DNA of 64,000 nt from Maricaulis salignorans. Lineage in GTDB: Bacteria > Pseudomonadota > Alphaproteobacteria > Caulobacterales > Aquidulcibacteraceae. Made by a program: the position numbers and the translations under genes. A model generated the notes under the pieces. That model did not search any database. It was not told the origin of the DNA and worked only from the letters and a program-made list of their open reading frames with translations. Location of the stretch: the NCBI GenBank assembly GCA_945891505.1, contig CAMDDL010000013.1:1-64000 (forward strand), read 5' to 3'. Positions 1-64,000 of the stretch are shown here, piece after piece (within the stretch, counting starts at the first letter, position 1; every line of letters begins with the position of its first letter).

Positions 1-91
1 CGCTGGTCTTCACCAGCCGCACTGCCTCCGCCTTGAAGGCATCGGTAAATCGCTTCTGACGCCCTGCGCCAATCTTGGTCTTCTCTGTCAT
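1..91 (-). CDS. IS3-family transposase OrfA, N-terminal fragment
   Basis: Only the first 30 codons are in the window. The protein starts MTEKTKIGAGRQKRFTDAFK and continues into a helix with AEAVRLVKTS. This is the classic start of the small OrfA helix-turn-helix protein of IS3-family elements, which binds the element ends and, after a frameshift, supplies the N-terminus of the OrfAB transposase. An AAGGAA ribosome site sits just upstream of the ATG at 91. Whether the element is intact cannot be judged here. Confidence 0.7.
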   Translation of the reverse strand, partial: MTEKTKIGAGRQKRFTDAFKAEAVRLVKTS

Positions 92-149
92 GGATACGTT
101 CCTTAGCAAATTCTAAGAAACCGCTCTCCACTTTTTCAGGGCAAGTCCA
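1..149 (-). mobile_element. End of an IS3-family insertion sequence (cut by the window edge)
   Basis: The left edge holds the 5' end of an IS3-type transposase orfA reading leftward. Outside it, the reverse strand begins TGGACTTGCCCTGAAAAAGT at about position 149, which resembles the terminal inverted repeats of IS3 relatives, which begin with TG and end with CA. I place the element boundary at 149 by inference, because the other end and any target duplication lie outside the window. Confidence 0.6.
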
Positions 150-273
150 ATGCGGCTTTCTTAAATCCGTTGGCCCCGTCGTAGATTCGCCCCCAATCAC
201 ACCCCCCACCTAGCAATCATCCGCCCTGCGCCCTACATGGTTGGCCAATACCTCTAACGAAAGCTGACCCTTC

Positions 274-1656
274 ATGACTGACGCGACCGCCTTTGATTTC
301 GACCTGTTTGTCATTGGTGCGGGGTCTGGGGGCGTGCGGGCGGCGCGGATGAGTGCGGCGTTTGGCGCTAAGGTGGCGGTGGCGGAAGAGTATCGTATCG
401 GCGGTACCTGTGTGATCCGGGGCTGTGTGCCTAAGAAGCTTTTGATCTATGCCTCAGAATTTGGTCACGAGATGGCCGATATCGCGCCGGGCTATGGCTG
501 GACGTTTGAGGGCGCGAAGTTTGATTGGCCTACGCTTCGAGACAATGTGGGCGCAGAAGTGGACCGCTTGAGCGGGATTTATGCGCGCAATTTGCGCAAT
601 TCCGGCGTCACCATCTTGGAAGCGCGCGCGGAGATTACCGGCCCCAACAGCGTGAAACTCTCCACCGGGGAGACGTTTACGGCCAAGACGATCCTGATCG
701 CGACAGGCGGCAAGCCTTCAGTGCCCACCGATGTGCTGGGGATCGAACATGCCATCACCTCGAATGAAATCTTCCTGCTGGATGCACTTCCTAAGTCGAT
801 CTTGATCGCGGGCGGTGGCTATATCGCGGTTGAATTTGCCTTTTTGTTAAAGGGCTTAGGCGTCGATGTGACGTTGCTCTATCGTGGCGATACCGTGCTG
901 CGTGGCTTTGACGATGATGTGCGCTTGCATGTGCATGGCGAGCTGAAGCGCAAGGGCATTCGGGTGGTGACGCACACCGTGTTGACCAGCGTTGATAAGA
1001 CCGACGCCGGCCTGACCGCCCATCTGGCCAATGGCCAAAGTGTGCACGCAGACGCCCTAATGCTGGCCGTGGGCCGCGACCCCTATAGCGATGGCCTTGG
1101 CTGTGAGGCTGCAGGCGTTGAGCGCCAAGCCAATGGCGCGATCAAGGTCGATGACTATTCCCAAACCAGCGTGGCTTCCATCTATGCGGTTGGCGATGTG
1201 ACCAATCGGATGAATTTGACGCCTGTGGCGATCCGCGAAGGGGCGTGCTTTGCCGCAACCGTGTTTGGCGGCACACCGATGTCGTTTGACCATGATACGA
1301 TCGCTACGGCGGTCTTCTCGCAACCACCAACAGGCACAGTTGGCCTGTCTGAAGCCGATGCGCGGGCGAAATATGGCCCGGTCGATATTTATAAGACGAC
1401 TTTCCGCCCGATGCGCTATGTCATGCCCAATGACGAGACGCGGATGTTGATGAAGCTGATTGTGCGGCCAGCCAATGATGTGGTGATTGGCTGTCATATC
1501 GTGGGGCCAGATGCCGCGGAGATCATCCAAGCCGTCGGCATTGCGGTGAAGCACGGCCTGACCAAAGCCCAATTTGACGCCACTTGCGCGGTTCACCCCA
1601 CAGTGGCCGAAGAACTTGTGACAATGAAAGAGAAGTGGGTACCACCGGTTCTCTAA
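274..1656 (+). CDS. gor: Glutathione-disulfide reductase
   Basis: A cytosolic FAD enzyme that reduces oxidised glutathione with NADPH. The 460-residue length is normal. The FAD-binding GAGSGG lies near residue 16. The redox disulfide is formed by Cys46 and Cys51 in GGTCVIRGCVPKK, a form typical of plant and rhizobial glutathione reductases. An NADPH Rossmann motif GGGYIAVEF is near residue 179, and the C-terminal HPTVAEE carries the catalytic His-Glu pair. The arginines in LLYRGDTVLRGF suit NADPH rather than NADH. It is monocistronic as far as can be seen. It may work with the two glutathione S-transferases in this window, although they are not linked to it. Confidence 0.95.
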   Translation: MTDATAFDFDLFVIGAGSGGVRAARMSAAFGAKVAVAEEYRIGGTCVIRGCVPKKLLIYASEFGHEMADIAPGYGWTFEGAKFDWPTLRDNVGAEVDRLSGIYARNLRNSGVTILEARAEITGPNSVKLSTGETFTAKTILIATGGKPSVPTDVLGIEHAITSNEIFLLDALPKSILIAGGGYIAVEFAFLLKGLGVDVTLLYRGDTVLRGFDDDVRLHVHGELKRKGIRVVTHTVLTSVDKTDAGLTAHLANGQSVHADALMLAVGRDPYSDGLGCEAAGVERQANGAIKVDDYSQTSVASIYAVGDVTNRMNLTPVAIREGACFAATVFGGTPMSFDHDTIATAVFSQPPTGTVGLSEADARAKYGPVDIYKTTFRPMRYVMPNDETRMLMKLIVRPANDVVIGCHIVGPDAAEIIQAVGIAVKHGLTKAQFDATCAVHPTVAEELVTMKEKWVPPVL

Positions 1657-1706
1657 GCTAGTTCAGCACAACTGCCTCAAATCCTAAAGCCGTTAGGTAA
1701 TCTGTA

Positions 1707-1729
1707 ACCCATTGGTACTACCAATGGGT
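1707..1729. promoter_or_regulatory. 23-bp near-perfect palindrome ahead of the receiver gene
   Basis: Two 11-bp perfect arms (ACCCATTGGTA and TACCAATGGGT) are separated by one base. The element lies between gor and the receiver-domain gene. It could be an operator, or an RNA hairpin that closes the gor transcript or controls the next gene. There is no clear T-run after it, so an intrinsic terminator is not the best reading. An in-frame ATG at 1724 lies inside the right arm. Confidence 0.5.
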
Positions 1730-1771
1730 AATATCTTTGTGCGTGCTCTCTCCACACCAAAACAAGGCGAG

Positions 1772-2326
1772 GTGCCGATTCGCCCATCCTCTCAATACAG
1801 AGCCGTCTCAATCTTATTGGCTGAATTTAACCCGCAATTCCGTTCGGCTGTCCGGTCTATTTTATTGTATCACCAATTTAGCAAGATCACAGAAGTTTTT
1901 GATTCAAAAAGTTTTATCGACGCCGTGCGGACGAGTAGTTTTGACGTGATTTTGCTGGACTCCAGTATCCCTAATCTGGATGCAATCGCGGTCACGCGGT
2001 TCATTCGCTCCGGCAAGTTGGGGGTCAACCGTGCGGTGGTGATCATTCTCCTCTCCCATCGCAGCGACATGACCTTTATCTATGAGGCGCGCGAGGCGGG
2101 TGTGACAGAAATTGTCGCCAAGCCGTTTTCAAGCGCCGCTCTGATGGCGCGATTGACCAATTCCTTAGAAAAGCCTCGGCCCTTTATCACCTCGGACGGC
2201 TATACGGGGCCGTGTCGACGGACTGGGGAAGTGGAGTCCTTTGTCGAGTCGCCCAAAGAACGGATCGATGATCACCTCGCTGCGGGAGGCGATGACCTAG
2301 TCATTCTCTCACGCGACGCGTCTTGA
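1772..2326 (+). CDS. Stand-alone receiver-domain (CheY-like) protein
   Basis: A response-regulator receiver domain with no recognisable output domain. It contains a DVILLDSSIPN strand whose Asp (about residue 63) is the likely phospho-acceptor, and an IVAKPFS segment with the conserved Lys (about 117). The switch Thr position is Ser in LLSHRS, and the N-terminal acidic pocket is only partly conserved (AEFN), so Mg binding may be altered. The tail of about 40 residues is unassigned. I chose the GTG at 1772 because AAGG lies just upstream and the domain starts shortly after it. An ATG at 1724 has no ribosome site and lies in the palindrome. No histidine kinase is adjacent. Confidence 0.7.
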   Translation: MPIRPSSQYRAVSILLAEFNPQFRSAVRSILLYHQFSKITEVFDSKSFIDAVRTSSFDVILLDSSIPNLDAIAVTRFIRSGKLGVNRAVVIILLSHRSDMTFIYEAREAGVTEIVAKPFSSAALMARLTNSLEKPRPFITSDGYTGPCRRTGEVESFVESPKERIDDHLAAGGDDLVILSRDAS

Positions 2327-2333
2327 GCCCTTT

Positions 2334-3143
2334 TCAGCCGAACAGCGCAATCGTCTGGCGGCAGGCCAACAGAGGTTTGCCGTCAGAGGCCCAAAGATAA
2401 GAGTTTTGGGCGGAATAACCGTCCCCAATCGCCTCACTTTTCAGATGGGCAGCATACCAGCCGTCTGGGCTGGATGGGTTGTCAGACAGGAAATCGACCA
2501 TCCAAGTCATGGTGCTCAGTGGCGTGAAGCTGTCAAACAGGCTGAGGGCCGCTGGTGGCGGGGCGTCAGCTAAGGCCAGAAGCGTGGCTTCGGCAAAATC
2601 CTCATGGCTATCAAGCGCTTTAAGCCACCAATAAATGTCGGCATCCGTCGCGCCAGAGACGGGCAAAGCCCCTTTGGCCACGCGCATGTCGAAATGGTCG
2701 GTGAAGAGCGGGCGGGGCCGATCTTTCGAGAAAGGTCGAAAGACGTCTTCAGGGGTCGGTAGGATTGGCATGTCCAACAACACTTGCCGCTTAGCCGAGA
2801 CACGATTGGCCCCGAAACAGAAGGTCGCGTGCACGCCAAAGCCTGCTTCGCTTGTCAGATCAGCGGTCACAAAGGCGGCAGACTTGCCCTGCCGCAGCAT
2901 GTTTGGTCGGATGGAAACGTCACCCGCGCTGGGCCCTGCAAAGGCGATCAAGGCAGAGCGCAGGGCAGGCAGGTCTGGATAGGCCATGCGGACCGCGCGT
3001 AGGCACAGGGCCGCAGAAATCCCGCCATAGAGCGTGCGTCCTTGCATCCAGTCAGGCCCGACGGCGACGTGATAGTGCCCGTCGGTTTCGGTCATTTGGC
3101 CCAGAAGCGTATCAAAGCGGGTAGGGGCTTGATCATCGCTCAT
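2334..3143 (-). CDS. Acyl-CoA thioesterase family protein (double hotdog)
   Basis: 269 residues that look like two hotdog domains, as in TesB-like acyl-CoA thioesterases, which hydrolyse acyl-CoA to free acid and CoA. The N-terminal half has YHVAVGPDWMQGRTLYGG followed by a helix starting ISAALCLRA, typical of the first hotdog. The C-terminal half has SLFDSFTPLSTMTWMVDFL, then WYAAHLKSEAIGDGYSAQNS, which matches the TesB-type second hotdog. Its start overlaps the stop of the upstream isomerase gene by 4 bases, so the two are probably translated in a coupled way. It is the last gene of a three-gene operon. The substrate is not identifiable from sequence. Confidence 0.7.
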   Translation of the reverse strand: MSDDQAPTRFDTLLGQMTETDGHYHVAVGPDWMQGRTLYGGISAALCLRAVRMAYPDLPALRSALIAFAGPSAGDVSIRPNMLRQGKSAAFVTADLTSEAGFGVHATFCFGANRVSAKRQVLLDMPILPTPEDVFRPFSKDRPRPLFTDHFDMRVAKGALPVSGATDADIYWWLKALDSHEDFAEATLLALADAPPPAALSLFDSFTPLSTMTWMVDFLSDNPSSPDGWYAAHLKSEAIGDGYSAQNSYLWASDGKPLLACRQTIALFG

Positions 3144-3739
3144 GCGGCTAGGGCCTCATGCACTTGGCCCAAACGGTCTTTGCCAAAATACAGCTCGCCC
3201 GCAACAAAGAAGCTGGGGATGCCAAAAACGCCACGGGCAACAGCTGCTTCGGTATTATCAACCAGCGTTGCCTTGACATCAGGTTCTGCGGTGGCCGCCA
3301 TCAGGGCAGGGCCGTCGAGACCGGCTTTGACAAGGACTTCTGCGATCACAGTCATATCATCCATCTTCAAGCCATCTTCCCAGAAGCCCTTGAGTACCGC
3401 TTCGAGATAGGTCGTGCCAACCCCGGCAGCTTGGGCCGCGACGAGACCGCGCATCGAATGGATGGAATTCAGCGGAAAATGCGGGTTCATTTTGAAGGCG
3501 GTCAAGTGGTGACGGGCGATAAAGCGGCGCATCTCCAGCATTTCATAGTCCATCTTGCCCTTAATGCCGCCAAACGCCACCATAGGGGCTTGGTTGCTGG
3601 TGGCTTTGAAAATGCCGCCCAATAGGCAGGGGGTGATGACAAGCTCTGCCCCTGTCGCTTCGAGGATTGGCCCCAAGGCATGATAGGCCAAATAGGCGTT
3701 TGGGCTCGCAAAATCGAAAATAAATTCAAGCTGTTTCAT
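3140..3739 (-). CDS. 2-hydroxychromene-2-carboxylate isomerase family protein (DsbA/kappa-GST fold)
   Basis: About 199 residues starting MKQLEFIFDFASPNAYLAYH, the standard N-terminus of HCCA isomerase and kappa-class GST relatives. The Ser in the FASPNAY loop is where the glutathione-contacting residue sits in this family. The ending FGIPSFFVAGELYFGKDRL is also diagnostic. Characterised members isomerise ring-opened naphthalene intermediates using glutathione, but many act on unknown substrates. I chose the ATG at 3739, with GAGGAT upstream, over a longer frame that would run into the SDR gene. It lies 7 bases after the SDR stop and overlaps the thioesterase start. Confidence 0.8.
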   Translation of the reverse strand: MKQLEFIFDFASPNAYLAYHALGPILEATGAELVITPCLLGGIFKATSNQAPMVAFGGIKGKMDYEMLEMRRFIARHHLTAFKMNPHFPLNSIHSMRGLVAAQAAGVGTTYLEAVLKGFWEDGLKMDDMTVIAEVLVKAGLDGPALMAATAEPDVKATLVDNTEAAVARGVFGIPSFFVAGELYFGKDRLGQVHEALAA

Positions 3740-3746
3740 AATATCC

Positions 3747-4487
3747 TCACCAGGTTTCGCTTCCAGGCCGCAGATCCAATTCATGGGTCCAGGCGCATTT
3801 GTTTTGGCTCCACAACCAGACCCAATTCTTCGCGGCTTCATCGACTTGAATGATATCACCTTTGGCCAAGCGGACTTCATAATCGGGCAAAAGGCCTTTG
3901 ATAAAGGTGCCTTCAACCATGCCGTCTAGGATCACATGGGCGATATGCAGGCCTTTCGGCCCCAGCTCACGCGCCATGCTTTGGGCCAGCGCCCGCAGCG
4001 CGTGCTTGGCCCCGGCAAAGGCGGAAAAGCCCTCGCGGCCTCTAAAGCTCGCCGTCGCGCCGGTGAAAATAATGGTGCCCCGACCGCGCGGGCTCATCAC
4101 ACGGGCCGCCTCGCGGCCTGCGACAAAGCCTGCAAAGGCCGCCATCTCCCAAACCTTTTGATACACGCGCGACGTGGTGTCGGTAATGGAAAAGCGCACA
4201 TTGGCCCCAATGTTGAACGCCACCACTTCCAGATCACCAATCTCGGCTTCGATCTTGTTGATCAGTGCCACCATCGGCTCTTCCTCGCGCGCATCAATGC
4301 CAAAGGCATAGGCCTGCCCGTCTTGATCGCGGATGGACTGGGCCAAAGCCTCTAGGCTGTCGAGGTTTCGGGGTCGTCTGGTCATGCACACAATCATGCC
4401 TTGGGCGGCAAAGGCGCGCGCAATGGCCCCGCCAAGGCCATCGCCAGCACCGACCACCAGACAAACTTTCGCGCGCTCTTGGGTCAT
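3747..4487 (-). CDS. Atypical short-chain dehydrogenase/reductase (catalytic Tyr replaced)
   Basis: About 246 residues with an SDR Rossmann start (VCLVVGAGDGLGGAIAR) and an NxG-type strand (VAFNIGANV). The region normally carrying Tyr-x-x-x-Lys reads FAGAK, so the catalytic Tyr is Phe while the Lys is kept. The preceding Ser region is FTGATASF. Relatives with this variant are common in proteobacteria and their chemistry is unclear. The ATG at 4487 has a good AAGG site; an in-frame GTG at 4502 has none. It is the first gene of an operon with the isomerase and thioesterase, divergent from an HxlR regulator that probably controls it. Confidence 0.75.
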   Translation of the reverse strand: MTQERAKVCLVVGAGDGLGGAIARAFAAQGMIVCMTRRPRNLDSLEALAQSIRDQDGQAYAFGIDAREEEPMVALINKIEAEIGDLEVVAFNIGANVRFSITDTTSRVYQKVWEMAAFAGFVAGREAARVMSPRGRGTIIFTGATASFRGREGFSAFAGAKHALRALAQSMARELGPKGLHIAHVILDGMVEGTFIKGLLPDYEVRLAKGDIIQVDEAAKNWVWLWSQNKCAWTHELDLRPGSETW

Positions 4488-4510
4488 GCTTGCCTTTTCC
4501 ACGGTCCAAC

Positions 4511-4532
4511 GACTATAGTCAGTTTATAAACT
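4511..4532. promoter_or_regulatory. Tandem palindromes, likely HxlR operator
   Basis: GACTATAGTC (4511-4520) and AGTTTATAAACT (4521-4532) are two perfect palindromes placed back to back in the 116-bp gap between the divergent SDR operon and the HxlR gene. HxlR-family dimers bind short AT-rich dyads of this kind, usually next to their own gene. That this is the operator is inferred from position and symmetry. Confidence 0.6.
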
Positions 4533-4603
4533 AAACTCACTTAACGGGTGCGCGCTTCTGGCGTCAATCGCCTCCGCAACGGAAACCGAGAGAGAATTTG
4601 CAC

Positions 4604-5047
4604 ATGCGTTGGAACGAGCTTGATCAAGCCGATTGTCCCATCGCCCGGGCCTTGAGCATATTGGGCGAACGCTGGACCTTTATGATCCTGCGCGACTGCT
4701 TCTTTGGCGTCCATCGGTTTGAAGCCTTTCAAGCCAATCTCGGCATCTCGCGCACGATTTTGCGCGACCGACTGGCGCATTTAGTGCAGGCAGGCATTTT
4801 GGTGCAGCGGCCCTATCAAGAGCGCCCCATCCGCTATGATTATGTTTTGTCGGCAAAAGGCAAAGCGCTCAATGGCGTGATGCTGATGCTGGGTGAATGG
4901 GGGCAAACAGCCGTTGACGGCCAGCCTGAAACTCAAGTCCGCCATCGCCACCAAACCTGCGGCCATGTGCTCACACCTTATGTTGCCTGTGCGGAGTGTG
5001 GCGAAGAAGTGGTGGCGAAGGATGTGCGGGCTGTGCGGGCGGGGTAG
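4604..5047 (+). CDS. HxlR-family transcriptional regulator
   Basis: A 147-residue winged-helix protein. CPIARALSILGERWTFMILR is the hallmark HxlR start, followed by the helix-turn-helix region FQANLGISRTILRDRLAHL and the wing around RPIRYDYVLSAKG. Cys11 lies at the position used for thiol or quinone sensing in some relatives such as YodB. The C-terminus has a CGH...CAEC arrangement that could hold a metal. The ATG at 4604 is preceded by GAGAGAA; a TTG two codons earlier is less likely. It is divergent from the SDR/isomerase/thioesterase operon and probably represses it in response to a reactive or aromatic compound. Confidence 0.85.
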   Translation: MRWNELDQADCPIARALSILGERWTFMILRDCFFGVHRFEAFQANLGISRTILRDRLAHLVQAGILVQRPYQERPIRYDYVLSAKGKALNGVMLMLGEWGQTAVDGQPETQVRHRHQTCGHVLTPYVACAECGEEVVAKDVRAVRAG

Positions 5048-5511
5048 GTCACAGGGCAGAAAGCGCAGCGCTTGAAGCCCCTCTGCCACATGGTGTCTTC
5101 CGTAGGGGCGTTGGCGACAGCTTCGTGCATCCAACGGGTCTGGGCAACGAAGCCCACTGGCCGTGCAGAAAACCGCTGCAGGTTCACGGTCCCCAATCCG
5201 CTAGTCCCCTCGATCAACGCCTCACCACGCCGCGCCGTGCGAATATCTCCGTAACCTGCAATCATCACCACCTGCCAAAACAGGCCTTGAATCATAATCA
5301 GCCCGCAAAGGGAATCACTTTCGTGCACGCGGCAGCCCTCTAAGGGGGCGAGGGGATTTCCACTCGCAACTCATTTGCTCAACTGACTTGATAACACCGC
5401 TTCGTGAGCTTTTCCTAACCCGCAATTTAATAGACCCGTCCGCCCAAACCCTGTAACCACATGGGAGGCCCTGCCGTAGGCCAGAATAGGCAGGCAAAAA
5501 GGGACAAACCT
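5048..5511. other. 464-bp gap with an unrecognised minus-strand open frame
   Basis: No known gene is recognised between the HxlR and esterase genes. A minus-strand frame of about 116 codons (5328 down to 4978) stays open with coding-like codon choice; it includes NLQRFSARPVGFVAQTRW and runs 70 bases into the 3' end of the HxlR gene. An overlapping plus-strand frame is also open, so this may be chance. It could be a remnant of a gene, a small gene or a conserved non-coding element. I do not assign a function. Confidence 0.25.
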
Positions 5512-6825
5512 ATGAGATTGCGTCGAAAACTTGTTTTGGGGGCAGTTCTGATCGTCACTGGCTTGGCGCTCAGCGCTGGGGGATGCGCTCTGCAACGGCT
5601 TCCCAATGTCCCCCGGGAAATTACGGGCCCAGCGGCTTCGCCCCCGGTTTTGGCGGCCTTCCGCTCTGACCCTGCGGTCCAAACCCAGCAGCACTGGCAA
5701 GACCGCCGTGCGCCCTTGTTGAAGGCACGCTTTCAGAGCGAAATCTATGGCGCGATGCCTGCACCGGCAGGATATGAGATCGTCAGCCGGGAGGTGCTTC
5801 AAACCCCCGAGAAAGGCGCAATCGGCACCATTGAGCGGATCACAATTGCCCTAAAGACCGCTCAAACTGGACCTTGGCCCGGCGGACACCCTGTTGTCGA
5901 TCTGATTTTGATGACCCCCAAAGGCAAGGGCCCGTTCCCTGTCATCGCGGGCGGCACTTTTTGCGGTAATGACGTCCTTTTGCCAAAGCAGCAGGGTATG
6001 CGCACAACCACCATGCCTCTGCCGCAAGAATGTGGCGGAGACGCGCCCGAATTCCTGATCAAAGCCATCTTCGGTTTGCACGCTAATGCGCCACCTTGGG
6101 AAACCTTGGCTGAAAAGGGCTATGCGGTGGCTTCTTGGCATCCCGGTGACGTGGTCCCTGATGTGCCCAGAGTCGCTGAACCCTATCTGCAAGCTTTGAC
6201 GCCAGTTGGCACGCCGCCAGCCCAGCGGACGGGAGCAATTGCAGCTTGGGCTTGGACCTCATTGCGCATGGTCGATGTTTTGGGTGCAGACCCCCGTCTA
6301 GACCCCGCGCGGGTGATGTTGTGGGGCCATTCGCGGCACGGGAAGGCCGCTTTACTGGCCGCAGCCTTTGACCCAAGGCCCGCTGGTGTCTGGGCGCTTC
6401 AATCGGGCACTGCGGGGGCGGCTTTGGGCCGCGACGATGTGGGTGAGCCTGTGGCCGATATTACCGCGTCTTTTCCCCATTGGTTTGCGCCATCTTACCG
6501 TGCCTATGCAGGCAAGCCTGCTGACCTCGATATCGATCAGCACCAGTTGATTGCGTTGATTGCGCCGCGCCCGATTTTGATCGGAACGGGGCGGCGGGAC
6601 CAATGGGGTGACCCGCATGGCAGCTTCCGCGCGTTGAAAGGTGCGGACCCTGTCTACCAGCTGTTTGGCGCGCCAGCCTTTACCCAGACCAAGTTGCGAG
6701 AACCCGACGGAAAAGGCGTGTTAGCGTTTTACATGCGGCCCGGCCTACATGGCATCCACACGGAGGATTGGGATGAGGCGCTTTCCTTTTTTGATCGTAC
6801 CGTCCCAAAAGCCACAACAAAGTAG
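5512..6825 (+). CDS. CE15-like alpha/beta-hydrolase (glucuronoyl esterase relative), probable lipoprotein
   Basis: About 437 residues. The N-terminus is a basic start plus hydrophobic stretch ending in AGGC, which may be a lipobox although the -3 residue is not the usual Leu. The body is an alpha/beta hydrolase with the nucleophile in GHSRHGK (about residue 273), matching the G-x-S-R-x-G-K motif of carbohydrate esterase family 15, and a catalytic His in LHGIHTEDW (about 412). Family members cleave ester links between glucuronic acid in xylan and lignin alcohols. I chose the ATG at 5512 with AAGGGA upstream. It stands alone. A generic cell-envelope esterase is the main alternative. Confidence 0.7.
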   Translation: MRLRRKLVLGAVLIVTGLALSAGGCALQRLPNVPREITGPAASPPVLAAFRSDPAVQTQQHWQDRRAPLLKARFQSEIYGAMPAPAGYEIVSREVLQTPEKGAIGTIERITIALKTAQTGPWPGGHPVVDLILMTPKGKGPFPVIAGGTFCGNDVLLPKQQGMRTTTMPLPQECGGDAPEFLIKAIFGLHANAPPWETLAEKGYAVASWHPGDVVPDVPRVAEPYLQALTPVGTPPAQRTGAIAAWAWTSLRMVDVLGADPRLDPARVMLWGHSRHGKAALLAAAFDPRPAGVWALQSGTAGAALGRDDVGEPVADITASFPHWFAPSYRAYAGKPADLDIDQHQLIALIAPRPILIGTGRRDQWGDPHGSFRALKGADPVYQLFGAPAFTQTKLREPDGKGVLAFYMRPGLHGIHTEDWDEALSFFDRTVPKATTK

Positions 6826-6907
6826 CCAAACTGCCGCTTGAAACCCTGACCAATCTGCGTCACAGTCCAGAAAAATAAATGCCGCATAGGCTCAGGGAGG
6901 CATCATC

Positions 6908-8101
6908 ATGGCCGCAGGAATTCGTGACAAGGTCGCCGTCATTGGCATGGGCTGTTCCAAGTTTGGGGAACGTTGGGATTGCGGCCCCGAAGAATTGATG
7001 GTTGAGGCCTATTCAGAGGCAATGGCCGATGCCGGGATCGAGCCGACGCACTTGGATGCGGCTTGGTTTTCAACCCACATTGACGAAATCGGCACCGGCA
7101 AGGGCGGCACCCCGTTATCGATCGCGCTGCGCCTGCCCAATATTGCGGTAACGCGGGTTGAGAATTTTTGTGCTTCAGGCTCTGAGGCGTTTCGAGGCGC
7201 GGTCTATGCTGTGGCCGCGGGTGCTGCCGACATCGCGATTGCGGTCGGCGTTGAGAAACTGAAAGATACCGGCTATGGCGGCCTGCCGACTGGCAATATG
7301 GGGACCTATATTCCCCAGACCGCCCCAAACGGTTCAGCCCCCGGTAACTTCGCGCAATTAGCCAGCGCGTATCGCGCCAAGCACAATGTATCGCGCGAAG
7401 ACCTCAAGCGCGCGATCGCCCATGTCTCGGTAAAAAGCCATGCCAATGGCTCAAAAAATCCCAAAGCGCATTTGCGCAATGTGGTGACCGAAGAACAAGT
7501 CATGGCTGCCCCAATGATTGCAGAGCCTTTGGGCCTGTTTGATTGTTGTGGTGTGTCTGATGGTGCGGCGGCGGCGATCGTCACCACCCCTGAAATCGCG
7601 CGTGCATTGGGCAAGAAGGATTTGGTCTATGTGAAGGCCTTGCAACTGTCGGTCTCCAACGGGATGGAAAGCCAGCATAATTCTTGGGATGGCTCTTACT
7701 TCCACACGGCTCGTATCGCTGCGAAGAAGGCTTATCTTGAGGCGGGCATTGACCGCCCGCGTGACCAGATTTCGATGATTGAGGTCCATGATTGCTTCTC
7801 GGTGACCGAGCTTGTGACCATGGAAGACCTGTTCATCTCGCCCGAAGGCCAAGGCTGGAAAGATGTCATGAATGGCTTTTATGATGGCGATGGCCAAGTG
7901 CCGTGCCAGATTGATGGTGGCTTGAAATGCTTTGGCCATCCCATTGGTGCTTCGGGTCTGCGGATGCTGTATGAAATGTATCTGCAATTGCAGGGTCGCG
8001 CAGGTGATCGCCAATTGTCTAACCCCAGTATAGGGCTGACGCACAATCTCGGCGGGGCTCCTGCCAGCAACGTCTGCTCGGTAGCAATTATCGGCCTTTG
8101 A
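6908..8101 (+). CDS. Thiolase-family protein (acetyl-CoA acetyltransferase / SCP2-thiolase type)
   Basis: A 397-residue thiolase-fold protein. The nucleophile Cys sits in VENFCASGSEAFRGA near residue 88, and the C-terminal active-site segment reads GGLKCFGHPIGASGLRM. The segments VGVEKLKDTGYG and HDCFSVTELVTMEDL are typical of SCP2-like thiolases, which cleave 3-oxoacyl-CoA or take part in degrading branched or cyclic acyl chains. AGGGAGG lies before the ATG. No CoA ligase or hydratase is adjacent, so its pathway is open; acyl-CoA genes elsewhere in the window may be partners. Confidence 0.85.
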   Translation: MAAGIRDKVAVIGMGCSKFGERWDCGPEELMVEAYSEAMADAGIEPTHLDAAWFSTHIDEIGTGKGGTPLSIALRLPNIAVTRVENFCASGSEAFRGAVYAVAAGAADIAIAVGVEKLKDTGYGGLPTGNMGTYIPQTAPNGSAPGNFAQLASAYRAKHNVSREDLKRAIAHVSVKSHANGSKNPKAHLRNVVTEEQVMAAPMIAEPLGLFDCCGVSDGAAAAIVTTPEIARALGKKDLVYVKALQLSVSNGMESQHNSWDGSYFHTARIAAKKAYLEAGIDRPRDQISMIEVHDCFSVTELVTMEDLFISPEGQGWKDVMNGFYDGDGQVPCQIDGGLKCFGHPIGASGLRMLYEMYLQLQGRAGDRQLSNPSIGLTHNLGGAPASNVCSVAIIGL

Positions 8102-8353
8102 GGCGAGACCCGGTCAAGCGCCCTTATTCATTGCTAGGCAAGTCTGGCTTACATGAACATTAGCTGGTCAATTCTTGTGACTTGACTGCATTGATTGGCA
8201 TTTAGGCTGTCAAAGTTATTGGCCAGACGCGCGTGTGTCGCTACCTATCGACCGAAGAAAGGCGCGCTGCGCGAGTCGCAACTCATTGATAAGCGTTTGT
8301 CCTGAGGGCAGCTAAAGCACGCTATTTGTTATAAGAACCAGGGAGCTTGAGCG

Positions 8354-8998
8354 ATGAAATTATATGGAAGTGACCTTTCCCCGTTTGTGCAGCGCGTGAA
8401 GATGCAGATTGCCGCTAAGGGTTTGGAAGTTGAGTATTTGCCCCCTCCAGGCGGCGGCTTGAAAAGCGAAGAGTTTCTGGCCATCAACCCAATCGGGAAA
8501 ATCCCTTGCTTGGTCACCGACTCGGGCATGTCCTTGCCTGAGTCAGAGGTCATTTTGGAATATCTCGAAGATGCATTCCCAAAGCCCGCTTTGCGCCCAC
8601 GCAAGCCCGAAGAGCGGGCACAAGTGCGCCTGATCTCGCGCGTGAACGACATTTATGTGGGACCTGCCATGGGCAAAGTGTTTGGCCTGTTGGGTCCCGG
8701 TAAGGATCCTGAAGTGGTTAAAGCCGCGATTGCCGACGTCAATACGGCACTTGGTCACCTCGAACATGTGTTGACGGGCAAAAAGCACGCAGCTGGCAAT
8801 AAGTTCAGCTTGGCTGACTGCACCATCACGCCGAGCTTGTTCTTCGTAGTCAAACTCCTGCCGATCTTAGGCGTTAAGGCACCTTTGAAGAACTTCAAGA
8901 AGATCGCCAAATACTGGAAGACCCGTGAAAAAGATCCAGTGACCGTGAAGGCGATTGAAGAAATGACGGCTGAATTGAAAGCCCGCTTTGGGATGTAA
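8354..8998 (+). CDS. Glutathione S-transferase family protein
   Basis: 214 residues with an N-terminal thioredoxin fold (KLYGSDLSPFVQRVKMQIAA) and the cis-Pro/glutathione-binding segment INPIGKIPCLVTD followed by PESEVILEYLED. A helical C-terminal domain follows, with FSLADCTITP, the usual N-capping box of GSTs. It is probably cytosolic. It follows a 252-bp gap in which I see no gene, and is closed by a strong terminator, so it is likely a single-gene unit. The substrate is unknown. Confidence 0.88.
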   Translation: MKLYGSDLSPFVQRVKMQIAAKGLEVEYLPPPGGGLKSEEFLAINPIGKIPCLVTDSGMSLPESEVILEYLEDAFPKPALRPRKPEERAQVRLISRVNDIYVGPAMGKVFGLLGPGKDPEVVKAAIADVNTALGHLEHVLTGKKHAAGNKFSLADCTITPSLFFVVKLLPILGVKAPLKNFKKIAKYWKTREKDPVTVKAIEEMTAELKARFGM

Positions 8999-9021
8999 TT
9001 CTAACAGCCTGTAGCGAAAAG

Positions 9022-9055
9022 AGCCCGCCGAACGTAAGGTTCCGGCGGGTTTTTT
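9022..9055 (+). terminator. Intrinsic terminator after the GST gene
   Basis: CCCGCCGAAC and GTTCCGGCGGG pair into a GC-rich stem with one bulged base, followed by six T residues. It ends the GST transcript and separates it from the convergent DUF3089 operon. Confidence 0.9.
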
Positions 9056-9069
9056 GTGAAGCGCGGGTC

Positions 9070-10170
9070 TTACCTCAGTGCGTTGACGCGGGCTTGGACA
9101 TCGGTGCTGAGCGCGGCGTAAAACAGATTATAGCCTGTGATCTTATAAAAAGTGCCCAATTCGAACCGCGCCCGTGACAAAGCTGCAGGGCGGTTTACTT
9201 CGACCCACAGCAAGTCATTGCGGCATATGGCGCCCGTCTCTCCGGGCAATAAGGCAGGCTCTGTACCGCGTTCGAGGCCACTGGCAGCAGCTGAGCCTCG
9301 ATTGGTGCTGGCGGGCGCATTGTTCAGGGGCGCTGCCCCCGTCAGCGGGTTCACACAAGCAAACCGCCCCCCGCCAATGGCACGATAGCCCATATCCGCG
9401 GTCCAGATCGTTGAACGCTCTTTCAAGATGCGCGCGCCACGTTGGTCCCCACCATCGAGGCTCGTGTAACTGACAAAGCAGCGGGTTTGTTTGGCACTCT
9501 GGCAAGGCTTGGGAAAGCCTGGCACCGCGCCTGGTCCTTCATATAGGGTCGTGGGTACTGGCTGATCAATCAGATAGGTTGCGGCCAACATCGGCCCCAA
9601 ATCGCCCTTTTCTTGCAGGAGTCGGAGCACATGCAAGCCACCTTGCCCAAGTCCTACTAGAACAAAGGGTCGCTTGGGGTTACGCGCTTGCTGAAAGGTC
9701 ACAAAAGCGCGCGCGACATCTTCATAGGCGAGGTTGAGCGCTTCGCGGCTATCGTCCCGCTGGGACAACAGGGCGAACAGCACGGCTTGACGATAACGAG
9801 GTACCCAAAGAGGGCCGGCTGCGGCAAAGGGTTCAGCGTGATTGGGAAGGGCGACCGTTTCCAGCCTCGTGCGGGAAACATTGTCCGCGATATCCATGTT
9901 CCAACCCGTATTGCCGCTCCAAGCGGTTGAGGGATGCACGATGAAGATGTCGGCTTTGCCAAGGCTGGCATTGGCCCCTTGCGGGCGGAAAGCCCAAGCG
10001 GCTGCGTCACTATAGTCGGGGACGGGCGGTGGTTCGTCGACTTGAAATGGGACGGCGGGCTGGATCAGTTCACGGAACAAATTGTCGCGCATGAAATAGG
10101 CCGTCAGCCCAACCAAAAGATTGAGGCTAATAATCCCGCCTATGATCCAACGTTGCCACTTCTGGCTCAT
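9070..10170 (-). CDS. DUF3089-family protein lacking the nucleophile serine, membrane-anchored
   Basis: 366 residues. One hydrophobic segment at residues 9-27 should anchor it in the inner membrane with the rest outside. The body matches DUF3089 (lysophospholipase-like alpha/beta hydrolases): DIFIVHPSTAW, YRQAVLFALL, and the nucleophile-elbow region PFVLVGLGQGGLHVLRLL. In relatives the elbow is G-H-S-Q-G; here it reads G-L-G-Q-G, so the Ser is Gly. The reading frame is otherwise intact. The protein may therefore be a non-catalytic binder, or catalysis may be different. The gene overlaps the DUF6285 stop by 4 bases and is last in a three-gene operon. Confidence 0.7.
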   Translation of the reverse strand: MSQKWQRWIIGGIISLNLLVGLTAYFMRDNLFRELIQPAVPFQVDEPPPVPDYSDAAAWAFRPQGANASLGKADIFIVHPSTAWSGNTGWNMDIADNVSRTRLETVALPNHAEPFAAAGPLWVPRYRQAVLFALLSQRDDSREALNLAYEDVARAFVTFQQARNPKRPFVLVGLGQGGLHVLRLLQEKGDLGPMLAATYLIDQPVPTTLYEGPGAVPGFPKPCQSAKQTRCFVSYTSLDGGDQRGARILKERSTIWTADMGYRAIGGGRFACVNPLTGAAPLNNAPASTNRGSAAASGLERGTEPALLPGETGAICRNDLLWVEVNRPAALSRARFELGTFYKITGYNLFYAALSTDVQARVNALR

Positions 10171-10529
10171 TGGTTCAGGCCGCTATAGCTGGGCTGATCA
10201 ATTGCCAATTGCGCTGAGGTGATCTCACGCAGAGCTGCCAAAAGAGCTGGATTGTCACACGCTAGGGCACCCGATCGGATTTGCGCGCAAACTTGGCCGT
10301 TTAAGGCTTCTAAAGTGCTCGCCTCATCGTTCAAAAGGGCAGCAAACAGGGCCCGCGCGCGGGTGTCCGCTATGGGCCTCTGCGCCATCTCGCGCTCGAC
10401 CAAAGCCAAAGCATTGGCAGCGACGCGTGCGTGGAAGGCGGCTTGGCCGCTGAGTTGGGGGGCTGCAACTTGGTTCAAGAAGCCGATGACCGAGCCCAGT
10501 AATTCTTCAGAGGAGGGGGCTTTATGCAT
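10167..10529 (-). CDS. DUF6285-like small protein
   Basis: 120 residues, mostly helical and rich in Ala, with no signal peptide. The pattern EELLGSVIGFLN near the start and FHARVAANALALVERE in the middle is what I know from DUF6285 proteins, which are regularly encoded beside ACAD10-like phosphotransferases in acyl-CoA-degrading bacteria. The role is unknown; it may be a partner or regulator of the phosphotransferase. It overlaps the phosphotransferase gene by 8 bases and the DUF3089 gene by 4, so expression should be coupled. Confidence 0.65.
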   Translation of the reverse strand: MHKAPSSEELLGSVIGFLNQVAAPQLSGQAAFHARVAANALALVEREMAQRPIADTRARALFAALLNDEASTLEALNGQVCAQIRSGALACDNPALLAALREITSAQLAIDQPSYSGLNQ

Positions 10530-11520
10530 GTGGGCGACCTTCGATCAGATTGAGTAGGTCTATTTCGGCTTCAGATGCCCGCCGGCCAATCATCGCCCGC
10601 TCAATCGATGGGTCGGCTTTGGTGGCAAACGCCTGATACATAATCAAGCACATGATACCCCATTTAAAACTGCCCAAGGCCTGAAACCAGTCAAGGTCCT
10701 TTGGCTCGAACGACTGGCCACCGGAGGCCTGATAGCCTGCCAAAAGCTCTTCAAGGGGGCCAAACCCCCCAACCTTCTTGTCACGCACCCCAAAGCGCCA
10801 AGAGTTCACACAGATCCAGCCCAGGTCCTCGCGCGGGTCCCCTTGATGGGCCAGCTCCCAGTCCAAAACGGCGGCAAGACCGCCTTCGTTGACCATCAAA
10901 TTGCCATTGCGAAAATCGCCATGCACCAAGGTCGTAGGCAAGGGGGCCGGCGCATGCTGACGCAGCCAAGATAGCGCGAGCTCAAATACCGGACGATCCA
11001 TGTCAAAGCCGCGATAAATGGCTTCATAGCGGTCCAATTGATCCAAGCCATGGCTTATCGGCAGGTCTGACGGCAAATTGTCTGGCGCGACTGCATGGAT
11101 TTTCGCCAAAGCCTCGCCGCATTGAAAAGCCAGAAGTTGGCGAGCGAGGCTGTATTCTTCATCGCGCAGGATTTTTCGGGCAATTGTTTGCCCTGCCACA
11201 TGGGCCATGATGAAGGCATCGCCTAGGTCATCTTCTGGGCCGCAGACATGAATGATATCGGGGACAGGTGTACCAGTTTGTGCGGCGGCGGCAATGATCT
11301 GCGCCTCTTTCACCAGCCCAATGGCTTCACCCTTTGCGGCACTTTGAAACGGGGCCCGACGGAGAATGAGGTGGCGCGGTGTTTCGTTTGGCACTTGGAG
11401 GCTAAAGCCCCAAGTCTCTTGGCTTGCCCCGCCAGACAGCCGCGTCATCTCGCGCACCTCTGCGTTTGGACCAAAGCGGGTCTGCATCAAGCGGGTGAGG
11501 GGGGCGGCCAAAGCAGTCAT
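10522..11520 (-). CDS. APH-type phosphotransferase (ACAD10 kinase-like)
   Basis: A 332-residue aminoglycoside-phosphotransferase-fold kinase. The catalytic loop LVHGDFRNGNLMV and the metal-binding segment VLDWELAHQGDP are clear and complete. This subgroup resembles the kinase domain of human ACAD10/11, which is thought to phosphorylate 4-hydroxyacyl groups before their breakdown, rather than antibiotic-resistance kinases. It is the first gene of an operon with DUF6285 and a DUF3089 protein. The pairing with DUF6285 supports a role in hydroxyacyl-CoA metabolism. Confidence 0.82.
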   Translation of the reverse strand: MTALAAPLTRLMQTRFGPNAEVREMTRLSGGASQETWGFSLQVPNETPRHLILRRAPFQSAAKGEAIGLVKEAQIIAAAAQTGTPVPDIIHVCGPEDDLGDAFIMAHVAGQTIARKILRDEEYSLARQLLAFQCGEALAKIHAVAPDNLPSDLPISHGLDQLDRYEAIYRGFDMDRPVFELALSWLRQHAPAPLPTTLVHGDFRNGNLMVNEGGLAAVLDWELAHQGDPREDLGWICVNSWRFGVRDKKVGGFGPLEELLAGYQASGGQSFEPKDLDWFQALGSFKWGIMCLIMYQAFATKADPSIERAMIGRRASEAEIDLLNLIEGRPHA

Positions 11521-11574
11521 TCGCCCACCTTGGGCAAGCTTGGCGGCTTTTTCAAGTGAGGGGGATAGATCGCT

Positions 11575-12606
11575 TTAAGCTTTAAAGACAAACACATCTT
11601 CAGGAAGCAGGCTTAGGTCAACATGTTGCCCCCTCTCGGGCGCGGTTTTCGCCTCAACCAGAGCGGTAATGAATGCGCCATCGCCCGTAACACCTTGCAG
11701 CTTAAGGGTCAGGAAGCGGCCGACACCCCGACGATCTATGACCGTGAATTGCCCGTTGTCTGAGGCCGTAACGAGGGTTGCTTCAGGTCGGGAGCAAACA
11801 ACCACGGAGCCGTCAAACGGGCTATCAAAGGTGCCAAGGCGTGTCTCTACACGGCCATTCTGTGCGTGACCATCAAGGCTCCAAACGGCACCAAGTGCGC
11901 GGGCTGCTTCCAAGGACTTGGGTGCACGATAGACTTCACTTGGCAAACCACTCTGCAGAATGCGGCCATGCTCAATGATCGCGACTTGATCGGCTACTGC
12001 GAGTGCTTCTTCGGTGTCATGGCTGACGATCAGGGCCGCAACCCCGGCCTCTGCTAAGGTGGCCAACATGCTCGATTGCAAGTCAGCGCGCAGATGCGGG
12101 TCAAGGCCGCTGAAGGGCTCATCCATCAAAATGGCGCGCGGGTTAGGGGCAAGGGCGCGCGCGAGGGCAACGCGTTGTTGCTCTCCACCAGAGAGCTCAT
12201 GCGGGAATGCGTCGCCGCGGTCACCAAGGCCCACGCGATCCAACCAAGATGCCGCTAAGGCGCGCCGCTCTGGCTTACCCAAATGGCCAAGGCCAAAGGC
12301 GACATTGCCTAAAGCGGTAAGATGGGGAAACAGGGCATAGTCCTGAAACACCATGCCCAAGGGCCGTTTTTCAGGTGGGACGGTGGTGCGCACGTCGCTG
12401 ACCAGTCTGCCATCGGCATAGACTTCACCCGCGTCCAAGCTTTCAAGCCCGGCCAAGACGCGCAGAAGCGTGCTTTTGCCAGAGCCTGATTGCCCCAGTA
12501 GAGCCAGCACTTTGCCTGCCTCTAGGCTTAGGCTCACATCATCCAGTGCTTTGACCGCGCCAAAAGTGCGGCTGAGATTGCGTGCTTCAAGGGCAAATGC
12601 GCTCAT
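11575..12606 (-). CDS. fbpC: Ferric-iron ABC transporter ATP-binding protein
   Basis: A 343-residue ABC ATPase on the cytoplasmic face. Walker A (GQSGSGKST), signature (LSGGEQQRVALARAL) and Walker B (AILMDEPFSGLD) are intact, and the C-terminal third looks like a TOBE-type regulatory domain as in FbpC/AfuC. It powers the uptake system made with the next two genes. The start overlaps the permease stop by 4 bases (ATGA). A longer frame from 12693 would run into the permease gene and is unlikely. The specific metal is inferred from the binding protein. Confidence 0.85.
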   Translation of the reverse strand: MSAFALEARNLSRTFGAVKALDDVSLSLEAGKVLALLGQSGSGKSTLLRVLAGLESLDAGEVYADGRLVSDVRTTVPPEKRPLGMVFQDYALFPHLTALGNVAFGLGHLGKPERRALAASWLDRVGLGDRGDAFPHELSGGEQQRVALARALAPNPRAILMDEPFSGLDPHLRADLQSSMLATLAEAGVAALIVSHDTEEALAVADQVAIIEHGRILQSGLPSEVYRAPKSLEAARALGAVWSLDGHAQNGRVETRLGTFDSPFDGSVVVCSRPEATLVTASDNGQFTVIDRRGVGRFLTLKLQGVTGDGAFITALVEAKTAPERGQHVDLSLLPEDVFVFKA

Positions 12607-14192
12607 GATTGCCCCGCCCGTGATTTCGAAAGGCCGTGTGAAAACAACAGGGTTGGGATCAAAGCTACCAACACAATCGCAAGTGCAGGCCAAGCGGCCG
12701 CACCCAGACGCTCATCGGCAGCATAGGCATGGGCGCGGACTGCTAAGGTATCGAGCCCAAAGGGGCGCAAAATGGTTGTCGCCGGCAATTCCTTGGCAAT
12801 CTCTACTGCAACAATTAGCGCCGCAGCAAAGGCTGACGGGGCAGCTAAAGGCGCTTCTAACGTCAAAAAGCGCTTGATCCGGCTGGCACCTAACGTCTGT
12901 GCCGACTCCCGCATCGAACGGGTCGATTTTTCAAGGCCCGCACTTAAAGGCTCTAGCCCGGCGGCGGTGAAGCGCGCGGCATAAGCATAGCAGAGCGCCA
13001 CAATGGCCAGTGGTCCGCTCAAAGCAGCAACGACATGTGACCCACTCAACGCGAGTGCTGCCAATATGCCCAATGCCGTCACGGCACCGGGGGTCGCGTA
13101 GCCAGCAAGGCTGACCGCGCGGACAAAGGCGCTAGCTTGTGCGCTTCGCTGGCCAATAAAGGCGCTGAGTCCTGCCAGAACTAAAGTGGCGCTAGCCCCC
13201 AGCGCGCACAGCAATGCGGTAGCAGCCAGTGGCTTGCTCAAGGCCCGCTCGGGCAATCCGCTCGCGATCGCGAGGTTTGCGAGATGCAGCACAGGAATGA
13301 CCAAGCCCAGCGTCAAAATGACAAAGCAAAAGCCTGTGACAAGAACTTGATGCACGCCAGAGACAGGTGCCCGTTGAGGCGTGCGCCAGCGGGTCGAGCC
13401 CCCCGACACCAAGCCTGCCCGAGATTTGCGCTCGAGCCAGACGAGAAACAACACGCCAACCAGCAGCAAACAAGCAATGCGGGCTGCTGCAGCCAAATCA
13501 CCCATGGAAAACCACGCGCGAAACACGCCAATGGTCAGCGTGGCAACGCCCAGATGATCGGCTGCCCCATAATCGGCAGCAATCTCTAAGCCTGTCAGGG
13601 CCGCCCCTGCCGCAATCGCAGGGCGCGCCAGCGGCAAAGCCACGGTCACGAAGCGCTTCCAAGCACCAGCGCCTAACAAGCGTGCGGCTTCCAAAGCGCA
13701 CACCGATTGGGCTTCAAAAGCGCCACGAGCGGCTAGATAGACATACGGGTAAAGCGTCGTGACATAGACTAAAGTTGCGATCCAAAACCCGCGCGCGCCG
13801 GTCAAATCACCCCAAGCATAGGCGGCAACATAGGCAGGCATGGCCAAGGGCAAAGCTAACGCCCAACTCAGCACTGTGCGCCCCCAGAATTGATAGGCCG
13901 TGACGAACCAAGCGGCAATCACGCCTAAGATTGTTGCCCCCAAAGTCGCCAAGACCAACAGAGCGAGCGAGGTCAGCGCCATTTCGCCTAGAAGTACGCG
14001 CGCGATATGGTCGAAACTTGCGCTTGGACGCAGGGCGGCCAGCACCGTGAACAGGACTGGTAGTCCTGGCACGGCGATTAAGAGTGCATAGAGCGACCAA
14101 TCTTTTAGCGGCAAACCAAGCAGCTTGGCAGTGCCAAGCCTTTCCCAATCCCGCGCGGGGCTGGGCCTAGCTGCCGGATCAAGTGTGGTCAC
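12603..14192 (-). CDS. fbpB: Ferric-iron ABC transporter permease (fused double domain)
   Basis: 529 residues with about twelve membrane segments, made of two permease halves fused in one chain as in FbpB/SfuB. Each half has an EAA-type loop: ARLLGAGAWKRFVTVALPLA and, later, AQTLGASRIKRFLTLEAPLA. It forms the inner-membrane channel between the periplasmic binding protein and the ATPase. The start is GTG, overlapping the stop of the binding-protein gene (GTGA), which implies translational coupling. Confidence 0.87.
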   Translation of the reverse strand: MTTLDPAARPSPARDWERLGTAKLLGLPLKDWSLYALLIAVPGLPVLFTVLAALRPSASFDHIARVLLGEMALTSLALLVLATLGATILGVIAAWFVTAYQFWGRTVLSWALALPLAMPAYVAAYAWGDLTGARGFWIATLVYVTTLYPYVYLAARGAFEAQSVCALEAARLLGAGAWKRFVTVALPLARPAIAAGAALTGLEIAADYGAADHLGVATLTIGVFRAWFSMGDLAAAARIACLLLVGVLFLVWLERKSRAGLVSGGSTRWRTPQRAPVSGVHQVLVTGFCFVILTLGLVIPVLHLANLAIASGLPERALSKPLAATALLCALGASATLVLAGLSAFIGQRSAQASAFVRAVSLAGYATPGAVTALGILAALALSGSHVVAALSGPLAIVALCYAYAARFTAAGLEPLSAGLEKSTRSMRESAQTLGASRIKRFLTLEAPLAAPSAFAAALIVAVEIAKELPATTILRPFGLDTLAVRAHAYAADERLGAAAWPALAIVLVALIPTLLFSHGLSKSRAGQS

Positions 14193-15262
14193 TTCCAGCC
14201 CGCGCGATCAAAGACCTTTTGGGCTTCTGGCTGATTGGTACCCAAAGCGGCCATGGGGGTTTGGGCTTCTTTAAAGCCTGCGAGCGCTTTAAGTTCGCTA
14301 TTGTCATCCATTGCGCTGGCAAGGATGGGGAATTCATCATTGGCCTTGGAAAAGATTTTTTGCGCTTCAGGGCTCGCCAGGAACTCTAAAAACGCAATCG
14401 CATTGGCTTTGTTGGGAGCGTGGGCAGCGAGTGCCCCGCCTGAAATATTCACATGGGTGCCAGCACCGGCCTGATCCGGGAAGGACAAGGCAATCTTGGC
14501 AGCTATGGCTTTTTCAGTGGCGTCCGTCGAGCGCTGCAAACGCACTGCATAATAATGGTTCACGATGGCAACCGCACATTTGCCTTCGGCAATGGCTTTG
14601 AGCTGATCTGTGTCTGAGCCTTCAGGTGAGCGAGCAAAATTCGCCACAACGCCCTTGGCCCAGGCTTCTGCCTTGGGTACGCCCCAGTTTGCGATGAAGG
14701 ACGACATTAAAGACAGATTATAAACATTGCTGGATGGGCGAACACAGATTGTGCCTTTCAGCGCAGGCTCAGCCAATTGCGCATACGTGGCAACTTGATC
14801 TGCTTTTGTCCGCACAGGATCATAGGCGATGACGCGGGCGCGCTTAGCAAAGCCAAACCAATCCTTCTTCGGACCTTGCAAGGTGGCCGGAACAGTCGCG
14901 TCCAGCTTTGTTGATTGAACCGATTGAAACAGGCCAGCGGTTTCTGCGCGCCAGAAATTGCCAGCATCAACCAAGAGGATCACATCAGCAGGGCTCTGTG
15001 TGCCTTCAGCCTTGAGGCGCTCCAACAGAAGGTCGCCCTTCATTTCAATGCGATTGATCGCGATACCGGTGTTTTTCTCAAACAAGTCATAGAGTTGTTC
15101 ATCCGCGTCATAATGGCGGGCTGAATAGATATTGACTTCGCCTTTGGATCCAGCCGCGGGCTCTGACGCGCCACACCCCGCAAGGGTCAGCAAAATTGTG
15201 GATGCCACAGCAACCGAAACAAACAGGCGGGTACGGGAGTTTTTGAGAATGGTTCGCATCAT
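14189..15262 (-). CDS. fbpA: Iron-binding periplasmic lipoprotein of ABC importer
   Basis: About 357 residues. The signal peptide ends in a lipobox (LTLAGC), so the mature protein should be lipid-anchored. Then come VNIYSARHYDADEQLYDLF and, later, AIVNHYYAVRL, whose paired tyrosines are the iron ligands in the FbpA/FutA family. It binds ferric iron in the periplasm and hands it to the permease. It is the first gene of the operon. A short dyad (GCAGG-CAT-CCTGC, 15283-15295) lies just upstream and could be a control site. I do not see a clear Fur box. The ATG at 15262 is used although its ribosome site is weak. Confidence 0.86.
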   Translation of the reverse strand: MMRTILKNSRTRLFVSVAVASTILLTLAGCGASEPAAGSKGEVNIYSARHYDADEQLYDLFEKNTGIAINRIEMKGDLLLERLKAEGTQSPADVILLVDAGNFWRAETAGLFQSVQSTKLDATVPATLQGPKKDWFGFAKRARVIAYDPVRTKADQVATYAQLAEPALKGTICVRPSSNVYNLSLMSSFIANWGVPKAEAWAKGVVANFARSPEGSDTDQLKAIAEGKCAVAIVNHYYAVRLQRSTDATEKAIAAKIALSFPDQAGAGTHVNISGGALAAHAPNKANAIAFLEFLASPEAQKIFSKANDEFPILASAMDDNSELKALAGFKEAQTPMAALGTNQPEAQKVFDRAGWK

Positions 15263-15344
15263 CAACTGGTATTGTCACAGCCGCAGGCATCCTGCAAGCC
15301 AAACTCACACTCAAAACCTGTTTGCATGCGTGGCACAAAGTCCC

Positions 15345-15378
15345 GGCTTGGCTTTAGTCTCGTCGCCAAAGCCAAGCC
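15345..15378 (-). terminator. Perfect 11-bp hairpin behind the DEAD-box helicase gene
   Basis: GGCTTGGCTTT (15345-15355) and AAAGCCAAGCC (15368-15378) are perfectly complementary around a 12-base loop, just past the helicase stop codon. There is no T-run, so it may protect or process the mRNA end or act with Rho rather than being a classic intrinsic terminator. Confidence 0.5.
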
Positions 15379-15393
15379 TACGACCTTAAAATC

Positions 15394-17151
15394 CTAAGCC
15401 TCGTCGTCGCTGATTGGGCCTAGGTGGATGGGGATTTTCATAAAGGCTGGCACATCGTTGCCAAAGGCAAGCACGTCTGGGTCTTGATCTTGTTGGCGAT
15501 AGCGATCTCTGCCACCGCGATCACCGCGATCATTGCGGTCGCGGCCACGTGGACCTCTGCCTTGATTGTCCCTTGGACCACGGCTTTGGCGGGGTGTTTC
15601 CGAAGTATCTTGTGGGGCGAGCAATTCAAAGCCTTGCTCAACCTCATCCTCTCCACCCAAATCAATCACCGCCATTGGGTCAGAAGCAGGTTCGCTGGGT
15701 CGGTTATCCGGTTTTGTGCGGCGGCGATTACGTCCACCTCGGCTGCGGCTACCAGTGGCTTCACCAGCGGCTTCAACAGGCGCAGTTTCGCTTTGCTCTG
15801 CGAGTTCAGCGCCAGATTCGACGACTTCAGCAGTTTCTATATCGACTTCCACTGGCGCGGCAGGCTTCCCACGACGGGGGCGGCTGCCACTTTTGCCGGA
15901 GCCAGAGCCGGAGCCCGAGGCTGGCGCGGGTCGGCGATCGTCTTGGACTTTTTCTTGTGGCATACCTTCGATGTCAGCAAACTCGATCGTCGTCTTGATC
16001 AAGCTTTGCACGGCGTCCAAAGCTTTGGTGTCGCCCGGTGTGACGACCATAAACGCCTCACCCAAACGGCCTGCGCGCCCGGTCCGGCCAATGCGGTGGA
16101 CATAGTCTTCAGCATGGCGCGGCACGTCGAAGTTAAACACGTGGCTGACATCGGGGATATCGAGGCCGCGGGCCGCAACATCAGAAGCCACAAGGATCTG
16201 CAGCTCATTATTGCGGAAACGGTCCAGCGTGGCCGTGCGCACACTTTGCTGCAAATCGCCATGAATAGGGGCGGCATCAAAGCCATACACCTTCAACGAC
16301 TTTGCCACGATGTCGACATCGGTTTTGCGGTTACAAAACACAATGCCATTCTTCATGGTTGCCATGGCCGACTGGATCGCGGCGCGCAGCACGGCACGCT
16401 TAGTCTTGGGGTCAGAGGAGGGGCTTTTCAACAGGCGCTGCGTGATGGTCGCGGCCGCCTGCGATTGGCGTGCAACTTCCACCTTGGCAGGGGCTTGCAA
16501 GAATTGCTCGGTCAAACGCTTGATTTCAGGCGGCATGGTGGCCGAGAAGAACAAGGTCTGGCGGGTAAAGGGCGTCAGCTTCACGATGCGCTCAATATCC
16601 GGGATGAAGCCCATATCCAGCATCCGGTCGGCTTCGTCGATCACCAGCATATTGACGCCGGTTAGCAATAGCTTGCCGCGCTCAAAATGGTCGAGCAGGC
16701 GGCCAGGTGTTGCAATCAACACATCGACCCCTTTGGTCAAAAGTGCATCTTGATCGCCAAAGGATACGCCACCAATTAAAAGCGCCATCGTCAGCTTATG
16801 GTTCTTGCCATATTTGCGGAAGTTTTCGGCGACTTGGTCTGCCAGTTCGCGTGTTGGCTCAAGAATCAGCGTGCGCGGCATTCGAGCGCGGGCACGTCCC
16901 TGCGACAAGCGCTCAATCATCGGCAGCACGAAAGCGGCTGTCTTGCCAGTGCCGGTTTGAGCAATGCCCAAAACGTCGCGGCCCGCCAAGACTTCAGGAA
17001 TGGCTTTCCATTGGATTGGGGTTGGTTTGGTATAGCCCGTTTCGGCGATAGCGCTCAAAAGCGGGGGCGAGAAACCCAAATCGGCGAAAGTTACGCCATC
17101 TGGAGTCTCGCTAATCGGGCCGGTATCACCGGTCCCGTTGTAGTCGGTCAT
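15394..17151 (-). CDS. rhlE: DEAD-box ATP-dependent RNA helicase (RhlE-like)
   Basis: A 585-residue RNA helicase. The first 380 residues hold the full set of motifs: Q motif (GYTKPTPIQ), AQTGTGKT, PTRELA, DEADRMLD, SAT, ARGLDIP and HRIGRTGR. The rest is a low-complexity tail rich in Arg, Gly, Glu and Asp, ending in a conserved-looking AFMKIPIHLGP, and may bind RNA or partners such as RNase E. It likely unwinds RNA in ribosome assembly or decay. The upstream region on its strand is long and structured, as often seen for cold-responsive helicase genes. The gene symbol is a best guess within the DEAD family. Confidence 0.88.
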   Translation of the reverse strand: MTDYNGTGDTGPISETPDGVTFADLGFSPPLLSAIAETGYTKPTPIQWKAIPEVLAGRDVLGIAQTGTGKTAAFVLPMIERLSQGRARARMPRTLILEPTRELADQVAENFRKYGKNHKLTMALLIGGVSFGDQDALLTKGVDVLIATPGRLLDHFERGKLLLTGVNMLVIDEADRMLDMGFIPDIERIVKLTPFTRQTLFFSATMPPEIKRLTEQFLQAPAKVEVARQSQAAATITQRLLKSPSSDPKTKRAVLRAAIQSAMATMKNGIVFCNRKTDVDIVAKSLKVYGFDAAPIHGDLQQSVRTATLDRFRNNELQILVASDVAARGLDIPDVSHVFNFDVPRHAEDYVHRIGRTGRAGRLGEAFMVVTPGDTKALDAVQSLIKTTIEFADIEGMPQEKVQDDRRPAPASGSGSGSGKSGSRPRRGKPAAPVEVDIETAEVVESGAELAEQSETAPVEAAGEATGSRSRGGRNRRRTKPDNRPSEPASDPMAVIDLGGEDEVEQGFELLAPQDTSETPRQSRGPRDNQGRGPRGRDRNDRGDRGGRDRYRQQDQDPDVLAFGNDVPAFMKIPIHLGPISDDEA

Positions 17152-17473
17152 TTTTTGGTCTCACAATGTTTTGCGGCGAGGCGCCGAACATGGCGCGACT
17201 TACCCATCATCCCCCTGGATGGTGGGCTCCGTGGTGACGTCGTGAGCGTAATTGTGCGTAAAGTCAATGAAGCGGACACGTTCTCGCAGATTGCTGCAAG
17301 CAATGTGTCTAATCTGACACGACGTTTTGATAGAGTTTTAGGACCCAAACCAGACCGTTTAACGCAGCATAAAGCTGATCGGACTGTAAATGATGGTTGG
17401 ACAAGCTCTAGCGAAGGTCGCAAACCTTGAGCCTTGGCTTAGAAAACACGACAATAGCCTTGGAGGACGACGC
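17152..17473. promoter_or_regulatory. Structured divergent intergenic region
   Basis: This 322-bp gap separates the helicase and acyltransferase genes. It holds two hairpin-forming stretches: CCCATCATCC/GGATGGTGGG (17203-17226, one G-T wobble) and ATTGCT-GCA-AGCAAT (17290-17304) flanked by GACAC/GTGTC. It should contain promoters for both genes. No protein gene is recognised, although a longer acyltransferase frame could start at 17390. Confidence 0.4.
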
Positions 17474-18100
17474 GTGAGCACTACTGACGGCCACCAGATT
17501 TTCGATCCAGCTACCCATAAACCAGCGCCATTTCGCGGGTTTCTCCCTGAAATCTGGCGCTATATCTGTGCTTTGTATCTAAAGCTGAGCGGATGGCGGT
17601 TGCAGGGCGATTGGCCCGATCTTCAAAAAGCGGTGATTCTCGCGGCTCCTCATACCTCCAATTGGGATGGCATCTTGATGCTGGCGACGGCAGGCCAATA
17701 TCGCATCACCTTGCGTTTCATGGGGAAGAAAAGCCTGACTGAGGGCCCCTTTGGTGGCATCGTGAAATGGCTAGGCTGTGTCCCCGTGGATCGTTCGACC
17801 AGCAATGGCCTCGTCACAAGCATGACAACGGCTTTCGCCAATGCGCGCGACTTGTTCTTGGCCATTCCTCCTGAAGCAACGCGCGCGCGGGCTGAAGAAT
17901 GGAAAAAGGGCTATTATCTGATTGCCCAAGCCGCCGTTGTGCCCATCGTCTTTGCTGTGATGGACTTTGCTACCAAAACCGTTCGCATCAGTGGGTCGAT
18001 CAAGCCGACCGGGGATTACGAAGCCGACTGGGCGCTAATCCGCAGTCACTATGATCGCGCCGTGGGCAAGCATCCCGCTAATTTTGCGCTACCGGCCTAA
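17474..18100 (+). CDS. Lysophospholipid acyltransferase (PlsC-like) family protein
   Basis: About 208 residues. The acyltransferase H-x4-D motif is HTSNWD, and the later motif region reads PEATRARAEEWKKGYYLIA. The fold is that of 1-acyl-glycerol-3-phosphate acyltransferases, but the EGTR-type motif is changed to PEATR, a variant common in a side branch of unknown substrate. The GTG at 17474 has a strong GGAGGA site seven bases upstream, so I prefer it to an ATG at 17390. Its stop shares four bases with the stop of the convergent ligase gene. Confidence 0.75.
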   Translation: MSTTDGHQIFDPATHKPAPFRGFLPEIWRYICALYLKLSGWRLQGDWPDLQKAVILAAPHTSNWDGILMLATAGQYRITLRFMGKKSLTEGPFGGIVKWLGCVPVDRSTSNGLVTSMTTAFANARDLFLAIPPEATRARAEEWKKGYYLIAQAAVVPIVFAVMDFATKTVRISGSIKPTGDYEADWALIRSHYDRAVGKHPANFALPA

Positions 18101-19917
18101 TCCAGATCAATCCGCTCTAGAGCTGGCTCTTGTTGATAGAGCGCTTGAACGGCACTGGCGCGATAGGTGCGGCACGCGCCTTGGTTTAGATAACCCTTGT
18201 CGGTGATCTCGCCATCCTCAAGGCTAGGCAGCGTGGTCAAGAGGATCAACCGGGTAACGCGTCTTGTCGCGGGCTGACCAGACCCCGCTTTCTCCAACGT
18301 CGCCTTAGCGTGCGCGCGGACTTTTTCATGCCAAACCAGTGTGTCGAGGTCTTCGTCTAGGCCAGCAAGCGCGCGCGCTTTGCCGAGATTGAGAAAGGCC
18401 AATGCGCCTAAATCCTCTTGGCCTTCACCGCAGATTACGGCGTCGCTGAACAGGCCATCTGAGGCTTGGACAAGGGCAGGGCGGACAAGGCCAGCAGGCA
18501 CAAAACTGCCATTGGCCAGCTTGAATTCCTCAGACAAGCGGCCGTCAAAGGCGAGACCCGCTTCTGGCTGTGTGGCGTCTACAAAACGCAGCGCATCTCC
18601 CAGCTTATAATAGCCCTCTTCATCATAGGCATCGGCGGTCTTTTCAGGCGCGTTCAGATAGCCCGGCGTAATACCTGGGCCTTTGACGCGGGCTTCAAGC
18701 TTGCTGCCTTGGGGCACAAGCTTCAAGGTGAGGCCGGGGACGGGCAAGCCCACGAGACCCATGATTTCGTTGGGCCAATGCACGTTGCAGACAGTCGGCG
18801 CCGTCTCAGTTGCACCATAGCCCGCTGCCAAAGTTATCTCTTCACCGGTTTGGCGCACGGCAACCTGCTGTAGGCGGCGATAGACGTCTTGGGTTAGGGC
18901 TGCGCCGCCATATTGCATGATACGCAAATTGGCGAAGAGCGCTTGGGCTAAATCTTCATCCTGTTCCAGAGCGCTGGCCAGAAGCGTCCAGCCCAGCGGC
19001 ACAGTGATGTGGTAGTTTGGTTTGACGTGTTTGATGGTGGCAATCGTGGCCGATAGTCCGTCAGCAGTCGGGGTGCCGGGGTCGATCCAGAGGCTGCCGC
19101 CTGCGTGCAACAGCATATGAAGGACCGCATTGCCGCCTAACGAATGGCTCCACGGCAGATGATTGGCCATAATGATGCCATCTGGCCAAATCTCGGCTTC
19201 GCGCTGTTCGTCAAAGGTGGAGCGGATTTGGGCTGCGTTGATGGCCAAATTATTGTGCGTGACGGTGACTGCCTTGGGCGAGCCCGTTGAGCCGGAGGTC
19301 AAAAGATATTTGCACGCATCGCGCGGGTCGATGGCCTCTAAATCGGGTGCGTCCTGTGGGTCGGCGAACAGGTGATCGAGCGAGATTTCCCCCGCTGTGC
19401 CAAATCCATCGCCGGGCGAGATCACGGGTATGCTAACTTCTTCTGCCCAGAGTGCTGGCTTGGCGAAAGCTTGCCCCTCCATGAACACCGCCGCAGCACC
19501 CAGCGTTTTGAGGGCTTCGTGCAAGCGTCGGGGGTCACGTGCTTTTGTCGAATAGGCGGGTGTAATCGCCGCCACGGCGAGGCCGGCCAAGGGCGCTGCA
19601 TAGGTCAAAAGCGCGTGGCTGATCGAATTAGAAGACGCGATGGCGATAATGCTGCCGCGTGGAAACCGTCCATAAAGGCCCGCGGCAAGCGACTGAACCA
19701 AGGTCCAGCCGTCCTCATAACTCAGATGCCGCCAAGCCCCTGCTTCAAAGCCAGCTAGCCACAGCCTGCGTGGGGCAGCTTCAGCCCAATGCGCCAAAGG
19801 CGCGACAACATTGGCAAAGGCCGGTCGCAATGGATGGGGGTTTGTCAGCAAGATGGTGCCATCTGCTTGACGGGTCAGATCAATCTTGACGGGGGAGATA
19901 TAAGGGGCAGCACGCAT
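18097..19917 (-). CDS. fcs: Feruloyl-CoA synthetase-like AMP-binding ligase
   Basis: 606 residues of the adenylate-forming family, which activates a carboxylic acid with ATP and joins it to CoA. The P-loop is LLTSGSTGSPKAVTVTHNN, the A5 segment AGYGATETAPT, and the C-terminal A10-like segment ITDKGYLNQGA contains the probable catalytic Lys. The overall order, including YISPVKIDLTRQADGT at the start and SEEFKLANGSFVPAG late, is what feruloyl-CoA synthetases show. Ferulate or another aromatic acid is the likely substrate. No hydratase/lyase for vanillin formation lies next to it. Confidence 0.75.
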   Translation of the reverse strand: MRAAPYISPVKIDLTRQADGTILLTNPHPLRPAFANVVAPLAHWAEAAPRRLWLAGFEAGAWRHLSYEDGWTLVQSLAAGLYGRFPRGSIIAIASSNSISHALLTYAAPLAGLAVAAITPAYSTKARDPRRLHEALKTLGAAAVFMEGQAFAKPALWAEEVSIPVISPGDGFGTAGEISLDHLFADPQDAPDLEAIDPRDACKYLLTSGSTGSPKAVTVTHNNLAINAAQIRSTFDEQREAEIWPDGIIMANHLPWSHSLGGNAVLHMLLHAGGSLWIDPGTPTADGLSATIATIKHVKPNYHITVPLGWTLLASALEQDEDLAQALFANLRIMQYGGAALTQDVYRRLQQVAVRQTGEEITLAAGYGATETAPTVCNVHWPNEIMGLVGLPVPGLTLKLVPQGSKLEARVKGPGITPGYLNAPEKTADAYDEEGYYKLGDALRFVDATQPEAGLAFDGRLSEEFKLANGSFVPAGLVRPALVQASDGLFSDAVICGEGQEDLGALAFLNLGKARALAGLDEDLDTLVWHEKVRAHAKATLEKAGSGQPATRRVTRLILLTTLPSLEDGEITDKGYLNQGACRTYRASAVQALYQQEPALERIDLD

Positions 19918-19968
19918 GGTGCTTGATTAACTTAGACCGCCGCGTTTTGCACCTAGGCGTTGCTGCAC

Positions 19969-20334
19969 CTAATTACCGCCGCCACGGAGGATTTGAAGCT
20001 TAGGCGCAGCCTCATTTGCGGGCTTAACGCGATAGGGCTTTGTCTTTAACCCAGGCGCGACCCAGCCTTCGGGGGGCTCTAGCCACTGGCTACCTTCTTG
20101 CCGCTCAGAAAACTGACTGGCCGGTGGTTGCGGATTTATCACCATGAAACTGCGCTTGTCTGGGCTTTTTTCAAAGCGCTTCTCGAAGAAATGCTTTGGT
20201 TTATCCCCTGTTGGCGGCGGAACAAGCTCCTGCTCAACGGCAACTTCTCGCGGCATAAGTGAACGCTCTTGTTCTTTCGCCTCGGTCTGAGTTGATGAGC
20301 CAAACCCAGCCGCTAGCAATGCAAAGATCAACAT
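19969..20334 (-). CDS. Small hypothetical protein, probably exported
   Basis: 121 residues. The start MLIFALLAAGFGSSTQTEA looks like a short signal peptide. The mature part is rich in Pro, Lys and Glu without predicted domains; it includes KHFFEKRFEKSPDKRS and ends in GGGN. I do not recognise a family. It lies just upstream of the ligase gene on the same strand, 51 bases apart, and may share its transcript. Confidence 0.5.
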   Translation of the reverse strand: MLIFALLAAGFGSSTQTEAKEQERSLMPREVAVEQELVPPPTGDKPKHFFEKRFEKSPDKRSFMVINPQPPASQFSERQEGSQWLEPPEGWVAPGLKTKPYRVKPANEAAPKLQILRGGGN

Positions 20335-20453
20335 GCCGCAAATCCCCAGCGCGCACTTTCAATTGGGACTAGCTCGCAGGCTGCATTGGGAATGTCGAGT
20401 GAAACTCTTGTAATCTTAGCTCGATTTTACCTCAAACCGTTCACAATGACACA

Positions 20454-21593
20454 CTAGGCTACCTTGCGGACAAAAACGGACCCAGCCGAATAGCCTGCCC
20501 CAAACGAACAGATGAGGCCGGTGTCGCCTGCGCCCAAGTCATCGCTATTCTTGTGGAAAGCGATGATGGAGCCTGCAGAGGAGGTGTTTGCATAAGTATC
20601 CAGCACTGTGGGGCTTTCATCTTCAGTGGCTTCATGGCCCAGAACTTTGCCAGCAATCAGGCGGTTCATATTGGCATTGGCCTGATGCAGCCACATGCGG
20701 CGCAGGCCAGATGCTTCAAGGCCCAAGGTTTCCATATGCTCGATAATCATGGCGGCCACCATGGGCACCACTTCTTTGAAGACCTTCCGGCCTTCTTGGA
20801 CAAAGAGCTTATCCTTGGCGCCAATGCCTTCTGGGGCGGTGTGGTTTAAGAAGCCAAAGTTGTTGCGGATATTGTTGGAGAATTGGGTTTTGAGTTTGGT
20901 ACCCAAAATCTCCCAATGCGGCTTGTCACCGACGACATCTGCAGCCTCGATCAGAATGGCGGTGCCGACATCGCCAAAGATGAAGTGGCTGTCGCGATCC
21001 TTAAAGTTCAAATGGCCCGAACAAATCTCAGGATTGACCACCAGCACGCTGCGCGCATGACCGGCGCGAACAAAATCTGCTGCCGTCTGAATGCCAAAGG
21101 TCGCCGAGGAACAGGCCACATTCATATCAAAGGCAAAGCCTTCGGGGTTGCAGCCGAGTTCCGCCTGAATTTCAATCGCCATAGCCGGGTAAGCGCGCTG
21201 CATGTTTGAGGCCGCACAAATGACAGCATCGACATCCATGGGGTCGCGGCCTGCGCGCTCGAGTGCTTGACGGGCGGCCCGCACGGCCAATTCTGCCAAG
21301 ACCGACAGCTCTTCATTCGGCCGCTCTGGAATGCGAGGCGCCATAATATTGGGGTCTAGAATACCATCCTTATTGACGACAAAGCGGGCTTTGATGCCAG
21401 AGGCTTTCTCAATGAACTCCACCGATGACGGCGTGAGTGCGGCCACTTCACCTGCTTCGATTGCCGCGGCATGCTCGGCGTTATAGAGCTCAACATAGCG
21501 ATTGAAGCTATCGACCAATTCTTCATTCGTGATGGAATTTGGCGGCGTATACAGGCCGGTTGCGGAGATAACTGGTTTGATTGCAGAGCTCAC
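20454..21593 (-). CDS. 3-oxoacyl-ACP synthase III-like enzyme (FabH family)
   Basis: About 379 residues with the thiolase fold and the FabH catalytic triad: Cys near residue 160 in NVACSSATFGI, His near 301 in WLHQANANMNRL, and Asn near 333 in YANTSSAGS. FabH joins a short acyl-CoA to malonyl-ACP. This protein is longer than canonical FabH (about 320), with an extra stretch after residue 30 (NRYVELYNAEHAAAIEAGE), like the second type of ketoacyl synthase III seen in Pseudomonas. It may therefore take longer acyl-CoA. The GTG at 21593 is the best start, with AGGGAAAG upstream. It is monocistronic. Confidence 0.82.
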   Translation of the reverse strand: MSSAIKPVISATGLYTPPNSITNEELVDSFNRYVELYNAEHAAAIEAGEVAALTPSSVEFIEKASGIKARFVVNKDGILDPNIMAPRIPERPNEELSVLAELAVRAARQALERAGRDPMDVDAVICAASNMQRAYPAMAIEIQAELGCNPEGFAFDMNVACSSATFGIQTAADFVRAGHARSVLVVNPEICSGHLNFKDRDSHFIFGDVGTAILIEAADVVGDKPHWEILGTKLKTQFSNNIRNNFGFLNHTAPEGIGAKDKLFVQEGRKVFKEVVPMVAAMIIEHMETLGLEASGLRRMWLHQANANMNRLIAGKVLGHEATEDESPTVLDTYANTSSAGSIIAFHKNSDDLGAGDTGLICSFGAGYSAGSVFVRKVA

Positions 21594-21795
21594 AGGCAGT
21601 CTTTCCCTAGCTGTTAAAGTCGTGTGGGGCGCACCTTTGGGCACCGCGCGAGGGTGTAGGCATAAACAATGTCACCTAGCCCGTCGAGGCTGGAGGGCAG
21701 AACCCGCTTCTAACAGTCTTTAGGCGGACTCTTGAGACAATCTAATGTGAAGCTGTGCTAGGCGGTCCGAAGTCATCCGCAGACAGGGGGAAAAC

Positions 21796-22383
21796 ATGGA
21801 GATTTATGGCGATGATCGCTCTGGCAATTGCCTGAAAGTGCGTTGGACGGCCGAGCATTTGAACCTGCCTTTCGTCTGGCATGACGTGTTGGCGCTAACT
21901 GGGGAGACAACAAAGCCAGAATTTCGCGCCCTCAATCCCTTTGGCCAAGTCCCCGTGGTCCGTCTCGACGATGGGCGGACACTGGCTCAATCCAATGCCA
22001 TCATTCTTTATTTGGCAGAGGGGTCAGCGCTGATCCCGACAGATGCTTTTGATCGCGCCAAAGTTTTTGAATGGCTGTTCTGGGAACAATACAGCCATGA
22101 GCCGGTCATCGCGGTTCGTCGTGCGAAAGTGCATCTGTTAGGCCAGACCGATGACCAGATTGACCCAAGCCTTCTGCCAAGCGGTCAAGTCATCCTAACC
22201 CGGATGGACGAACATCTAAGTGAGCAGGATTGGTTTGTCGGCACTTCGTTCACTTTGGCTGATCTGGCGCTATTACCTTACACCCGTTTTGCCGATCAGG
22301 GCGGTTTTGAGCTTCAGCGCTATCCCGCTATTCAGGCCTGGATCCGCCGCTGTGAAGCGTTTTTGGGTCTACCTGCCCTTTAG
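21796..22383 (+). CDS. Glutathione S-transferase family protein
   Basis: 195 residues. The N-terminal thioredoxin fold begins MEIYGDDRSGNCLKVRW, and the glutathione-binding stretch is LNPFGQVPVVRLDDGRTLAQS. The C-terminal domain has FTLADLALLPYTRFA. Cys13 of SGNCLKV lies at the end of the first strand-turn. It is a theta-like cytosolic GST of unknown substrate. A 202-bp divergent gap separates it from the ketoacyl synthase gene. Confidence 0.87.
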   Translation: MEIYGDDRSGNCLKVRWTAEHLNLPFVWHDVLALTGETTKPEFRALNPFGQVPVVRLDDGRTLAQSNAIILYLAEGSALIPTDAFDRAKVFEWLFWEQYSHEPVIAVRRAKVHLLGQTDDQIDPSLLPSGQVILTRMDEHLSEQDWFVGTSFTLADLALLPYTRFADQGGFELQRYPAIQAWIRRCEAFLGLPAL

Positions 22384-22485
22384 GACTTGCCGCTGCGAAA
22401 ACTTGTCAGCGCGCCTTTGTCCCGCTAACCCAATTCCAACACCGCCTGCGCTGCCCACAGCGTAACTCATTTCAGGGACAGACCC

Positions 22486-24018
22486 ATGCAAGATATTCTT
22501 CAAGCGCTTGAAGCCAAACGTGACAAAGCCCGTGCCGGTGGCGGCCAAAAGCGGGTTGATGCGCAACATGCCAAAGGCAAGCTGACAGCGCGTGAGCGGA
22601 TTGAAATCTTACTCGACGAAGGCAGCTTCGAAGAATTTGATATGTTCGTCGAGCATCGCTGCACCGAATTCGGGATGGATGCGCAAAAGTTCCCGGGCGA
22701 CGGCGTCATCACCGGCCAGGGCACAATCAATGGGCGCCTGATCTATTTGTTCTCGAAGGACTTCACCGTCTTTGGCGGCTCCTTGTCGCTGACCCATGCG
22801 GCCAAGATCGTCAAAGTCCAGCAAATGGCTGCCCGCAATGGTGCGCCTGTCATCGGCTTGTTTGATGCGGGCGGCGCGCGCATTCAAGAAGGCGTTGATT
22901 CGCTGGCAGGCTATGCTGACATCTTCATGGAAAACGTGATGTCGTCTGGCGTGATCCCGCAGATCAGCGTCATCATGGGCCCTTGTGCGGGTGGCGACGT
23001 CTATTCGCCTGCTTTGACCGACTTCATCTTCATGGTGAAGGACACCAGCTATATGTTCGTGACCGGGCCTGACGTGGTCAAAACCGTCACCAACGAAGTT
23101 GTCACAGCCGAAGAATTGGGCGGGGCGAGTGTGCATGGTGCCAAGTCTGGCGTGATCGACGGCAGCTTTGACAACGACTTTGACACCTTGTTCCAAATGC
23201 GCCGCTTGGTGGATTATCTACCTTTGTCAAACCGCGAAAAGCCACCAACGCGGCCAACCCATGATGACCCAGAGCGGGTGGAAATGAGCTTAGATAGCTT
23301 GATCCCAGCCAATCCGAACAAGCCTTATGACATGAAGGAATTGATCGAGAAGGTCGTTGATGATGGCGATTATTTCGAGATCGCCAAAGACTTTGGCAAG
23401 AATATCATTACCGCTTTTGCCCGCATTGAAGGCTCCACTGTAGGCATCGTCGCCAACCAGCCGATGAGCTTGGCGGGCGTGCTCGACATCGACTCCAGCC
23501 GCAAGGCCGCCCGCTTTGTGCGCTTCTGCGACTGTTTCAACATCCCCATCGTGACCTTTGTTGACGTGCCGGGCTTCATGCCGGGTACCAAGCAGGAATA
23601 TGGCGGCCTGATCAAACATGGCGCGAAGCTGTTGTTTGCCTTTGCTGAAGCCACGGTGCCAAAAGTAACCGTCATCACACGCAAAGCCTATGGCGGCGCC
23701 TATGATGTCATGAGCTCCAAGCATTTGCGCGGCGACGTCAATTATGCGTGGCCGACCGCAGAGATCGCTGTGATGGGGGCTAAAGGGGCGGTGGAGATCA
23801 TCTTCCGCGCCGATATGGGCGACCCAGACGCGATCGCTGCGCGCACCGCCGAATATCAAGATCGCTTTGCCAATCCGTTCGTTGCGGCCCAGCGCGGCTA
23901 TATTGATGACGTCATCATGCCGCACTCCACCCGCCGCCGGGTCGCTAAGGCCCTACGCGCCCTCAAGCACAAGAAGCTTGAGAACCCTTGGAAGAAGCAC
24001 GACAATATTCCGTTGTAA
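22486..24018 (+). CDS. pccB: Acyl-CoA carboxylase carboxyltransferase (beta) subunit, propionyl-CoA type
   Basis: 510 residues, the usual length for PccB. It contains [19 protein letters not shown], the acyl-CoA site [17 protein letters not shown], and the second crotonase-like half with [17 protein letters not shown] and [14 protein letters not shown]. It moves a carboxyl group from biotin to propionyl- or a similar acyl-CoA in the cytosol. No biotin carboxylase/carrier subunit is adjacent; it must be encoded elsewhere. Its ATG follows a 100-base gap with no gene after the GST. Confidence 0.93.
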
Positions 24019-24024
24019 GGTTTC

Positions 24025-25587
24025 CTACATCACCGCTTCAATCAGCACCGGAACATTGGCCGCGGTGGCACGGGCAAGGGCGGTATCAAAGGCCTCGGCG
24101 GTGTCGCAAGATACCGCCTCAACCCCTTGACCTTCCGCCAGTTTGACCCAATCGAGGGCGGGCTTATCGAGCGACAGCATGGAGCTGGCAGCAGGACCTG
24201 GTTGGCCCGCCCCCGTGCGGCCCATCTCAATATTCAAAATGCGGTACGAACGGTTGGCGAAAACCACTGTCACCACGGGCAGGCGCTCGCGCGCCATCGT
24301 CCACAAGGCTTGCAGCGTATACATGCCAGCGCCATCGCCGGTTAGTGCAATGACTTTCCGGTCTGGGGCTGCAACGGCGGCACCCACCGCCAAGGGCAAG
24401 CCTTGCCCAATTGCGCCGCCGGTTAAGAACAGCCAGTCATGTTGAGCAGCCGTTTGTGTCGCCATGAAGTGCGGCAGGCCTGCGGTAACCGCGTCATCCG
24501 AGACAATGGCTTGATCGGGCATGTGTCGCGCCAGAGAGGCAGCGCAAGTGTAAGGGGTAATCTTGCCGGTTGGCATGGGCTGTTCAGTGCGCGCTGGCGC
24601 AGGTGGGGCCTCAGGCGCATCCAAGGCATCAGCCAAAGCGGCCAAGGCTTCAGCCGTATCTTCACTGCGGGCGGAAAGCTCGATCGTGTTGCAGCCATCT
24701 GGCACCAGTATGCTGGGCTTGCCGGGATAGGCAAAGAAGGCGCAAGGCACACCGGTGCCCGCCAAGATCATCAGATCAACGCCAGCGAGATCCTCCATCG
24801 CCATTTCAGCGAAATAGGCCATGCGGTCTGGGCCAAAACGGCCTGCACCGCGCGCGAGCCGCCCGACAAATGTATCGCACAAAACCCGGACGCCGGCGGC
24901 TTTCAAGCGCGACATAGTTTCGAGAGCGGCCTCATCATAAAGGGCAGGGCCGTTGACCAGCACCACGGGCTTTTGCGCCAGTTGGATGGCGTCGGCCACG
25001 GCTTCGACTTGGGCCGGGTCTATAAGCGATAACCCCGGTACAGACACACCTGGCGCATCGGGGCCAGCCGCGCTCCAAGCGCTGTCAGCGGGTAGGATCA
25101 AAGTTACCGGCCCTGCGGGCGGCCCCATGGTTTCGACAAAGGCTTTAGCCGCTTTTTCGCCTGCTTCGCTGGCCTTCTCCACCACCCCAACCCAGCGTGA
25201 ATTGGGCTTTACCAAGGTCTCAATGTCTGAGGCTAAGGGGGCGTCCAAGGTGCGGTGATAGGTGGCGTGATCGCCCACAACATTGACCATAGGCGCATAG
25301 GCACGCCGCGCATTATGAATATTGGCCGCGCCATTGGCATAGCCCGGCCCCAGATGCAGAAGCGTCATCGCAGGCTTGCCCGCTATACGGGCAAACCCAT
25401 CAGCTGCACCCGTCGCCACCCCTTCAAACAAGCACAAGACCGAGCGAATGCGCGGCTCTCGGTCGAGAGCTTGGACCAGATGCATTTCGCTGGTTCCGGG
25501 ATTGGCAAAGCAGGCCGTGACCCCTTGTTCAGCCAAAGTCGCCACCAATTGGTCTGCGCCGGTGCGGGTGTCGGTTTCTTGGGTCAT
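24025..25587 (-). CDS. Thiamine-diphosphate-dependent enzyme (acetolactate synthase / benzoylformate decarboxylase type)
   Basis: About 520 residues with the three-domain POX/ALS layout. The N-terminal Glu that activates the cofactor is in FANPGTSEMHLVQAL. The cofactor-metal motif GDGAGMYTLQALWTMARE is followed by the Asn in VVFANRSYRIL. It lacks a small regulatory subunit partner and resembles the MdlC-like branch often labelled acetolactate synthase. The real substrate is open; a 2-oxo acid decarboxylation is most likely. The ATG at 25587 has GAGG upstream. It is divergent from the MDR reductase gene, with a dyad in the gap. Confidence 0.8.
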   Translation of the reverse strand: MTQETDTRTGADQLVATLAEQGVTACFANPGTSEMHLVQALDREPRIRSVLCLFEGVATGAADGFARIAGKPAMTLLHLGPGYANGAANIHNARRAYAPMVNVVGDHATYHRTLDAPLASDIETLVKPNSRWVGVVEKASEAGEKAAKAFVETMGPPAGPVTLILPADSAWSAAGPDAPGVSVPGLSLIDPAQVEAVADAIQLAQKPVVLVNGPALYDEAALETMSRLKAAGVRVLCDTFVGRLARGAGRFGPDRMAYFAEMAMEDLAGVDLMILAGTGVPCAFFAYPGKPSILVPDGCNTIELSARSEDTAEALAALADALDAPEAPPAPARTEQPMPTGKITPYTCAASLARHMPDQAIVSDDAVTAGLPHFMATQTAAQHDWLFLTGGAIGQGLPLAVGAAVAAPDRKVIALTGDGAGMYTLQALWTMARERLPVVTVVFANRSYRILNIEMGRTGAGQPGPAASSMLSLDKPALDWVKLAEGQGVEAVSCDTAEAFDTALARATAANVPVLIEAVM

Positions 25588-25633
25588 GCTCTGCCTCATC
25601 ACTATTTGGCCAATCCTTGCCCGACCCATAGTC

Positions 25634-25649
25634 TGCTGTCACGACAGCA
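25634..25649. promoter_or_regulatory. Inverted repeat in divergent promoter region
   Basis: TGCTGTC and GACAGCA form a perfect 7-bp dyad with a 2-base spacer, midway between the divergent TPP-enzyme and MDR-reductase genes. It is a candidate operator for an unidentified dimeric regulator. Confidence 0.4.
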
Positions 25650-25708
25650 AAACAGATCAGATGCACTTTTGGGCTGACAGGACGCCCATTGCGCGCCAAG
25701 GTGTGGGC

Positions 25709-26719
25709 ATGACCCAAATTCACCGTATCACCCTCGCTCGCCACATCACCGGAACCCCCTCGCTGGAGGACTTTAAACTTGAGACGTTTGAAGCCCCGCC
25801 TTTGAAGGAGGGTCAGTTTCGGGTGGAGAATAAGTTCGTTTCAGCCGATCCAGGTACGCGTTCGCGCCTTTCGGGGACGGATTCCTACGCCGGTGCTTTG
25901 AAGATTGGCGATCCGATTGATGGCTTTGCCGTCGGCCATGTGGTGGAAAGCCAAAATCCTGCCTTTGAAATCGGCCAATTGGTGACCCTAGGCTCGGGCT
26001 GGGCCAGCCAGTCTATCTCCAATGGCCGCGGCTATTGCGCCAAATTGCCTGACTTGGACGTGTCATTGTCGGCTTGGATCGGTGTCCTTGGCGTGCCCGG
26101 CATGACGGCTTGGTTTGGCTTAAAGCGCATTGGCCAGATTAAACCGGGTGACCGCGTGATTGTGACCTCTGCTGCTGGCCCCGTTGGCGCGACCGCTGGC
26201 CAGTTGGCCAAGGCTTGGGGTGCTTCGCGTGTCGTCGGTGTCGCGAGCGCGGGCGATAAGTCCGATTGGCTAAAGGCTGAAGCGGGCTTTGACGAAGTAA
26301 TCGACTACCGCTCCCCCACGTTTGCGGCAGACCTTGCCGCAGCGATGCCCGAGGGTGCAGACGTGCTGTTTGATAATGTCGGCAATGCGATGATTGATAC
26401 CATCCTGCCCTTGATGCGCCCATTTGGCCGCATTGTAGTGTCTGGCCAAGTGGCGGACTACAATGTCGCGCTTCCAGACCGGCATGGCATTCGCAATACC
26501 GACCGCTTCATAACCCATCGTCTGAAGATGGAGGGGCTGGTGGTGTTTGATGATTTGCGCGCTTTCCCAGAAGCTCAAGCCGAAGCCGCCGCGATGATTA
26601 AAAGCGGGCAGCTCAAGCTTAAAGAAGTGGTCTCTGAAGGCGTTGAAAGCCTGCCTGCGGCCTTCTGTGCTTTGTTCCAACCCGGTGCCACCTTTGGCCG
26701 CCGGATTGCGCGCATTTAA
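25709..26719 (+). CDS. MDR-family NADP-dependent oxidoreductase (CurA-like)
   Basis: 336 residues. This is a zinc-free medium-chain reductase of the leukotriene B4 dehydrogenase/CurA type. The N-terminal half has VSADPGTRSRLSG, and the NADP-binding site is AAGPVGATAGQLAKAWGA. Such enzymes reduce 2-alkenals, enones or other activated double bonds. I chose the ATG at 25709, preceded by AAGGTG; a much longer open frame upstream has no such signal and overlaps the divergent gene. It is the first gene of a tight operon with a crotonase and an acyl-CoA dehydrogenase-like gene. Confidence 0.87.
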   Translation: MTQIHRITLARHITGTPSLEDFKLETFEAPPLKEGQFRVENKFVSADPGTRSRLSGTDSYAGALKIGDPIDGFAVGHVVESQNPAFEIGQLVTLGSGWASQSISNGRGYCAKLPDLDVSLSAWIGVLGVPGMTAWFGLKRIGQIKPGDRVIVTSAAGPVGATAGQLAKAWGASRVVGVASAGDKSDWLKAEAGFDEVIDYRSPTFAADLAAAMPEGADVLFDNVGNAMIDTILPLMRPFGRIVVSGQVADYNVALPDRHGIRNTDRFITHRLKMEGLVVFDDLRAFPEAQAEAAAMIKSGQLKLKEVVSEGVESLPAAFCALFQPGATFGRRIARI

Positions 26720-26733
26720 GCGGGGCGAGGTCT

Positions 26734-27540
26734 ATGGAGTTTCAGCACTATTCCCGCATCGAATTTGCTTATGACCAAGGCTATGGCCCACGTGTTCTGG
26801 TCGTCACCATCAGCGGCAACAATCCCGTCAATGGCGTCGATGAAGCCATGCACGAAGAATTGGCTCGCGTTTTCACAGACTGCCAGCGCGATCCCGACAG
26901 CGATCTGATCGTCTTGACCGGCAAGGGCCGCGTGTTTTGCGCTGGCGGTGATCTAGATTGGTTTGATGAGCAGATCAGCAATCCGGCCAGCTTTCGCGCA
27001 ATTGCACCCGATGCCAAGCGGATCGTGTTGTCTCTGTTGGAACTCGAAAAGCCGATCATCTGCCGTCTGAATGGCGCAGCAGCAGGCCTTGGGGCAACGA
27101 TTGCTTTGATGTGCGATGTGATCATCGCCGAAGATACAGCCAAGATTGGCGACCCGCATGTGAAGGTTGGCCTCGTCGCGGGGGATGGTGGGGCCGTGAT
27201 TTGGCCTGCCTTGATCGGGATAGCGCGGGCCAAGGAAATGCTGCTGACAGGCGACTTGATCTCTGGCGCAGAAGCGGCCCGTATTGGCCTTGTCAATTAT
27301 GCCGTGCCTTCTGACCAGCTCAATAGCAAAGTCGCCGAAATGGCTGGCAAGATCCTTGGTAATCCACGCTGGGCTGTGCGTTGGACCAAGGTGGTCATGA
27401 ACCAACAACTGCGCCAGGCGGCCAATCTGACCATGGATGCTGCTGTTGCCTATGAGACCTTGTCCAATATGGCCAAGGACCGGGCTGAAGCCGTCGCTGC
27501 CTTTAAGGAAAAGCGCAAAATGAATCTGACAGGGGAATAG
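26734..27540 (+). CDS. Enoyl-CoA hydratase/isomerase family protein
   Basis: 268 residues of the crotonase fold. The oxyanion-hole segments VLTGKGRVFCAGGDL and NGAAAGLGATIALMCDV are clear. In the usual hydratase two Glu act in catalysis. Here the first site reads GDPHVKVGL, apparently with His in place of Glu, while the second is kept in AKEMLLTGD. So it may be an isomerase, thioesterase or other crotonase variant rather than a plain hydratase. It lies 14 bases after the reductase and 2 before the dehydrogenase gene. Confidence 0.78.
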   Translation: MEFQHYSRIEFAYDQGYGPRVLVVTISGNNPVNGVDEAMHEELARVFTDCQRDPDSDLIVLTGKGRVFCAGGDLDWFDEQISNPASFRAIAPDAKRIVLSLLELEKPIICRLNGAAAGLGATIALMCDVIIAEDTAKIGDPHVKVGLVAGDGGAVIWPALIGIARAKEMLLTGDLISGAEAARIGLVNYAVPSDQLNSKVAEMAGKILGNPRWAVRWTKVVMNQQLRQAANLTMDAAVAYETLSNMAKDRAEAVAAFKEKRKMNLTGE

Positions 27541-27542
27541 AA

Positions 27543-28709
27543 TTGCCACACGCCTTTGCCCCAGAACCCGACCACGTTACCGAACTGCGCAATCAACTGC
27601 GCCGCTTTGTGGAGGCCAAGGCCCCACGCGAAAAGCGCCAATTGTGGGACCGTACCCATACCTGGCCGCGCGACCTGTTTGCTGAGCTCGCCGCCATGGG
27701 CATTTGTGGCCTGACGGTTGAAGAGGAATATGGTGGCCTCGGGCAAGATGTTTATGCCGCTGTGGCCGTCATCGAAGAATTGTGCCGGGCAGGGGCGTTC
27801 CTCGCTGGCCCCTTTATTCATTGTGCCTTCTACGGCGGGATGAATATCTCAGAAAATGGCAATGACGCCCAAAAAGCCGCCTATCTGCCCGCCTTGGCCA
27901 AAGGCGAGCTCATGTTCTGCTATGGCTTGTCTGAACCCGATGTGGGGGGAGACTTGTCCAGCGTCACCACACGCGGTGTGATTGACGGCGACCATGTAGT
28001 GATCAATGGGGCCAAGCGCTGGTGCACGGGCGCGGACTTTGCCGACTACATCTATTGCCTGATCCGCACCGAAAGCGATGAGAAGCGCAAAAACCTCGCC
28101 TTTGTGTTGATCCCGAAAGATACGCCGGGCGTAACCCTGCAGCCGATAGAGCACGTCAATCTGCGCTATACGCTGTCGAGTGACGTCTATTTCGACAACG
28201 CCCGCATTCCCGTGTCCCACATTGTCGGCGGGCCTGAAAAATGGGGCAAGGGCTGGGGCATGTTGGCTGGCCGCGCACTCGATGTCGAAAAGCTGGAAAT
28301 TACCGCTGTCACCTTTGGCATCGCGCAAGCCGCCGTCGAAGAAGCTTGGGCCTATGCGCAAGAGCGGGTGCAGTTTGGCAAGGTTATCTCCGGCCATCAG
28401 GCCATCCGCCATGCCTTGGTTGAGGCTCGCACCAAGCTCGAAGCCTGTCGGCATATGCTCTACCACGCCGCTTGGCTCGCCACGCAGAACCTGCCCTGCG
28501 GCGTTGAATCCAGCATGGCCAAACTATTCGTCGCCGACACCGCTGCCGAAATCGCCCTCATCTGCCAACGCGTGCTAGGTGCCTATGCCCTGTCCGACGC
28601 CTTCGACATGGAACGCCACGTCCGCGACCTCCTCGGCATGCGCATCGTCGGTGGGTCGAGCGACATGCAGAAGAATAACCTCGCGGGCCTTTGGGGGATG
28701 AAGGGCTAG
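27543..28709 (+). CDS. Acyl-CoA dehydrogenase family protein
   Basis: 388 residues with the acyl-CoA dehydrogenase layout: an N-terminal helical domain, a central beta domain with YGLSEPDVGGDLSSVTTRG, and a C-terminal FAD-contacting region with GGSSDMQKNNLAG. The glutamate usually found in the C-terminal YEGT-type loop is absent (IVGGSSDM); in some family members the base sits on another helix. The first codon is TTG at 27543, with AGGGGA upstream. As the last gene of the reductase-crotonase operon, it probably desaturates an acyl-CoA made or used by its neighbours. Confidence 0.85.
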   Translation: MPHAFAPEPDHVTELRNQLRRFVEAKAPREKRQLWDRTHTWPRDLFAELAAMGICGLTVEEEYGGLGQDVYAAVAVIEELCRAGAFLAGPFIHCAFYGGMNISENGNDAQKAAYLPALAKGELMFCYGLSEPDVGGDLSSVTTRGVIDGDHVVINGAKRWCTGADFADYIYCLIRTESDEKRKNLAFVLIPKDTPGVTLQPIEHVNLRYTLSSDVYFDNARIPVSHIVGGPEKWGKGWGMLAGRALDVEKLEITAVTFGIAQAAVEEAWAYAQERVQFGKVISGHQAIRHALVEARTKLEACRHMLYHAAWLATQNLPCGVESSMAKLFVADTAAEIALICQRVLGAYALSDAFDMERHVRDLLGMRIVGGSSDMQKNNLAGLWGMKG

Positions 28710-28719
28710 GTTTGAAGGC

Positions 28720-28795
28720 TGGTGGGTCGTGTAGGACTCGAACCTACAACCAGACCGTTATGAGCGGCCGGCTCTAACCATTGAGCTAACGACCC
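28720..28795 (-). tRNA. tRNA with CAT anticodon, probably tRNA-Ile2 (lysidine type)
   Basis: On the minus strand a full cloverleaf reads from GGGTCGTTAGCTCAATGG to an encoded CCA end. The acceptor stem GGGTCGT/ACGACCC is perfect, the anticodon loop is CTCATAA and the T loop TTCGAGT. CAT anticodons belong to initiator Met, elongator Met or Ile2. The acceptor begins with a paired G-C, which excludes the initiator. I favour Ile2 from overall similarity, with elongator Met as the alternative. Confidence 0.88.
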
Positions 28796-28920
28796 GTGCC
28801 ATGGCGAACCAGAGGCGGGAGGCGGGGAGATAGCGGTTTTTGGTGCGTCGCAAAAGCCTCGTCCTCATTTGAACGCAGATCGGTCTCTTTTTTGCCAAAA
28901 GCAGTGCAGACTCTGTTCAT

Positions 28921-28941
28921 GTTGGTTTAGGTAAAACCAAC
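28921..28941. promoter_or_regulatory. Inverted repeat upstream of the SIMPL-domain gene
   Basis: GTTGGTTT (28921-28928) and AAACCAAC (28934-28941) form a perfect 8-bp dyad with a 5-base spacer, 26 bases before the ATG. It is followed at once by CGGACCAA, a motif that recurs ahead of the permease gene at 29842. It could be an operator or a leader hairpin. Confidence 0.45.
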
Positions 28942-28967
28942 GGACCAATCTGGGAAGGGAATACACC

Positions 28968-29735
28968 ATGCGTCAGTTTCATCGCCACACCCTCTTATCG
29001 GCACTCGCGATCAGTGCAGTGGGTTTCGTGCCCCTGTCGGCGATGGCGCAGGCCGCACCGGCTATGGGCGCGCCTTGCTGCGTGGCACCAGCACCGGTCA
29101 CGCCGACAACCTTGAACTTCACCGTCAGCGCCGATCAGAAGAAGGCGCCGGATATGGCGACCATGGGGGCAGGGGTCGTGACGACCGCTAAGACTGCCAA
29201 AGCCGCCATGGAAGACAATGCGCGCAAAATGTCGGCGGCCTTTGTGGCGTTGAAAGCCGCAGGCATTGCCGACAAGGACATGCAGACCTCTGGCGTGCAA
29301 CTCAGCCCGCAATATGATTACACCAACGGCACCCGCCCGCGCATTGTCGGATACCAAGCTTCTAACCGCGTGACCCTAAAGCTGCGCAAGATCGACCAAA
29401 TCGGTGCCGTGATGGACGCCCTTGTCGCCCAAGGTATCAACGAGATTGACGGGCCAAACTTTGGTATTGAAAATCCTGAAGCTATGCTGGATCAGGCGCG
29501 CACCGAAGCCATGACCACCGCGATGCGCCGGGCAGAGCTTTACGCCAAAGCCGCTGGCATGCGGGTCAAGCGCATTGTCTCGATCAATGAGAGCGGTGGT
29601 TACATGCCCCCGCAACCTATGCCAATGATGATGGCACGCGCTGCGATGGCTGACTCCGCTGCACCAACTCCTGTGGCTGCAGGCGAGGTAAGCTATTCGA
29701 TCCAACTCTCGCTGCAAATCGAGCTCGAAAAGTAG
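28968..29735 (+). CDS. SIMPL-domain (DUF541) exported protein
   Basis: 255 residues. A signal peptide with cleavage around AMAQA (residue 28) sends it to the periplasm. The remainder is a SIMPL/DUF541 domain: FTVSADQKKAPDMATMGAGV, TSGVQLSPQYDYTNG, and YQASNRVTLKLRKIDQIGAV. Members such as YggE are linked to oxidative-stress tolerance, but the mechanism is not known. Here it precedes the bicarbonate permease with a 106-base gap and may or may not share a transcript with it. Confidence 0.85.
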   Translation: MRQFHRHTLLSALAISAVGFVPLSAMAQAAPAMGAPCCVAPAPVTPTTLNFTVSADQKKAPDMATMGAGVVTTAKTAKAAMEDNARKMSAAFVALKAAGIADKDMQTSGVQLSPQYDYTNGTRPRIVGYQASNRVTLKLRKIDQIGAVMDALVAQGINEIDGPNFGIENPEAMLDQARTEAMTTAMRRAELYAKAAGMRVKRIVSINESGGYMPPQPMPMMMARAAMADSAAPTPVAAGEVSYSIQLSLQIELEK

Positions 29736-29753
29736 GAATAAAATCGCAAATGT

Positions 29754-29802
29754 TGGTCCGATGACGGTCGATCACGGAGATGTGGTCAAGAGAATCGGAC
29801 CA
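29754..29802. promoter_or_regulatory. Long-spaced inverted repeat upstream of the bicarbonate permease
   Basis: TGGTCCGAT (29754-29762) and ATCGGACCA (29794-29802) are perfectly complementary, 31 bases apart, in the leader of the SbtA-like gene. They could pair in RNA or be two half-sites for a protein acting on looped DNA. The core CGGACCA also occurs before the SIMPL gene. Confidence 0.45.
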
Positions 29803-29841
29803 GCGCTTGCAAACTGGTGGGTTTCACGATAGCGGGCCGCC

Positions 29842-30837
29842 ATGTTTAACTTTGACCTCGTCGCAGCAAACCTTCTCTCGCCCGCTGTCATCTGTTTCGC
29901 TGTTGGTGCCTTTGCCGCTTATGTGAAGAGCGACTTACGCGTCCCACAGCAGGTGCACGAGACAATCTCGATGTACCTCTTGTTCTCGATTGGCCTCAAA
30001 GGCGGGATCGCGCTTGATAATTCGGCGGGCGCTTCGATGTTGCTACCGTTCTTAGCGACTATCTTGATGGGCGTATTAACGCCGACAATCGCCTTCTTTG
30101 TGGCCCGACAGATCGGCAAACAAAGCATCGTCGACTCCGGTGCGATGGCGGCTCATTTCGGCTCGGTTAGTGCTGTGACCTTTATGGCCGCCTTGAACTT
30201 CGCGACATTGAGTGGGTTTCAGATCGAAGGTTATCTGACAGCTCTGCTGATCGTGCTGGAGGTGCCCGGCATCATTATCGGCATCGTGCTGGCGCGCCTC
30301 ATGTCCGAAAATCGCACAATCAGCGTAAATCACGTGCTACGTGAAGCAATCACCAGCAAAAGCGTGATGCTGATGGGCGGTGGTTTGCTGGTTGGCCTGT
30401 TGACCGACGCCAAAGGGATTGAAGCGGTGTCCACCGTATTTATTACCCCCTTCCAAGGCGTTTTGGCTTTCTTCTTGTTGGAACTTGGCGTGGTGGCCTT
30501 AAAGCGCCTACGGGAATCGAAGGCGCCTTTGCCCTTTATGCTGGGCTTTGGCATCACCATGCCCATCGTCTTTGGGACGATTGGCTTGATAGTCGGCCAC
30601 TTCGCTGGCTTCTCGGTTGGCGGCACGGCCGTTTTCGCGACCATGGTGGCAAGTGCTTCTTATATCGCGGCCCCTGCCGCCGTGCGGATGGCCATGCCAG
30701 AGGCGAACGAGGGCCTTTACCTCACCACCTCGATCAGTATTACCCTGCCGTTCAACATCATCATCGGGATCCCTGCCTACTTCGCGGTCTCGGCGATGAT
30801 AAGCGATTGGCCGACGCTAGCGAGCTTAGTGCCCTAA
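29842..30837 (+). CDS. sbtA: SbtA-type sodium-dependent bicarbonate permease
   Basis: 331 residues with about ten membrane segments, matching the SbtA family known from cyanobacteria, where it imports bicarbonate with sodium. The start NLLSPAVICFAVGAFAAYVK and the segment YLLFSIGLKGGIAL are conserved family features. No separate SbtB (PII-like) regulator gene is seen beside it. A beta-carbonic anhydrase gene is convergent, with stop codons sharing four bases. The pair would supply and interconvert inorganic carbon for carboxylases such as PccB in this heterotroph. Confidence 0.85.
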   Translation: MFNFDLVAANLLSPAVICFAVGAFAAYVKSDLRVPQQVHETISMYLLFSIGLKGGIALDNSAGASMLLPFLATILMGVLTPTIAFFVARQIGKQSIVDSGAMAAHFGSVSAVTFMAALNFATLSGFQIEGYLTALLIVLEVPGIIIGIVLARLMSENRTISVNHVLREAITSKSVMLMGGGLLVGLLTDAKGIEAVSTVFITPFQGVLAFFLLELGVVALKRLRESKAPLPFMLGFGITMPIVFGTIGLIVGHFAGFSVGGTAVFATMVASASYIAAPAAVRMAMPEANEGLYLTTSISITLPFNIIIGIPAYFAVSAMISDWPTLASLVP

Positions 30838-31466
30838 TCCGCGGCCCGTGGGTCTGCTCGCACCCAGCCGCGTTCATGGTTGAACAAGTCCAACCCGCCG
30901 GTGGCGATGTCAAAGCGCGCGCCTTCTAGATTGAGGGTGCCGGCTGCGACTTTTTCAGCGACAAACGGGAAGCTCAACAAGTTCGACATTGAAAGCTCTA
31001 CGCTCGCGCGCTCGCACGGTTCGATTTCATAGGTGTTTAAGGCCACAACGACAGGGACCAGCACATCGATCCATTGATTGACGAACCGCATCGTTTGGCC
31101 GTCTTGGCTAGCCTTTGTGCCCCACCGCCCCCGGTTGATAGCAGCTTGGACGCCGCCACAGCGGGCATGGCCCATCACAAGGATCGTCTTTACCCCTAGG
31201 GCTTGGACGGCAAATTCAATTGCCGCAGAGGTTCCGTGCAAGCCTTCGCCTTGCTCAAAGGGCGGCACAAGGGCGGCCACATTGCGCACGACAAATAGCT
31301 CGCCAGGAGAGACATCAAAGATTTGACCGGGATCGGCGCGAGAGTCTGAGCAGGCAATCACCAACAAGCGCGGGGTTTGGCCATCGGCCAATTGTTCATA
31401 GAGTTCGCGCTGATGTGGCCAAGCATCCCGGCGAAAACGGCTATAGCCTTCCAATAATCGATCCAT
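30834..31466 (-). CDS. Beta-class carbonic anhydrase
   Basis: 210 residues. The zinc site is complete: Cys39, Asp41 and Arg43 in CSDSRAD, and His100 and Cys103 in GHARCGG. It interconverts CO2 and bicarbonate in the cytosol. There is no signal peptide. It faces the SbtA-like gene and the two stops overlap in CTAA. It follows an NfeD/stomatin pair from which it is separated by about 40 bases but reads the same way. Confidence 0.93.
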   Translation of the reverse strand: MDRLLEGYSRFRRDAWPHQRELYEQLADGQTPRLLVIACSDSRADPGQIFDVSPGELFVVRNVAALVPPFEQGEGLHGTSAAIEFAVQALGVKTILVMGHARCGGVQAAINRGRWGTKASQDGQTMRFVNQWIDVLVPVVVALNTYEIEPCERASVELSMSNLLSFPFVAEKVAAGTLNLEGARFDIATGGLDLFNHERGWVRADPRAAD

Positions 31467-31505
31467 CAGAAACCTATAGCCGCACCTGTCTGGGGATGGG
31501 AAGAC

Positions 31506-31973
31506 TTAATTGGCGCGTGTCACATGCAGGACCGCGCCTTCAACCCCGGTCACCACCAAAACACTGCCGCTGGCCGGTTCCGCCCCATCGCAGGTTTTAG
31601 CCGCCCATTCTGTGTCGCCTAGACGAACCCGGCCCATGCCCCCAACAAAGTTATCGACCGCAATCGATGTTTGCCCAATATGGCGCTGAAGCGGGGAGTT
31701 TAGAGTAGGGTCTTCAGATGGCGTCGAATCTGGTTTGAAGAAACGTCGCCCTGCCACGGTCGTTGCCAATGCAAACATGGCAAAGGCAACCAATTGCAAC
31801 GGCAGACTTGCTTCGGGGAAGATCGCGGCAAGTGCGGCGGTTAGGGCGGCCGCTGTCGCAATCCACAACAAATAAGCCGTACCGGTCAGCAATTCAGCTG
31901 CTAATAGCGCGGCCCCAATGCCAAGCCACGTCAACGCGCCAAAACCCACCCAATTACTTATAAGTGCTTCCAT
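31506..31973 (-). CDS. NfeD-family membrane protein
   Basis: 155 residues. Two to three membrane segments fill the first 80 residues (ALTWLGIGAALLAAELL, LPLQLVAFAMFALAT). A small soluble OB-like domain follows, with GRVRLGDTEWAAKT. NfeD proteins are encoded beside stomatin-like proteins and are thought to organise membrane microdomains with them. It begins 4 bases after the stop of the stomatin gene, so the two are one operon. Confidence 0.85.
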   Translation of the reverse strand: MEALISNWVGFGALTWLGIGAALLAAELLTGTAYLLWIATAAALTAALAAIFPEASLPLQLVAFAMFALATTVAGRRFFKPDSTPSEDPTLNSPLQRHIGQTSIAVDNFVGGMGRVRLGDTEWAAKTCDGAEPASGSVLVVTGVEGAVLHVTRAN

Positions 31974-31977
31974 GGTC

Positions 31978-32940
31978 TTAGCCCTTCGTGGTTGGAACAG
32001 AGGTGCGGCCTTGCCCTTGGCCTTGCCCTTGGGTTGCCGTGCCGGACATGGTCAATTGGCGCACGCCTTCGATCGCCGAAGCAATCGCGCTCAACTCGGT
32101 GGGCACGATCACCGTGCGTTGTTGGGGCGACGAGGCCAGTTTGCCAAAGGCCTCGACATAGGATTGGCCGAGGAAGTAATTCAGCGCATTGACGTCGCCG
32201 GCTGAGATCGCGTCGGATACCATGCGCGTCGCGTTTGCTTCTGCTTCTGCTGAGCGTTCCCGACCTTCGGCGTCCCGGAAAGCAGATTCCTTACGGCCTT
32301 CAGCTTCTAAGATAACCGCTTGCTTATGGCCTTCAGCGCGCAGAATGGCCGCTGCCTTGTCGCCTTCAGCAGAGGTGATTTCGGCCCGACGCTCGCGTTC
32401 GGCTTTCATTTGCTTGGCCATGGCTTCATTGAGGTCTGCAGGGGGCGATAAGTCTTTGATCTCAATCCGCACCACTTTAACACCCCAAGGGTTGGTAGCC
32501 GCATCGATGGTCTGCAACAACCGCGCATTGATGGTATCGCGCTGAGATAGGACTTCGTCCAACTCCATAGAGCCGATCACAGTGCGCAAATTGGTCAAGG
32601 ACAGATTGGTGATGGCCAGACGTAAATCTTCCACTTCGTAAGCAGCCTTGGCAGCATCAAACACTTGGGTGAAGACCACAGCATCACAGCGCACCATGAC
32701 GTTATCACGCGTGATCACTTCCTGACGCGGGACGTCAAGAACGCTCTCCATCATAGAAATCTTGCGGCCGATTTGGTCCATAATCGGCGTAATGAAATGG
32801 ATGCCGGGGTGTAGAGTACGCAAATAGCGACCAAAGCGCTCCAACGTATATTGGCGACCCTGTGGGACGATTTTGACAAAGGTGGTCACAAAAATGATCG
32901 CCATCACAACTAAGGCGGCGGAGAACCAAAAGAATTCCAT
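31978..32940 (-). CDS. qmcA: SPFH/band-7 (stomatin-like, QmcA-type) protein
   Basis: 320 residues. One membrane segment at residues 3-20 is followed by an SPFH domain with GRQYTLERFGRYLRTLHPG. A long helical, Ala/Glu-rich coiled-coil stretch (AERERRAEITSAEGDKAAAI) comes next, and the tail is Gln/Gly-rich. It forms large membrane-bound rings or scaffolds and may assist membrane proteases. It is paired with NfeD downstream. Confidence 0.9.
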   Translation of the reverse strand: MEFFWFSAALVVMAIIFVTTFVKIVPQGRQYTLERFGRYLRTLHPGIHFITPIMDQIGRKISMMESVLDVPRQEVITRDNVMVRCDAVVFTQVFDAAKAAYEVEDLRLAITNLSLTNLRTVIGSMELDEVLSQRDTINARLLQTIDAATNPWGVKVVRIEIKDLSPPADLNEAMAKQMKAERERRAEITSAEGDKAAAILRAEGHKQAVILEAEGRKESAFRDAEGRERSAEAEANATRMVSDAISAGDVNALNYFLGQSYVEAFGKLASSPQQRTVIVPTELSAIASAIEGVRQLTMSGTATQGQGQGQGRTSVPTTKG

Positions 32941-33079
32941 GAATTACCCTCCCAATATGAGCCAATGCCGGGGAGGCCAAAACGCGATACCGATTACCGC
33001 CCAAAGGCCTACCCTAAATCATTGCCCGCGAGGAATATGTGTATTGCCAAACCAGATTGAAAGAGCCCACTCGCTTTCC

Positions 33080-33100
33080 TGTGGATAAAATGGTGGATAA
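33080..33100. promoter_or_regulatory. Two DnaA-box-like sites
   Basis: TGTGGATAA (33080-33088) matches the DnaA-box consensus exactly and GGTGGATAA (33092-33100) differs by one base. They lie 12 bases apart in direct orientation in an AT-rich stretch. They could titrate DnaA or regulate a nearby gene. Confidence 0.4.
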
Positions 33101-33348
33101 ATTTGGGGATAGTCCGGATACCGCTGATTCTATGCGTGAATCTAAGTTTTGCGACTCACAAAAAACTTCTTGTCAAAATATAAATCAGGCGTACTCTTGA
33201 CCTCACGGAAGCAAGAGCGGGGGTAGAAAGTTAGCGAGGCGACAAAAGAAGAAAACGCCTTTCAATAGGTGGGGTCAACATAGTCTAATTCTAACGAATA
33301 CTTCTGAAGGCGAAGCGAAAGCTATACCTAGCACTTGGGTCCGTCGCA

Positions 33349-33393
33349 CTCAACTTGTTGAGAGCAGGCCGCACGGGGAAACCGGTGCGGCCT
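33349..33393 (+). terminator. Double hairpin, possible terminator of a small RNA
   Basis: CTCAAC-TT-GTTGAG (33349-33362) is followed by AGGCCGCAC...GTGCGGCCT (33366-33393) with a 10-base loop. Only TTT follows the second stem, so termination would be weak on sequence alone. Confidence 0.45.
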
Positions 33394-33471
33394 TTGTGCG
33401 TCTGTAAGCGAATGAGCTTGCCGTGCGGCACCCATTACATTGGTTTTCGTGGGCGTGGCATCGCATCTGCC

Positions 33472-34365
33472 TCAACTTGCGAAAGAAGTTTTAATCGCGC
33501 CGATAAATGCTTGAACCGTCGGCGACGGCGCTTGGGCGGCATGGGTCACGGCACTAATTGCAAAAAATGCCTCACCCGGAAAGGGCAGGGTCCGACACGC
33601 CCCTTTCGCGACCGAGCGTGCCGCAGCTGAAGCCGGCAACATGGTAACAATATCAGACCGCATGGCCAGTTCGAGACACGCACTTTGATTCAAGATCCGG
33701 TATTTTGGAAACCCTCGCTGCCGCAATAGTTCGCGTTGGTCAAACGGAAGGGCATTTTGAAACCTACTATCAAACCCGGCGATTGCCCAATCATAAGCCA
33801 AGATGGCCTGAAGGGAGCCATCGGTTTCTTCAATGGGATGGCCGGGCCGAAAGACAACTTGATAAGGCTCAGAAGCCAGTCTCTGGAGTTTCAGTTCGCT
33901 TCGGTTCTTCAGGCTCTCAATGGTCGTCGAATGAAACAACAAAAGATGCGCCTGCCTGCGGAGCAATCTCTCACTGGCGAGGTCCGGTGGCATGGTTTCG
34001 ATTTGTACGGCCACTTCGGGATGGGTTTTGCGGAACTCTAAGAGAGCTCCGTGCATCAGTGTATCGATGACAGCCGGGCCGCAAATGAGGTTTAGTTGTA
34101 ACTCTCCAGCAATCGCGTCGGCTCGGACCTTCTCGGAATGGGCCAGCAGATCTGAAGCAGTCAGAGCCAATCGTCGGCCAGCCTCGGTCGGAATGATCGA
34201 CCGAGTCGTGCGATCAAACAGACGCACATCCCACTTTGCCTCTAGGGTTTGGATGCTTTTGGTCAGTGCGGAATGGGTGATCAACAACTCCTCCGCCGCG
34301 CGGGAGAAACTGCCTAAGCGATAGACCGCTTCGAACCTCTGGATTAGAACAAGATCAATAGACAT
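33472..34365 (-). CDS. LysR-family transcriptional regulator
   Basis: About 297 residues. The N-terminal helix-turn-helix is canonical (LIQRFEAVYRLGSFSRAAEE, then LFDRTTRSIIPTEAGRRL), followed by a two-lobed effector domain. I chose the ATG at 34365 because the longer frame opens on TTG inside the AT-rich control region. It is divergent from a desaturase/hydroxylase gene, and a T-N11-A dyad lies between them, so it probably controls that gene and itself. The effector is unknown. Confidence 0.88.
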   Translation of the reverse strand: MSIDLVLIQRFEAVYRLGSFSRAAEELLITHSALTKSIQTLEAKWDVRLFDRTTRSIIPTEAGRRLALTASDLLAHSEKVRADAIAGELQLNLICGPAVIDTLMHGALLEFRKTHPEVAVQIETMPPDLASERLLRRQAHLLLFHSTTIESLKNRSELKLQRLASEPYQVVFRPGHPIEETDGSLQAILAYDWAIAGFDSRFQNALPFDQRELLRQRGFPKYRILNQSACLELAMRSDIVTMLPASAAARSVAKGACRTLPFPGEAFFAISAVTHAAQAPSPTVQAFIGAIKTSFAS

Positions 34366-34379
34366 GTTCCAAGATATAC

Positions 34380-34394
34380 ATAATATAGGATTAT
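34380..34394. promoter_or_regulatory. T-N11-A dyad, likely LysR site
   Basis: ATAAT-ATAGG-ATTAT is a perfect 5-bp dyad with a 5-base spacer and fits the T-N11-A pattern of LysR-type sites. It lies 15 bases from the regulator start and 85 from the divergent gene. Confidence 0.5.
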
Positions 34395-34479
34395 TATTCA
34401 ATTGTAGGCGTCAAGCAGCTAGCCTAACCTCCCGCGCCAACGCGAAAAGCGAGCTATCAGCGGCACCAGGGGGAAGCGA

Positions 34480-35421
34480 ATGACGACCACCGACTTCATT
34501 CACGGAAATATCGGCCTTTATTCGGCGATCTTCTTTTTCACGCTACTTGGCATCGAACTGATTGCGATCAAGCTGTTTCGGGCAAAGGGCAAAATGCCCG
34601 CCAAAGATGCTTCTTTGGGCGTTCTGACAGGCGTCTTGAGTGACCCAGTCAACGCGATGTCGGCTTTTATCACGTTGGGCATTTTATCTTTGGCCCAGCC
34701 GTTCCAATTTTACTCGCTACCGGTAAACCCGTGGACGTTTTTGGTGTGCTTCATCCTCGATGATTTGCGCTTTTATTGCCATCACCGGGTTGCCCATCGT
34801 TGCCGGTGGGTTTGGGCTATGCATGTAGTTCATCATTCCAGTCAGGAATACAATCTGGCGGTCGCCCTCAGACAAGGCTGGACCAAGCACTTTACGGGCA
34901 CCATGCTGTTCAAAGTACCTTTGGTTCTGATCGGTTTTGACCCAATCATGGTCACTTTCTGCGGCGTGTTGAATGCCACGTACCAATTCATGTTGCACAC
35001 CGAGACCGTCAATAAGCTGCCTCGCTGGTTTGAAGCGGTCTTCAATACCCCGTCGCACCATCGGGTGCACCATGCGACCAATCCGCAATATCTAGACGCT
35101 AATTATGCTGGGACCCTGATCATTTGGGACCGGCTCTTTGGAACCTTTGTCGCTGAAGATGAGGCAGACCGACCCGTCTATGGTCTGGTCAAAAACTTGA
35201 ACACCTTCAATTTGTTCACGATCCTGACGCACGAATATATCGGCATAGCCAAGGATGCCAGCCAACGAGGGCTAAGCCTGTTTCAGCGCTTTTGTTACAT
35301 TTTTGCGCCGCCGGGGTGGAGTCACGACGGATCGCGCCTTTCTACCGCCGACATTAAGCGAGCCGCTGGCATTGGCACCAAGTCTGTCGAGCCAGTTGCT
35401 GCCGAGACTAACGCCCAATGA
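34480..35421 (+). CDS. Sterol desaturase / fatty acid hydroxylase family protein
   Basis: 313 residues, with several membrane segments and the di-iron histidine motifs of the family: HHRVAHR, HVVHHSSQEYN and HHRVHH, in the expected order. Such enzymes insert oxygen or a double bond into lipids using O2. Bacterial members act on carotenoids, hopanoids, ornithine lipids or alkyl-glycerols; the substrate here is unknown. The stop overlaps the start of the next membrane-protein gene by 4 bases, and the LysR gene is divergent. Confidence 0.87.
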   Translation: MTTTDFIHGNIGLYSAIFFFTLLGIELIAIKLFRAKGKMPAKDASLGVLTGVLSDPVNAMSAFITLGILSLAQPFQFYSLPVNPWTFLVCFILDDLRFYCHHRVAHRCRWVWAMHVVHHSSQEYNLAVALRQGWTKHFTGTMLFKVPLVLIGFDPIMVTFCGVLNATYQFMLHTETVNKLPRWFEAVFNTPSHHRVHHATNPQYLDANYAGTLIIWDRLFGTFVAEDEADRPVYGLVKNLNTFNLFTILTHEYIGIAKDASQRGLSLFQRFCYIFAPPGWSHDGSRLSTADIKRAAGIGTKSVEPVAAETNAQ

Positions 35422-36017
35422 TGCCACTTCATTACGCGCTTACTGACGGCTTGGTCTTTGTCGCTGCTGCTTGGGGAGCTTGGCAGATGACGAGGGCTGG
35501 TAAGCCAGTTGGGGCGTTGGGTGTGGCCTTGTTTGGGCTTGCAGCGGCCATTGGCACCGTGCGGGTCAGCAGTGGGCTGATTGAGCCTTTGGCTGTGCCG
35601 CATCGGTTTGCCTCGCAGATTGGCGGGCTGTTGGGCATGTTGCTGCTCCTCTGGCAGATTTTTAAGACGACTGTCGGCCCTGTTCGCTTGGTTTATGGCG
35701 CAGCTATTTGTGTCACCGCTATAGGGCTGGCGATTATTCTGCCCGCTGCTGGCGCACCCATTTATATCCTTGCCCTAGTAGGTGGGATCGCCCTGTTTGG
35801 CTTGGACCGCCTAGGCGGGAAGCCCAATATTGGTGCAGCTTTGGGCTTTGGCCTGATGTTGCCAAACGCCTTGTTTCTGCGCCAATCACAGTTTCTAGGC
35901 CCAGACCTTAGCTGGCATCTCTTCCACATCGTAATCGCGTTGTGGCTGGTGCTGACGGTGTTGGCTTTAACGCCAAGGCAGGTGGCTGAACCGGGCAACA
36001 CAACATCCGCCGCTTAA
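35418..36017 (+). CDS. Multi-pass membrane protein of unknown function
   Basis: 199 residues with six or seven predicted membrane helices and short loops; no motif I recognise. A conserved-looking FGLMLPNALFLRQSQFLGPD followed by LSWHLFHIVIALWLV resembles loosely the His-containing helices of small membrane proteins. It is translationally coupled to the desaturase-like gene (ATGA overlap), so it may supply a partner, such as an electron-transfer or lipid-handling subunit. That is inference only. Confidence 0.6.
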   Translation: MMPLHYALTDGLVFVAAAWGAWQMTRAGKPVGALGVALFGLAAAIGTVRVSSGLIEPLAVPHRFASQIGGLLGMLLLLWQIFKTTVGPVRLVYGAAICVTAIGLAIILPAAGAPIYILALVGGIALFGLDRLGGKPNIGAALGFGLMLPNALFLRQSQFLGPDLSWHLFHIVIALWLVLTVLALTPRQVAEPGNTTSAA

Positions 36018-36203
36018 GATTTCGAAGGAAAGCAGTTCAGCGCTTTCGTGCCTAAGAATCCTTCAATTTGCCCGCATATGCTGCAAAAGCCTGTCGATGA
36101 ATGGCGGTGACGCGATCAAACCAGTTGACGTGTGCGGCGTGCACGGGCAGGAGGGCGTTTCTTGTGCCGCCCTCGGATGATGCCGGCCCAAGCTCATGTG
36201 TGA

Positions 36204-36391
36204 CTGCGGGAGAGACGATCCCCCAAAGGACCGCGCCGAAGGAGCAACCGCCCCGGAAACTCTCAGGCAAAAGGACCGCAGCCACGTCAATACGCTGGAG
36301 AGTGTTGGGCAAATCGCCCAACCGCCGAAGGAGCAAGCGGTCCCTTGAACAATCAAGGTTCCCCGCGAAAACTCTCAGGTTTTAGACAGCT
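36204..36391 (+). ncRNA. Tandem glycine riboswitch
   Basis: Two glycine aptamers in series lie 61 bases before gcvT. Aptamer I (about 36204-36280) runs from TGCGGGAGAGAC through CCGAAGGAGCAA and AAACTCTCAGGCAAAAGGAC. Aptamer II (about 36292-36391) runs from CGCTGGAGAG through CCGAAGGAGCAAGCGG and AAAACTCTCAGGTTTTAGAC. These are the conserved cores of the class. Glycine binding should turn on the glycine cleavage operon that follows. The rest of the 434-base gap from 36018 shows no gene. Confidence 0.95.
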
Positions 36392-36451
36392 GGGGCGCGC
36401 GCCAGAACGGGGGAACCCTGTGGCGTGTCGCGGACCTGTCGGAGCCTTTTA

Positions 36452-37612
36452 ATGTCTGAAGACACTTCATTGAAAACCACACCCCTAACCGGGCTTTGGC
36501 AGGGCATGGGTGGCCGTATGGTCCCTTTTGCTGGCTATTTGATGCCGGTGCAATTTCCTGAAGGGGTGATGAAAGAGCATGTGTGGACGCGTGAAAAGTG
36601 CGGCCTGTTTGATGTCTCGCACATGGGCCCAGCCTTCTTAAAACTCAATGATGCGAGCCTTACCGGCGACGCCGCCCATGCGGCGATTGCGGCCTTGGTG
36701 GAGACCATCCTGCCGTGCGATGTCGCGGGCCTCGCCCCCGGTCAGTTGCGCTACACCACGTTGCCAAATGCCACCGGTGGCGTGCTAGATGACTTGTTTG
36801 TGGGGCGCCCAAGGGCAGATGCCGATCAAGGCACGCTCTATTTCGTCGTCAATGCTGGCTGCAAAGAACAGGACTTTGCCATTATTGCTGCTGCCTGTGC
36901 GGGCAAGGCGACGCTAACCCGTGCTGATGATCGCGCCTTGATCGCAGTCCAAGGGCCAAAGGCAGTGGATGCCATTGGCAATGTTGGCGACGGGCCAAAG
37001 CGTTTGGGCTTTATGGAATTTGTGACCGTTAAGGGCCCTTTTGGCGAAGTCGTCGTGTCCCGCTCTGGCTATACGGGCGAGGACGGCTTTGAGGTGTTGA
37101 TCGCGGCCGACAAGGCTGAAGCCTTTGTCCGCACCTTGCTGGCCACCGCTCATGTGAAAGCCATTGGTCTTGGGGCGCGAGATAGCTTGCGCTTGGAAGC
37201 TGGCCTTTGCCTTTATGGCCATGATTTGGATGAAACCACGAGCCCGATTGAAGCAGGGCTTGCTTGGACCATTCAAAAAGTCCGGCGTGAGCGCGCGGAC
37301 TTCCCGGGCGCTGCCCGCATTTTGAAAGAGCTTGTAGAAAAGCCTGCCCGCAAACGCGTCGGCCTCTTGCCCAAGGATAAGGCACCCGCGCGAGAAGGCG
37401 CTGAAATCCGCAATCTGGCCGGTGAAAAGGTCGGCATGGTCACCTCAGGCGGCTATGGCCCCAGTGTCGGTGGGCCGATTGCCATTGGCTATGTCGATTT
37501 GGCCTTCGCCACTGTTGGCACAGAATTAGATTTGATCGTCCGCGATCAACCCCGCCGCTGGGTCGTCGCGCCCTTGCCCTTTGTTCCTCATAATTACCAC
37601 CGGAAAGGCTGA
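36452..37612 (+). CDS. gcvT: Aminomethyltransferase (glycine cleavage T protein)
   Basis: 386 residues. It takes the aminomethyl group from the lipoyl arm of GcvH, releases ammonia and loads the carbon on tetrahydrofolate. The N-terminal MVPFAGYLMPVQF, CGLFDVSHMGP and the later SRSGYTGEDGFEV and GLGARDSLRLEAGLCLYGHD are standard GcvT segments. I chose the ATG at 36452 with GGAG upstream; a GTG at 36425 is less likely. It is first in the operon and directly downstream of the glycine riboswitch. Confidence 0.95.
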   Translation: MSEDTSLKTTPLTGLWQGMGGRMVPFAGYLMPVQFPEGVMKEHVWTREKCGLFDVSHMGPAFLKLNDASLTGDAAHAAIAALVETILPCDVAGLAPGQLRYTTLPNATGGVLDDLFVGRPRADADQGTLYFVVNAGCKEQDFAIIAAACAGKATLTRADDRALIAVQGPKAVDAIGNVGDGPKRLGFMEFVTVKGPFGEVVVSRSGYTGEDGFEVLIAADKAEAFVRTLLATAHVKAIGLGARDSLRLEAGLCLYGHDLDETTSPIEAGLAWTIQKVRRERADFPGAARILKELVEKPARKRVGLLPKDKAPAREGAEIRNLAGEKVGMVTSGGYGPSVGGPIAIGYVDLAFATVGTELDLIVRDQPRRWVVAPLPFVPHNYHRKG

Positions 37613-37615
37613 AAC

Positions 37616-37987
37616 ATGACCACCAAATATACCAAAGACCACGAATGGGTATCTGTCTCTGGCGACATCGCCACTTGTGGCATCACCGCCTATGCCGCCG
37701 AACAATTGGGCGATGTGGTGTTCGTTGAATTGCCAAACGTCGGACGCATTGTGTCGCAAGGCGATGAAGTGGCCGTGGTAGAAAGCGTGAAGGCAGCTTC
37801 TGACGTTTATGCGCCTGTTTCGGGCGAAGTTGTCGACGTCAATGAAGCCTTGGCTGAGACGCCAGAAGGCGTCAATGAGGCTGCAGAGACGACGGGCTGG
37901 TTCACAAAGCTTAAACTGACCGACCCAGCAGAGCTTGATGCCTTAATGGATCGTGCGGCTTACGACACCTATCTGGCAGGTCTTTAA
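37616..37987 (+). CDS. gcvH: Glycine cleavage system H protein
   Basis: 123 residues. The lipoyl-carrier fold is complete and the lipoylated lysine is Lys59 in [13 protein letters not shown]. It shuttles the aminomethyl intermediate between GcvP and GcvT. It starts 3 bases after the gcvT stop. Confidence 0.96.
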
Positions 37988-37992
37988 GCCCC

Positions 37993-38640
37993 ATGTATGT
38001 GCCGGTTCACAATCAGGTGGACGACCCAGAGAAAGCGTGGGCTTTTGTGAAAGCCCATCCTTTCGCGGTTCTGTGCGTCAACGGCCCCGACGGGCCGGTA
38101 ATCGCGCATGTGCCCTTGGTTGTGCGCCAAGATGAAGCGTCCGGCACACATGAGCTCATCGGTCACGTTGCGCGCGCCAATCCTTTCCATGAAGCTGTTC
38201 CGGCGGACGGTGGGCCTTGTGTAGCCGTTTTCCGAGGGCCCGATGCTTACGTAAGCCCTTCGCTTTATCCATCGAAGCACATCCACGGCAAAGTGGTGCC
38301 AACTTGGGCTTATTTGGCTGCAGAAGCGCGAGGGCATTTGCACGTCGAAACTGATCCACGCGCAATGCGGGCTTATCTAGAGCCTGCAACAAATGAGATG
38401 GAAGCGGCTGGGGCTAAACCTTGGACAGTTGACGATGCGCCCGCCGATTATATCTCCAGCCTAGAGCGCGGGATCGTCGGCCTAAAAATCCGAGTTACGG
38501 CGCTGATTGCCAAACGTAAGATCAACCAAGGTAAGCCACAGGCAGATTTCCATTCAGTGCAAGAGGCATTTGCCGCCTCCGCACATACCTCCCACCAGCT
38601 ACTTTCCCTTGAAATGCAAAAAGAAAGTCAGAAAACCTGA
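37993..38640 (+). CDS. PaiB-like FMN-binding protein inside the gcv operon
   Basis: 215 residues. The start [20 protein letters not shown] and the core [20 protein letters not shown] are those of the PaiB family, split-barrel FMN-binding proteins that in Bacillus act as negative regulators of sporulation and protease genes. Relatives may be flavin reductases. It is 5 bases after gcvH, and its TGA overlaps the gcvPA ATG by one base, so it is fully embedded and coupled. Its link to glycine cleavage is unknown; it may sense redox or flavin state. Confidence 0.82.
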
Positions 38641-39983
38641 TGCGATATTTGCCCCTTACCCCTTCAGATCGTGAGCAAATGCTCGCCAAAGTTGGCGTTG
38701 CGTCGATTGAAGATCTATTCCTCGATGTACCTGAAATCGCGCGCTTGGATGGCCCGATCCATGACTTGCCATTTGCGCAAGGCGAGCTCGCGGTTGAGCG
38801 TCATATGCAGCGCCTGTCAAACGCCAGTGTGGCAGCGGGCAGCGTGCCGTTTTTCTGTGGGGCAGGGGCCTACCGCCATGCGGTGCCGGCCAGCGTTGAT
38901 CATTTGATCCAACGCTCGGAATTTCTAACCACCTACACCCCCTATCAGCCAGAAATGGCGCAAGGCACGGTGCAGACATTGTTTGAATTCCAAAGCCAAG
39001 TGGCAGGCTTGCTGGCTTGTGATGTAGCCAATGCATCGATGTATGATGGTTCCACCGCTTGTGCTGAGGCGGTCGTGATGGCGGCCCGCGTCACCAAGCG
39101 CACCAAAGTAGTGTTCTCGGGCGGCTTGCATCCCCATTATCGCCGCGCCGCCCGCACCTTGGCCAAGCATTCGGGACTTGAGATTGCCGGTTTGCCAATG
39201 GCCATTAATGACGAGGCAGCTGTTTTGGCCGCTGTGGATCAAAATACCGCCTGCGTGGTGGTTCAGTGCCCGAATGTGTTTGGCACGCTGACCGATTTCA
39301 CCGAACTCGCCAAAGCGGTGCAGGCCAAGGGCGCGTTGCTGATCGCGGTCTTTACCGAAGCAGTTGCTTTTGGTCTCGTTACACCACCAGGCGAAATGGG
39401 AGCCGATATTGTGGCTGGTGAAGGCCAGTCGATTGGCAATAGCCTGAATTTCGGCGGTCCTTATGTCGGCCTGTTTGCCACCAAGGACAAATATGTCCGT
39501 CAAATGCCCGGGCGCTTGGCTGGTGAGACGGTCGATGCTGATGGCACACGGGGCTTTGTGCTGACGTTATCGACACGCGAACAGCATATTCGCCGCGACA
39601 AAGCGACCAGCAATATCTGCACCAATTCAGGGCTTTGCGCCTTGGCCTTTACAATCCACATGACCCTTTTGGGCGACAAGGGTCTCAAGCATTTGGCGCA
39701 ATTGAACCACGAGGCGGCGTGTGAAACCGCTGACGCGGTGTCCTCAATTGCCGGTGTTGACCTGTTGAGCGAGAGCTTCTTCAACGAATTCGCGGTGCGC
39801 TTGCCAGGTGATGCCGCCAAAGCGGTTGAGGCGATGGCAGCGCAAGGTGTGTTGGGCGGCGTACCCTATTCGCGCCTGCGCCAAGAACCCGGCTTTGAGA
39901 ATGTGCTGCTGATTGCAGCGACGGAAACGACCACGGCTGAGGATATCGCATCCCTCGCTGATACCCTGAAGAAGGTGATTTGA
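38640..39983 (+). CDS. gcvPA: Glycine dehydrogenase (decarboxylating) subunit 1
   Basis: 447 residues. This is the N-terminal half of P protein in the split form. It has [18 protein letters not shown] at the start and [39 protein letters not shown] and [14 protein letters not shown], as in other GcvPA proteins. With GcvPB it forms the PLP enzyme that decarboxylates glycine and loads GcvH. It overlaps the PaiB-like gene by one base and ends 2 bases before gcvPB. Confidence 0.95.
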
Positions 39984-39985
39984 TT

Positions 39986-41557
39986 ATGGCTATGAATACT
40001 ATTGGCCGCCCCACCGCAGCTGTCGCCAATGATGCGGCAGCCCCAACCACCTTTTCCGGCGCGCGTGGCCTATTGCAGCCAACCTCCCTGATCTTCGAGA
40101 CGGGCTCAATCGACCGAACTGGCGTAGACTTGCCACCTGTCAAAGGCGTGAAGTCGCGGCTGGGCGGTGTGGCGCGCACCACTTCCACCGGTAATCCCGG
40201 CCTGTCAGAGCCAGAGGCAGTGCGCCATTATGTGCGCTTGAGCCAACGCAACTATGCCATTGATCTGGGGATGTTCCCGCTGGGCTCCTGCACCATGAAG
40301 CATAATGCGCGTTTGAACGAGAAAATGGCGCGTTTACCGGGCTTTGCAGATGTGCATCCGCTCCAGCCGGTTTCGACCGTCCAAGGCGCCTTGAGCGTAA
40401 TGGACCAGTTGTCGCATTGGTTGATCACCCTAACGGGCATGAAGGCCGTTGCCCTGTCGCCAAAGGCAGGGGCGCATGGCGAGTTGTGTGGCATGTTGGC
40501 CATCCGCGCCGCGCTCGATGCGCAGGGCCAAGCCCACCGCCGCCGGGTGCTGGTGCCAGAAAGCGCGCACGGCACCAATCCTGCCACCGCCGTGCAGTGC
40601 GGGTTTATCGTGGATGAAATCAAGGCGGCCCCCGATGGCCGCGTCGACCTCAGCGACCTTAAAACCAAACTCGGTGACGATGTTGCTGGGATCATGCTGA
40701 CCAATCCGAATACGTGCGGTCTTTTTGAGCGCGATATCCGCGAGATTGCGGATTTAATCCACGCAGCCGGTGGCTATTTCTACTGCGATGGCGCGAACTT
40801 TAACGCCATTGCAGGCCGGGTACGTCCGGGCGATCTAGGCGTCGATGCGATGCACATCAATCTGCATAAGACCTTCTCCACCCCCCATGGTGGCGGTGGT
40901 CCGGGCTCTGGCCCAACAGTGTTGTCCGACGCTTTGGGCCCATTTGCTCCGGTGCCTTACGTGGTTACCCGCACAGACGGCACGTTGGATCTGGTCGAGC
41001 ATGAAGTGGATAGCGACGGCGAGCCATTTGGCCGCATGGTCGCGTTCCACGGTCAGATGGGCATGTATACCCGGGCTTTGACTTATATGTTGAGCCATGG
41101 CGCCGACGGCATCAAGCAAGCCTCAGAAGATGCGGTCCTGAACGCCAATTACGTGCAGGCGTGTTTGAAAGAACATATGAGCCCAGCCTTTGATGGCGTG
41201 TGTATGCATGAGGCTTTGTTTGACGATTCTTGGCTCGAAGGCACAGGCGTCACCACGCTTGATTTTGCCAAAGCCATGATCGACGAGGGCTATCACCCCA
41301 TGACCATGTACTTCCCGCTGGTGGTACATGGGGCCATGTTGATTGAGCCGACGGAAAGTGAAAGCAAGGCGAGCTTGGATGCATTTGTGGCGTCCATGGC
41401 GGGCCTTGCCAAAGCAGCCAAGTCTGGCGATACGGCCCGCTTTACCGGTGCGCCCTATCATGCCCCTGTGAAACGCTTGGATGAGACACGTGCGGCTAGA
41501 AAGCCTGTGCTCAAATGGAGCCCACCGGTGGAAGCCAACAAGATCGCTGCTGAATAA
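39986..41557 (+). CDS. gcvPB: Glycine dehydrogenase (decarboxylating) subunit 2
   Basis: 523 residues. The catalytic half of split P protein. The PLP lysine is in DAMHINLHKTFSTPHGGGGP. NYAIDLGMFPLGSCTMKHN and VPESAHGTNPATA are also characteristic. The ATG at 39986 has GAAGGTGA upstream. It is the last gene of the operon; a 14-bp perfect palindrome (41556-41569) covers its stop codon. Confidence 0.95.
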   Translation: MAMNTIGRPTAAVANDAAAPTTFSGARGLLQPTSLIFETGSIDRTGVDLPPVKGVKSRLGGVARTTSTGNPGLSEPEAVRHYVRLSQRNYAIDLGMFPLGSCTMKHNARLNEKMARLPGFADVHPLQPVSTVQGALSVMDQLSHWLITLTGMKAVALSPKAGAHGELCGMLAIRAALDAQGQAHRRRVLVPESAHGTNPATAVQCGFIVDEIKAAPDGRVDLSDLKTKLGDDVAGIMLTNPNTCGLFERDIREIADLIHAAGGYFYCDGANFNAIAGRVRPGDLGVDAMHINLHKTFSTPHGGGGPGSGPTVLSDALGPFAPVPYVVTRTDGTLDLVEHEVDSDGEPFGRMVAFHGQMGMYTRALTYMLSHGADGIKQASEDAVLNANYVQACLKEHMSPAFDGVCMHEALFDDSWLEGTGVTTLDFAKAMIDEGYHPMTMYFPLVVHGAMLIEPTESESKASLDAFVASMAGLAKAAKSGDTARFTGAPYHAPVKRLDETRAARKPVLKWSPPVEANKIAAE

Positions 41558-41604
41558 GCTGATCAGCTTCAGGCTGGCGGCTTCTTTTAAGGAGGCCGTC
41601 AGCC
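41556..41604. other. Palindrome and hairpin at the gcv / acyltransferase junction
   Basis: AAGCTGATCAGCTT (41556-41569) is a perfect 14-bp palindrome spanning the gcvPB stop. Next comes an imperfect GC-rich stem (GGCTGGCGGCTTC with GGAGGCCGTCAGCC, 41572-41604). They lie between convergent genes and may separate their transcripts; no strong T-run follows. Confidence 0.4.
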
Positions 41605-42672
41605 GCCGATCGCAGGCTTGCCGCGCAGGCGGGCTGCCAATTTTTGGACAGGCCTATCAAAGCCGACATGCAGGATCCACGCTGCTGCAATTGCAGCCGC
41701 TAAGGCGACTGTCAGCAGGATCAGATTGTCCAGTGGCCCCGGGCGAGAGAAGGGTGCTGCCAAGCGGCCTATAGCTGCGAAAACTGGCACATGGATTAGG
41801 TAAAGCGCGTAGGACCAATTCCCCAAGGAAACGGACCATTTGGGACTTCTAAAGCCCGAATGTTCCGATCCCACACACCCCCAAACCAACAGAGCGGCAG
41901 GCACCCCAAAATAGAACAGTCGTGGCCATTCTTGGCCAAACATGGCGGGTGCATTCTCCCGGATGGCTAACGCGCTGAGCAACATCCAAAAGCCGCCAAA
42001 CTGCACCATGAGGCGAGGTGTAGGAAATATCCCTCGCTGCGCAATGAGGCCAACGGCGGCCCCAAGGATAAACTCCAGCGTTAAAGGGTGGCGGATCAGC
42101 GTGACAAAAGGGTTTTCAGGGCCGGGCACAATACTGGCCGCAGCCGCTGTCAGAATCGCCCAAATCGCCAGTGCCACCGGGAACCAACGTGCAGGCAGGA
42201 GTAGCATCAATCCGAACACAAGATAGAACCAAAGCTCGTGGATTAACGTCCAGCCGACCGCATGGAGCGGAAGCTCTTTGTCCGGAACCAGCAGATAGGA
42301 CTTCCAGAGTTCAGGACTCGAATCATGGCTGGCATAAACCCAGTCAGGCCTGACCATCCAGACGGCTACCAGAGCGGAAAGAACCAGCCACCAAAGCGGA
42401 TAAATGCGAGCGAGACGGGCAAACCAAAAGCTTGGAAGCGCGGCCGGTTTGCCTTGGTCTGCGCGTGTTACCCAGACCATGACAAAGCCTGAAATAACGA
42501 AGAACAGATCAACTCCGCCAAAGCCTGCCAACGCCCAATTGCCGAGCAAGGGCGTGCCGCCGAAGCGGTTTTCCACTGCATGCAAATGCGCAATCGCGAC
42601 CATTAAGGCCGCGACTCCACGCAAGGTTTGAATGGTAGATAAGGAAAGGATCAGGGGCGGTTTAGCTGTCAC
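41599..42672 (-). CDS. Acyltransferase-3 family membrane protein (OafA-like)
   Basis: About 357 residues and roughly ten membrane helices. The N-terminal IQTLRGVAALMVAIAHLHAV, with its Arg-Gly and His, is the signature of acyltransferase family 3, which adds acyl groups to sugars of lipopolysaccharide, Nod factors or glycans from the membrane. FFVISGFVMVWVT and SYALYLIHVPVFA are further family marks. The GTG at 42672 has AGGGG upstream. The substrate is unknown. It stands alone, convergent with gcvPB and just downstream of the F0 operon on the same strand. Confidence 0.87.
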   Translation of the reverse strand: MTAKPPLILSLSTIQTLRGVAALMVAIAHLHAVENRFGGTPLLGNWALAGFGGVDLFFVISGFVMVWVTRADQGKPAALPSFWFARLARIYPLWWLVLSALVAVWMVRPDWVYASHDSSPELWKSYLLVPDKELPLHAVGWTLIHELWFYLVFGLMLLLPARWFPVALAIWAILTAAAASIVPGPENPFVTLIRHPLTLEFILGAAVGLIAQRGIFPTPRLMVQFGGFWMLLSALAIRENAPAMFGQEWPRLFYFGVPAALLVWGCVGSEHSGFRSPKWSVSLGNWSYALYLIHVPVFAAIGRLAAPFSRPGPLDNLILLTVALAAAIAAAWILHVGFDRPVQKLAARLRGKPAIGG

Positions 42673-42695
42673 CAAGTCCGCCCCTAGAAGCTTGT

Positions 42696-43187
42696 TCAGC
42701 CGAACTTGCTCTCAACAGCAGCAATGCCATTGGCAACCAGCTTTTCACCGGCTTTGCCCTTAACGCTGGCAACCAAGACATGTTCTGCCACGGCCATAGC
42801 AGCATTGGATGCAGCTGCGCGGACATCGGAAATAGCAGCTTCTTCAGCGCGACGAATGCGCTCTTCAGCTTGCTTGCTGCGGGCAGCAATTGAACGCTCT
42901 AATTGGGCTTCGGCTTCAGCCTTTACCCGCACCGCATCTTCTTCCGCTTTCGCGATGATGGCGGCAGCATCTGCAACAGCCTTGGCGTGTTGGGCCTCAT
43001 AAGATGCCCACAAAGTTTCAGCCTCTTGGCGCAAGCGCTTGGCTTCGTCCAATTCTTTTGAAATCTTGGACGATTGATCATCCAAAGCCTTGGTCAACAT
43101 GCCAGGAATTTTGAGATAGATCATGCCACCGACGAAGGTAGCAAAGCCAATGGCGGCGACGAGGGTCGCGTCAAATCCAACTGCCAT
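42696..43187 (-). CDS. atpF: F0F1 ATP synthase subunit b
   Basis: 163 residues. An N-terminal membrane anchor (LVAAIGFATFVGGMIYLKI) is followed by a long charged helix that forms the peripheral stalk with subunit b'. Its ATG overlaps the b' stop by one base. It is the last gene of the F0 operon. F1 genes are not in the window, as is usual in alphaproteobacteria. Confidence 0.93.
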   Translation of the reverse strand: MAVGFDATLVAAIGFATFVGGMIYLKIPGMLTKALDDQSSKISKELDEAKRLRQEAETLWASYEAQHAKAVADAAAIIAKAEEDAVRVKAEAEAQLERSIAARSKQAEERIRRAEEAAISDVRAAASNAAMAVAEHVLVASVKGKAGEKLVANGIAAVESKFG

Positions 43188-43738
43188 TATGCTGCCCCTG
43201 CGATGGATTTAACCGCCGTGTCGAGCGCCTTGGCCGTTGGCTTGATCCCGGAAACACGTTCCACAATCGCACCGGCCAGTTCGCCGACTGTTTCATTCAC
43301 GCTGACCAAAGCCGCGTCGCGAGAAGCTGCGATTTTCTCTTCAGCTTTGGCGATTTTGGTATTGGCCTTTTTGGTGGCTGCAGCCTCAGCTTTCGCTGCG
43401 GCTGCTTCATGGTCATGGCGGGCTACTTCTACCGTCTTCCGAGCTTGCGCACGGGCTTCGGCTTGGGCCTTCTCAGCTTCTTGGCGTGCTGCCTGAGCTG
43501 CTGCAGTTTGTTCTGCCGCTGCCTTTAGGTCACCTTCAATGGCGTTTTTACGGTCAGACAACGTCTTCGCGAAGCGGGGGATAACCACCGCTGCCAACAC
43601 GATATAGAGCGCGCCAAAGGCAAGCCAGAACCAAAAGATCTGCGAAGAAAACAGGGTCGGGTCAAACGGTGGGAAGCCACCGCTTGCATGCTCGCCTGCT
43701 TTACCCGCAGCGTCGACTGCGTGAGATTCGCCAGCCAT
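43187..43738 (-). CDS. atpG: F0F1 ATP synthase subunit b'
   Basis: 183 residues. A short N-terminal extension precedes one membrane helix (FWFWLAFGALYIVLAAVVI), then a very Ala/Glu/Lys-rich coiled coil. It is the diverged partner of subunit b, found in alphaproteobacteria and photosynthetic bacteria. The ATG at 43738 has CGGAG upstream; a TTG two codons earlier is not needed. The symbol atpG (also atpF2) follows alphaproteobacterial use and must not be confused with the gamma subunit. Confidence 0.92.
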   Translation of the reverse strand: MAGESHAVDAAGKAGEHASGGFPPFDPTLFSSQIFWFWLAFGALYIVLAAVVIPRFAKTLSDRKNAIEGDLKAAAEQTAAAQAARQEAEKAQAEARAQARKTVEVARHDHEAAAAKAEAAATKKANTKIAKAEEKIAASRDAALVSVNETVGELAGAIVERVSGIKPTAKALDTAVKSIAGAA

Positions 43739-43787
43739 ATTCAAACCACTCCGGGTCTTTGATGAAAGACCAGATTAGAAATCTGGA

Positions 43788-44015
43788 TCAGACCACGAAC
43801 AACAACAAAATGGCGATCAGCAGCGAGAAGATGCCGAGCGCTTCGGTCACGGCGAACCCGAAGATCAGGTTACCGAACTGGCCTTGAGCGGCCGAAGGAT
43901 TGCGCATTGCGCCTTCCAAGAAGCTGCCGAAGATGTTGCCCACGCCGATGGCGGCGCCCAACATGCCCAAGCAAGCAAGGCCTGCACCAATGTACTTTGC
44001 GGCTTCTGCGTCCAT
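43788..44015 (-). CDS. atpE: F0F1 ATP synthase subunit c
   Basis: 75 residues and two membrane helices making the proton-carrying ring. The essential carboxylate is Glu58 in [10 protein letters not shown]. The first helix has the glycine pattern [11 protein letters not shown] and the loop is RNPSAAQGQ. An AGGAGAA site precedes the ATG. Confidence 0.97.
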
Positions 44016-44060
44016 GATGAATTCTCCTGAGGGATTAAGGGACGATAAGAAAAGGGTGAC

Positions 44061-44816
44061 TTAGTGATCGGCTGCGTGCAGCGCGTCATTGAGGTAGATA
44101 CAGGTCAACATGGTGAACACATAGGCCTGCAGGAATGCAACGAGGGTTTCTAGTGCATAGAGGGCAACCGTCATGACGAAGGGCAAGATAGCCCCGACGG
44201 CACCCACGGCTCCTGCCTCGGCCATCATGGGCACGAAACCAGCAAACACTTTAACCAGAATGTGACCGGCGAGAATGTTTGCCCAGAGACGAACGGCATG
44301 TGACAGAGGACGCGAGAAGAAGGAAATGATCTCGATCGGAGTCACAATAAGATAAAGCGGCCAAGGAATGCCCGATGGCACAAACAACTTGAGGAAGCCC
44401 AAGCCATTCTTGGCAAAGCCAACGATGATCACGGTGAAAAACACCAGAAGGGCCATCATGGCTGTCACAATGATTTGGCTGGTTGGCGTGAAGTTATAGG
44501 CAAACAGGCCCACCATATTCACCGTGAAGATGAATAGGAACAAGCTCAAAACCAGTGGGAAGAACTTCTTGACGCCGTCCGAACCTGCCGAGCTGTAGAG
44601 CATGTTATAGACAAAACCATAAGCGGTTTCGCCCAAAGTCTGCATCCGGCCAGGTACCAAAGCGGCTTTAGCAGAGCTTGCCAACATGAAGGCGGCAGGC
44701 AGTGCAGCACCCAAGACAAGGAATAGGCTCGCGTTCGTAAACGACACATCATAGCCGGCCAACTCCATGGGGATCATGGGGGCTATCTGGAACTGGTGCA
44801 TCGGATCGCTGGCCAC
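44061..44816 (-). CDS. atpB: F0F1 ATP synthase subunit a
   Basis: About 251 residues and five to six membrane helices. The essential arginine is in LSHAVRLWANILAGH. It forms the proton half-channels against the c ring. I chose the GTG at 44816 (MASDPMHQFQI), preceded by CAGGAG, as in relatives. A GTG at 44837 overlapping the upstream stop is the alternative. Confidence 0.95.
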   Translation of the reverse strand: MASDPMHQFQIAPMIPMELAGYDVSFTNASLFLVLGAALPAAFMLASSAKAALVPGRMQTLGETAYGFVYNMLYSSAGSDGVKKFFPLVLSLFLFIFTVNMVGLFAYNFTPTSQIIVTAMMALLVFFTVIIVGFAKNGLGFLKLFVPSGIPWPLYLIVTPIEIISFFSRPLSHAVRLWANILAGHILVKVFAGFVPMMAEAGAVGAVGAILPFVMTVALYALETLVAFLQAYVFTMLTCIYLNDALHAADH

Positions 44817-44833
44817 GCCGCTTGTCTCCTGCT

Positions 44834-45193
44834 TCACGCGTCTTCGTCTAGGTCGTCCTTCAAGCCGGATGCTTGGGGATCAACAGGGTGGGCCTGCGTC
44901 ATCTGACGCGAGGCCCGAATTAAATTCACCGTGCCGGTCACAAAGCCGAGCGCCAAACCGACCAAAAGGCCCCAAGGCTGCATCGTCAAAACAACATCAA
45001 CACCATATCCTAAAAGCCCCCCGACCAGAATTGCCGAAGCAAATTCAGAAGCCAGACGCAGCCCCAAAGACATGCCCGACCGATCCACACTTGCCTTTTG
45101 CCCGGCATTCTCTCGCTCTTGATGGATCGCAGCCACACGTTTGGCCAAATCATCAAGGGCATCAGAGCCATGTGGGTGTCTAGGGTCAGCCAT
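44834..45193 (-). CDS. atpI: AtpI/AtpZ-family ATP synthase assembly protein
   Basis: 119 residues. Two membrane helices in the middle (FASAILVGGLLGYGVDVVL and GLLVGLALGFVTGTVNLIR) and charged ends are as expected for AtpI, which helps assemble the c ring or carries magnesium. It is the first gene of the F0 operon. Confidence 0.87.
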   Translation of the reverse strand: MADPRHPHGSDALDDLAKRVAAIHQERENAGQKASVDRSGMSLGLRLASEFASAILVGGLLGYGVDVVLTMQPWGLLVGLALGFVTGTVNLIRASRQMTQAHPVDPQASGLKDDLDEDA

Positions 45194-45502
45194 GAATCAG
45201 CCGTACGAACAACAAAAGTGCGGACTTGCCCCCTTGTCGACGCGGGCGGAAACTAGAGGCGCCCTTATCTCAAGTCAACCCGAGCAGATGTGCATCTACG
45301 GTTCTGATTTTGATCACTTTTTCGGGATTTTTACAGTGCGATGGTGCAGTGCTTCAAATTTCGATGGATTTCGGCGCAGAAAAATGGGTTTTTGAGGCGG
45401 GTTTTGGGGGGGATGGGATGGAAGGAAAGGTTGTCTTCCCCGATGGCGTCAGCCGATCTGGGACTCGGCCACGCCGCCCGTGATCACAGCGATTGTTACC
45501 CC
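45194..45502. promoter_or_regulatory. Upstream region of the F0 operon
   Basis: This 309-bp gap lies between atpI and the CoA-transferase stop. It should contain the atp promoter. The stretch at about 45300-45400 is AT-rich and a small AGATG-TG-CATCT dyad lies near 45283. I see no gene or terminator. Confidence 0.35.
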
Positions 45503-46777
45503 CTAAATAATCCCGTTGGCCCGCAACCCTGCAATCTGCGCATCACTGAGGCCCAATAAGCTTTTGAGTTCGGCTTCTGTGTCCGCGCCAAGAGCAGGCG
45601 GGGCGCGGCGTGGAACGGGTGGGGTCAGGCTCATTTTGATTGGGTTGGCGACCAGCGGGATCGTTGTGCCGTCGGAGCGAGACATTTCTTGTTGCATCTG
45701 GCGGGCGATGACTTGGGGGTCTTGGAAGACTTGATCGATGGTCTGGATCGGGCCGCAGGGAACGCCTGCCTGTTCCAAGATCGTGAGCCAAGTGGCGGTG
45801 GTCTTGCTTGCCATGATGGGCAAGAGGCCAGCGATCAAACTGTCGCGATGAGCCACCCGCTGGGCATTGGTTCTATACCGCGGGTCTTCGGCCATTTCGG
45901 TCTGACCCGCTGCCGCGCAAAACTGCTGCCATTGGCCATCATTGCCAACAGCCAGAACAATATGCCCATCTTGGCTCGGGAATACCTGATAGGGCGCGAT
46001 GTTTGGATGGGCATTGCCCAAGCGCTTTGGGGCTTGACCCGAAACCAGAAAATTAGCTGCTTGATTGGCTAGAACGGCTGTCTGACAATCTAGCAAAGCC
46101 ATATCAATATGCTGGCCTTCGCCCGTGGCCTCGGCGTGGCGCAGCGCGGCCAAAATGGCGATGGTGGCGTAAAGGCCGGTGAAGAGGTCGGCGACTGCCA
46201 CGCCCACTTTTAAGGGCTCAGCGCCGGGTGTTCCATCCGCTTGGCCGGTGACGCTCATGAGACCGCCTGCAGCCTGAACCAAATAGTCATAGCCAGCGCG
46301 CGGCGCGTAAGGACCGGTTTGGCCAAACCCTGTAATCGAGCAATAGACCATTTTGGGGTTGAGCTTGGCGACGCTTTCATAATCGAGGCCATATTTGGCC
46401 AAACCGCCAGTTTTGAAATTCTCCACCAAAACATCATGATGCGGGATCAGGGCCCGCAAAATTTCGCTGCCTTCTGGCGTCGTAAAGTCCAAGGTGAAGG
46501 AGGCTTTGTTGCGGTTGGCGCAGGTGTAATAAGCGGCATCGCCTTGGGCACCGTTTTCATCGGTCAGAAATGGTGGGCCCCAACTGCGCGTATCATCGCC
46601 GACACCTGGCTTTTCAACTTTGAGGACCTCTGCGCCTAAGTCACCCAGCGTCTGGGTCGCCCAAGGCCCAGCCAGCACACGGGATAGATCAAGCACCCGG
46701 ACGCCTGCTAAGGCGAGGGGGGAAGCTGGCAGGGCGTTTGATTGCAGCGTTTTGGACATAGGTCGCGTTCTTTTCAT
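45503..46777 (-). CDS. CaiB/BaiF family CoA-transferase
   Basis: 424 residues of the family III CoA-transferase fold, which moves CoA between acids. VRVLDLSRVLAGPWATQTLG at the start and KVEKPGVGDDTRSWGPPF are family hallmarks, and the catalytic Asp is in DMALLDCQTAVLA. It may start at 46777 or, less likely, at the ATG at 46759. It is divergent from an MFS carrier 69 bases away, so the two could handle the same acid, for example a dicarboxylate. Confidence 0.9.
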   Translation of the reverse strand: MKRTRPMSKTLQSNALPASPLALAGVRVLDLSRVLAGPWATQTLGDLGAEVLKVEKPGVGDDTRSWGPPFLTDENGAQGDAAYYTCANRNKASFTLDFTTPEGSEILRALIPHHDVLVENFKTGGLAKYGLDYESVAKLNPKMVYCSITGFGQTGPYAPRAGYDYLVQAAGGLMSVTGQADGTPGAEPLKVGVAVADLFTGLYATIAILAALRHAEATGEGQHIDMALLDCQTAVLANQAANFLVSGQAPKRLGNAHPNIAPYQVFPSQDGHIVLAVGNDGQWQQFCAAAGQTEMAEDPRYRTNAQRVAHRDSLIAGLLPIMASKTTATWLTILEQAGVPCGPIQTIDQVFQDPQVIARQMQQEMSRSDGTTIPLVANPIKMSLTPPVPRRAPPALGADTEAELKSLLGLSDAQIAGLRANGII

Positions 46778-46846
46778 TTGCTTCTTTGAAAAGATATATC
46801 ATTGTCAGGCTTGCTGATACTATCGGACGATCTGGAGAGACAATCA

Positions 46847-48349
46847 ATGACAGCGACCAATGATGCGATGCCAACAGACACTAATGTTGGTGTTGGTGAA
46901 TTTAAAAATGGTTGGCCTGTCGTTTTGTCTTCTGCTGTCGGTATTGGGATGGGGTTGTCTCCACTGCCGTTCTACACCATTGGCGTCTTTGTCGGGCCAA
47001 TGATCCAACCGATCGAAAAGGGCGGCTTAGGCTTTACGCCTGAGCAAGTTATGTTGGCGCTACCCATTTACACGATTGGCGCGCTGGTCATGAGCCCCAT
47101 CATCGGATTTCTATCCGATCGGGTTGGGGTCAGAAGAGTTGCCTTGTGCTCTATCGTGTTGTTTGCCTTGTCACTGGTGGCGCTTGGCCTAAACAATGGA
47201 TCGTTTCCACTCTACGCTGCAACCTGGGCCCTGATGGCGGTAGCCGGAGCTGGCACTCTGCCAATCACCTTTACCAGAGCGGTCAACAATTGGTTCTTTG
47301 AAAGGCGCGGCCTCGCCTTGGGCATCGCTCTCATTGCTACGGGATTGTTTGGGACATTGGCCAAACTTCTCGCGCAAGAGGTTACAACCGTTTTCAATTG
47401 GCGTGTTGGTTATGCGGCGGTCGCTTTGTTGCCGCTTCTGATTTCGTTCCCGATAGCGCTCATCGGTTTTCGCGACATATCGGATCGATCACCTGCAACT
47501 TCTAAAGTCGCAGGGTTGAAAGTCCTGCTCAGTTTAATCGCCGTGCTTGCCTCAATCGCAATGTCTGCTGCAGCGCTCGCCTTTGTGGTGCCTGAGCTTA
47601 TGCAAAAAGGTCTGAGACCAGAGCTTTTGGCAGCGACTGCATTTGCCTTAGTTGGTCCAGTCCCTGCATTTATGATGCTGTTTGGGAATGTTCGGGACAC
47701 GAGCTATCAGGGGGGCTCATCAGCGTCAAAGGCAGCGGCAGGTGCTGGTTTGACGGCGAAGCAGGCACTTATGGATTGGCGGTTTTGGCTATTAGCCGTC
47801 TCGTTTATCCCTATTTCCTATGCGATTGGTGGGCCAATTCCAAATATCGAACTTGCTTTACAGGCAAAGGATTTTTCTAAGGCCGACGCAGTTGGTCTCG
47901 CCTCTTTGATGGGGGTTGCCGTGATCGCCGGTCGTTTGGTAGGCGGCTATTTGATTGACAGATTTTGGGCGCCCGGGATTGCATTTGTTTTCCTAGCCAT
48001 GCCAGCACTAGCCTTATGGATGCTTGGCGCGCCCGAGATCTCACGAGATCAAGCGATGATCGCCATTTTTATGGTCGGTTTTGGTGCGGGCGTAGAGTAT
48101 GATTTCATGGCCTATTTGGTCGCCAGATATTTTGGAACCAAGGCCTATGGTGCCATTTATGGCATGCTATACGGCTTCTTCGCACTAGGTGCTGGCTTTG
48201 GCCCGGCAGTGTTTGCCGCCGCAATTCGTAAAGGTGATCTGGAGACGTTTTCGGTCTTCCACAATGCCGCTATCATCCTGATCATTGGATCGGCCTTGTT
48301 GTTGCTGCTCGGAAAGTACCGGGAGTTCCCGCCGGCAAAGGAAAGCTAG
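46847..48349 (+). CDS. MFS transporter
   Basis: About 500 residues, twelve membrane helices. The A-motif-like loop after helix 2 reads GFLSDRVGVRRVAL, and the corresponding loop in the second half is GGYLIDRFWAPG. It is a monocarboxylate/oxalate-formate-type carrier by appearance (APLxFYTIGVFV-like start, R-rich cytoplasmic loops). The substrate is not known. GGAGAGA precedes the ATG at 46847. It is divergent from the CoA-transferase and convergent with the uracil-DNA glycosylase, sharing CTAG between stops. Confidence 0.87.
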   Translation: MTATNDAMPTDTNVGVGEFKNGWPVVLSSAVGIGMGLSPLPFYTIGVFVGPMIQPIEKGGLGFTPEQVMLALPIYTIGALVMSPIIGFLSDRVGVRRVALCSIVLFALSLVALGLNNGSFPLYAATWALMAVAGAGTLPITFTRAVNNWFFERRGLALGIALIATGLFGTLAKLLAQEVTTVFNWRVGYAAVALLPLLISFPIALIGFRDISDRSPATSKVAGLKVLLSLIAVLASIAMSAAALAFVVPELMQKGLRPELLAATAFALVGPVPAFMMLFGNVRDTSYQGGSSASKAAAGAGLTAKQALMDWRFWLLAVSFIPISYAIGGPIPNIELALQAKDFSKADAVGLASLMGVAVIAGRLVGGYLIDRFWAPGIAFVFLAMPALALWMLGAPEISRDQAMIAIFMVGFGAGVEYDFMAYLVARYFGTKAYGAIYGMLYGFFALGAGFGPAVFAAAIRKGDLETFSVFHNAAIILIIGSALLLLLGKYREFPPAKES

Positions 48350-48969
48350 CGGGCGTCTAGGCAGGCCTTAGCAAACACATCCTCAAACATGTGCGTCGTC
48401 AGCCGCCCTGTGTTGGTGTTGTAGCGGCTGCAATGATAACTGTCGTATAAGGTCTTATCGCCAATTTGATGGACCGCGCCATGGGCGAACTTATAGGCCG
48501 ACGGCTTGCCGCCCAGCGCGCGGACAGTTGCATCATGGCTGATTTTGCCGAGGCAAATGAGGCTGGTAAGGTGCCCAAGTGCAGCAATCTGGGCCTTCAA
48601 GAAGGGGGCGCATTGGCTGATCTCAGAGGGTTCAGGCTTGTTGGCCGGCGGCGCACATTGGACCGCATTGGTAATCATCGCGCCCTTTAGCGATAGTCCA
48701 TCACCGGCGTGGGCAGCATAGGTGCCTTCTGACAGCTCAAAGCGCGCTAACGTCTGATACAGTAGGTCGCCCGCCCAATCGCCCGTAAAAGGCCTACCCG
48801 TTCGATTGGCCCCAGTGCGGCCAGGGGCCAGACCGACGATCAACAGCCAAGCGCCGTTGTCCCCAAAGGATGGGGCAGGGCCGTTAAACCAGTCTGGGTT
48901 CTCAAGTTGATTGGTCGCCCGATAAGCGACCAATCTGGGACAGAGCGGGCAATCGCGCGTGGGTTGCAC
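48346..48969 (-). CDS. Uracil-DNA glycosylase, family 5 (UdgB-like)
   Basis: 207 residues. The active-site motif GLAPGRTGANRTGRPFTGDW and the C-terminal DSYHCSRYNTNTG define the family-5 glycosylases, which remove uracil and other deaminated bases. Four cysteines (7, 10, and two near residues 107 and 122) should hold a 4Fe-4S cluster. The start is GTG, 21 bases after the stop of the NYN gene, so they likely form an operon. Confidence 0.88.
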   Translation of the reverse strand: MQPTRDCPLCPRLVAYRATNQLENPDWFNGPAPSFGDNGAWLLIVGLAPGRTGANRTGRPFTGDWAGDLLYQTLARFELSEGTYAAHAGDGLSLKGAMITNAVQCAPPANKPEPSEISQCAPFLKAQIAALGHLTSLICLGKISHDATVRALGGKPSAYKFAHGAVHQIGDKTLYDSYHCSRYNTNTGRLTTHMFEDVFAKACLDAR

Positions 48970-48990
48970 AGCTTGCTTGCCAAAAGCCGG

Positions 48991-49653
48991 TTAAGCTTCA
49001 GTCTCGCCTTCGAGCTCGTCTTCCATGCCTTCAAGCTCATCGTCGAACTCGTCGGAGAATTCTTCACCTTCAACTGGGCGGCCCGGACGAAAATTAGCAC
49101 GTGGATTTTCAAAGCCATCCGGACGGGGCGGACGGCCGATCAGCGCCGACAAGTCTGCGAGATCGATAAAGGTATCGGCTTGGCGACGAAGCTCATCGGC
49201 AATCATGGGTGGCTGTGTCTTGATTGACGAGACAACCGAGACCCGTGGGCCACGACGCTGAACCGCTTCGATCAGAACGCGGAAATCGCCGTCACCGGAG
49301 AACAAAACAATGTGGTCGACATGGGATGCAATTTCCATCATGTCGACGGCAATCTCAATATCCATGTCGCCCTTAACGCGACGACGACCCAAAGTGTCGG
49401 TAAATTCTTTCGCAGGCTTGGTGATAACGTTGAAGCCATTATAGTCTAACCAGTCAGCCAAAGGGCGGACGGGGCTATATTCGACATCTTCGAGGATGGC
49501 TGTGTAATAGCTGGCGCGAACGAGACGACCGCGCTTCTTGAACTCCTCAAGAAGCTTGCGATAATCAACATCGAAACCCAAAGTGCGCGCTGCTGCGTAG
49601 AAGTTTGCACCATCGATAAACAGAGCGATCCGCTCATTGGGATAAAAAGTCAT
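48991..49653 (-). CDS. NYN-domain (LabA/DUF88-like) protein
   Basis: 220 residues. The NYN (PIN-like) nuclease fold is clear: ALFIDGANFYAAARTLGFD, KGDMDIEIAVDMMEIA and FSGDGDFRVL contain the acidic residues that bind metal. The C-terminal 40 residues are very acidic (EFSDEFDDELEG). It could be an RNA-processing enzyme. It precedes the uracil-DNA glycosylase gene on the same strand, and is divergent from folK. Confidence 0.88.
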   Translation of the reverse strand: MTFYPNERIALFIDGANFYAAARTLGFDVDYRKLLEEFKKRGRLVRASYYTAILEDVEYSPVRPLADWLDYNGFNVITKPAKEFTDTLGRRRVKGDMDIEIAVDMMEIASHVDHIVLFSGDGDFRVLIEAVQRRGPRVSVVSSIKTQPPMIADELRRQADTFIDLADLSALIGRPPRPDGFENPRANFRPGRPVEGEEFSDEFDDELEGMEDELEGETEA

Positions 49654-49690
49654 AGTGACGTCGCCTTCCTCTAAACAATTTCATCCAAAA

Positions 49691-50221
49691 ATGCCTTCAG
49701 AGCCTTCTGGAATTTATATTGGCCTAGGGTCAAATCTAGGCTTGGGCTCTAATACGCCTCGAGACATTTTACTCGAAACTTTAGAGTTGTTATCACGAAA
49801 TGGGGACCTTGTCACCAGTTTGTCATCATTTTGGTCAACCAAAGCTTGGCCGCCAAATCTCGGAAAACCCGACTATCTAAATGCCGTTTGCCGCATCGAA
49901 CCTGCAGACAAGGACCCATTGGCCCTGTTAAGACGTTGCCAAGGAATAGAAGCACAGATGAACCGTGTTCGTTCCCCAGATGATCGTTGGGCAAACAGAA
50001 CGTTGGACGTAGACATAGTTGATTACAATGGCATTGTTAGTGTCAATTGCAGCTTTTTGACACTGCCTCACCCACGCATTGCAGAAAGAGACTTTGTTTT
50101 GCTGCCGCTATTGGAAATTGCCCCACATTGGAGGCATCCAGTTTCAGGCACCCCCGGGCATATTTTGTTGAAACATTTGCAAGAGTCAGAGAATCTCAAT
50201 CATTGCGTGAGAATAGCTTGA
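49691..50221 (+). CDS. folK: 6-hydroxymethyl-7,8-dihydropterin pyrophosphokinase
   Basis: About 176 residues. It transfers pyrophosphate from ATP to the pterin in folate synthesis. IYIGLGSNLG at the start and DDRWANRTLDVDIVDYNG are characteristic, and LPHPRIAERDFVLLPLLEI confirms the C-terminus. I prefer the ATG at 49691; a GTG at 49655 would lie almost at the divergent start codon. Confidence 0.9.
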   Translation: MPSEPSGIYIGLGSNLGLGSNTPRDILLETLELLSRNGDLVTSLSSFWSTKAWPPNLGKPDYLNAVCRIEPADKDPLALLRRCQGIEAQMNRVRSPDDRWANRTLDVDIVDYNGIVSVNCSFLTLPHPRIAERDFVLLPLLEIAPHWRHPVSGTPGHILLKHLQESENLNHCVRIA

Positions 50222-50318
50222 ACGCAGGAGGGCATGGCGACTTCATGTGCGTGCAATGGTTGAGAAACGCCAAGACTTCCCGTAAAGAGACTTCTCACTT
50301 TCCGACAGGATTAGATAT

Positions 50319-50672
50319 ATGGCCCGCGTGACGGTAGAGGACTGCGTTGAACGCGTCCCAAATAGATTCTCTCTGGTTTTGTTTGCAGCGCACCGCGCCC
50401 GCCAAATTTCTGGTGGTGCAGCTCTGACGCTCGACCGTGATCGCGATAAAGATCCTGTTGTAGCCTTGCGCGAAATTGCCGACGCTACGGTAGAGACCGA
50501 AGAGTTGCGCGATGGCTTGGTAGCTTCACTTCGTGAAGTGCGCCCACATGCAGTCCGCGAAGAAGAAGAGAGCGATCTCTTGGCTTTGGAAGCCCCTGTG
50601 CTTGCAACTGAAGACGATGTGCTGCGTGCTTTGCAGCAAGAGCAAGAAGCAGTCCGCGAAGACCCCTATTGA
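50319..50672 (+). CDS. rpoZ: RNA polymerase omega subunit
   Basis: 117 residues. [20 protein letters not shown] is the typical start, and [12 protein letters not shown] follows in the conserved core. The C-terminal 50 residues are acidic and longer than in Escherichia coli. It binds and stabilises beta'. It lies 15 bases before rel, a common pairing since ppGpp acts on RNA polymerase. Confidence 0.95.
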
Positions 50673-50687
50673 TCTTAAAGGTTCACC

Positions 50688-52928
50688 ATGGACGATGGCA
50701 GGGCCTCTGAGACGTTAGAAGAATCTAGGGAATTGCCGTTCCCGGCGCAAATCGTGCGGCCTCCTAGTCGGGGCCGCATTTTGCGTCAATATGAGTTGAT
50801 TGATCGCATCCGGGCCTATGATCCCCATGTGAATGAAGATGCAATCAACCGCGCTTACGTGTTTGCGATGCAGCGCCATGGTAGCCAGTTGCGGGCTTCT
50901 GGCGATCCATACTTTGCCCACCCAATCGAAGTCGCTGGAATTCTGACTGAGTTGCGCCTTGATGCGGCCTCCATCATCACAGGCCTTCTGCACGACACGG
51001 TTGAAGACACGACCGCCACGACGGCCGAAATTGGCAAGCTTTTTGGCGATGAAGTTGCCCAATTGGTCGATGGGGTGACAAAGCTTTCCCAGCTTGAATT
51101 GAACTCAAACCGCACCAAGCAAGCCGAAAACTTGCAGAAATTCATCCTCGCTTTGTCGAAGGATGTGCGCGTCTTGTTGGTGAAATTGGCCGACCGTCTG
51201 CACAATATGCGTACTTTGCACTTCATCAAGAAGCGCGAGAAGCGGGAGCGGATAGCCCGCGAAACAGCGGACATCTATGCCCCGTTGGCGCGACGTATGG
51301 GGATCCAACGGTTTTCGGGTGAGCTTGAAGAACTGGCCTTCCAATATCTGCACCCAGAAGCCTGCGAGACCATCAACGAACAGTTGGCAAATCTACGCGC
51401 CGAACGCTCTGGTGCCGTGGCAGCTGTCACACAAAAGATTAGTTCTGCACTTGAAGCAGCGGGCATTGAAGCCCGCGTGGTAGGTCGCGAAAAGCGTGCC
51501 TATTCAGTCTGGAAAAAGCTTGAGCGTAAGTCGATCTCGTTTTCTGACGTCTCCGACCTTTATGGCTTCCGCGTCGTAGTGAAAGATACCGCCCAATGTT
51601 ACGCAGCCCTTGGCGTGATCCACGAGGCTTGGTCTTGTGTGCCCGGCCGATTCAAAGACTTTATCTCGGTACCCAAGCCCAATGGCTATCGTTCGATCCA
51701 TACAGGCGTTGTGGGGCCTAGCGCGACATCTGTTGATATTCAAATTCGCTCGGAAGAAATGAACCGGATCGCTGAAGATGGGGTTGCTGCGCACTGGCGA
51801 TATAAAAATAGCACCTATGGCTACCATCCAATCGCTGGCAAGCAATCCGATCCGCTGGCACCTTTACGTAACTTGGTTGAAATTTTAGAGCATGGCGGCG
51901 ATCCGGAAGAGTTTTTGGAAAATGCTAAACTGGAAATGTTCCAGGATCAGGTGTTCGCCTTTACACCAAAGGGGGATTTGATCGTTCTGCCCTATGGGGC
52001 CACCCCACTCGATTTTGCCTATGCCGTACACACCCGGATTGGCGATACGACCGTTGGTGCAAGGATCAATGGCGAAGAACGACCGCTTCGGACAGCATTG
52101 TCCAATGGCGATGTTGTGGAGATTTTACGGTCCGATATGCGCAAGCCCGTGGCGGATTGGGAATCAGTGGCGGTAACCGGCAAGGCAAGATCGGCTATCC
52201 GTCGTTTGGTGCGCGAAAGTGAGCGCGAGGAATTTGCGACCTTGGGCCGCCGGTTAGCGGGACATGCACTACGACGCGTTGGCCTCAATCCCGATGATAT
52301 CAATCTTGAGGATGCGCGCCAGCGACTGAATTACGACACGATGGACGAGCTTTATGCCGCGATAGGTCGGGGTCGTTTGACCGGGGCAAGCCTAGCTGAA
52401 GCAGCCGTACCTGGCTTTGTACGTAAAAGTGTCTTGGGTGAGCCAAGGTTTATGATTGATAATGACCATGCGAGCGACTTTGTTCGCGGTTCAGACTTGA
52501 TGGTCGGCGTCGCCCTCCATTTCATGCCCTGCTGTTCGCCTTTGCCGGGCGACCGGATCGTCGGGGTTCATGTGCCGGATCGTGGCGTGGAAGTGCACAC
52601 GATCGACTGTGACCATTTGGCTGAGCATGATGCCAATGAAGATCAATGGATTGATCTGGCGTGGACCGATGAAGCCAAGCGCAATGGGTTGGCTATGGGT
52701 CGCCTTGTCATGAGTTGTGAAAACACCAAGGGTGTGTTCGCTCAAGTCGGTAAGATTATTTCTGAATGTGATGGCAATATTACCAATGTGCGTGCGCAAA
52801 ACCGCCGGGAAGACTTTATCGACCTGTTGGTCGATGTCGAAGTTGCGGACTCAAAGCATTTGAACGTGATCGCAGCATCGCTGCGGGCTTTGCCCGTTGT
52901 GGTAGATGTTAAGCGGTTACGGGGCTGA
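50688..52928 (+). CDS. relA: Bifunctional (p)ppGpp synthetase/hydrolase Rel
   Basis: 746 residues. An HD hydrolase domain has HDTVEDT near residue 102. The synthetase domain has RFKDFISVPKPNGYRSIHT near 325. A TGS domain follows near 420 and an ACT domain ends the protein. Both catalytic sites look intact, so it probably makes and degrades the alarmone, as the single Rel/SpoT protein of alphaproteobacteria. It follows rpoZ closely. Confidence 0.95.
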   Translation: MDDGRASETLEESRELPFPAQIVRPPSRGRILRQYELIDRIRAYDPHVNEDAINRAYVFAMQRHGSQLRASGDPYFAHPIEVAGILTELRLDAASIITGLLHDTVEDTTATTAEIGKLFGDEVAQLVDGVTKLSQLELNSNRTKQAENLQKFILALSKDVRVLLVKLADRLHNMRTLHFIKKREKRERIARETADIYAPLARRMGIQRFSGELEELAFQYLHPEACETINEQLANLRAERSGAVAAVTQKISSALEAAGIEARVVGREKRAYSVWKKLERKSISFSDVSDLYGFRVVVKDTAQCYAALGVIHEAWSCVPGRFKDFISVPKPNGYRSIHTGVVGPSATSVDIQIRSEEMNRIAEDGVAAHWRYKNSTYGYHPIAGKQSDPLAPLRNLVEILEHGGDPEEFLENAKLEMFQDQVFAFTPKGDLIVLPYGATPLDFAYAVHTRIGDTTVGARINGEERPLRTALSNGDVVEILRSDMRKPVADWESVAVTGKARSAIRRLVRESEREEFATLGRRLAGHALRRVGLNPDDINLEDARQRLNYDTMDELYAAIGRGRLTGASLAEAAVPGFVRKSVLGEPRFMIDNDHASDFVRGSDLMVGVALHFMPCCSPLPGDRIVGVHVPDRGVEVHTIDCDHLAEHDANEDQWIDLAWTDEAKRNGLAMGRLVMSCENTKGVFAQVGKIISECDGNITNVRAQNRREDFIDLLVDVEVADSKHLNVIAASLRALPVVVDVKRLRG

Positions 52929-52950
52929 ACGGACGACAAGGGACACAGCG

Positions 52951-53631
52951 ATGGCAACCTATTTGGTGACTGGGGTGAACCGCGGGATCGGCCGTGCGTT
53001 GGTTGAAGGCTTGCTGGCACGTGGCCACACAGTCATCGGCACAACCCGTGACGGACAAGCGCCGTTTGATCATCCAGATTTCCGAGTATTGGCTTGTGAT
53101 ATCGGTGATACGGCGTCGGTTTGCACGGCGGCACAGTCGGTGTCAGAGCCCATCGACGTCCTGATCCAAAATGCTGGCGTCTTCGGCCCGCGCCCGCAGG
53201 AACTAGCCGATCTGGCACCCGATGATTTTCTTGAGGTCCTCAATACCAATGTGGTTGGGCCGTGGCGGGTCTTGCAAGCCTTTTTGCCGAATCTAAAGCG
53301 CTCTAGACGAGGCCGGGTCTTGATGATCTCCTCTGGCATGGGCCGCTTTTCGGGGTCTTCACAAGGCGCGCCAGCCTATCGTGCGTCCAAGGCGGCCTTA
53401 AACAAACTCGTGCAGACATTCGCGCACGATCTAAAAGGTGATGGGCTAGAGAGCGATGGCATTGCAATTGTCGCGTGTCACCCTGGCTGGGTCCGCACCG
53501 ATATGGGCGGGGCAGGGGCCCAGATTGATGCTAAGGCGAGCGCGGATGGCCTTATTCAACTTGCCGAAAACTTGCAGCTGTCGGGCACTGGTCAATTCAT
53601 GGACTGGACTGGCCAAACGCAGGGCTGGTGA
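52951..53631 (+). CDS. Short-chain dehydrogenase/reductase
   Basis: 226 residues. YLVTGVNRGIGRALVEG binds NAD(P), QNAG is present (LIQNAGVFGP), and the catalytic YRASK is complete. The substrate is unknown. The ATG at 52951 has AAGGGAC upstream. It is 22 bases after rel and 30 before pyrE, an insertion in an otherwise conserved housekeeping series. Confidence 0.9.
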   Translation: MATYLVTGVNRGIGRALVEGLLARGHTVIGTTRDGQAPFDHPDFRVLACDIGDTASVCTAAQSVSEPIDVLIQNAGVFGPRPQELADLAPDDFLEVLNTNVVGPWRVLQAFLPNLKRSRRGRVLMISSGMGRFSGSSQGAPAYRASKAALNKLVQTFAHDLKGDGLESDGIAIVACHPGWVRTDMGGAGAQIDAKASADGLIQLAENLQLSGTGQFMDWTGQTQGW

Positions 53632-53661
53632 AACTAGCTTAGAAAGTGATAATGAGAACCT

Positions 53662-54258
53662 ATGACCAATGACGACGTTCTTTCCATCTTCAAGTCAGCC
53701 GGTGGCCTCTTGGAAGGCCATTTCATTTTAACATCCGGCCGTCACAGCCGCACCTTCTTACAGAAGGCGTTTGTGTTTATGGACCCGCCCGCTACCCAGT
53801 CGCTGTGCAAAGCCTTGGCCGAGAAAATCAAGGACCGGTGGGGGCAAGTTGATTACGTGGTGTCACCAGCCGTGGGTGCGGTCATTCCGGGCTATGAGAC
53901 CGCACGGCATCTGGGTGCGAAGGCTGTCTATGTCGAGCGCGAAGACGGCAAGTTCCGTTTGCGCCGCGGCTTTACCCTGCCGGCTGAGGCCCGCGTCGTG
54001 ATTGTCGAGGACATTGTTTCAACGGGTATTTCAGTGCGTGAAACTTTGGAAGCGATCAAGGATGCACCTTGCGTGATTTTGGGAGCTGCCGTGATTGTGG
54101 ACCGCAGCGCTGGGCGTGCCGATGTGGGCTGTGAACTTGTGGCTTTGGCCTCTATCGAAGTCGAAAGCTTTGCGGCCGATGAGATTCCAGATGATCTGAA
54201 GGGCATTCCTGCCATTAAGCCGGGCAGTCGGGCGCTTTCACAGGGCACATCCACATGA
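53662..54258 (+). CDS. pyrE: Orotate phosphoribosyltransferase
   Basis: 198 residues. It converts orotate and PRPP to orotidine monophosphate. The PRPP-binding motif is VVIVEDIVSTGIS, and GGLLEGHFILTSGRHSRTFL starts the protein. It overlaps pdxJ by 4 bases. Confidence 0.94.
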   Translation: MTNDDVLSIFKSAGGLLEGHFILTSGRHSRTFLQKAFVFMDPPATQSLCKALAEKIKDRWGQVDYVVSPAVGAVIPGYETARHLGAKAVYVEREDGKFRLRRGFTLPAEARVVIVEDIVSTGISVRETLEAIKDAPCVILGAAVIVDRSAGRADVGCELVALASIEVESFAADEIPDDLKGIPAIKPGSRALSQGTST

Positions 54259-55004
54259 GTTTTGACCATCGCTTACGCCTTGGGATCAATATTGACCACG
54301 TGGCAACGATCCGAAATGCGCGGGGCGGGCCCCATCCCGATCCGTTGCGCGCCGCCCAGATGGCAGCCTCAGCTGGCGCAGATGGCATCACGCTGCACTT
54401 ACGCGAAGATCGTCGTCATATTCGCGACGAAGACCTTGAGAAATTTATCGCGCAAGTTGAGTTGCCCATCAATCTTGAGCTAGCCGCTACCGAAGAAATG
54501 CTCGACATCGCGCTACGCCACCCCACACATGCGGTATGCATCGTGCCGGAAAAGCGTGAGGAGCGGACAACCGAAGGCGGCCTTGATGTGGCGCGCTTAC
54601 ATAATTCGATTGCGCCCATGGTCCGCAAGCTCGCAGCCGCTGGCCGACGCGTTTCGCTGTTTATTGAGCCTGACCCCATCCAATTAGCTGTCGCTGAAGC
54701 TATGGGCGCTCAAGTGGTTGAACTTCATACAGGTGCCTATGCCGAAGCTGCACTTGAAGGACATTTAGCGGAAGCCGAGCAGATTGTTGAAAAGCTAGCG
54801 GAAGCGGCGCGGATCGGCACGGCGCGCGGTCTTGAGGTGCATGCCGGTCATGGGCTCACCTTTGATAATGTGAAGCCAATTGCGGCCATTCCAGAGCTGG
54901 TTGAATTAAATATTGGTCATTTCATCATAGGTGAAGCAATTTTCATTGGCCTTGAAAATGCCATTGGCCGTATGCGTCGCCTCATGGATGAAGCACGCGC
55001 ATGA
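54255..55004 (+). CDS. pdxJ: Pyridoxine 5'-phosphate synthase
   Basis: 249 residues of a TIM barrel. It makes pyridoxine phosphate from deoxyxylulose phosphate and 3-amino-2-oxopropyl phosphate. [17 protein letters not shown] and [12 protein letters not shown] are conserved, as is the late [10 protein letters not shown]. It overlaps pyrE and acpS by 4 bases on each side. Confidence 0.97.
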
Positions 55005-55411
55005 TTTTAGGAATTGGCTCAGACCTGTGTCGGATTGACCGGATTGAGAAGACGTTGTTGCGCTTTGGCAGCCGCTTTGAAGCCCGCTGCTTTACAGCAG
55101 GCGAACAAGCCCGTGCCAACCGACGCCCAGCCAAACGGGCAGACACCTATGCTAAGCGCTTTGCCGCAAAAGAAGCTTGTTCGAAAGCTTTAGGAACCGG
55201 CATGCGGCTCGGTGTTGCTTGGCGCGACATGGAAGTTGTCAATCTGCCAACTGGCAGACCGACTTTGAGTTTGACGGGCGGCGCGCTAAAGCGGTTGCAA
55301 GAACTGACACCACCGGGCTTTGCTGCTGACATTCATCTTAGTCTGACCGATGACCACCCTCTGGCTATGGCCTTTGTGGTGATCGGCCTGCGGCCCCTAG
55401 AAACAAATTGA
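55001..55411 (+). CDS. acpS: Holo-ACP synthase
   Basis: 136 residues. It attaches phosphopantetheine to acyl carrier protein. [13 protein letters not shown] and [14 protein letters not shown] carry the metal-binding Asp and Glu. It overlaps pdxJ by ATGA and leads into lepB 15 bases on. Confidence 0.95.
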
Positions 55412-55426
55412 AAAGAAACGAATCCC

Positions 55427-56224
55427 ATGGTTGACACAACAAACTCTAAGGCTGCCTCGAAGAAGGCGGTAAACCCAGCGCCAGAAGGCGACAGCCTGAT
55501 TGAAAGCGTCAAGACCATTATTATGGCCTTGAGTATCGCGCTTTTCTTGCGGATTTTCTTGTTTCAACCGTTCAACATTCCCTCTGAATCTATGCGTCCC
55601 GGCCTGTTGGTGGGCGATTATCTTTGGACGTCGAAGTGGGACTATGGCTATAGCAATGCCTCCATTCCGTTCTCGCCCAAGATTTTGAATGGCCGTGTCC
55701 TTGGTCAAACGCCAGAACGGGGTGACGTGGTGGTTTTCAAACTGCCTGCCGATCCGCGCCAGGACTACATCAAGCGGTTGATCGGCATGCCTGGGGACCG
55801 GATCCAAGTTGTCGGCGGGCAGGTTATTTTGAACGGCACGCCGGTCAAACACGAGATGTTAGAGCCTGAGACCATTACCGAACAGAATGGTAATATTCGA
55901 ACGACAACGCGCTTTCGCGAAACCCTGCCGAACGGTCGCAGCTATGTGACCTATGATTTTGAAACCAATGGCATGTTTGACGACACCCAAGTCTTTGTGG
56001 TGCCCGAAGGCCATTATTTCATGATGGGTGACAATCGCGATAATTCGACCGACAGCCGGGCTGATCCAATCCTGCAATCTGGTGTTGGCTTCGTGCCAGC
56101 TGAAAACCTCGTCGGTCGTGGCCGGATTGTGCTGCTGTCATTTGATGAGACTACCCGTATCTATCTGCCTTGGACGTGGTTCACAGGTCTGCGGTGGGAT
56201 CGGCTCGCTGTCCCCATTCGATGA
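55427..56224 (+). CDS. lepB: Signal peptidase I
   Basis: 265 residues. One membrane segment near residues 27-45 anchors it with its active site outside. The catalytic Ser is in IPSESMRPG and the Lys in DYIKRLIGMPGDR. The later MGDNRDNSTDSR is box E of the family. The stop overlaps rnc by 4 bases. Confidence 0.95.
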   Translation: MVDTTNSKAASKKAVNPAPEGDSLIESVKTIIMALSIALFLRIFLFQPFNIPSESMRPGLLVGDYLWTSKWDYGYSNASIPFSPKILNGRVLGQTPERGDVVVFKLPADPRQDYIKRLIGMPGDRIQVVGGQVILNGTPVKHEMLEPETITEQNGNIRTTTRFRETLPNGRSYVTYDFETNGMFDDTQVFVVPEGHYFMMGDNRDNSTDSRADPILQSGVGFVPAENLVGRGRIVLLSFDETTRIYLPWTWFTGLRWDRLAVPIR

Positions 56225-56910
56225 CGCGAGACGCTAAGCTTCACGCGCTACAAGAGAAGATCGGATATCATTTTTCAGACCGATCCCTGTTAGAGCGCGC
56301 CTTTACCCACAAGTCGCGCGGCGATGGTCAGCGGGGCTTTGCCCACAATGAGCGCTTGGAATGGCTCGGCGACCGGGTTTTAGGCCTTATGGCGGCCGAG
56401 CGCCTGTTTGAACGTCAAGGTCGCGCCGAAGAAGGGGAGCTGACCCGGCAATTCAATGCCGTCGTGTCTGGCAAGAATTGTGCAGAGGCTGCGCGCAGCA
56501 TTGGCATGGCTGAGCTGATGGTGGTTTCTCGCGGTTTTAGCGCTGATGCGGTTGCTGAAAACGATTCCATTCTGGGTGACGCGTTTGAGGCCTTGATGGC
56601 TGCCCTCTGGCTGGATGGCGGTCGACCCGCGGTTCAGGGCTTGTTTGAGCTTGCTTGGGAGGCCGGTCAGCAAGAGCCATCTGGGCTTCATCGCAATCCA
56701 AAAAGTGCGCTTCAAGAGTGGGCGCAGAAGCGCGGCTTCCCGCCGCCAGTTTATCAGGTGCTAGAACGCGATGGCCCTGACCATGCGCCTCGTTTTGTGA
56801 TAGAGGTCAAAGCTGGGACCCATGTTGCAACAGCAGAGGGATCTTCGAAACAAAATGCAGAGCGGGCCGCGGCCCAAGCGCTTCTGAAGCAAGGCGGATT
56901 ACGTGTCTGA
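56221..56910 (+). CDS. rnc: Ribonuclease III
   Basis: 229 residues. The signature NERLEWLGDRVLGL holds the metal-binding acids, and a C-terminal double-stranded-RNA-binding domain ends in GSSKQNAERAAAQALL. It cuts double-stranded RNA in rRNA maturation. The start overlaps lepB (ATGA) and the stop overlaps era by 8 bases. Confidence 0.95.
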   Translation: MTRDAKLHALQEKIGYHFSDRSLLERAFTHKSRGDGQRGFAHNERLEWLGDRVLGLMAAERLFERQGRAEEGELTRQFNAVVSGKNCAEAARSIGMAELMVVSRGFSADAVAENDSILGDAFEALMAALWLDGGRPAVQGLFELAWEAGQQEPSGLHRNPKSALQEWAQKRGFPPPVYQVLERDGPDHAPRFVIEVKAGTHVATAEGSSKQNAERAAAQALLKQGGLRV

Positions 56911-57880
56911 GAATAGTGAAACTACACCCATCCCAGCAGGGCCAGAAAAAGCCCGCTGCGGCTTTGCCGCCATTTTGGGTGCGCCAAATGCTGGCAAATC
57001 AACCTTAGTCAATGCGCTTGTTGGGCAGAAGATTTCGATTGTCACCCAAAAGGTACAAACTACCCGCTTCCCAGTGCGTGGCGTTGCCATTCATGGCGAT
57101 GCGCAGATTGTTCTCGTGGACACACCGGGCGTGTTTACGCCCAAGCGGCGCCTTGATCGCGCTATGGTCGCTTCTGCCTGGGGTGGGGCAGCCGACGCCG
57201 ATGCCTTGGTTCACGTGGTTGACGCGCCAGCCGCCAGCCGGATGGCAGAAAATCGCGGTGATGGCAGCGACAAGCGAACGTTTGAAGATGTGCAGCAGGT
57301 CATTGAGGGCCTGCAAAAGCAAGGACGCAAGGCGATCTTGGCACTAAATAAGGTCGACGTCCTTGAACGCGCGAAACTGCTCGATCTATCGCAGGCCTTC
57401 TTTGAAAAGGGCGTCTATGATGAGGTGGTGATGATCTCAGCCCTGAAGTCCTCCGGCCTCAAGCGCCTCAATGATCTGCTGACTGAGCGTATGCCATTAG
57501 GGCCGTGGCTCTATCCTGAAGAGCAAGTGGCTGACACGCCGATGCGAGTGATGGCGGCCGAGATCACGCGCGAAAAGGTGTTTCTGCGTCTGCATGAGGA
57601 ATTGCCCTATCATGCAACCGTTGAAACCGATGCTTGGACAGAGAAAAAGGATGGCTCGGTTCGCATCGACCAGACCCTCTATGTCATGCGAGACGGTCAC
57701 AAAGGCATCGCCATCGGTAAAGGCGGTGAGACCTTGAAATGGATATCGCAAAACGCACGCAAAGATATTGCCGAAGCGATTGAAAGGCCGGTCCACTTGT
57801 TCCTGCACGTCAAAGTGCGTGAGAATTGGATTGACGAGCGCTCGCATTATACCGCTTTGGGTCTCGACTTCGATGCCTAG
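56903..57880 (+). CDS. era: GTPase Era
   Basis: 325 residues. G1 (GAPNAGKS), G3 (DTPG) and G4 (NKVD) are intact, and a KH domain near the end has IGKGGETLKWIS. It helps mature the 30S subunit. The start is GTG inside rnc. The order rnc-era-recO is conserved. Confidence 0.96.
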   Translation: MSENSETTPIPAGPEKARCGFAAILGAPNAGKSTLVNALVGQKISIVTQKVQTTRFPVRGVAIHGDAQIVLVDTPGVFTPKRRLDRAMVASAWGGAADADALVHVVDAPAASRMAENRGDGSDKRTFEDVQQVIEGLQKQGRKAILALNKVDVLERAKLLDLSQAFFEKGVYDEVVMISALKSSGLKRLNDLLTERMPLGPWLYPEEQVADTPMRVMAAEITREKVFLRLHEELPYHATVETDAWTEKKDGSVRIDQTLYVMRDGHKGIAIGKGGETLKWISQNARKDIAEAIERPVHLFLHVKVRENWIDERSHYTALGLDFDA

Positions 57881-57889
57881 AGGTCGCCC

Positions 57890-58627
57890 ATGAGCGCGTG
57901 GACAGGCAATGCAATCGCCTTGTCGGCGCGACGCTTTGGCGAGAATGACGTCATTCTAGATGTCTTAAGCGACCAAGTCGGCCGGGCTTCGGGCCTTGTC
58001 TATGGTGGCGCAGGCAAGCGCAAGCGCGCGTTGATTGAGCCTGGTACCCGCTTGCATCTGGCGTGGAAGTCACGCCTCGAAGATCAGCTTGGCTTCTTTG
58101 ATGAGATGGAGGGCAGGGGCGGCGGCCCTGCCGATGTGATGGATGATGCCGCCGCTCTGGCCGCACTTTCGTGTGTGGCAACCCTTCTTTTGGAAGTAGC
58201 GCCAGAGCGTCAGCCTTGTGTCGGCCTGTTTGAAGCGACCGAGATTTTGCTCCAAGCCCTCAGCGACAGCCAGGGTTGGCCAGCCCTTTATATTCGTTGG
58301 GAAATGGGGCTTCTGGCCGAAATGGGCTATGGCTTAGATTTGTCGCAATGCGCCCTGACAGGGTCACCTGACGACCTTGCTTGGGTGAGCCCAAAGACAG
58401 GGCGGGCAGCATCGCGCGCAGCAGGTGAGCCGTTTGCTGACAAACTGCTGGTGTTGCCGCCTTTTTTGTTGGGCGGACAAAATAGACCGGTGAGCGGGGA
58501 TGTCGCGGACGGGTTTGCCCTGATGGGGTATTTTATCGAGCGCGAATTGCTCAACCCCGTGCGAAAGACCATGCCAGAGGCGCGCGCACGTCTTATCTTT
58601 GCTTTGGGAAAGACCGGCCGCTTGTAG
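57890..58627 (+). CDS. recO: DNA repair protein RecO
   Basis: 245 residues. The N-terminal OB fold begins GNAIALSARRFGENDVILDV, and the helical rest matches RecO by size and layout. It loads RecA with RecR during gap repair. It is 9 bases after era. Confidence 0.92.
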   Translation: MSAWTGNAIALSARRFGENDVILDVLSDQVGRASGLVYGGAGKRKRALIEPGTRLHLAWKSRLEDQLGFFDEMEGRGGGPADVMDDAAALAALSCVATLLLEVAPERQPCVGLFEATEILLQALSDSQGWPALYIRWEMGLLAEMGYGLDLSQCALTGSPDDLAWVSPKTGRAASRAAGEPFADKLLVLPPFLLGGQNRPVSGDVADGFALMGYFIERELLNPVRKTMPEARARLIFALGKTGRL

Positions 58628-58630
58628 AGC

Positions 58631-59686
58631 TTAAGCGGCTTTGGCGTTGGTCAATTCTTCTTGGCTGACCCGGTTGCGACCATTACGCTTGGAAGCATAG
58701 AGCGCTGCATCGGCGCGCTCGACCATATCGGCTGGCTTCTCAGTCTGACGGCGTTGGGCGACCCCCAGCGAAATGGTGATTTTGCCAAGGTCTTCGTTTG
58801 AAGAGCGACGCACCAGACGTTTGCCTTCGACAGTTTGGCGGATTTTTTCTGCAATCGCCATGGCTGTTTTCCGGTCCGTCATCGGCGCAATCATCGCAAA
58901 TTCTTCGCCACCCACGCGGGCGACAACGCCGCCTTTAGGCTTTGCACGGTCCATAACGGTCGCAACAAAGCGGATAACTTGATCGCCAGTCTGATGCCCG
59001 AACGTGTCGTTAATACGCTTGAAAAAGTCGATATCGGCCATAATGATGGCCACAGGGCCGGCACCTTGATCGGATGCAACGCACATGTCGGCAAGACGGC
59101 TATCAAATTCTTTGCGGTTTGCTAGGCCCGTTAGTGAGTCCGTTGCGGCTTCAATCCTCACTTGTTCTAACTGCACGCGTAGAGCTTCAATCTCAACGCT
59201 GGATTCTGCAAGCTTGGTTTCAAGGTGCCTTGATTGAGTAGCCATTTCACCAGTTGCGCTGACCAGACCATCGACCAAATCACGGGTTATGAGCGGGCTG
59301 TCCGTTTTAGCCAGTTCTTGCTTGGCCACTTCCAATTTTTCGCCATAGGCCTTGGTTTTGATCCCGGCCGTCACCAAGCCTTTGCGGACATCTTCCATTT
59401 CGGCGGCAATTTTGCCACCAGCCTTAATCAAGCGCGAGCCAATGGCGATGTCTTCAAAATACTTGATGTAAAGCTGGTCGCAAACATCGTCGTCAATCAC
59501 ACGTTTCGCTGCGATCATCATCTCAAGCTCAGCGCGCAACTCTGCATGTATTGAGGAGTGATAAGCCAACCATACGGCGTAATTTTCGGGCGACGGCGTG
59601 ATTTTTCGCTCTTTCAGCGACGTCACCGCAGCATCCGCTATCGCCATTCCTTGTTCGCCGACTAGGTTTTCAACCACTTTTTCCAC
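58631..59686 (-). CDS. GGDEF diguanylate cyclase
   Basis: 351 residues. The first 170 residues form a helical region with PSPENYAVWLAYHS, often seen in alphaproteobacterial cyclases, then a coiled coil. The C-terminal GGDEF domain has the active motif GGEEF near residue 259. The RxxD inhibitory site normally 5 residues before it reads PKGG, so product feedback should be absent. It is soluble. The start is GTG at 59686. It is convergent with recO, only 3 bases apart. Confidence 0.9.
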   Translation of the reverse strand: MEKVVENLVGEQGMAIADAAVTSLKERKITPSPENYAVWLAYHSSIHAELRAELEMMIAAKRVIDDDVCDQLYIKYFEDIAIGSRLIKAGGKIAAEMEDVRKGLVTAGIKTKAYGEKLEVAKQELAKTDSPLITRDLVDGLVSATGEMATQSRHLETKLAESSVEIEALRVQLEQVRIEAATDSLTGLANRKEFDSRLADMCVASDQGAGPVAIIMADIDFFKRINDTFGHQTGDQVIRFVATVMDRAKPKGGVVARVGGEEFAMIAPMTDRKTAMAIAEKIRQTVEGKRLVRRSSNEDLGKITISLGVAQRRQTEKPADMVERADAALYASKRNGRNRVSQEELTNAKAA

Positions 59687-59852
59687 CGCAGACCTATTGC
59701 TTCTGAATCAATGTAAACGCGCCAGTGTGGATATTGCGTAAACGCGACGACTTATTTTACTTGTAGGCTTGGAAAAAACTGCAATTCGTGCGCATAGATA
59801 GGGCCTATAAAACGCCGCGCGGCGCAAATAAAAGACTTAGGGAGCCAGCATC

Positions 59853-61316
59853 ATGAACGACATGACCTTCTCAGCACGTGGAGACAGCGAAACCATCGCG
59901 AGATTGAACCAGATTTTAGCCCTTCAGAAGGCCGCCCAATTGCGTGATGGGATTCCCTCAGCGGAGGTGCGGATCAACCGAATTGATCGCTGCATTGGAT
60001 TGTTGGTCGATCATGCGGAGCAAATCGTCGATGCTTTGTCAGAAGATTTCTCGTGCCGCGCACGTGAGACCAGTCTGGTTACGGATGTCGCCAGCTCGCT
60101 CGGCCCCCTTAAGGATGCCAAGGCAAATTTGGCCAAATGGATGCGCCCTGAAAAACGCAAAACCTCGCCCTCGCTCTTAGGCTTGTTGGGCGCAAAGGCT
60201 GAAGTCCGCTATCAGCCCAAAGGCGTTGTCGGCATCATCGCTCCATGGAACTTCCCCGTAAATCTGACATTTGGGCCCCTCGCGCAGATTTTGGCTGCTG
60301 GCAATCGTGCCATGATCAAGCCATCGGAATTGACGCCTGTCACATCAGAATTGATGCGCCAGATGTTTGCGAAAGCCTTCTCGGAAGAAGAAATCGCGGT
60401 AATTACAGGTGGGCCTGATGTCGGCCAAGCTTTCTCGCGATTGGCTTTCGACCATATGATTTTTACTGGCGGAACCTCAATTGGCCGCCATATCATGCGC
60501 GCAGCTTCTGAAAACCTTGTTCCGGTGACCTTGGAATTGGGTGGGAAGAGCCCCGTGATCGTGTCACGCTCCGCCGATGTGGCGACGACTGCAGACCGGA
60601 TTATGGCTGGCAAGACCCTGAACGCTGGCCAGATTTGTTTGGCACCTGACTATTTGTTGGTACCTACTGAAAAGCGGGACGAGTTGGTCGGTGCGATGAC
60701 TAAGTCCGTCACCGCCATGTATCCGAAGCTACGCGACAACCCAGACTATACGGCCATCATCTCACCGCGCCACTTTGACCGGATTCAAGCTTTGCTGACC
60801 GATGCCAAGGCAAAGGGTGCGACAATTGTGGAGATTAATCCTGCGGGTGAGGACTTCTCGACACAGAATGGCCGCAAGATTCCGCCAACTTTGGTCCTCG
60901 ACACCACCGACGACATGAGCATCATGCAGGAAGAGATCTTTGGCCCGGTTCTTCCGATCAAAACCTATACCGACGTCAAAGAGGCCGTCGGCTATGTGAA
61001 TGCTAATGATCGTCCGCTTGGCTTGTACTATTTTGGTGCTGACCCAAGCGAGCAGGACTATGTGTTGACCAACACCACGTCAGGCGGGGTTACAGTCAAT
61101 GACGTGATCTTCCATATTGCGATGGAAGATTTGCCATTCGGTGGTATCGGCCCATCTGGCATGGGATCTTATCATGGCCATGACGGCTTTAAAGAATTCA
61201 GCCATGCCCGGTCGGTGTACAGCCAATTGAAAAAGGATTTGGGGCCGATGAAGGCCTTGCGGCCACCTTACGGCAAAGGCGTTCGCGACTATATCGCCAG
61301 TCAAATCAAGCGCTAA
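59853..61316 (+). CDS. calB: Coniferyl-aldehyde-dehydrogenase-like ALDH
   Basis: 487 residues. The catalytic Cys is near residue 261 in NAGQICLAPDYLLVP and the base Glu near 228 in TLELGGKSP. KGVVGIIAPWNFPVNLTFGP and the overall shape put it in the CALDH group, which oxidises coniferyl aldehyde and long-chain aldehydes. It may act with the feruloyl-CoA synthetase-like gene at 18-20 kb, though they are far apart. AGGGAGCC precedes the ATG. A strong hairpin follows. Confidence 0.85.
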   Translation: MNDMTFSARGDSETIARLNQILALQKAAQLRDGIPSAEVRINRIDRCIGLLVDHAEQIVDALSEDFSCRARETSLVTDVASSLGPLKDAKANLAKWMRPEKRKTSPSLLGLLGAKAEVRYQPKGVVGIIAPWNFPVNLTFGPLAQILAAGNRAMIKPSELTPVTSELMRQMFAKAFSEEEIAVITGGPDVGQAFSRLAFDHMIFTGGTSIGRHIMRAASENLVPVTLELGGKSPVIVSRSADVATTADRIMAGKTLNAGQICLAPDYLLVPTEKRDELVGAMTKSVTAMYPKLRDNPDYTAIISPRHFDRIQALLTDAKAKGATIVEINPAGEDFSTQNGRKIPPTLVLDTTDDMSIMQEEIFGPVLPIKTYTDVKEAVGYVNANDRPLGLYYFGADPSEQDYVLTNTTSGGVTVNDVIFHIAMEDLPFGGIGPSGMGSYHGHDGFKEFSHARSVYSQLKKDLGPMKALRPPYGKGVRDYIASQIKR

Positions 61317-61337
61317 AACGCTACTTGTAGGCATAAA

Positions 61338-61374
61338 AAAAGCGCGGGACCCAAAGGTCTCGCGCCTTATTCTT
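61338..61374. terminator. Bidirectional intrinsic terminator
   Basis: GCGCGGGACC-CAAA-GGTCTCGCGC pairs in a strong stem with one mismatch. A-run and T-run on either side let it serve both convergent genes; the minus strand has the better run of seven T. Confidence 0.85.
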
Positions 61375-61391
61375 TTGAGCCAGACTTAGCC

Positions 61392-62633
61392 CTATGGTTT
61401 GATCATTGAGAAATGGCCGACATCGATGCGGCCAGTCCGGAAACCTGCCTCGCAATAAGCCAAATAAAAGCGCCATAATTGCTTGAACCGCTCATCAAAG
61501 CCCATATCTTTAATGTGGATCCATTCTGCCAAAAAGGTCTTCGCCCAAGCAGCCAATGTGTCGGCATAGGACAGACCGAAAGCTGCCGTGCTCTGCCAAA
61601 CCAAACCAGCCCGCGCCACTTCCAACTTGAGACGGGGCACGCTCGGTAACATGCCACCCGGGAAGACATAGCTTTGGATGAAGTCCGCGCGGCTGCGATA
61701 TTCTTCAAACAAGCGCTCATCAATCGTGATGATCTGCAGGCCAGCTCTACCGCCGGGCTTCAAGACCGAATTGACCTTATCGAAATAGGTCGACCAATAT
61801 TGTTCGCCGACCGCTTCGAACATTTCGATCGACACAACCGCATCAAATTGACCCTTGATATCGCGGTAATCCATCAGCTGGATTTCAGCCAGATCGCTTA
61901 AGCCCGCCTTGGCCAAGCGCTCGGTCGCATATTTGTACTGTTCTTCCGAAATGGTGACGCCGGTAACACGCGCGCCATACTCGCGGGCAGCGAACTCGGC
62001 AAAGCCGCCCCAGCCGCACCCAATCTCGAGTACATGCTGGCCAGCCTTAAGGCTGACTTGCTCTGCCAACGCACGATACTTGTTCATTTGTGCGCTGGTC
62101 AAATCCTGACCGTCGTTTTCATAGACGGCGGATGAATAAGTCATGCTGGGATCAAGCCAACGCGAATAGAAATTATTGCCCAGATCATAATGGGCTAGAA
62201 TATTTTTCTTTGAGCCAGTTTTGGTGTTGCGCTTCAAAAACTTGTGACGGAAATTATTGATCACCGCCCACAAGGGGCCGCCGATCAACAACTTCGGCAT
62301 CAAATCAAGGTTGGAAGAGAAGACTTCTAGCAAAACAGCAAGATCTGGTGTGTCCCACTCACCAGCCATCAAGCCTTCTGCAAAGCCAATATCACCTTGA
62401 GCGGCAACACGCTTGATAAAACTGAAGTTTATGATTTGAAGTACGGCACTTTTGCCGGGCTTTTCTCCTTGGAAAAGTAGTTTGCGACCATCCGGTAACC
62501 ATACCCAAATTTCGCCTTCCACAATGTTGCTCATCGCCACGGCCGCCATTTTAAAGGCCATGGGGACTTGGCGAAGTTGGCGCGCCAGCTTTGGCGTCAT
62601 GATCACTTTATTGGCGTTTTGATCGTCACTCAT
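61392..62633 (-). CDS. cfa: Cyclopropane-fatty-acyl-phospholipid synthase-like methyltransferase
   Basis: 413 residues. The SAM site is VLEIGCGWGGFAEFA near residue 205, and FEAVGEQYWSTYF and YCEAGFRTGRIDVGHF include the Cys and Gly-rich parts of Cfa enzymes. It puts a methylene or methyl group on unsaturated acyl chains of membrane lipids. It overlaps the DUF1365 gene by 8 bases and is last in the operon. Confidence 0.88.
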   Translation of the reverse strand: MSDDQNANKVIMTPKLARQLRQVPMAFKMAAVAMSNIVEGEIWVWLPDGRKLLFQGEKPGKSAVLQIINFSFIKRVAAQGDIGFAEGLMAGEWDTPDLAVLLEVFSSNLDLMPKLLIGGPLWAVINNFRHKFLKRNTKTGSKKNILAHYDLGNNFYSRWLDPSMTYSSAVYENDGQDLTSAQMNKYRALAEQVSLKAGQHVLEIGCGWGGFAEFAAREYGARVTGVTISEEQYKYATERLAKAGLSDLAEIQLMDYRDIKGQFDAVVSIEMFEAVGEQYWSTYFDKVNSVLKPGGRAGLQIITIDERLFEEYRSRADFIQSYVFPGGMLPSVPRLKLEVARAGLVWQSTAAFGLSYADTLAAWAKTFLAEWIHIKDMGFDERFKQLWRFYLAYCEAGFRTGRIDVGHFSMIKP

Positions 62634-63420
62634 GGGGCGATGGAATCCTGCTTAATCTGGCAACACTGGCGGAAATGGGCGGTTTCGGTTTGTGGTAATA
62701 GCGTGCACCTTTTACCAATAATTTCAAGGCCTCCCAGTGAATGCCTAAGACAACCTTGAACGTCAAGAATGGTATGGAAAAAAATGCGCGTGCTAGGTTT
62801 TTGTCATTCAGTGTTTCTCTACGCAATTTCAGCGAGGCCAGATGATCTCGAACTGCATCCGCATATTTATCGATCGTCAACGAGAGCGTCGCGCCGCTGG
62901 TGCGCAGGGTAAACGCATATCGGCCTGACACATCGAAGAAAGGTGAGACGTGGAAGATTTTATCGGCTTCTTGGTGCTCAACCCTATGTCCGCTTGCAGG
63001 GGCGACATAGCTATGCGTTTCGCCAAAGGTGTTGTTCACCTCATAAATTACGGCGGCTAAGCTAAGATCGCGATGATAGGCTAAGAAAACCGAGATTGGA
63101 TTGAAGACAAATCCAAGGACACGCGGGAAGGTCAATAGATGAATTGGCCCGCCGTCATAGGCAATATTGGCTGCAGACAATTGAGATTCAGCCCAAATCC
63201 TCAAAGGCGCGCCCGTTCGATCACCGTGGTCCTTGTCATAAAAGGCCAGTGGCGCAAGCCGATTGTGCGCCATCCATTTTAAACCTTGAAATTGCGAACC
63301 CGGATCATCCACATCAATCAAGATCTGATACAGGTCATAGGCCAAGCGATGCTCAAACGGTTGGAAGCGGACGTGGATCGTCCGGCCTCGCATCAGTCCA
63401 AGGTTGGTCATCTCGGTCAC
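62626..63420 (-). CDS. DUF1365-domain protein
   Basis: 264 residues. RGRTIHVRFQPFEHRLAYD and FPRVLGFVFNPISVFLAY are the family's standard segments. No catalytic role is known. It is regularly placed between an FAD oxidoreductase and a Cfa-like enzyme, as here, and is likely part of an unusual fatty-acid-modification pathway. The start is GTG. Confidence 0.88.
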   Translation of the reverse strand: MTEMTNLGLMRGRTIHVRFQPFEHRLAYDLYQILIDVDDPGSQFQGLKWMAHNRLAPLAFYDKDHGDRTGAPLRIWAESQLSAANIAYDGGPIHLLTFPRVLGFVFNPISVFLAYHRDLSLAAVIYEVNNTFGETHSYVAPASGHRVEHQEADKIFHVSPFFDVSGRYAFTLRTSGATLSLTIDKYADAVRDHLASLKLRRETLNDKNLARAFFSIPFLTFKVVLGIHWEALKLLVKGARYYHKPKPPISASVARLSRIPSPHE

Positions 63421-64000
63421 AATGCCGGTTCTACTTTCGGTGCGGGTTCATCTTGGGTCATAGCCACAGTCGTATGCGATACCGAGGGCAATTCGCGCAC
63501 AATGTCGTCATCAACGAAGGTCCAAGGGATTTGACCGCCCAGTTTCAGGGCGACCCGCAGGCCCGCCCGCAGACCGTCTTCATGGAAGCCATATCCCTGC
63601 CAGGCCCCGGCAAACCAAGTCTTGTTGACGCCTTGGATTGACAGAATTTGGCGTTGCGCTTGTGCCGCTGGGGCGTCAAATTGTGGGTGGGCATAGTTGA
63701 AGCGGGCAAAGACATTGGCCTCATCGATAGGCTTTGCCGGGTTCAAGGTTACAAATAGCGGACAATTGCTGTCTTGGCCTTGCAAGCGGTTCATCCAATA
63801 TGTCAGCTCGATTGGCGCATCAGGATCACCCCGCGAGACATTCCAACTCGCCCAAGCCGCTTTGCGGGTTGGCATATAGCTGGCGTCTTTGTGCAAGATC
63901 GCTTCATTTGGCGCATAGCGGACGGCCCCCAGAATCGCGGTTTCTTGAGGGGTCGCATCGGCCAATAGGGCAAGGGCTTCATCGGAATGGCAGGCGAGAA
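63417..64000 (-). CDS. FAD/NAD(P)-binding oxidoreductase, C-terminal part (cut by window edge)
   Basis: The frame is open to the window edge; about 194 residues are visible. CHSDEALALLADAT and ILGAVRYAPNEAILHKDA match amine-oxidase-like FAD proteins of the group encoded with DUF1365 and Cfa genes. The FAD-binding N-terminus lies outside. It overlaps DUF1365 by 4 bases (GTGA). Confidence 0.82.
   Translation of the reverse strand, partial: LACHSDEALALLADATPQETAILGAVRYAPNEAILHKDASYMPTRKAAWASWNVSRGDPDAPIELTYWMNRLQGQDSNCPLFVTLNPAKPIDEANVFARFNYAHPQFDAPAAQAQRQILSIQGVNKTWFAGAWQGYGFHEDGLRAGLRVALKLGGQIPWTFVDDDIVRELPSVSHTTVAMTQDEPAPKVEPAL

Follow-up and report, generated by a model that had tools for sequence, protein, structure and literature searches.

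What remains of a hydrolase when its nucleophile is gone, and why would its gene overlap two others? In Maricaulis salignorans, a gene for a protein of the DUF3089 family lies last in a trio of overlapping genes, and glycine stands where relatives have the nucleophilic serine. The gene could be decaying, could encode an enzyme with another mechanism, or could encode a protein that has been kept without catalysis, alone or as a partner of the products of the other two genes. A preliminary description had taken the protein for a conserved non-catalytic or re-purposed subunit of an undescribed three-part module. We analyzed the whole stretch of 64,000 nucleotides (contig CAMDDL010000013.1, positions 1 to 64,000, the window) and compared it with related loci in other genomes. 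Loci, genomes, contigs, families and genera are given codes beginning with L, G, C, f and g, respectively; g1 (Aquidulcibacter and relatives) is the code for the genus of the window.

The gene trio in the window

The three genes form an overlapping unit that is conserved in genus g1 (Table 1). The DUF3089 gene is an uninterrupted open frame, as the preliminary description had it, and its Pfam match (165.6 bits against a cut-off of 23.4) covers positions 1-205 of the 207 in the profile. A profile search of the whole genome found no second DUF3089 match. The 4-base overlap with the DUF6285 gene (10167-10170) and the 8-base overlap between the DUF6285 and kinase genes (10522-10529) are as first described. 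Based on the starts called here, the former recurs in 7/7 and the latter in 6/7 other g1 genomes with the trio, the exception being L072, in which an earlier start gives 23 bases. Thus, the three genes in this genus still overlap as one unit. Eight named relatives of this group were found: records labelled Aquidulcibacter, Hyphomonadaceae or Alphaproteobacteria, with 91-95% identity, plus two genomes of Candidatus Phycosocius, with 80% and 73%.

Table 1. Features of the gene trio and its surroundings in the window.
Feature	Position	Strand	Basis
DUF3089 protein of 366 aa, putative pseudo-esterase, final gene of the trio	9070..10170	minus	Pfam PF11288, E 1.4e-48
Former nucleophile elbow, residues 173-177, G-L-G-Q-G, with G175 replacing Ser	9640..9654	minus	sequence and alignment
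K-I-T-G, residues 343-346, replacing the His-x-x-Asp of Ser-type relatives	9133..9144	minus	alignment
N-terminal hydrophobic anchor, approximately residues 8-27, predicted N-in/C-out	10090..10149	minus	hydropathy and charge count
DUF6285 protein, 120 aa, putative LvaB-like small kinase partner, from its position in other genomes	10167..10529	minus	Pfam PF19802, E 7.2e-29; neighbourhoods
APH-fold kinase, 332 aa, ACAD10/11- and LvaA-like	10522..11520	minus	Pfam PF01636, E 1.9e-35; solved-chain matches; sequence
Thiolase-family gene, PRK06157 type	6908..8101	plus	NCBIfam NF004810; also neighbours the block in other families and orders
Terminator-like hairpin, 3' of the trio, before the convergent GST gene	9024..9049	minus	pattern match

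An ABC transporter (binding protein, permease and ATPase genes, 11575-15265) is encoded on the same strand and ends approximately 54 bases before the kinase gene, and the trio may therefore form the end of a longer transcript. The hairpin downstream of the trio comes from a scan that found 7 such sites in comparison to a mean of 9.0 after shuffling, that is, no excess. Elsewhere in the window (5461-6825) is a gene for a 454-aa protein that matches GCE_fung (PF22244, E 6.5e-25), a family of fungal glucuronyl esterases, and has a visible G-H-S-R-H-G motif.

Catalytic residues, descent and conservation of the DUF3089 protein

The loss of catalytic residues extends beyond the nucleophile and beyond this genome. 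We examined 83 DUF3089-like proteins from Caulobacterales: 78 full-length proteins (that of the window plus 37 and 40 from two genome searches, a subset of all matches there) and five short genes from family f2 (L128, L130, L131, L135 and L136) that were left out of the counts below. In the alignment, 58 of the 78 lack Ser at the nucleophile position (Gly in 25, Glu in 22, Asn in 9 and Asp in 2). None of these 58 has the catalytic His, and 52 have Lys or Arg in its place. Ser is present in 19, all of which also have the His and an Asp three residues on. The remaining protein, L107 (G116, f2 g35), has GHDQG, with Asp for Ser and with His and Asp in place; it falls in the far Ser clade and is in neither group. 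GLGQG or GIGQG is found in all nine g1 genomes examined, including that of the window, indicating that the change is not a sequencing slip. In other genera, Glu or Asn is often found there.

The catalytic acid is probably missing from the window protein as well, a wider loss than the preliminary description had recognized. Alanine mutants are reported to have proven the triad Ser193/Asp360/His375 of MGS0012, an esterase of the DUF3089 family (PMC5341072), and an earlier proposal for Est10 (His341, Asp344) placed the acid after the His (PMC4431682). The window protein has K343 where the His is expected and Gly at the Est10-type acid position; there is no Asp or Glu 8-18 residues before K343, in columns that align loosely and where some members of the Ser-less group do have an acid. 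A different conserved Ser in the elbow would have counted against the preliminary description, and there is none in the window protein. In one relative, L052, and in L176 from another order, the elbow reads GSGQG, in which a Ser precedes the nucleophile position by one residue; we take this Ser as not conserved.

The 58 Ser-less proteins form one clade. Support was 99 (SH-aLRT) in a tree of 78 rows from which the columns of the elbow and the His had been removed. We then added 27 rows from other orders, leaving 86 after 19 near-duplicate or long rows were dropped, and the Caulobacterales clade again had support of 99, with the same columns omitted. Both are quick trees with SH-aLRT support and without bootstraps. 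Both Ser and His are present in 24 of these 27 additional rows. The other three are L200, with Glu at the nucleophile position and the His kept, and two rows from family f80, L176 and L177, that attach beside the Ser-less clade with support of 82 in the 86-row tree. L176 has lost the His. L177 (locus L242, G280) has GHGQG and a long branch, having lost the Ser and kept the His and Asp; it is a possible half-way stage in which Ser was lost first. The same genome also encodes a Ser-type copy, L202. On the alignment and trees, Ser and His, and probably the acid too, were lost at or before the base of Caulobacterales. Members of the clade occur in all five families sampled (f1-f5). A DUF3089 match of either kind was found in 147 of 200 Caulobacterales genomes, and a DUF6285 match in 76. 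Many f1 genomes have no DUF3089 match at all, indicating that the gene is dispensable in that family. Among the matches listed in the searches made, we found no paper that, by its title or the start of its abstract, concerned a triad-less DUF3089 clade, and those searches found none that named DUF6285.

Could the clade have acquired a new catalytic mechanism? Asp serves as the nucleophile in dehalogenases and epoxide hydrolases, and the Glu found at the nucleophile position in 22 of the 58 proteins (or the rarer Asp), or the Lys or Arg found at the His position in 52, might be used in a new mechanism. We consider this very unlikely: Gly, which is incapable of acting as a nucleophile, occupies the position in 25 of the 58, including the window protein, the residue there has changed at least 10 times over the 78-row tree (changes of Ser included), and the position of the general base has no His.

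The gene is not a decaying one. Four cysteines (C223, C231, C272 and C316) are present in 58/58 Ser-less and 19/19 Ser-type proteins. P114, F350 and R361 are also present in all 58, and F350 and R361 are found in only 4 and 5, respectively, of the 19 Ser forms. The median dN/dS among eight g1 genomes was 0.030 (22 of 28 pairs with dS < 2), in comparison to 0.082 for the kinase gene (26 of 28 pairs) and 0.096 for DUF6285 (23 of the 23 pairs that yielded one). The GST gene gave 0.033 (25 of 27) and the thiolase gene 0.013 (28 of 28); dS was near saturation in many pairs (1.0-1.6), and these ratios are therefore rough. For the closest g1 pair, the value for DUF3089 was 0.066 (0.025/0.381). These values point to purifying selection in genus g1, and a gene that has lost its triad and is under such selection is what is expected of a pseudoenzyme. 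Based on this conservation, we infer that the product has been kept as a non-catalytic protein. In this respect the preliminary description, which had proposed a conserved protein that is non-catalytic or re-purposed, is well supported: the clade has 58 members without Ser or His, all retaining the four cysteines and a membrane anchor.

The anchor, also part of the preliminary description, suggests where the protein acts. All 58 Ser-less proteins pass a hydropathy threshold for a membrane anchor ahead of the domain. There is more net positive charge before the anchor than after it in 51, equal charge in 5 and less in 2, leaving 7 without the expected bias. Ten of the 19 Ser forms pass the same threshold and the rest fall below it; the Ser forms examined from f13, f107 and f112 have an anchor of the same kind as the Ser-less clade. 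The anchor with its charge bias, together with the conserved cysteines, suggests that the DUF3089 domain is outside the cytoplasm (N-in/C-out) and faces the periplasm. An AlphaFold2 model made with the window protein and eight close relatives as the alignment was poor (mean pLDDT of 40.5) and lends no support to the intact fold of the preliminary description. Searches by sequence among solved structures gave no convincing match to DUF3089 or to DUF6285 (best E of 0.31 and 0.33).

Linkage to the kinase pair and the wider neighbourhood

The linkage between the DUF3089 gene and the kinase pair is real but loose. We examined 78 other Caulobacterales loci with DUF6285. The APH-type kinase gene is present in 77, the remaining locus (L055) being on a 6-kb contig. 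A DUF3089 homologue is within 700 bases in 47 and absent within that range in 31. In eight of the 47 it is full-length and on the same strand, in 10, all from f3, it is full-length and convergent, and in 29, all from f2, the same strand carries a decayed homologue, here termed X3. The linkage is therefore not confined to this genome; such confinement would have counted against the preliminary description.

The X3 loci lie among L117-L138 and L251-L266 (e.g., L130:4073-4984). We built an HMM from 18 of them and it matched the 11 others. In profile-profile comparison (hhalign), X3 matched the Ser-less clade with a probability of 99.4% and the Ser forms with 98.5%, versus 0.1-0.5% for six unrelated neighbour alignments, ruling out that the third gene in f2 is unrelated. 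Pfam detected DUF3089 in L130 (E 1e-10) and nothing in L119. A hydrophobic N-terminus is retained in all 18 X3 proteins studied, and no elbow is left in the six that were inspected in an alignment.

The two parts of the neighbourhood also occur separately. Assuming that both searches covered the same 200 genomes, 12 f4 and 6 f5 genomes have the Ser-less protein and no DUF6285 match. The same is true of G005 in genus g1 (taken as Candidatus Phycosocius spiralis), and four f1 genomes (g13) have DUF3089 without a DUF6285 match; these five cases hold without that assumption. One f4 genome, G176, does have DUF6285. In G005, the position that the kinase pair has in other g1 genomes is taken by a gene for a 1115-aa protein with GH18, polysaccharide deacetylase and GT2 domains (L061:10498-13845). 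We conclude that the kinase pair and the Ser-less protein are separable.

We asked whether the Ser-less protein might tether the kinase to the membrane or serve as its allosteric subunit, forming a three-part complex as the preliminary description had it. The overlapping genes in eight g1 genomes (the window included), the 29 f2 loci with all three genes on one strand, and a single block in two f13 loci described below are consistent with such a complex. Nonetheless, it is distinctly unlikely: the predicted topology and the four invariant cysteines would put the domain outside, away from ATP; the protein occurs without DUF6285 in the 18 f4 and f5 genomes and in G005; the gene is convergent to the pair in the 10 f3 loci; and the pair lacks a nearby DUF3089 homologue in 31 of 78 loci. 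Of the undescribed three-part module, the recurrent linkage stands, the word subunit is doubtful for a domain predicted to be outside the cytoplasm, and the kinase pair resembles one that has been described (see below). We conclude that the three genes are a recurrent but separable neighbourhood.

The neighbourhood of these genes in many genomes includes recG. A recG-type helicase or DUF502 gene is within 3.5 kb in 41 of 57 loci of the Ser-less clade besides the window and in 0 of 19 Ser-type loci. In f2, the order is mfd-sdhE / recG - DUF502 - APH - DUF6285 - DUF3089 homologue - hldE. In another order, two f13 loci (L243 and L246) have recG - DUF502 - one more gene (for DUF7064 in L246) - APH - DUF6285 - enoyl-CoA hydratase - DUF3089, and there the DUF3089 protein has SHSQG with His and Asp present. 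This apparently active form in the same block, together with the f4 and f5 proteins that have no DUF6285, rules out loss of Ser as a mark of the kinase-pair operon, a correspondence that the preliminary description had suggested looking for. L248 (f112) has recG - DUF502 - enoyl-CoA hydratase - DUF3089, also in the Ser form. Altogether, of ten DUF3089 loci from other orders (L241-L250), four are at recG, two have the kinase pair and three have thiolase. In L132 and L246, the kinase genes adjoin genes for DUF7064/DUF7065 proteins, another companion of such kinases.

The thiolase gene, DUF3089, DUF6285 and the kinase gene look like an old block, as the thiolase gene recurs beside these genes in other families and orders. 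It directly precedes the Ser-less DUF3089 gene in six f3 loci (g23) and one g31 locus, and is near the kinase pair in L141, L144 and L269. Thiolase neighbours outside genus g1 are 85-89% identical to that of the window, and those near the L243 and L246 blocks are 85-87% identical.

Adjacency could be inherited from such a cluster, with no meaning for function. A DUF3089 homologue adjoins the pair in 39 of 51 loci with recG within 6 kb, compared to 8 of 27 without it, and 7 of those 8 are in g1, as expected if the adjacent genes are relics of an ancestral cluster beside recG. Against this, the trio and thiolase gene are together in genus g1 away from recG (on a separate contig, C11, in this genome), and the genes overlap. 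Inheritance of position is compatible with the other readings, and we regard it as a serious possibility, although short of probable.

Neighbours differ by family (the kinase pair; an epimerase and hldE; a nucleotidyltransferase; a carboxyl transferase), and therefore the context does not single out acyl-CoA breakdown. In a survey, ruvX and gatCAB are reported beside alphaproteobacterial DUF3089 genes (PMC11878206). The protein might instead serve the inner-core sugars of LPS or surface biogenesis, with the acyl-CoA genes being only old neighbours. Among 21 f3 loci of the Ser-less clade, an epimerase gene is within 3.5 kb on the same strand in 20 and an hldE-type gene (PfkB plus cytidylyltransferase) in 12; hldE is next door in 3 of 12 f4 loci; and in the six f5 loci, a nucleotidyltransferase gene overlaps or abuts in four and a SIS-CBS gene is near in three. 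This role appears rather unlikely to us, as hldE and recG also neighbour the whole block in f2, so that the adjacency may be inherited, and neither was found near the DUF3089 gene in genus g1.

Proposed role and closest known systems

Based on the residues, topology and conservation described above, we believe that the protein is probably a conserved, non-catalytic pseudo-esterase, whose cleft would most likely hold an anionic or acyl ligand, or a second protein of the envelope, and leave it uncleaved. A DUF3089 protein related to the alpha/beta-hydrolases, anchored in the membrane and facing the periplasm, would have lost Ser, His and probably the acid, and its non-catalytic descendant would then have been retained, with Lys or Arg at the former His position in the old substrate cleft helping to hold the ligand. 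The suggestion of ligand binding comes from these basic residues in the alignment; the clefts of two modelled DUF3089 proteins are described as positively charged (PMC11878206). The ancestral enzyme may have freed hydroxy acids from esters or lactones on the outside of the membrane and so supplied an LvaAB-like kinase route inside, as judged from the Ser-type sisters of another order, which lie among genes for acyl-CoA breakdown (kinase, DUF6285, enoyl-CoA hydratase and thiolase).

A more specific proposal, which we offer as speculation and consider rather unlikely to be right, is that this family traps or senses anionic lipids, such as those of the hydroxy-acid or lactone kind, on the periplasmic side of the inner membrane. 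The family would descend from an active exo-esterase encoded in an LvaAB-like kinase locus, still be co-made with the kinase in Aquidulcibacter, and have decayed further to elbow-less forms in part of f2; the dead enzyme would be the receptor of the pathway that its ancestor fed.

The pseudo-esterase reading affects how these genes are annotated and what they can tell. The label esterase, given from a DUF3089 domain match, misleads for 58 of the 78 Caulobacterales copies examined, which lack serine-esterase residues. The apparent stages from enzyme to non-enzyme can be seen side by side: active forms at the same locus in another order, L177, the loss of Ser and His, and the elbow-less f2 forms. 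A binding role, if true, would be the first function for a protein that is found in all five families sampled.

The kinase pair most closely resembles LvaA-LvaB of Pseudomonas putida. The kinase has visible HGDFRNGN and DWE motifs, and its nearest solved chains are 3dxp and then ACAD11 (8v3v), in agreement with the ACAD10-like kinase named in the preliminary description. LvaA-LvaB, the kinase domains of ACAD10/11 and the lva gene set have been described (PMC6692424, PMC11342911, PMC12440821); the 12-kDa LvaB is reported to be pulled down with LvaA, and lvaA and lvaB mutants not to grow on levulinate (PMC6692424). The window also has an APH-type kinase gene followed by a small gene, with small proteins of 12-14 kDa in the two systems. 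In L231-L233 (another class), L234, L239 and L240, the kinase and DUF6285 genes are beside an ACAD gene whose product has Asp where window-type ACADs have Glu, with an acyl-CoA synthetase gene near in L231-L233 and L239. L232 (2241-7312) has SDR - ACAD with Asp - APH - DUF6285 - acyl-CoA synthetase, which is the lva gene set. The position of DUF6285 in lva-like operons suggests that it is the LvaB family. The two genes are one ORF in L140 and L156 and, by ORF length, also in L139 and L234.

The window differs from the lva-like loci in several ways. Its kinase is 32-34% identical to those of L231-L234, and no ACAD gene, of the LvaC type or any other, and no SDR or synthetase gene is among the neighbouring genes identified. 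Other contigs of this genome encode an ACAD with Asp (L167) and the Glu-type ACAD that is the usual partner (L161). In L235-L237, and likewise in L145, the ACAD near a pair of the window type (kinases 48-52% identical) is a different one and has the ordinary Glu; the kinase is thus a candidate 4-hydroxyacyl-CoA kinase of the LvaA type. A homologue of the L145-type ACAD (71% identical to that of L145) is on contig C52 of this genome. We rejected the idea that the L145 ACAD is LvaC-like; it has the ordinary Glu, and there was no ACAD11 chain among 51 matches at E <= 1e-20.

For the DUF3089 protein itself, the closest known relatives are the family XV esterases (Est10, MGS0012; PF11288). The likeness includes a nearly full Pfam domain, an N-terminal hydrophobic segment, a G-x-x-Q-G elbow and the four cysteines. 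Unlike those enzymes, the window protein has neither the Ser of G-x-S-x-G (G175) nor the His (K343) of the proven triad, and probably lacks the acid too.

Another comparison is to the NDRG family. To our knowledge, NDRG proteins are eukaryotic, and we know of no relation between them and DUF3089 beyond the fold. They are described as pseudoenzymes with the alpha/beta-hydrolase fold (PMC7022630) and, like the window protein, are conserved members of a hydrolase family in which the triad residues have been replaced; the window protein differs in being bacterial, membrane-anchored and predicted to face the periplasm.
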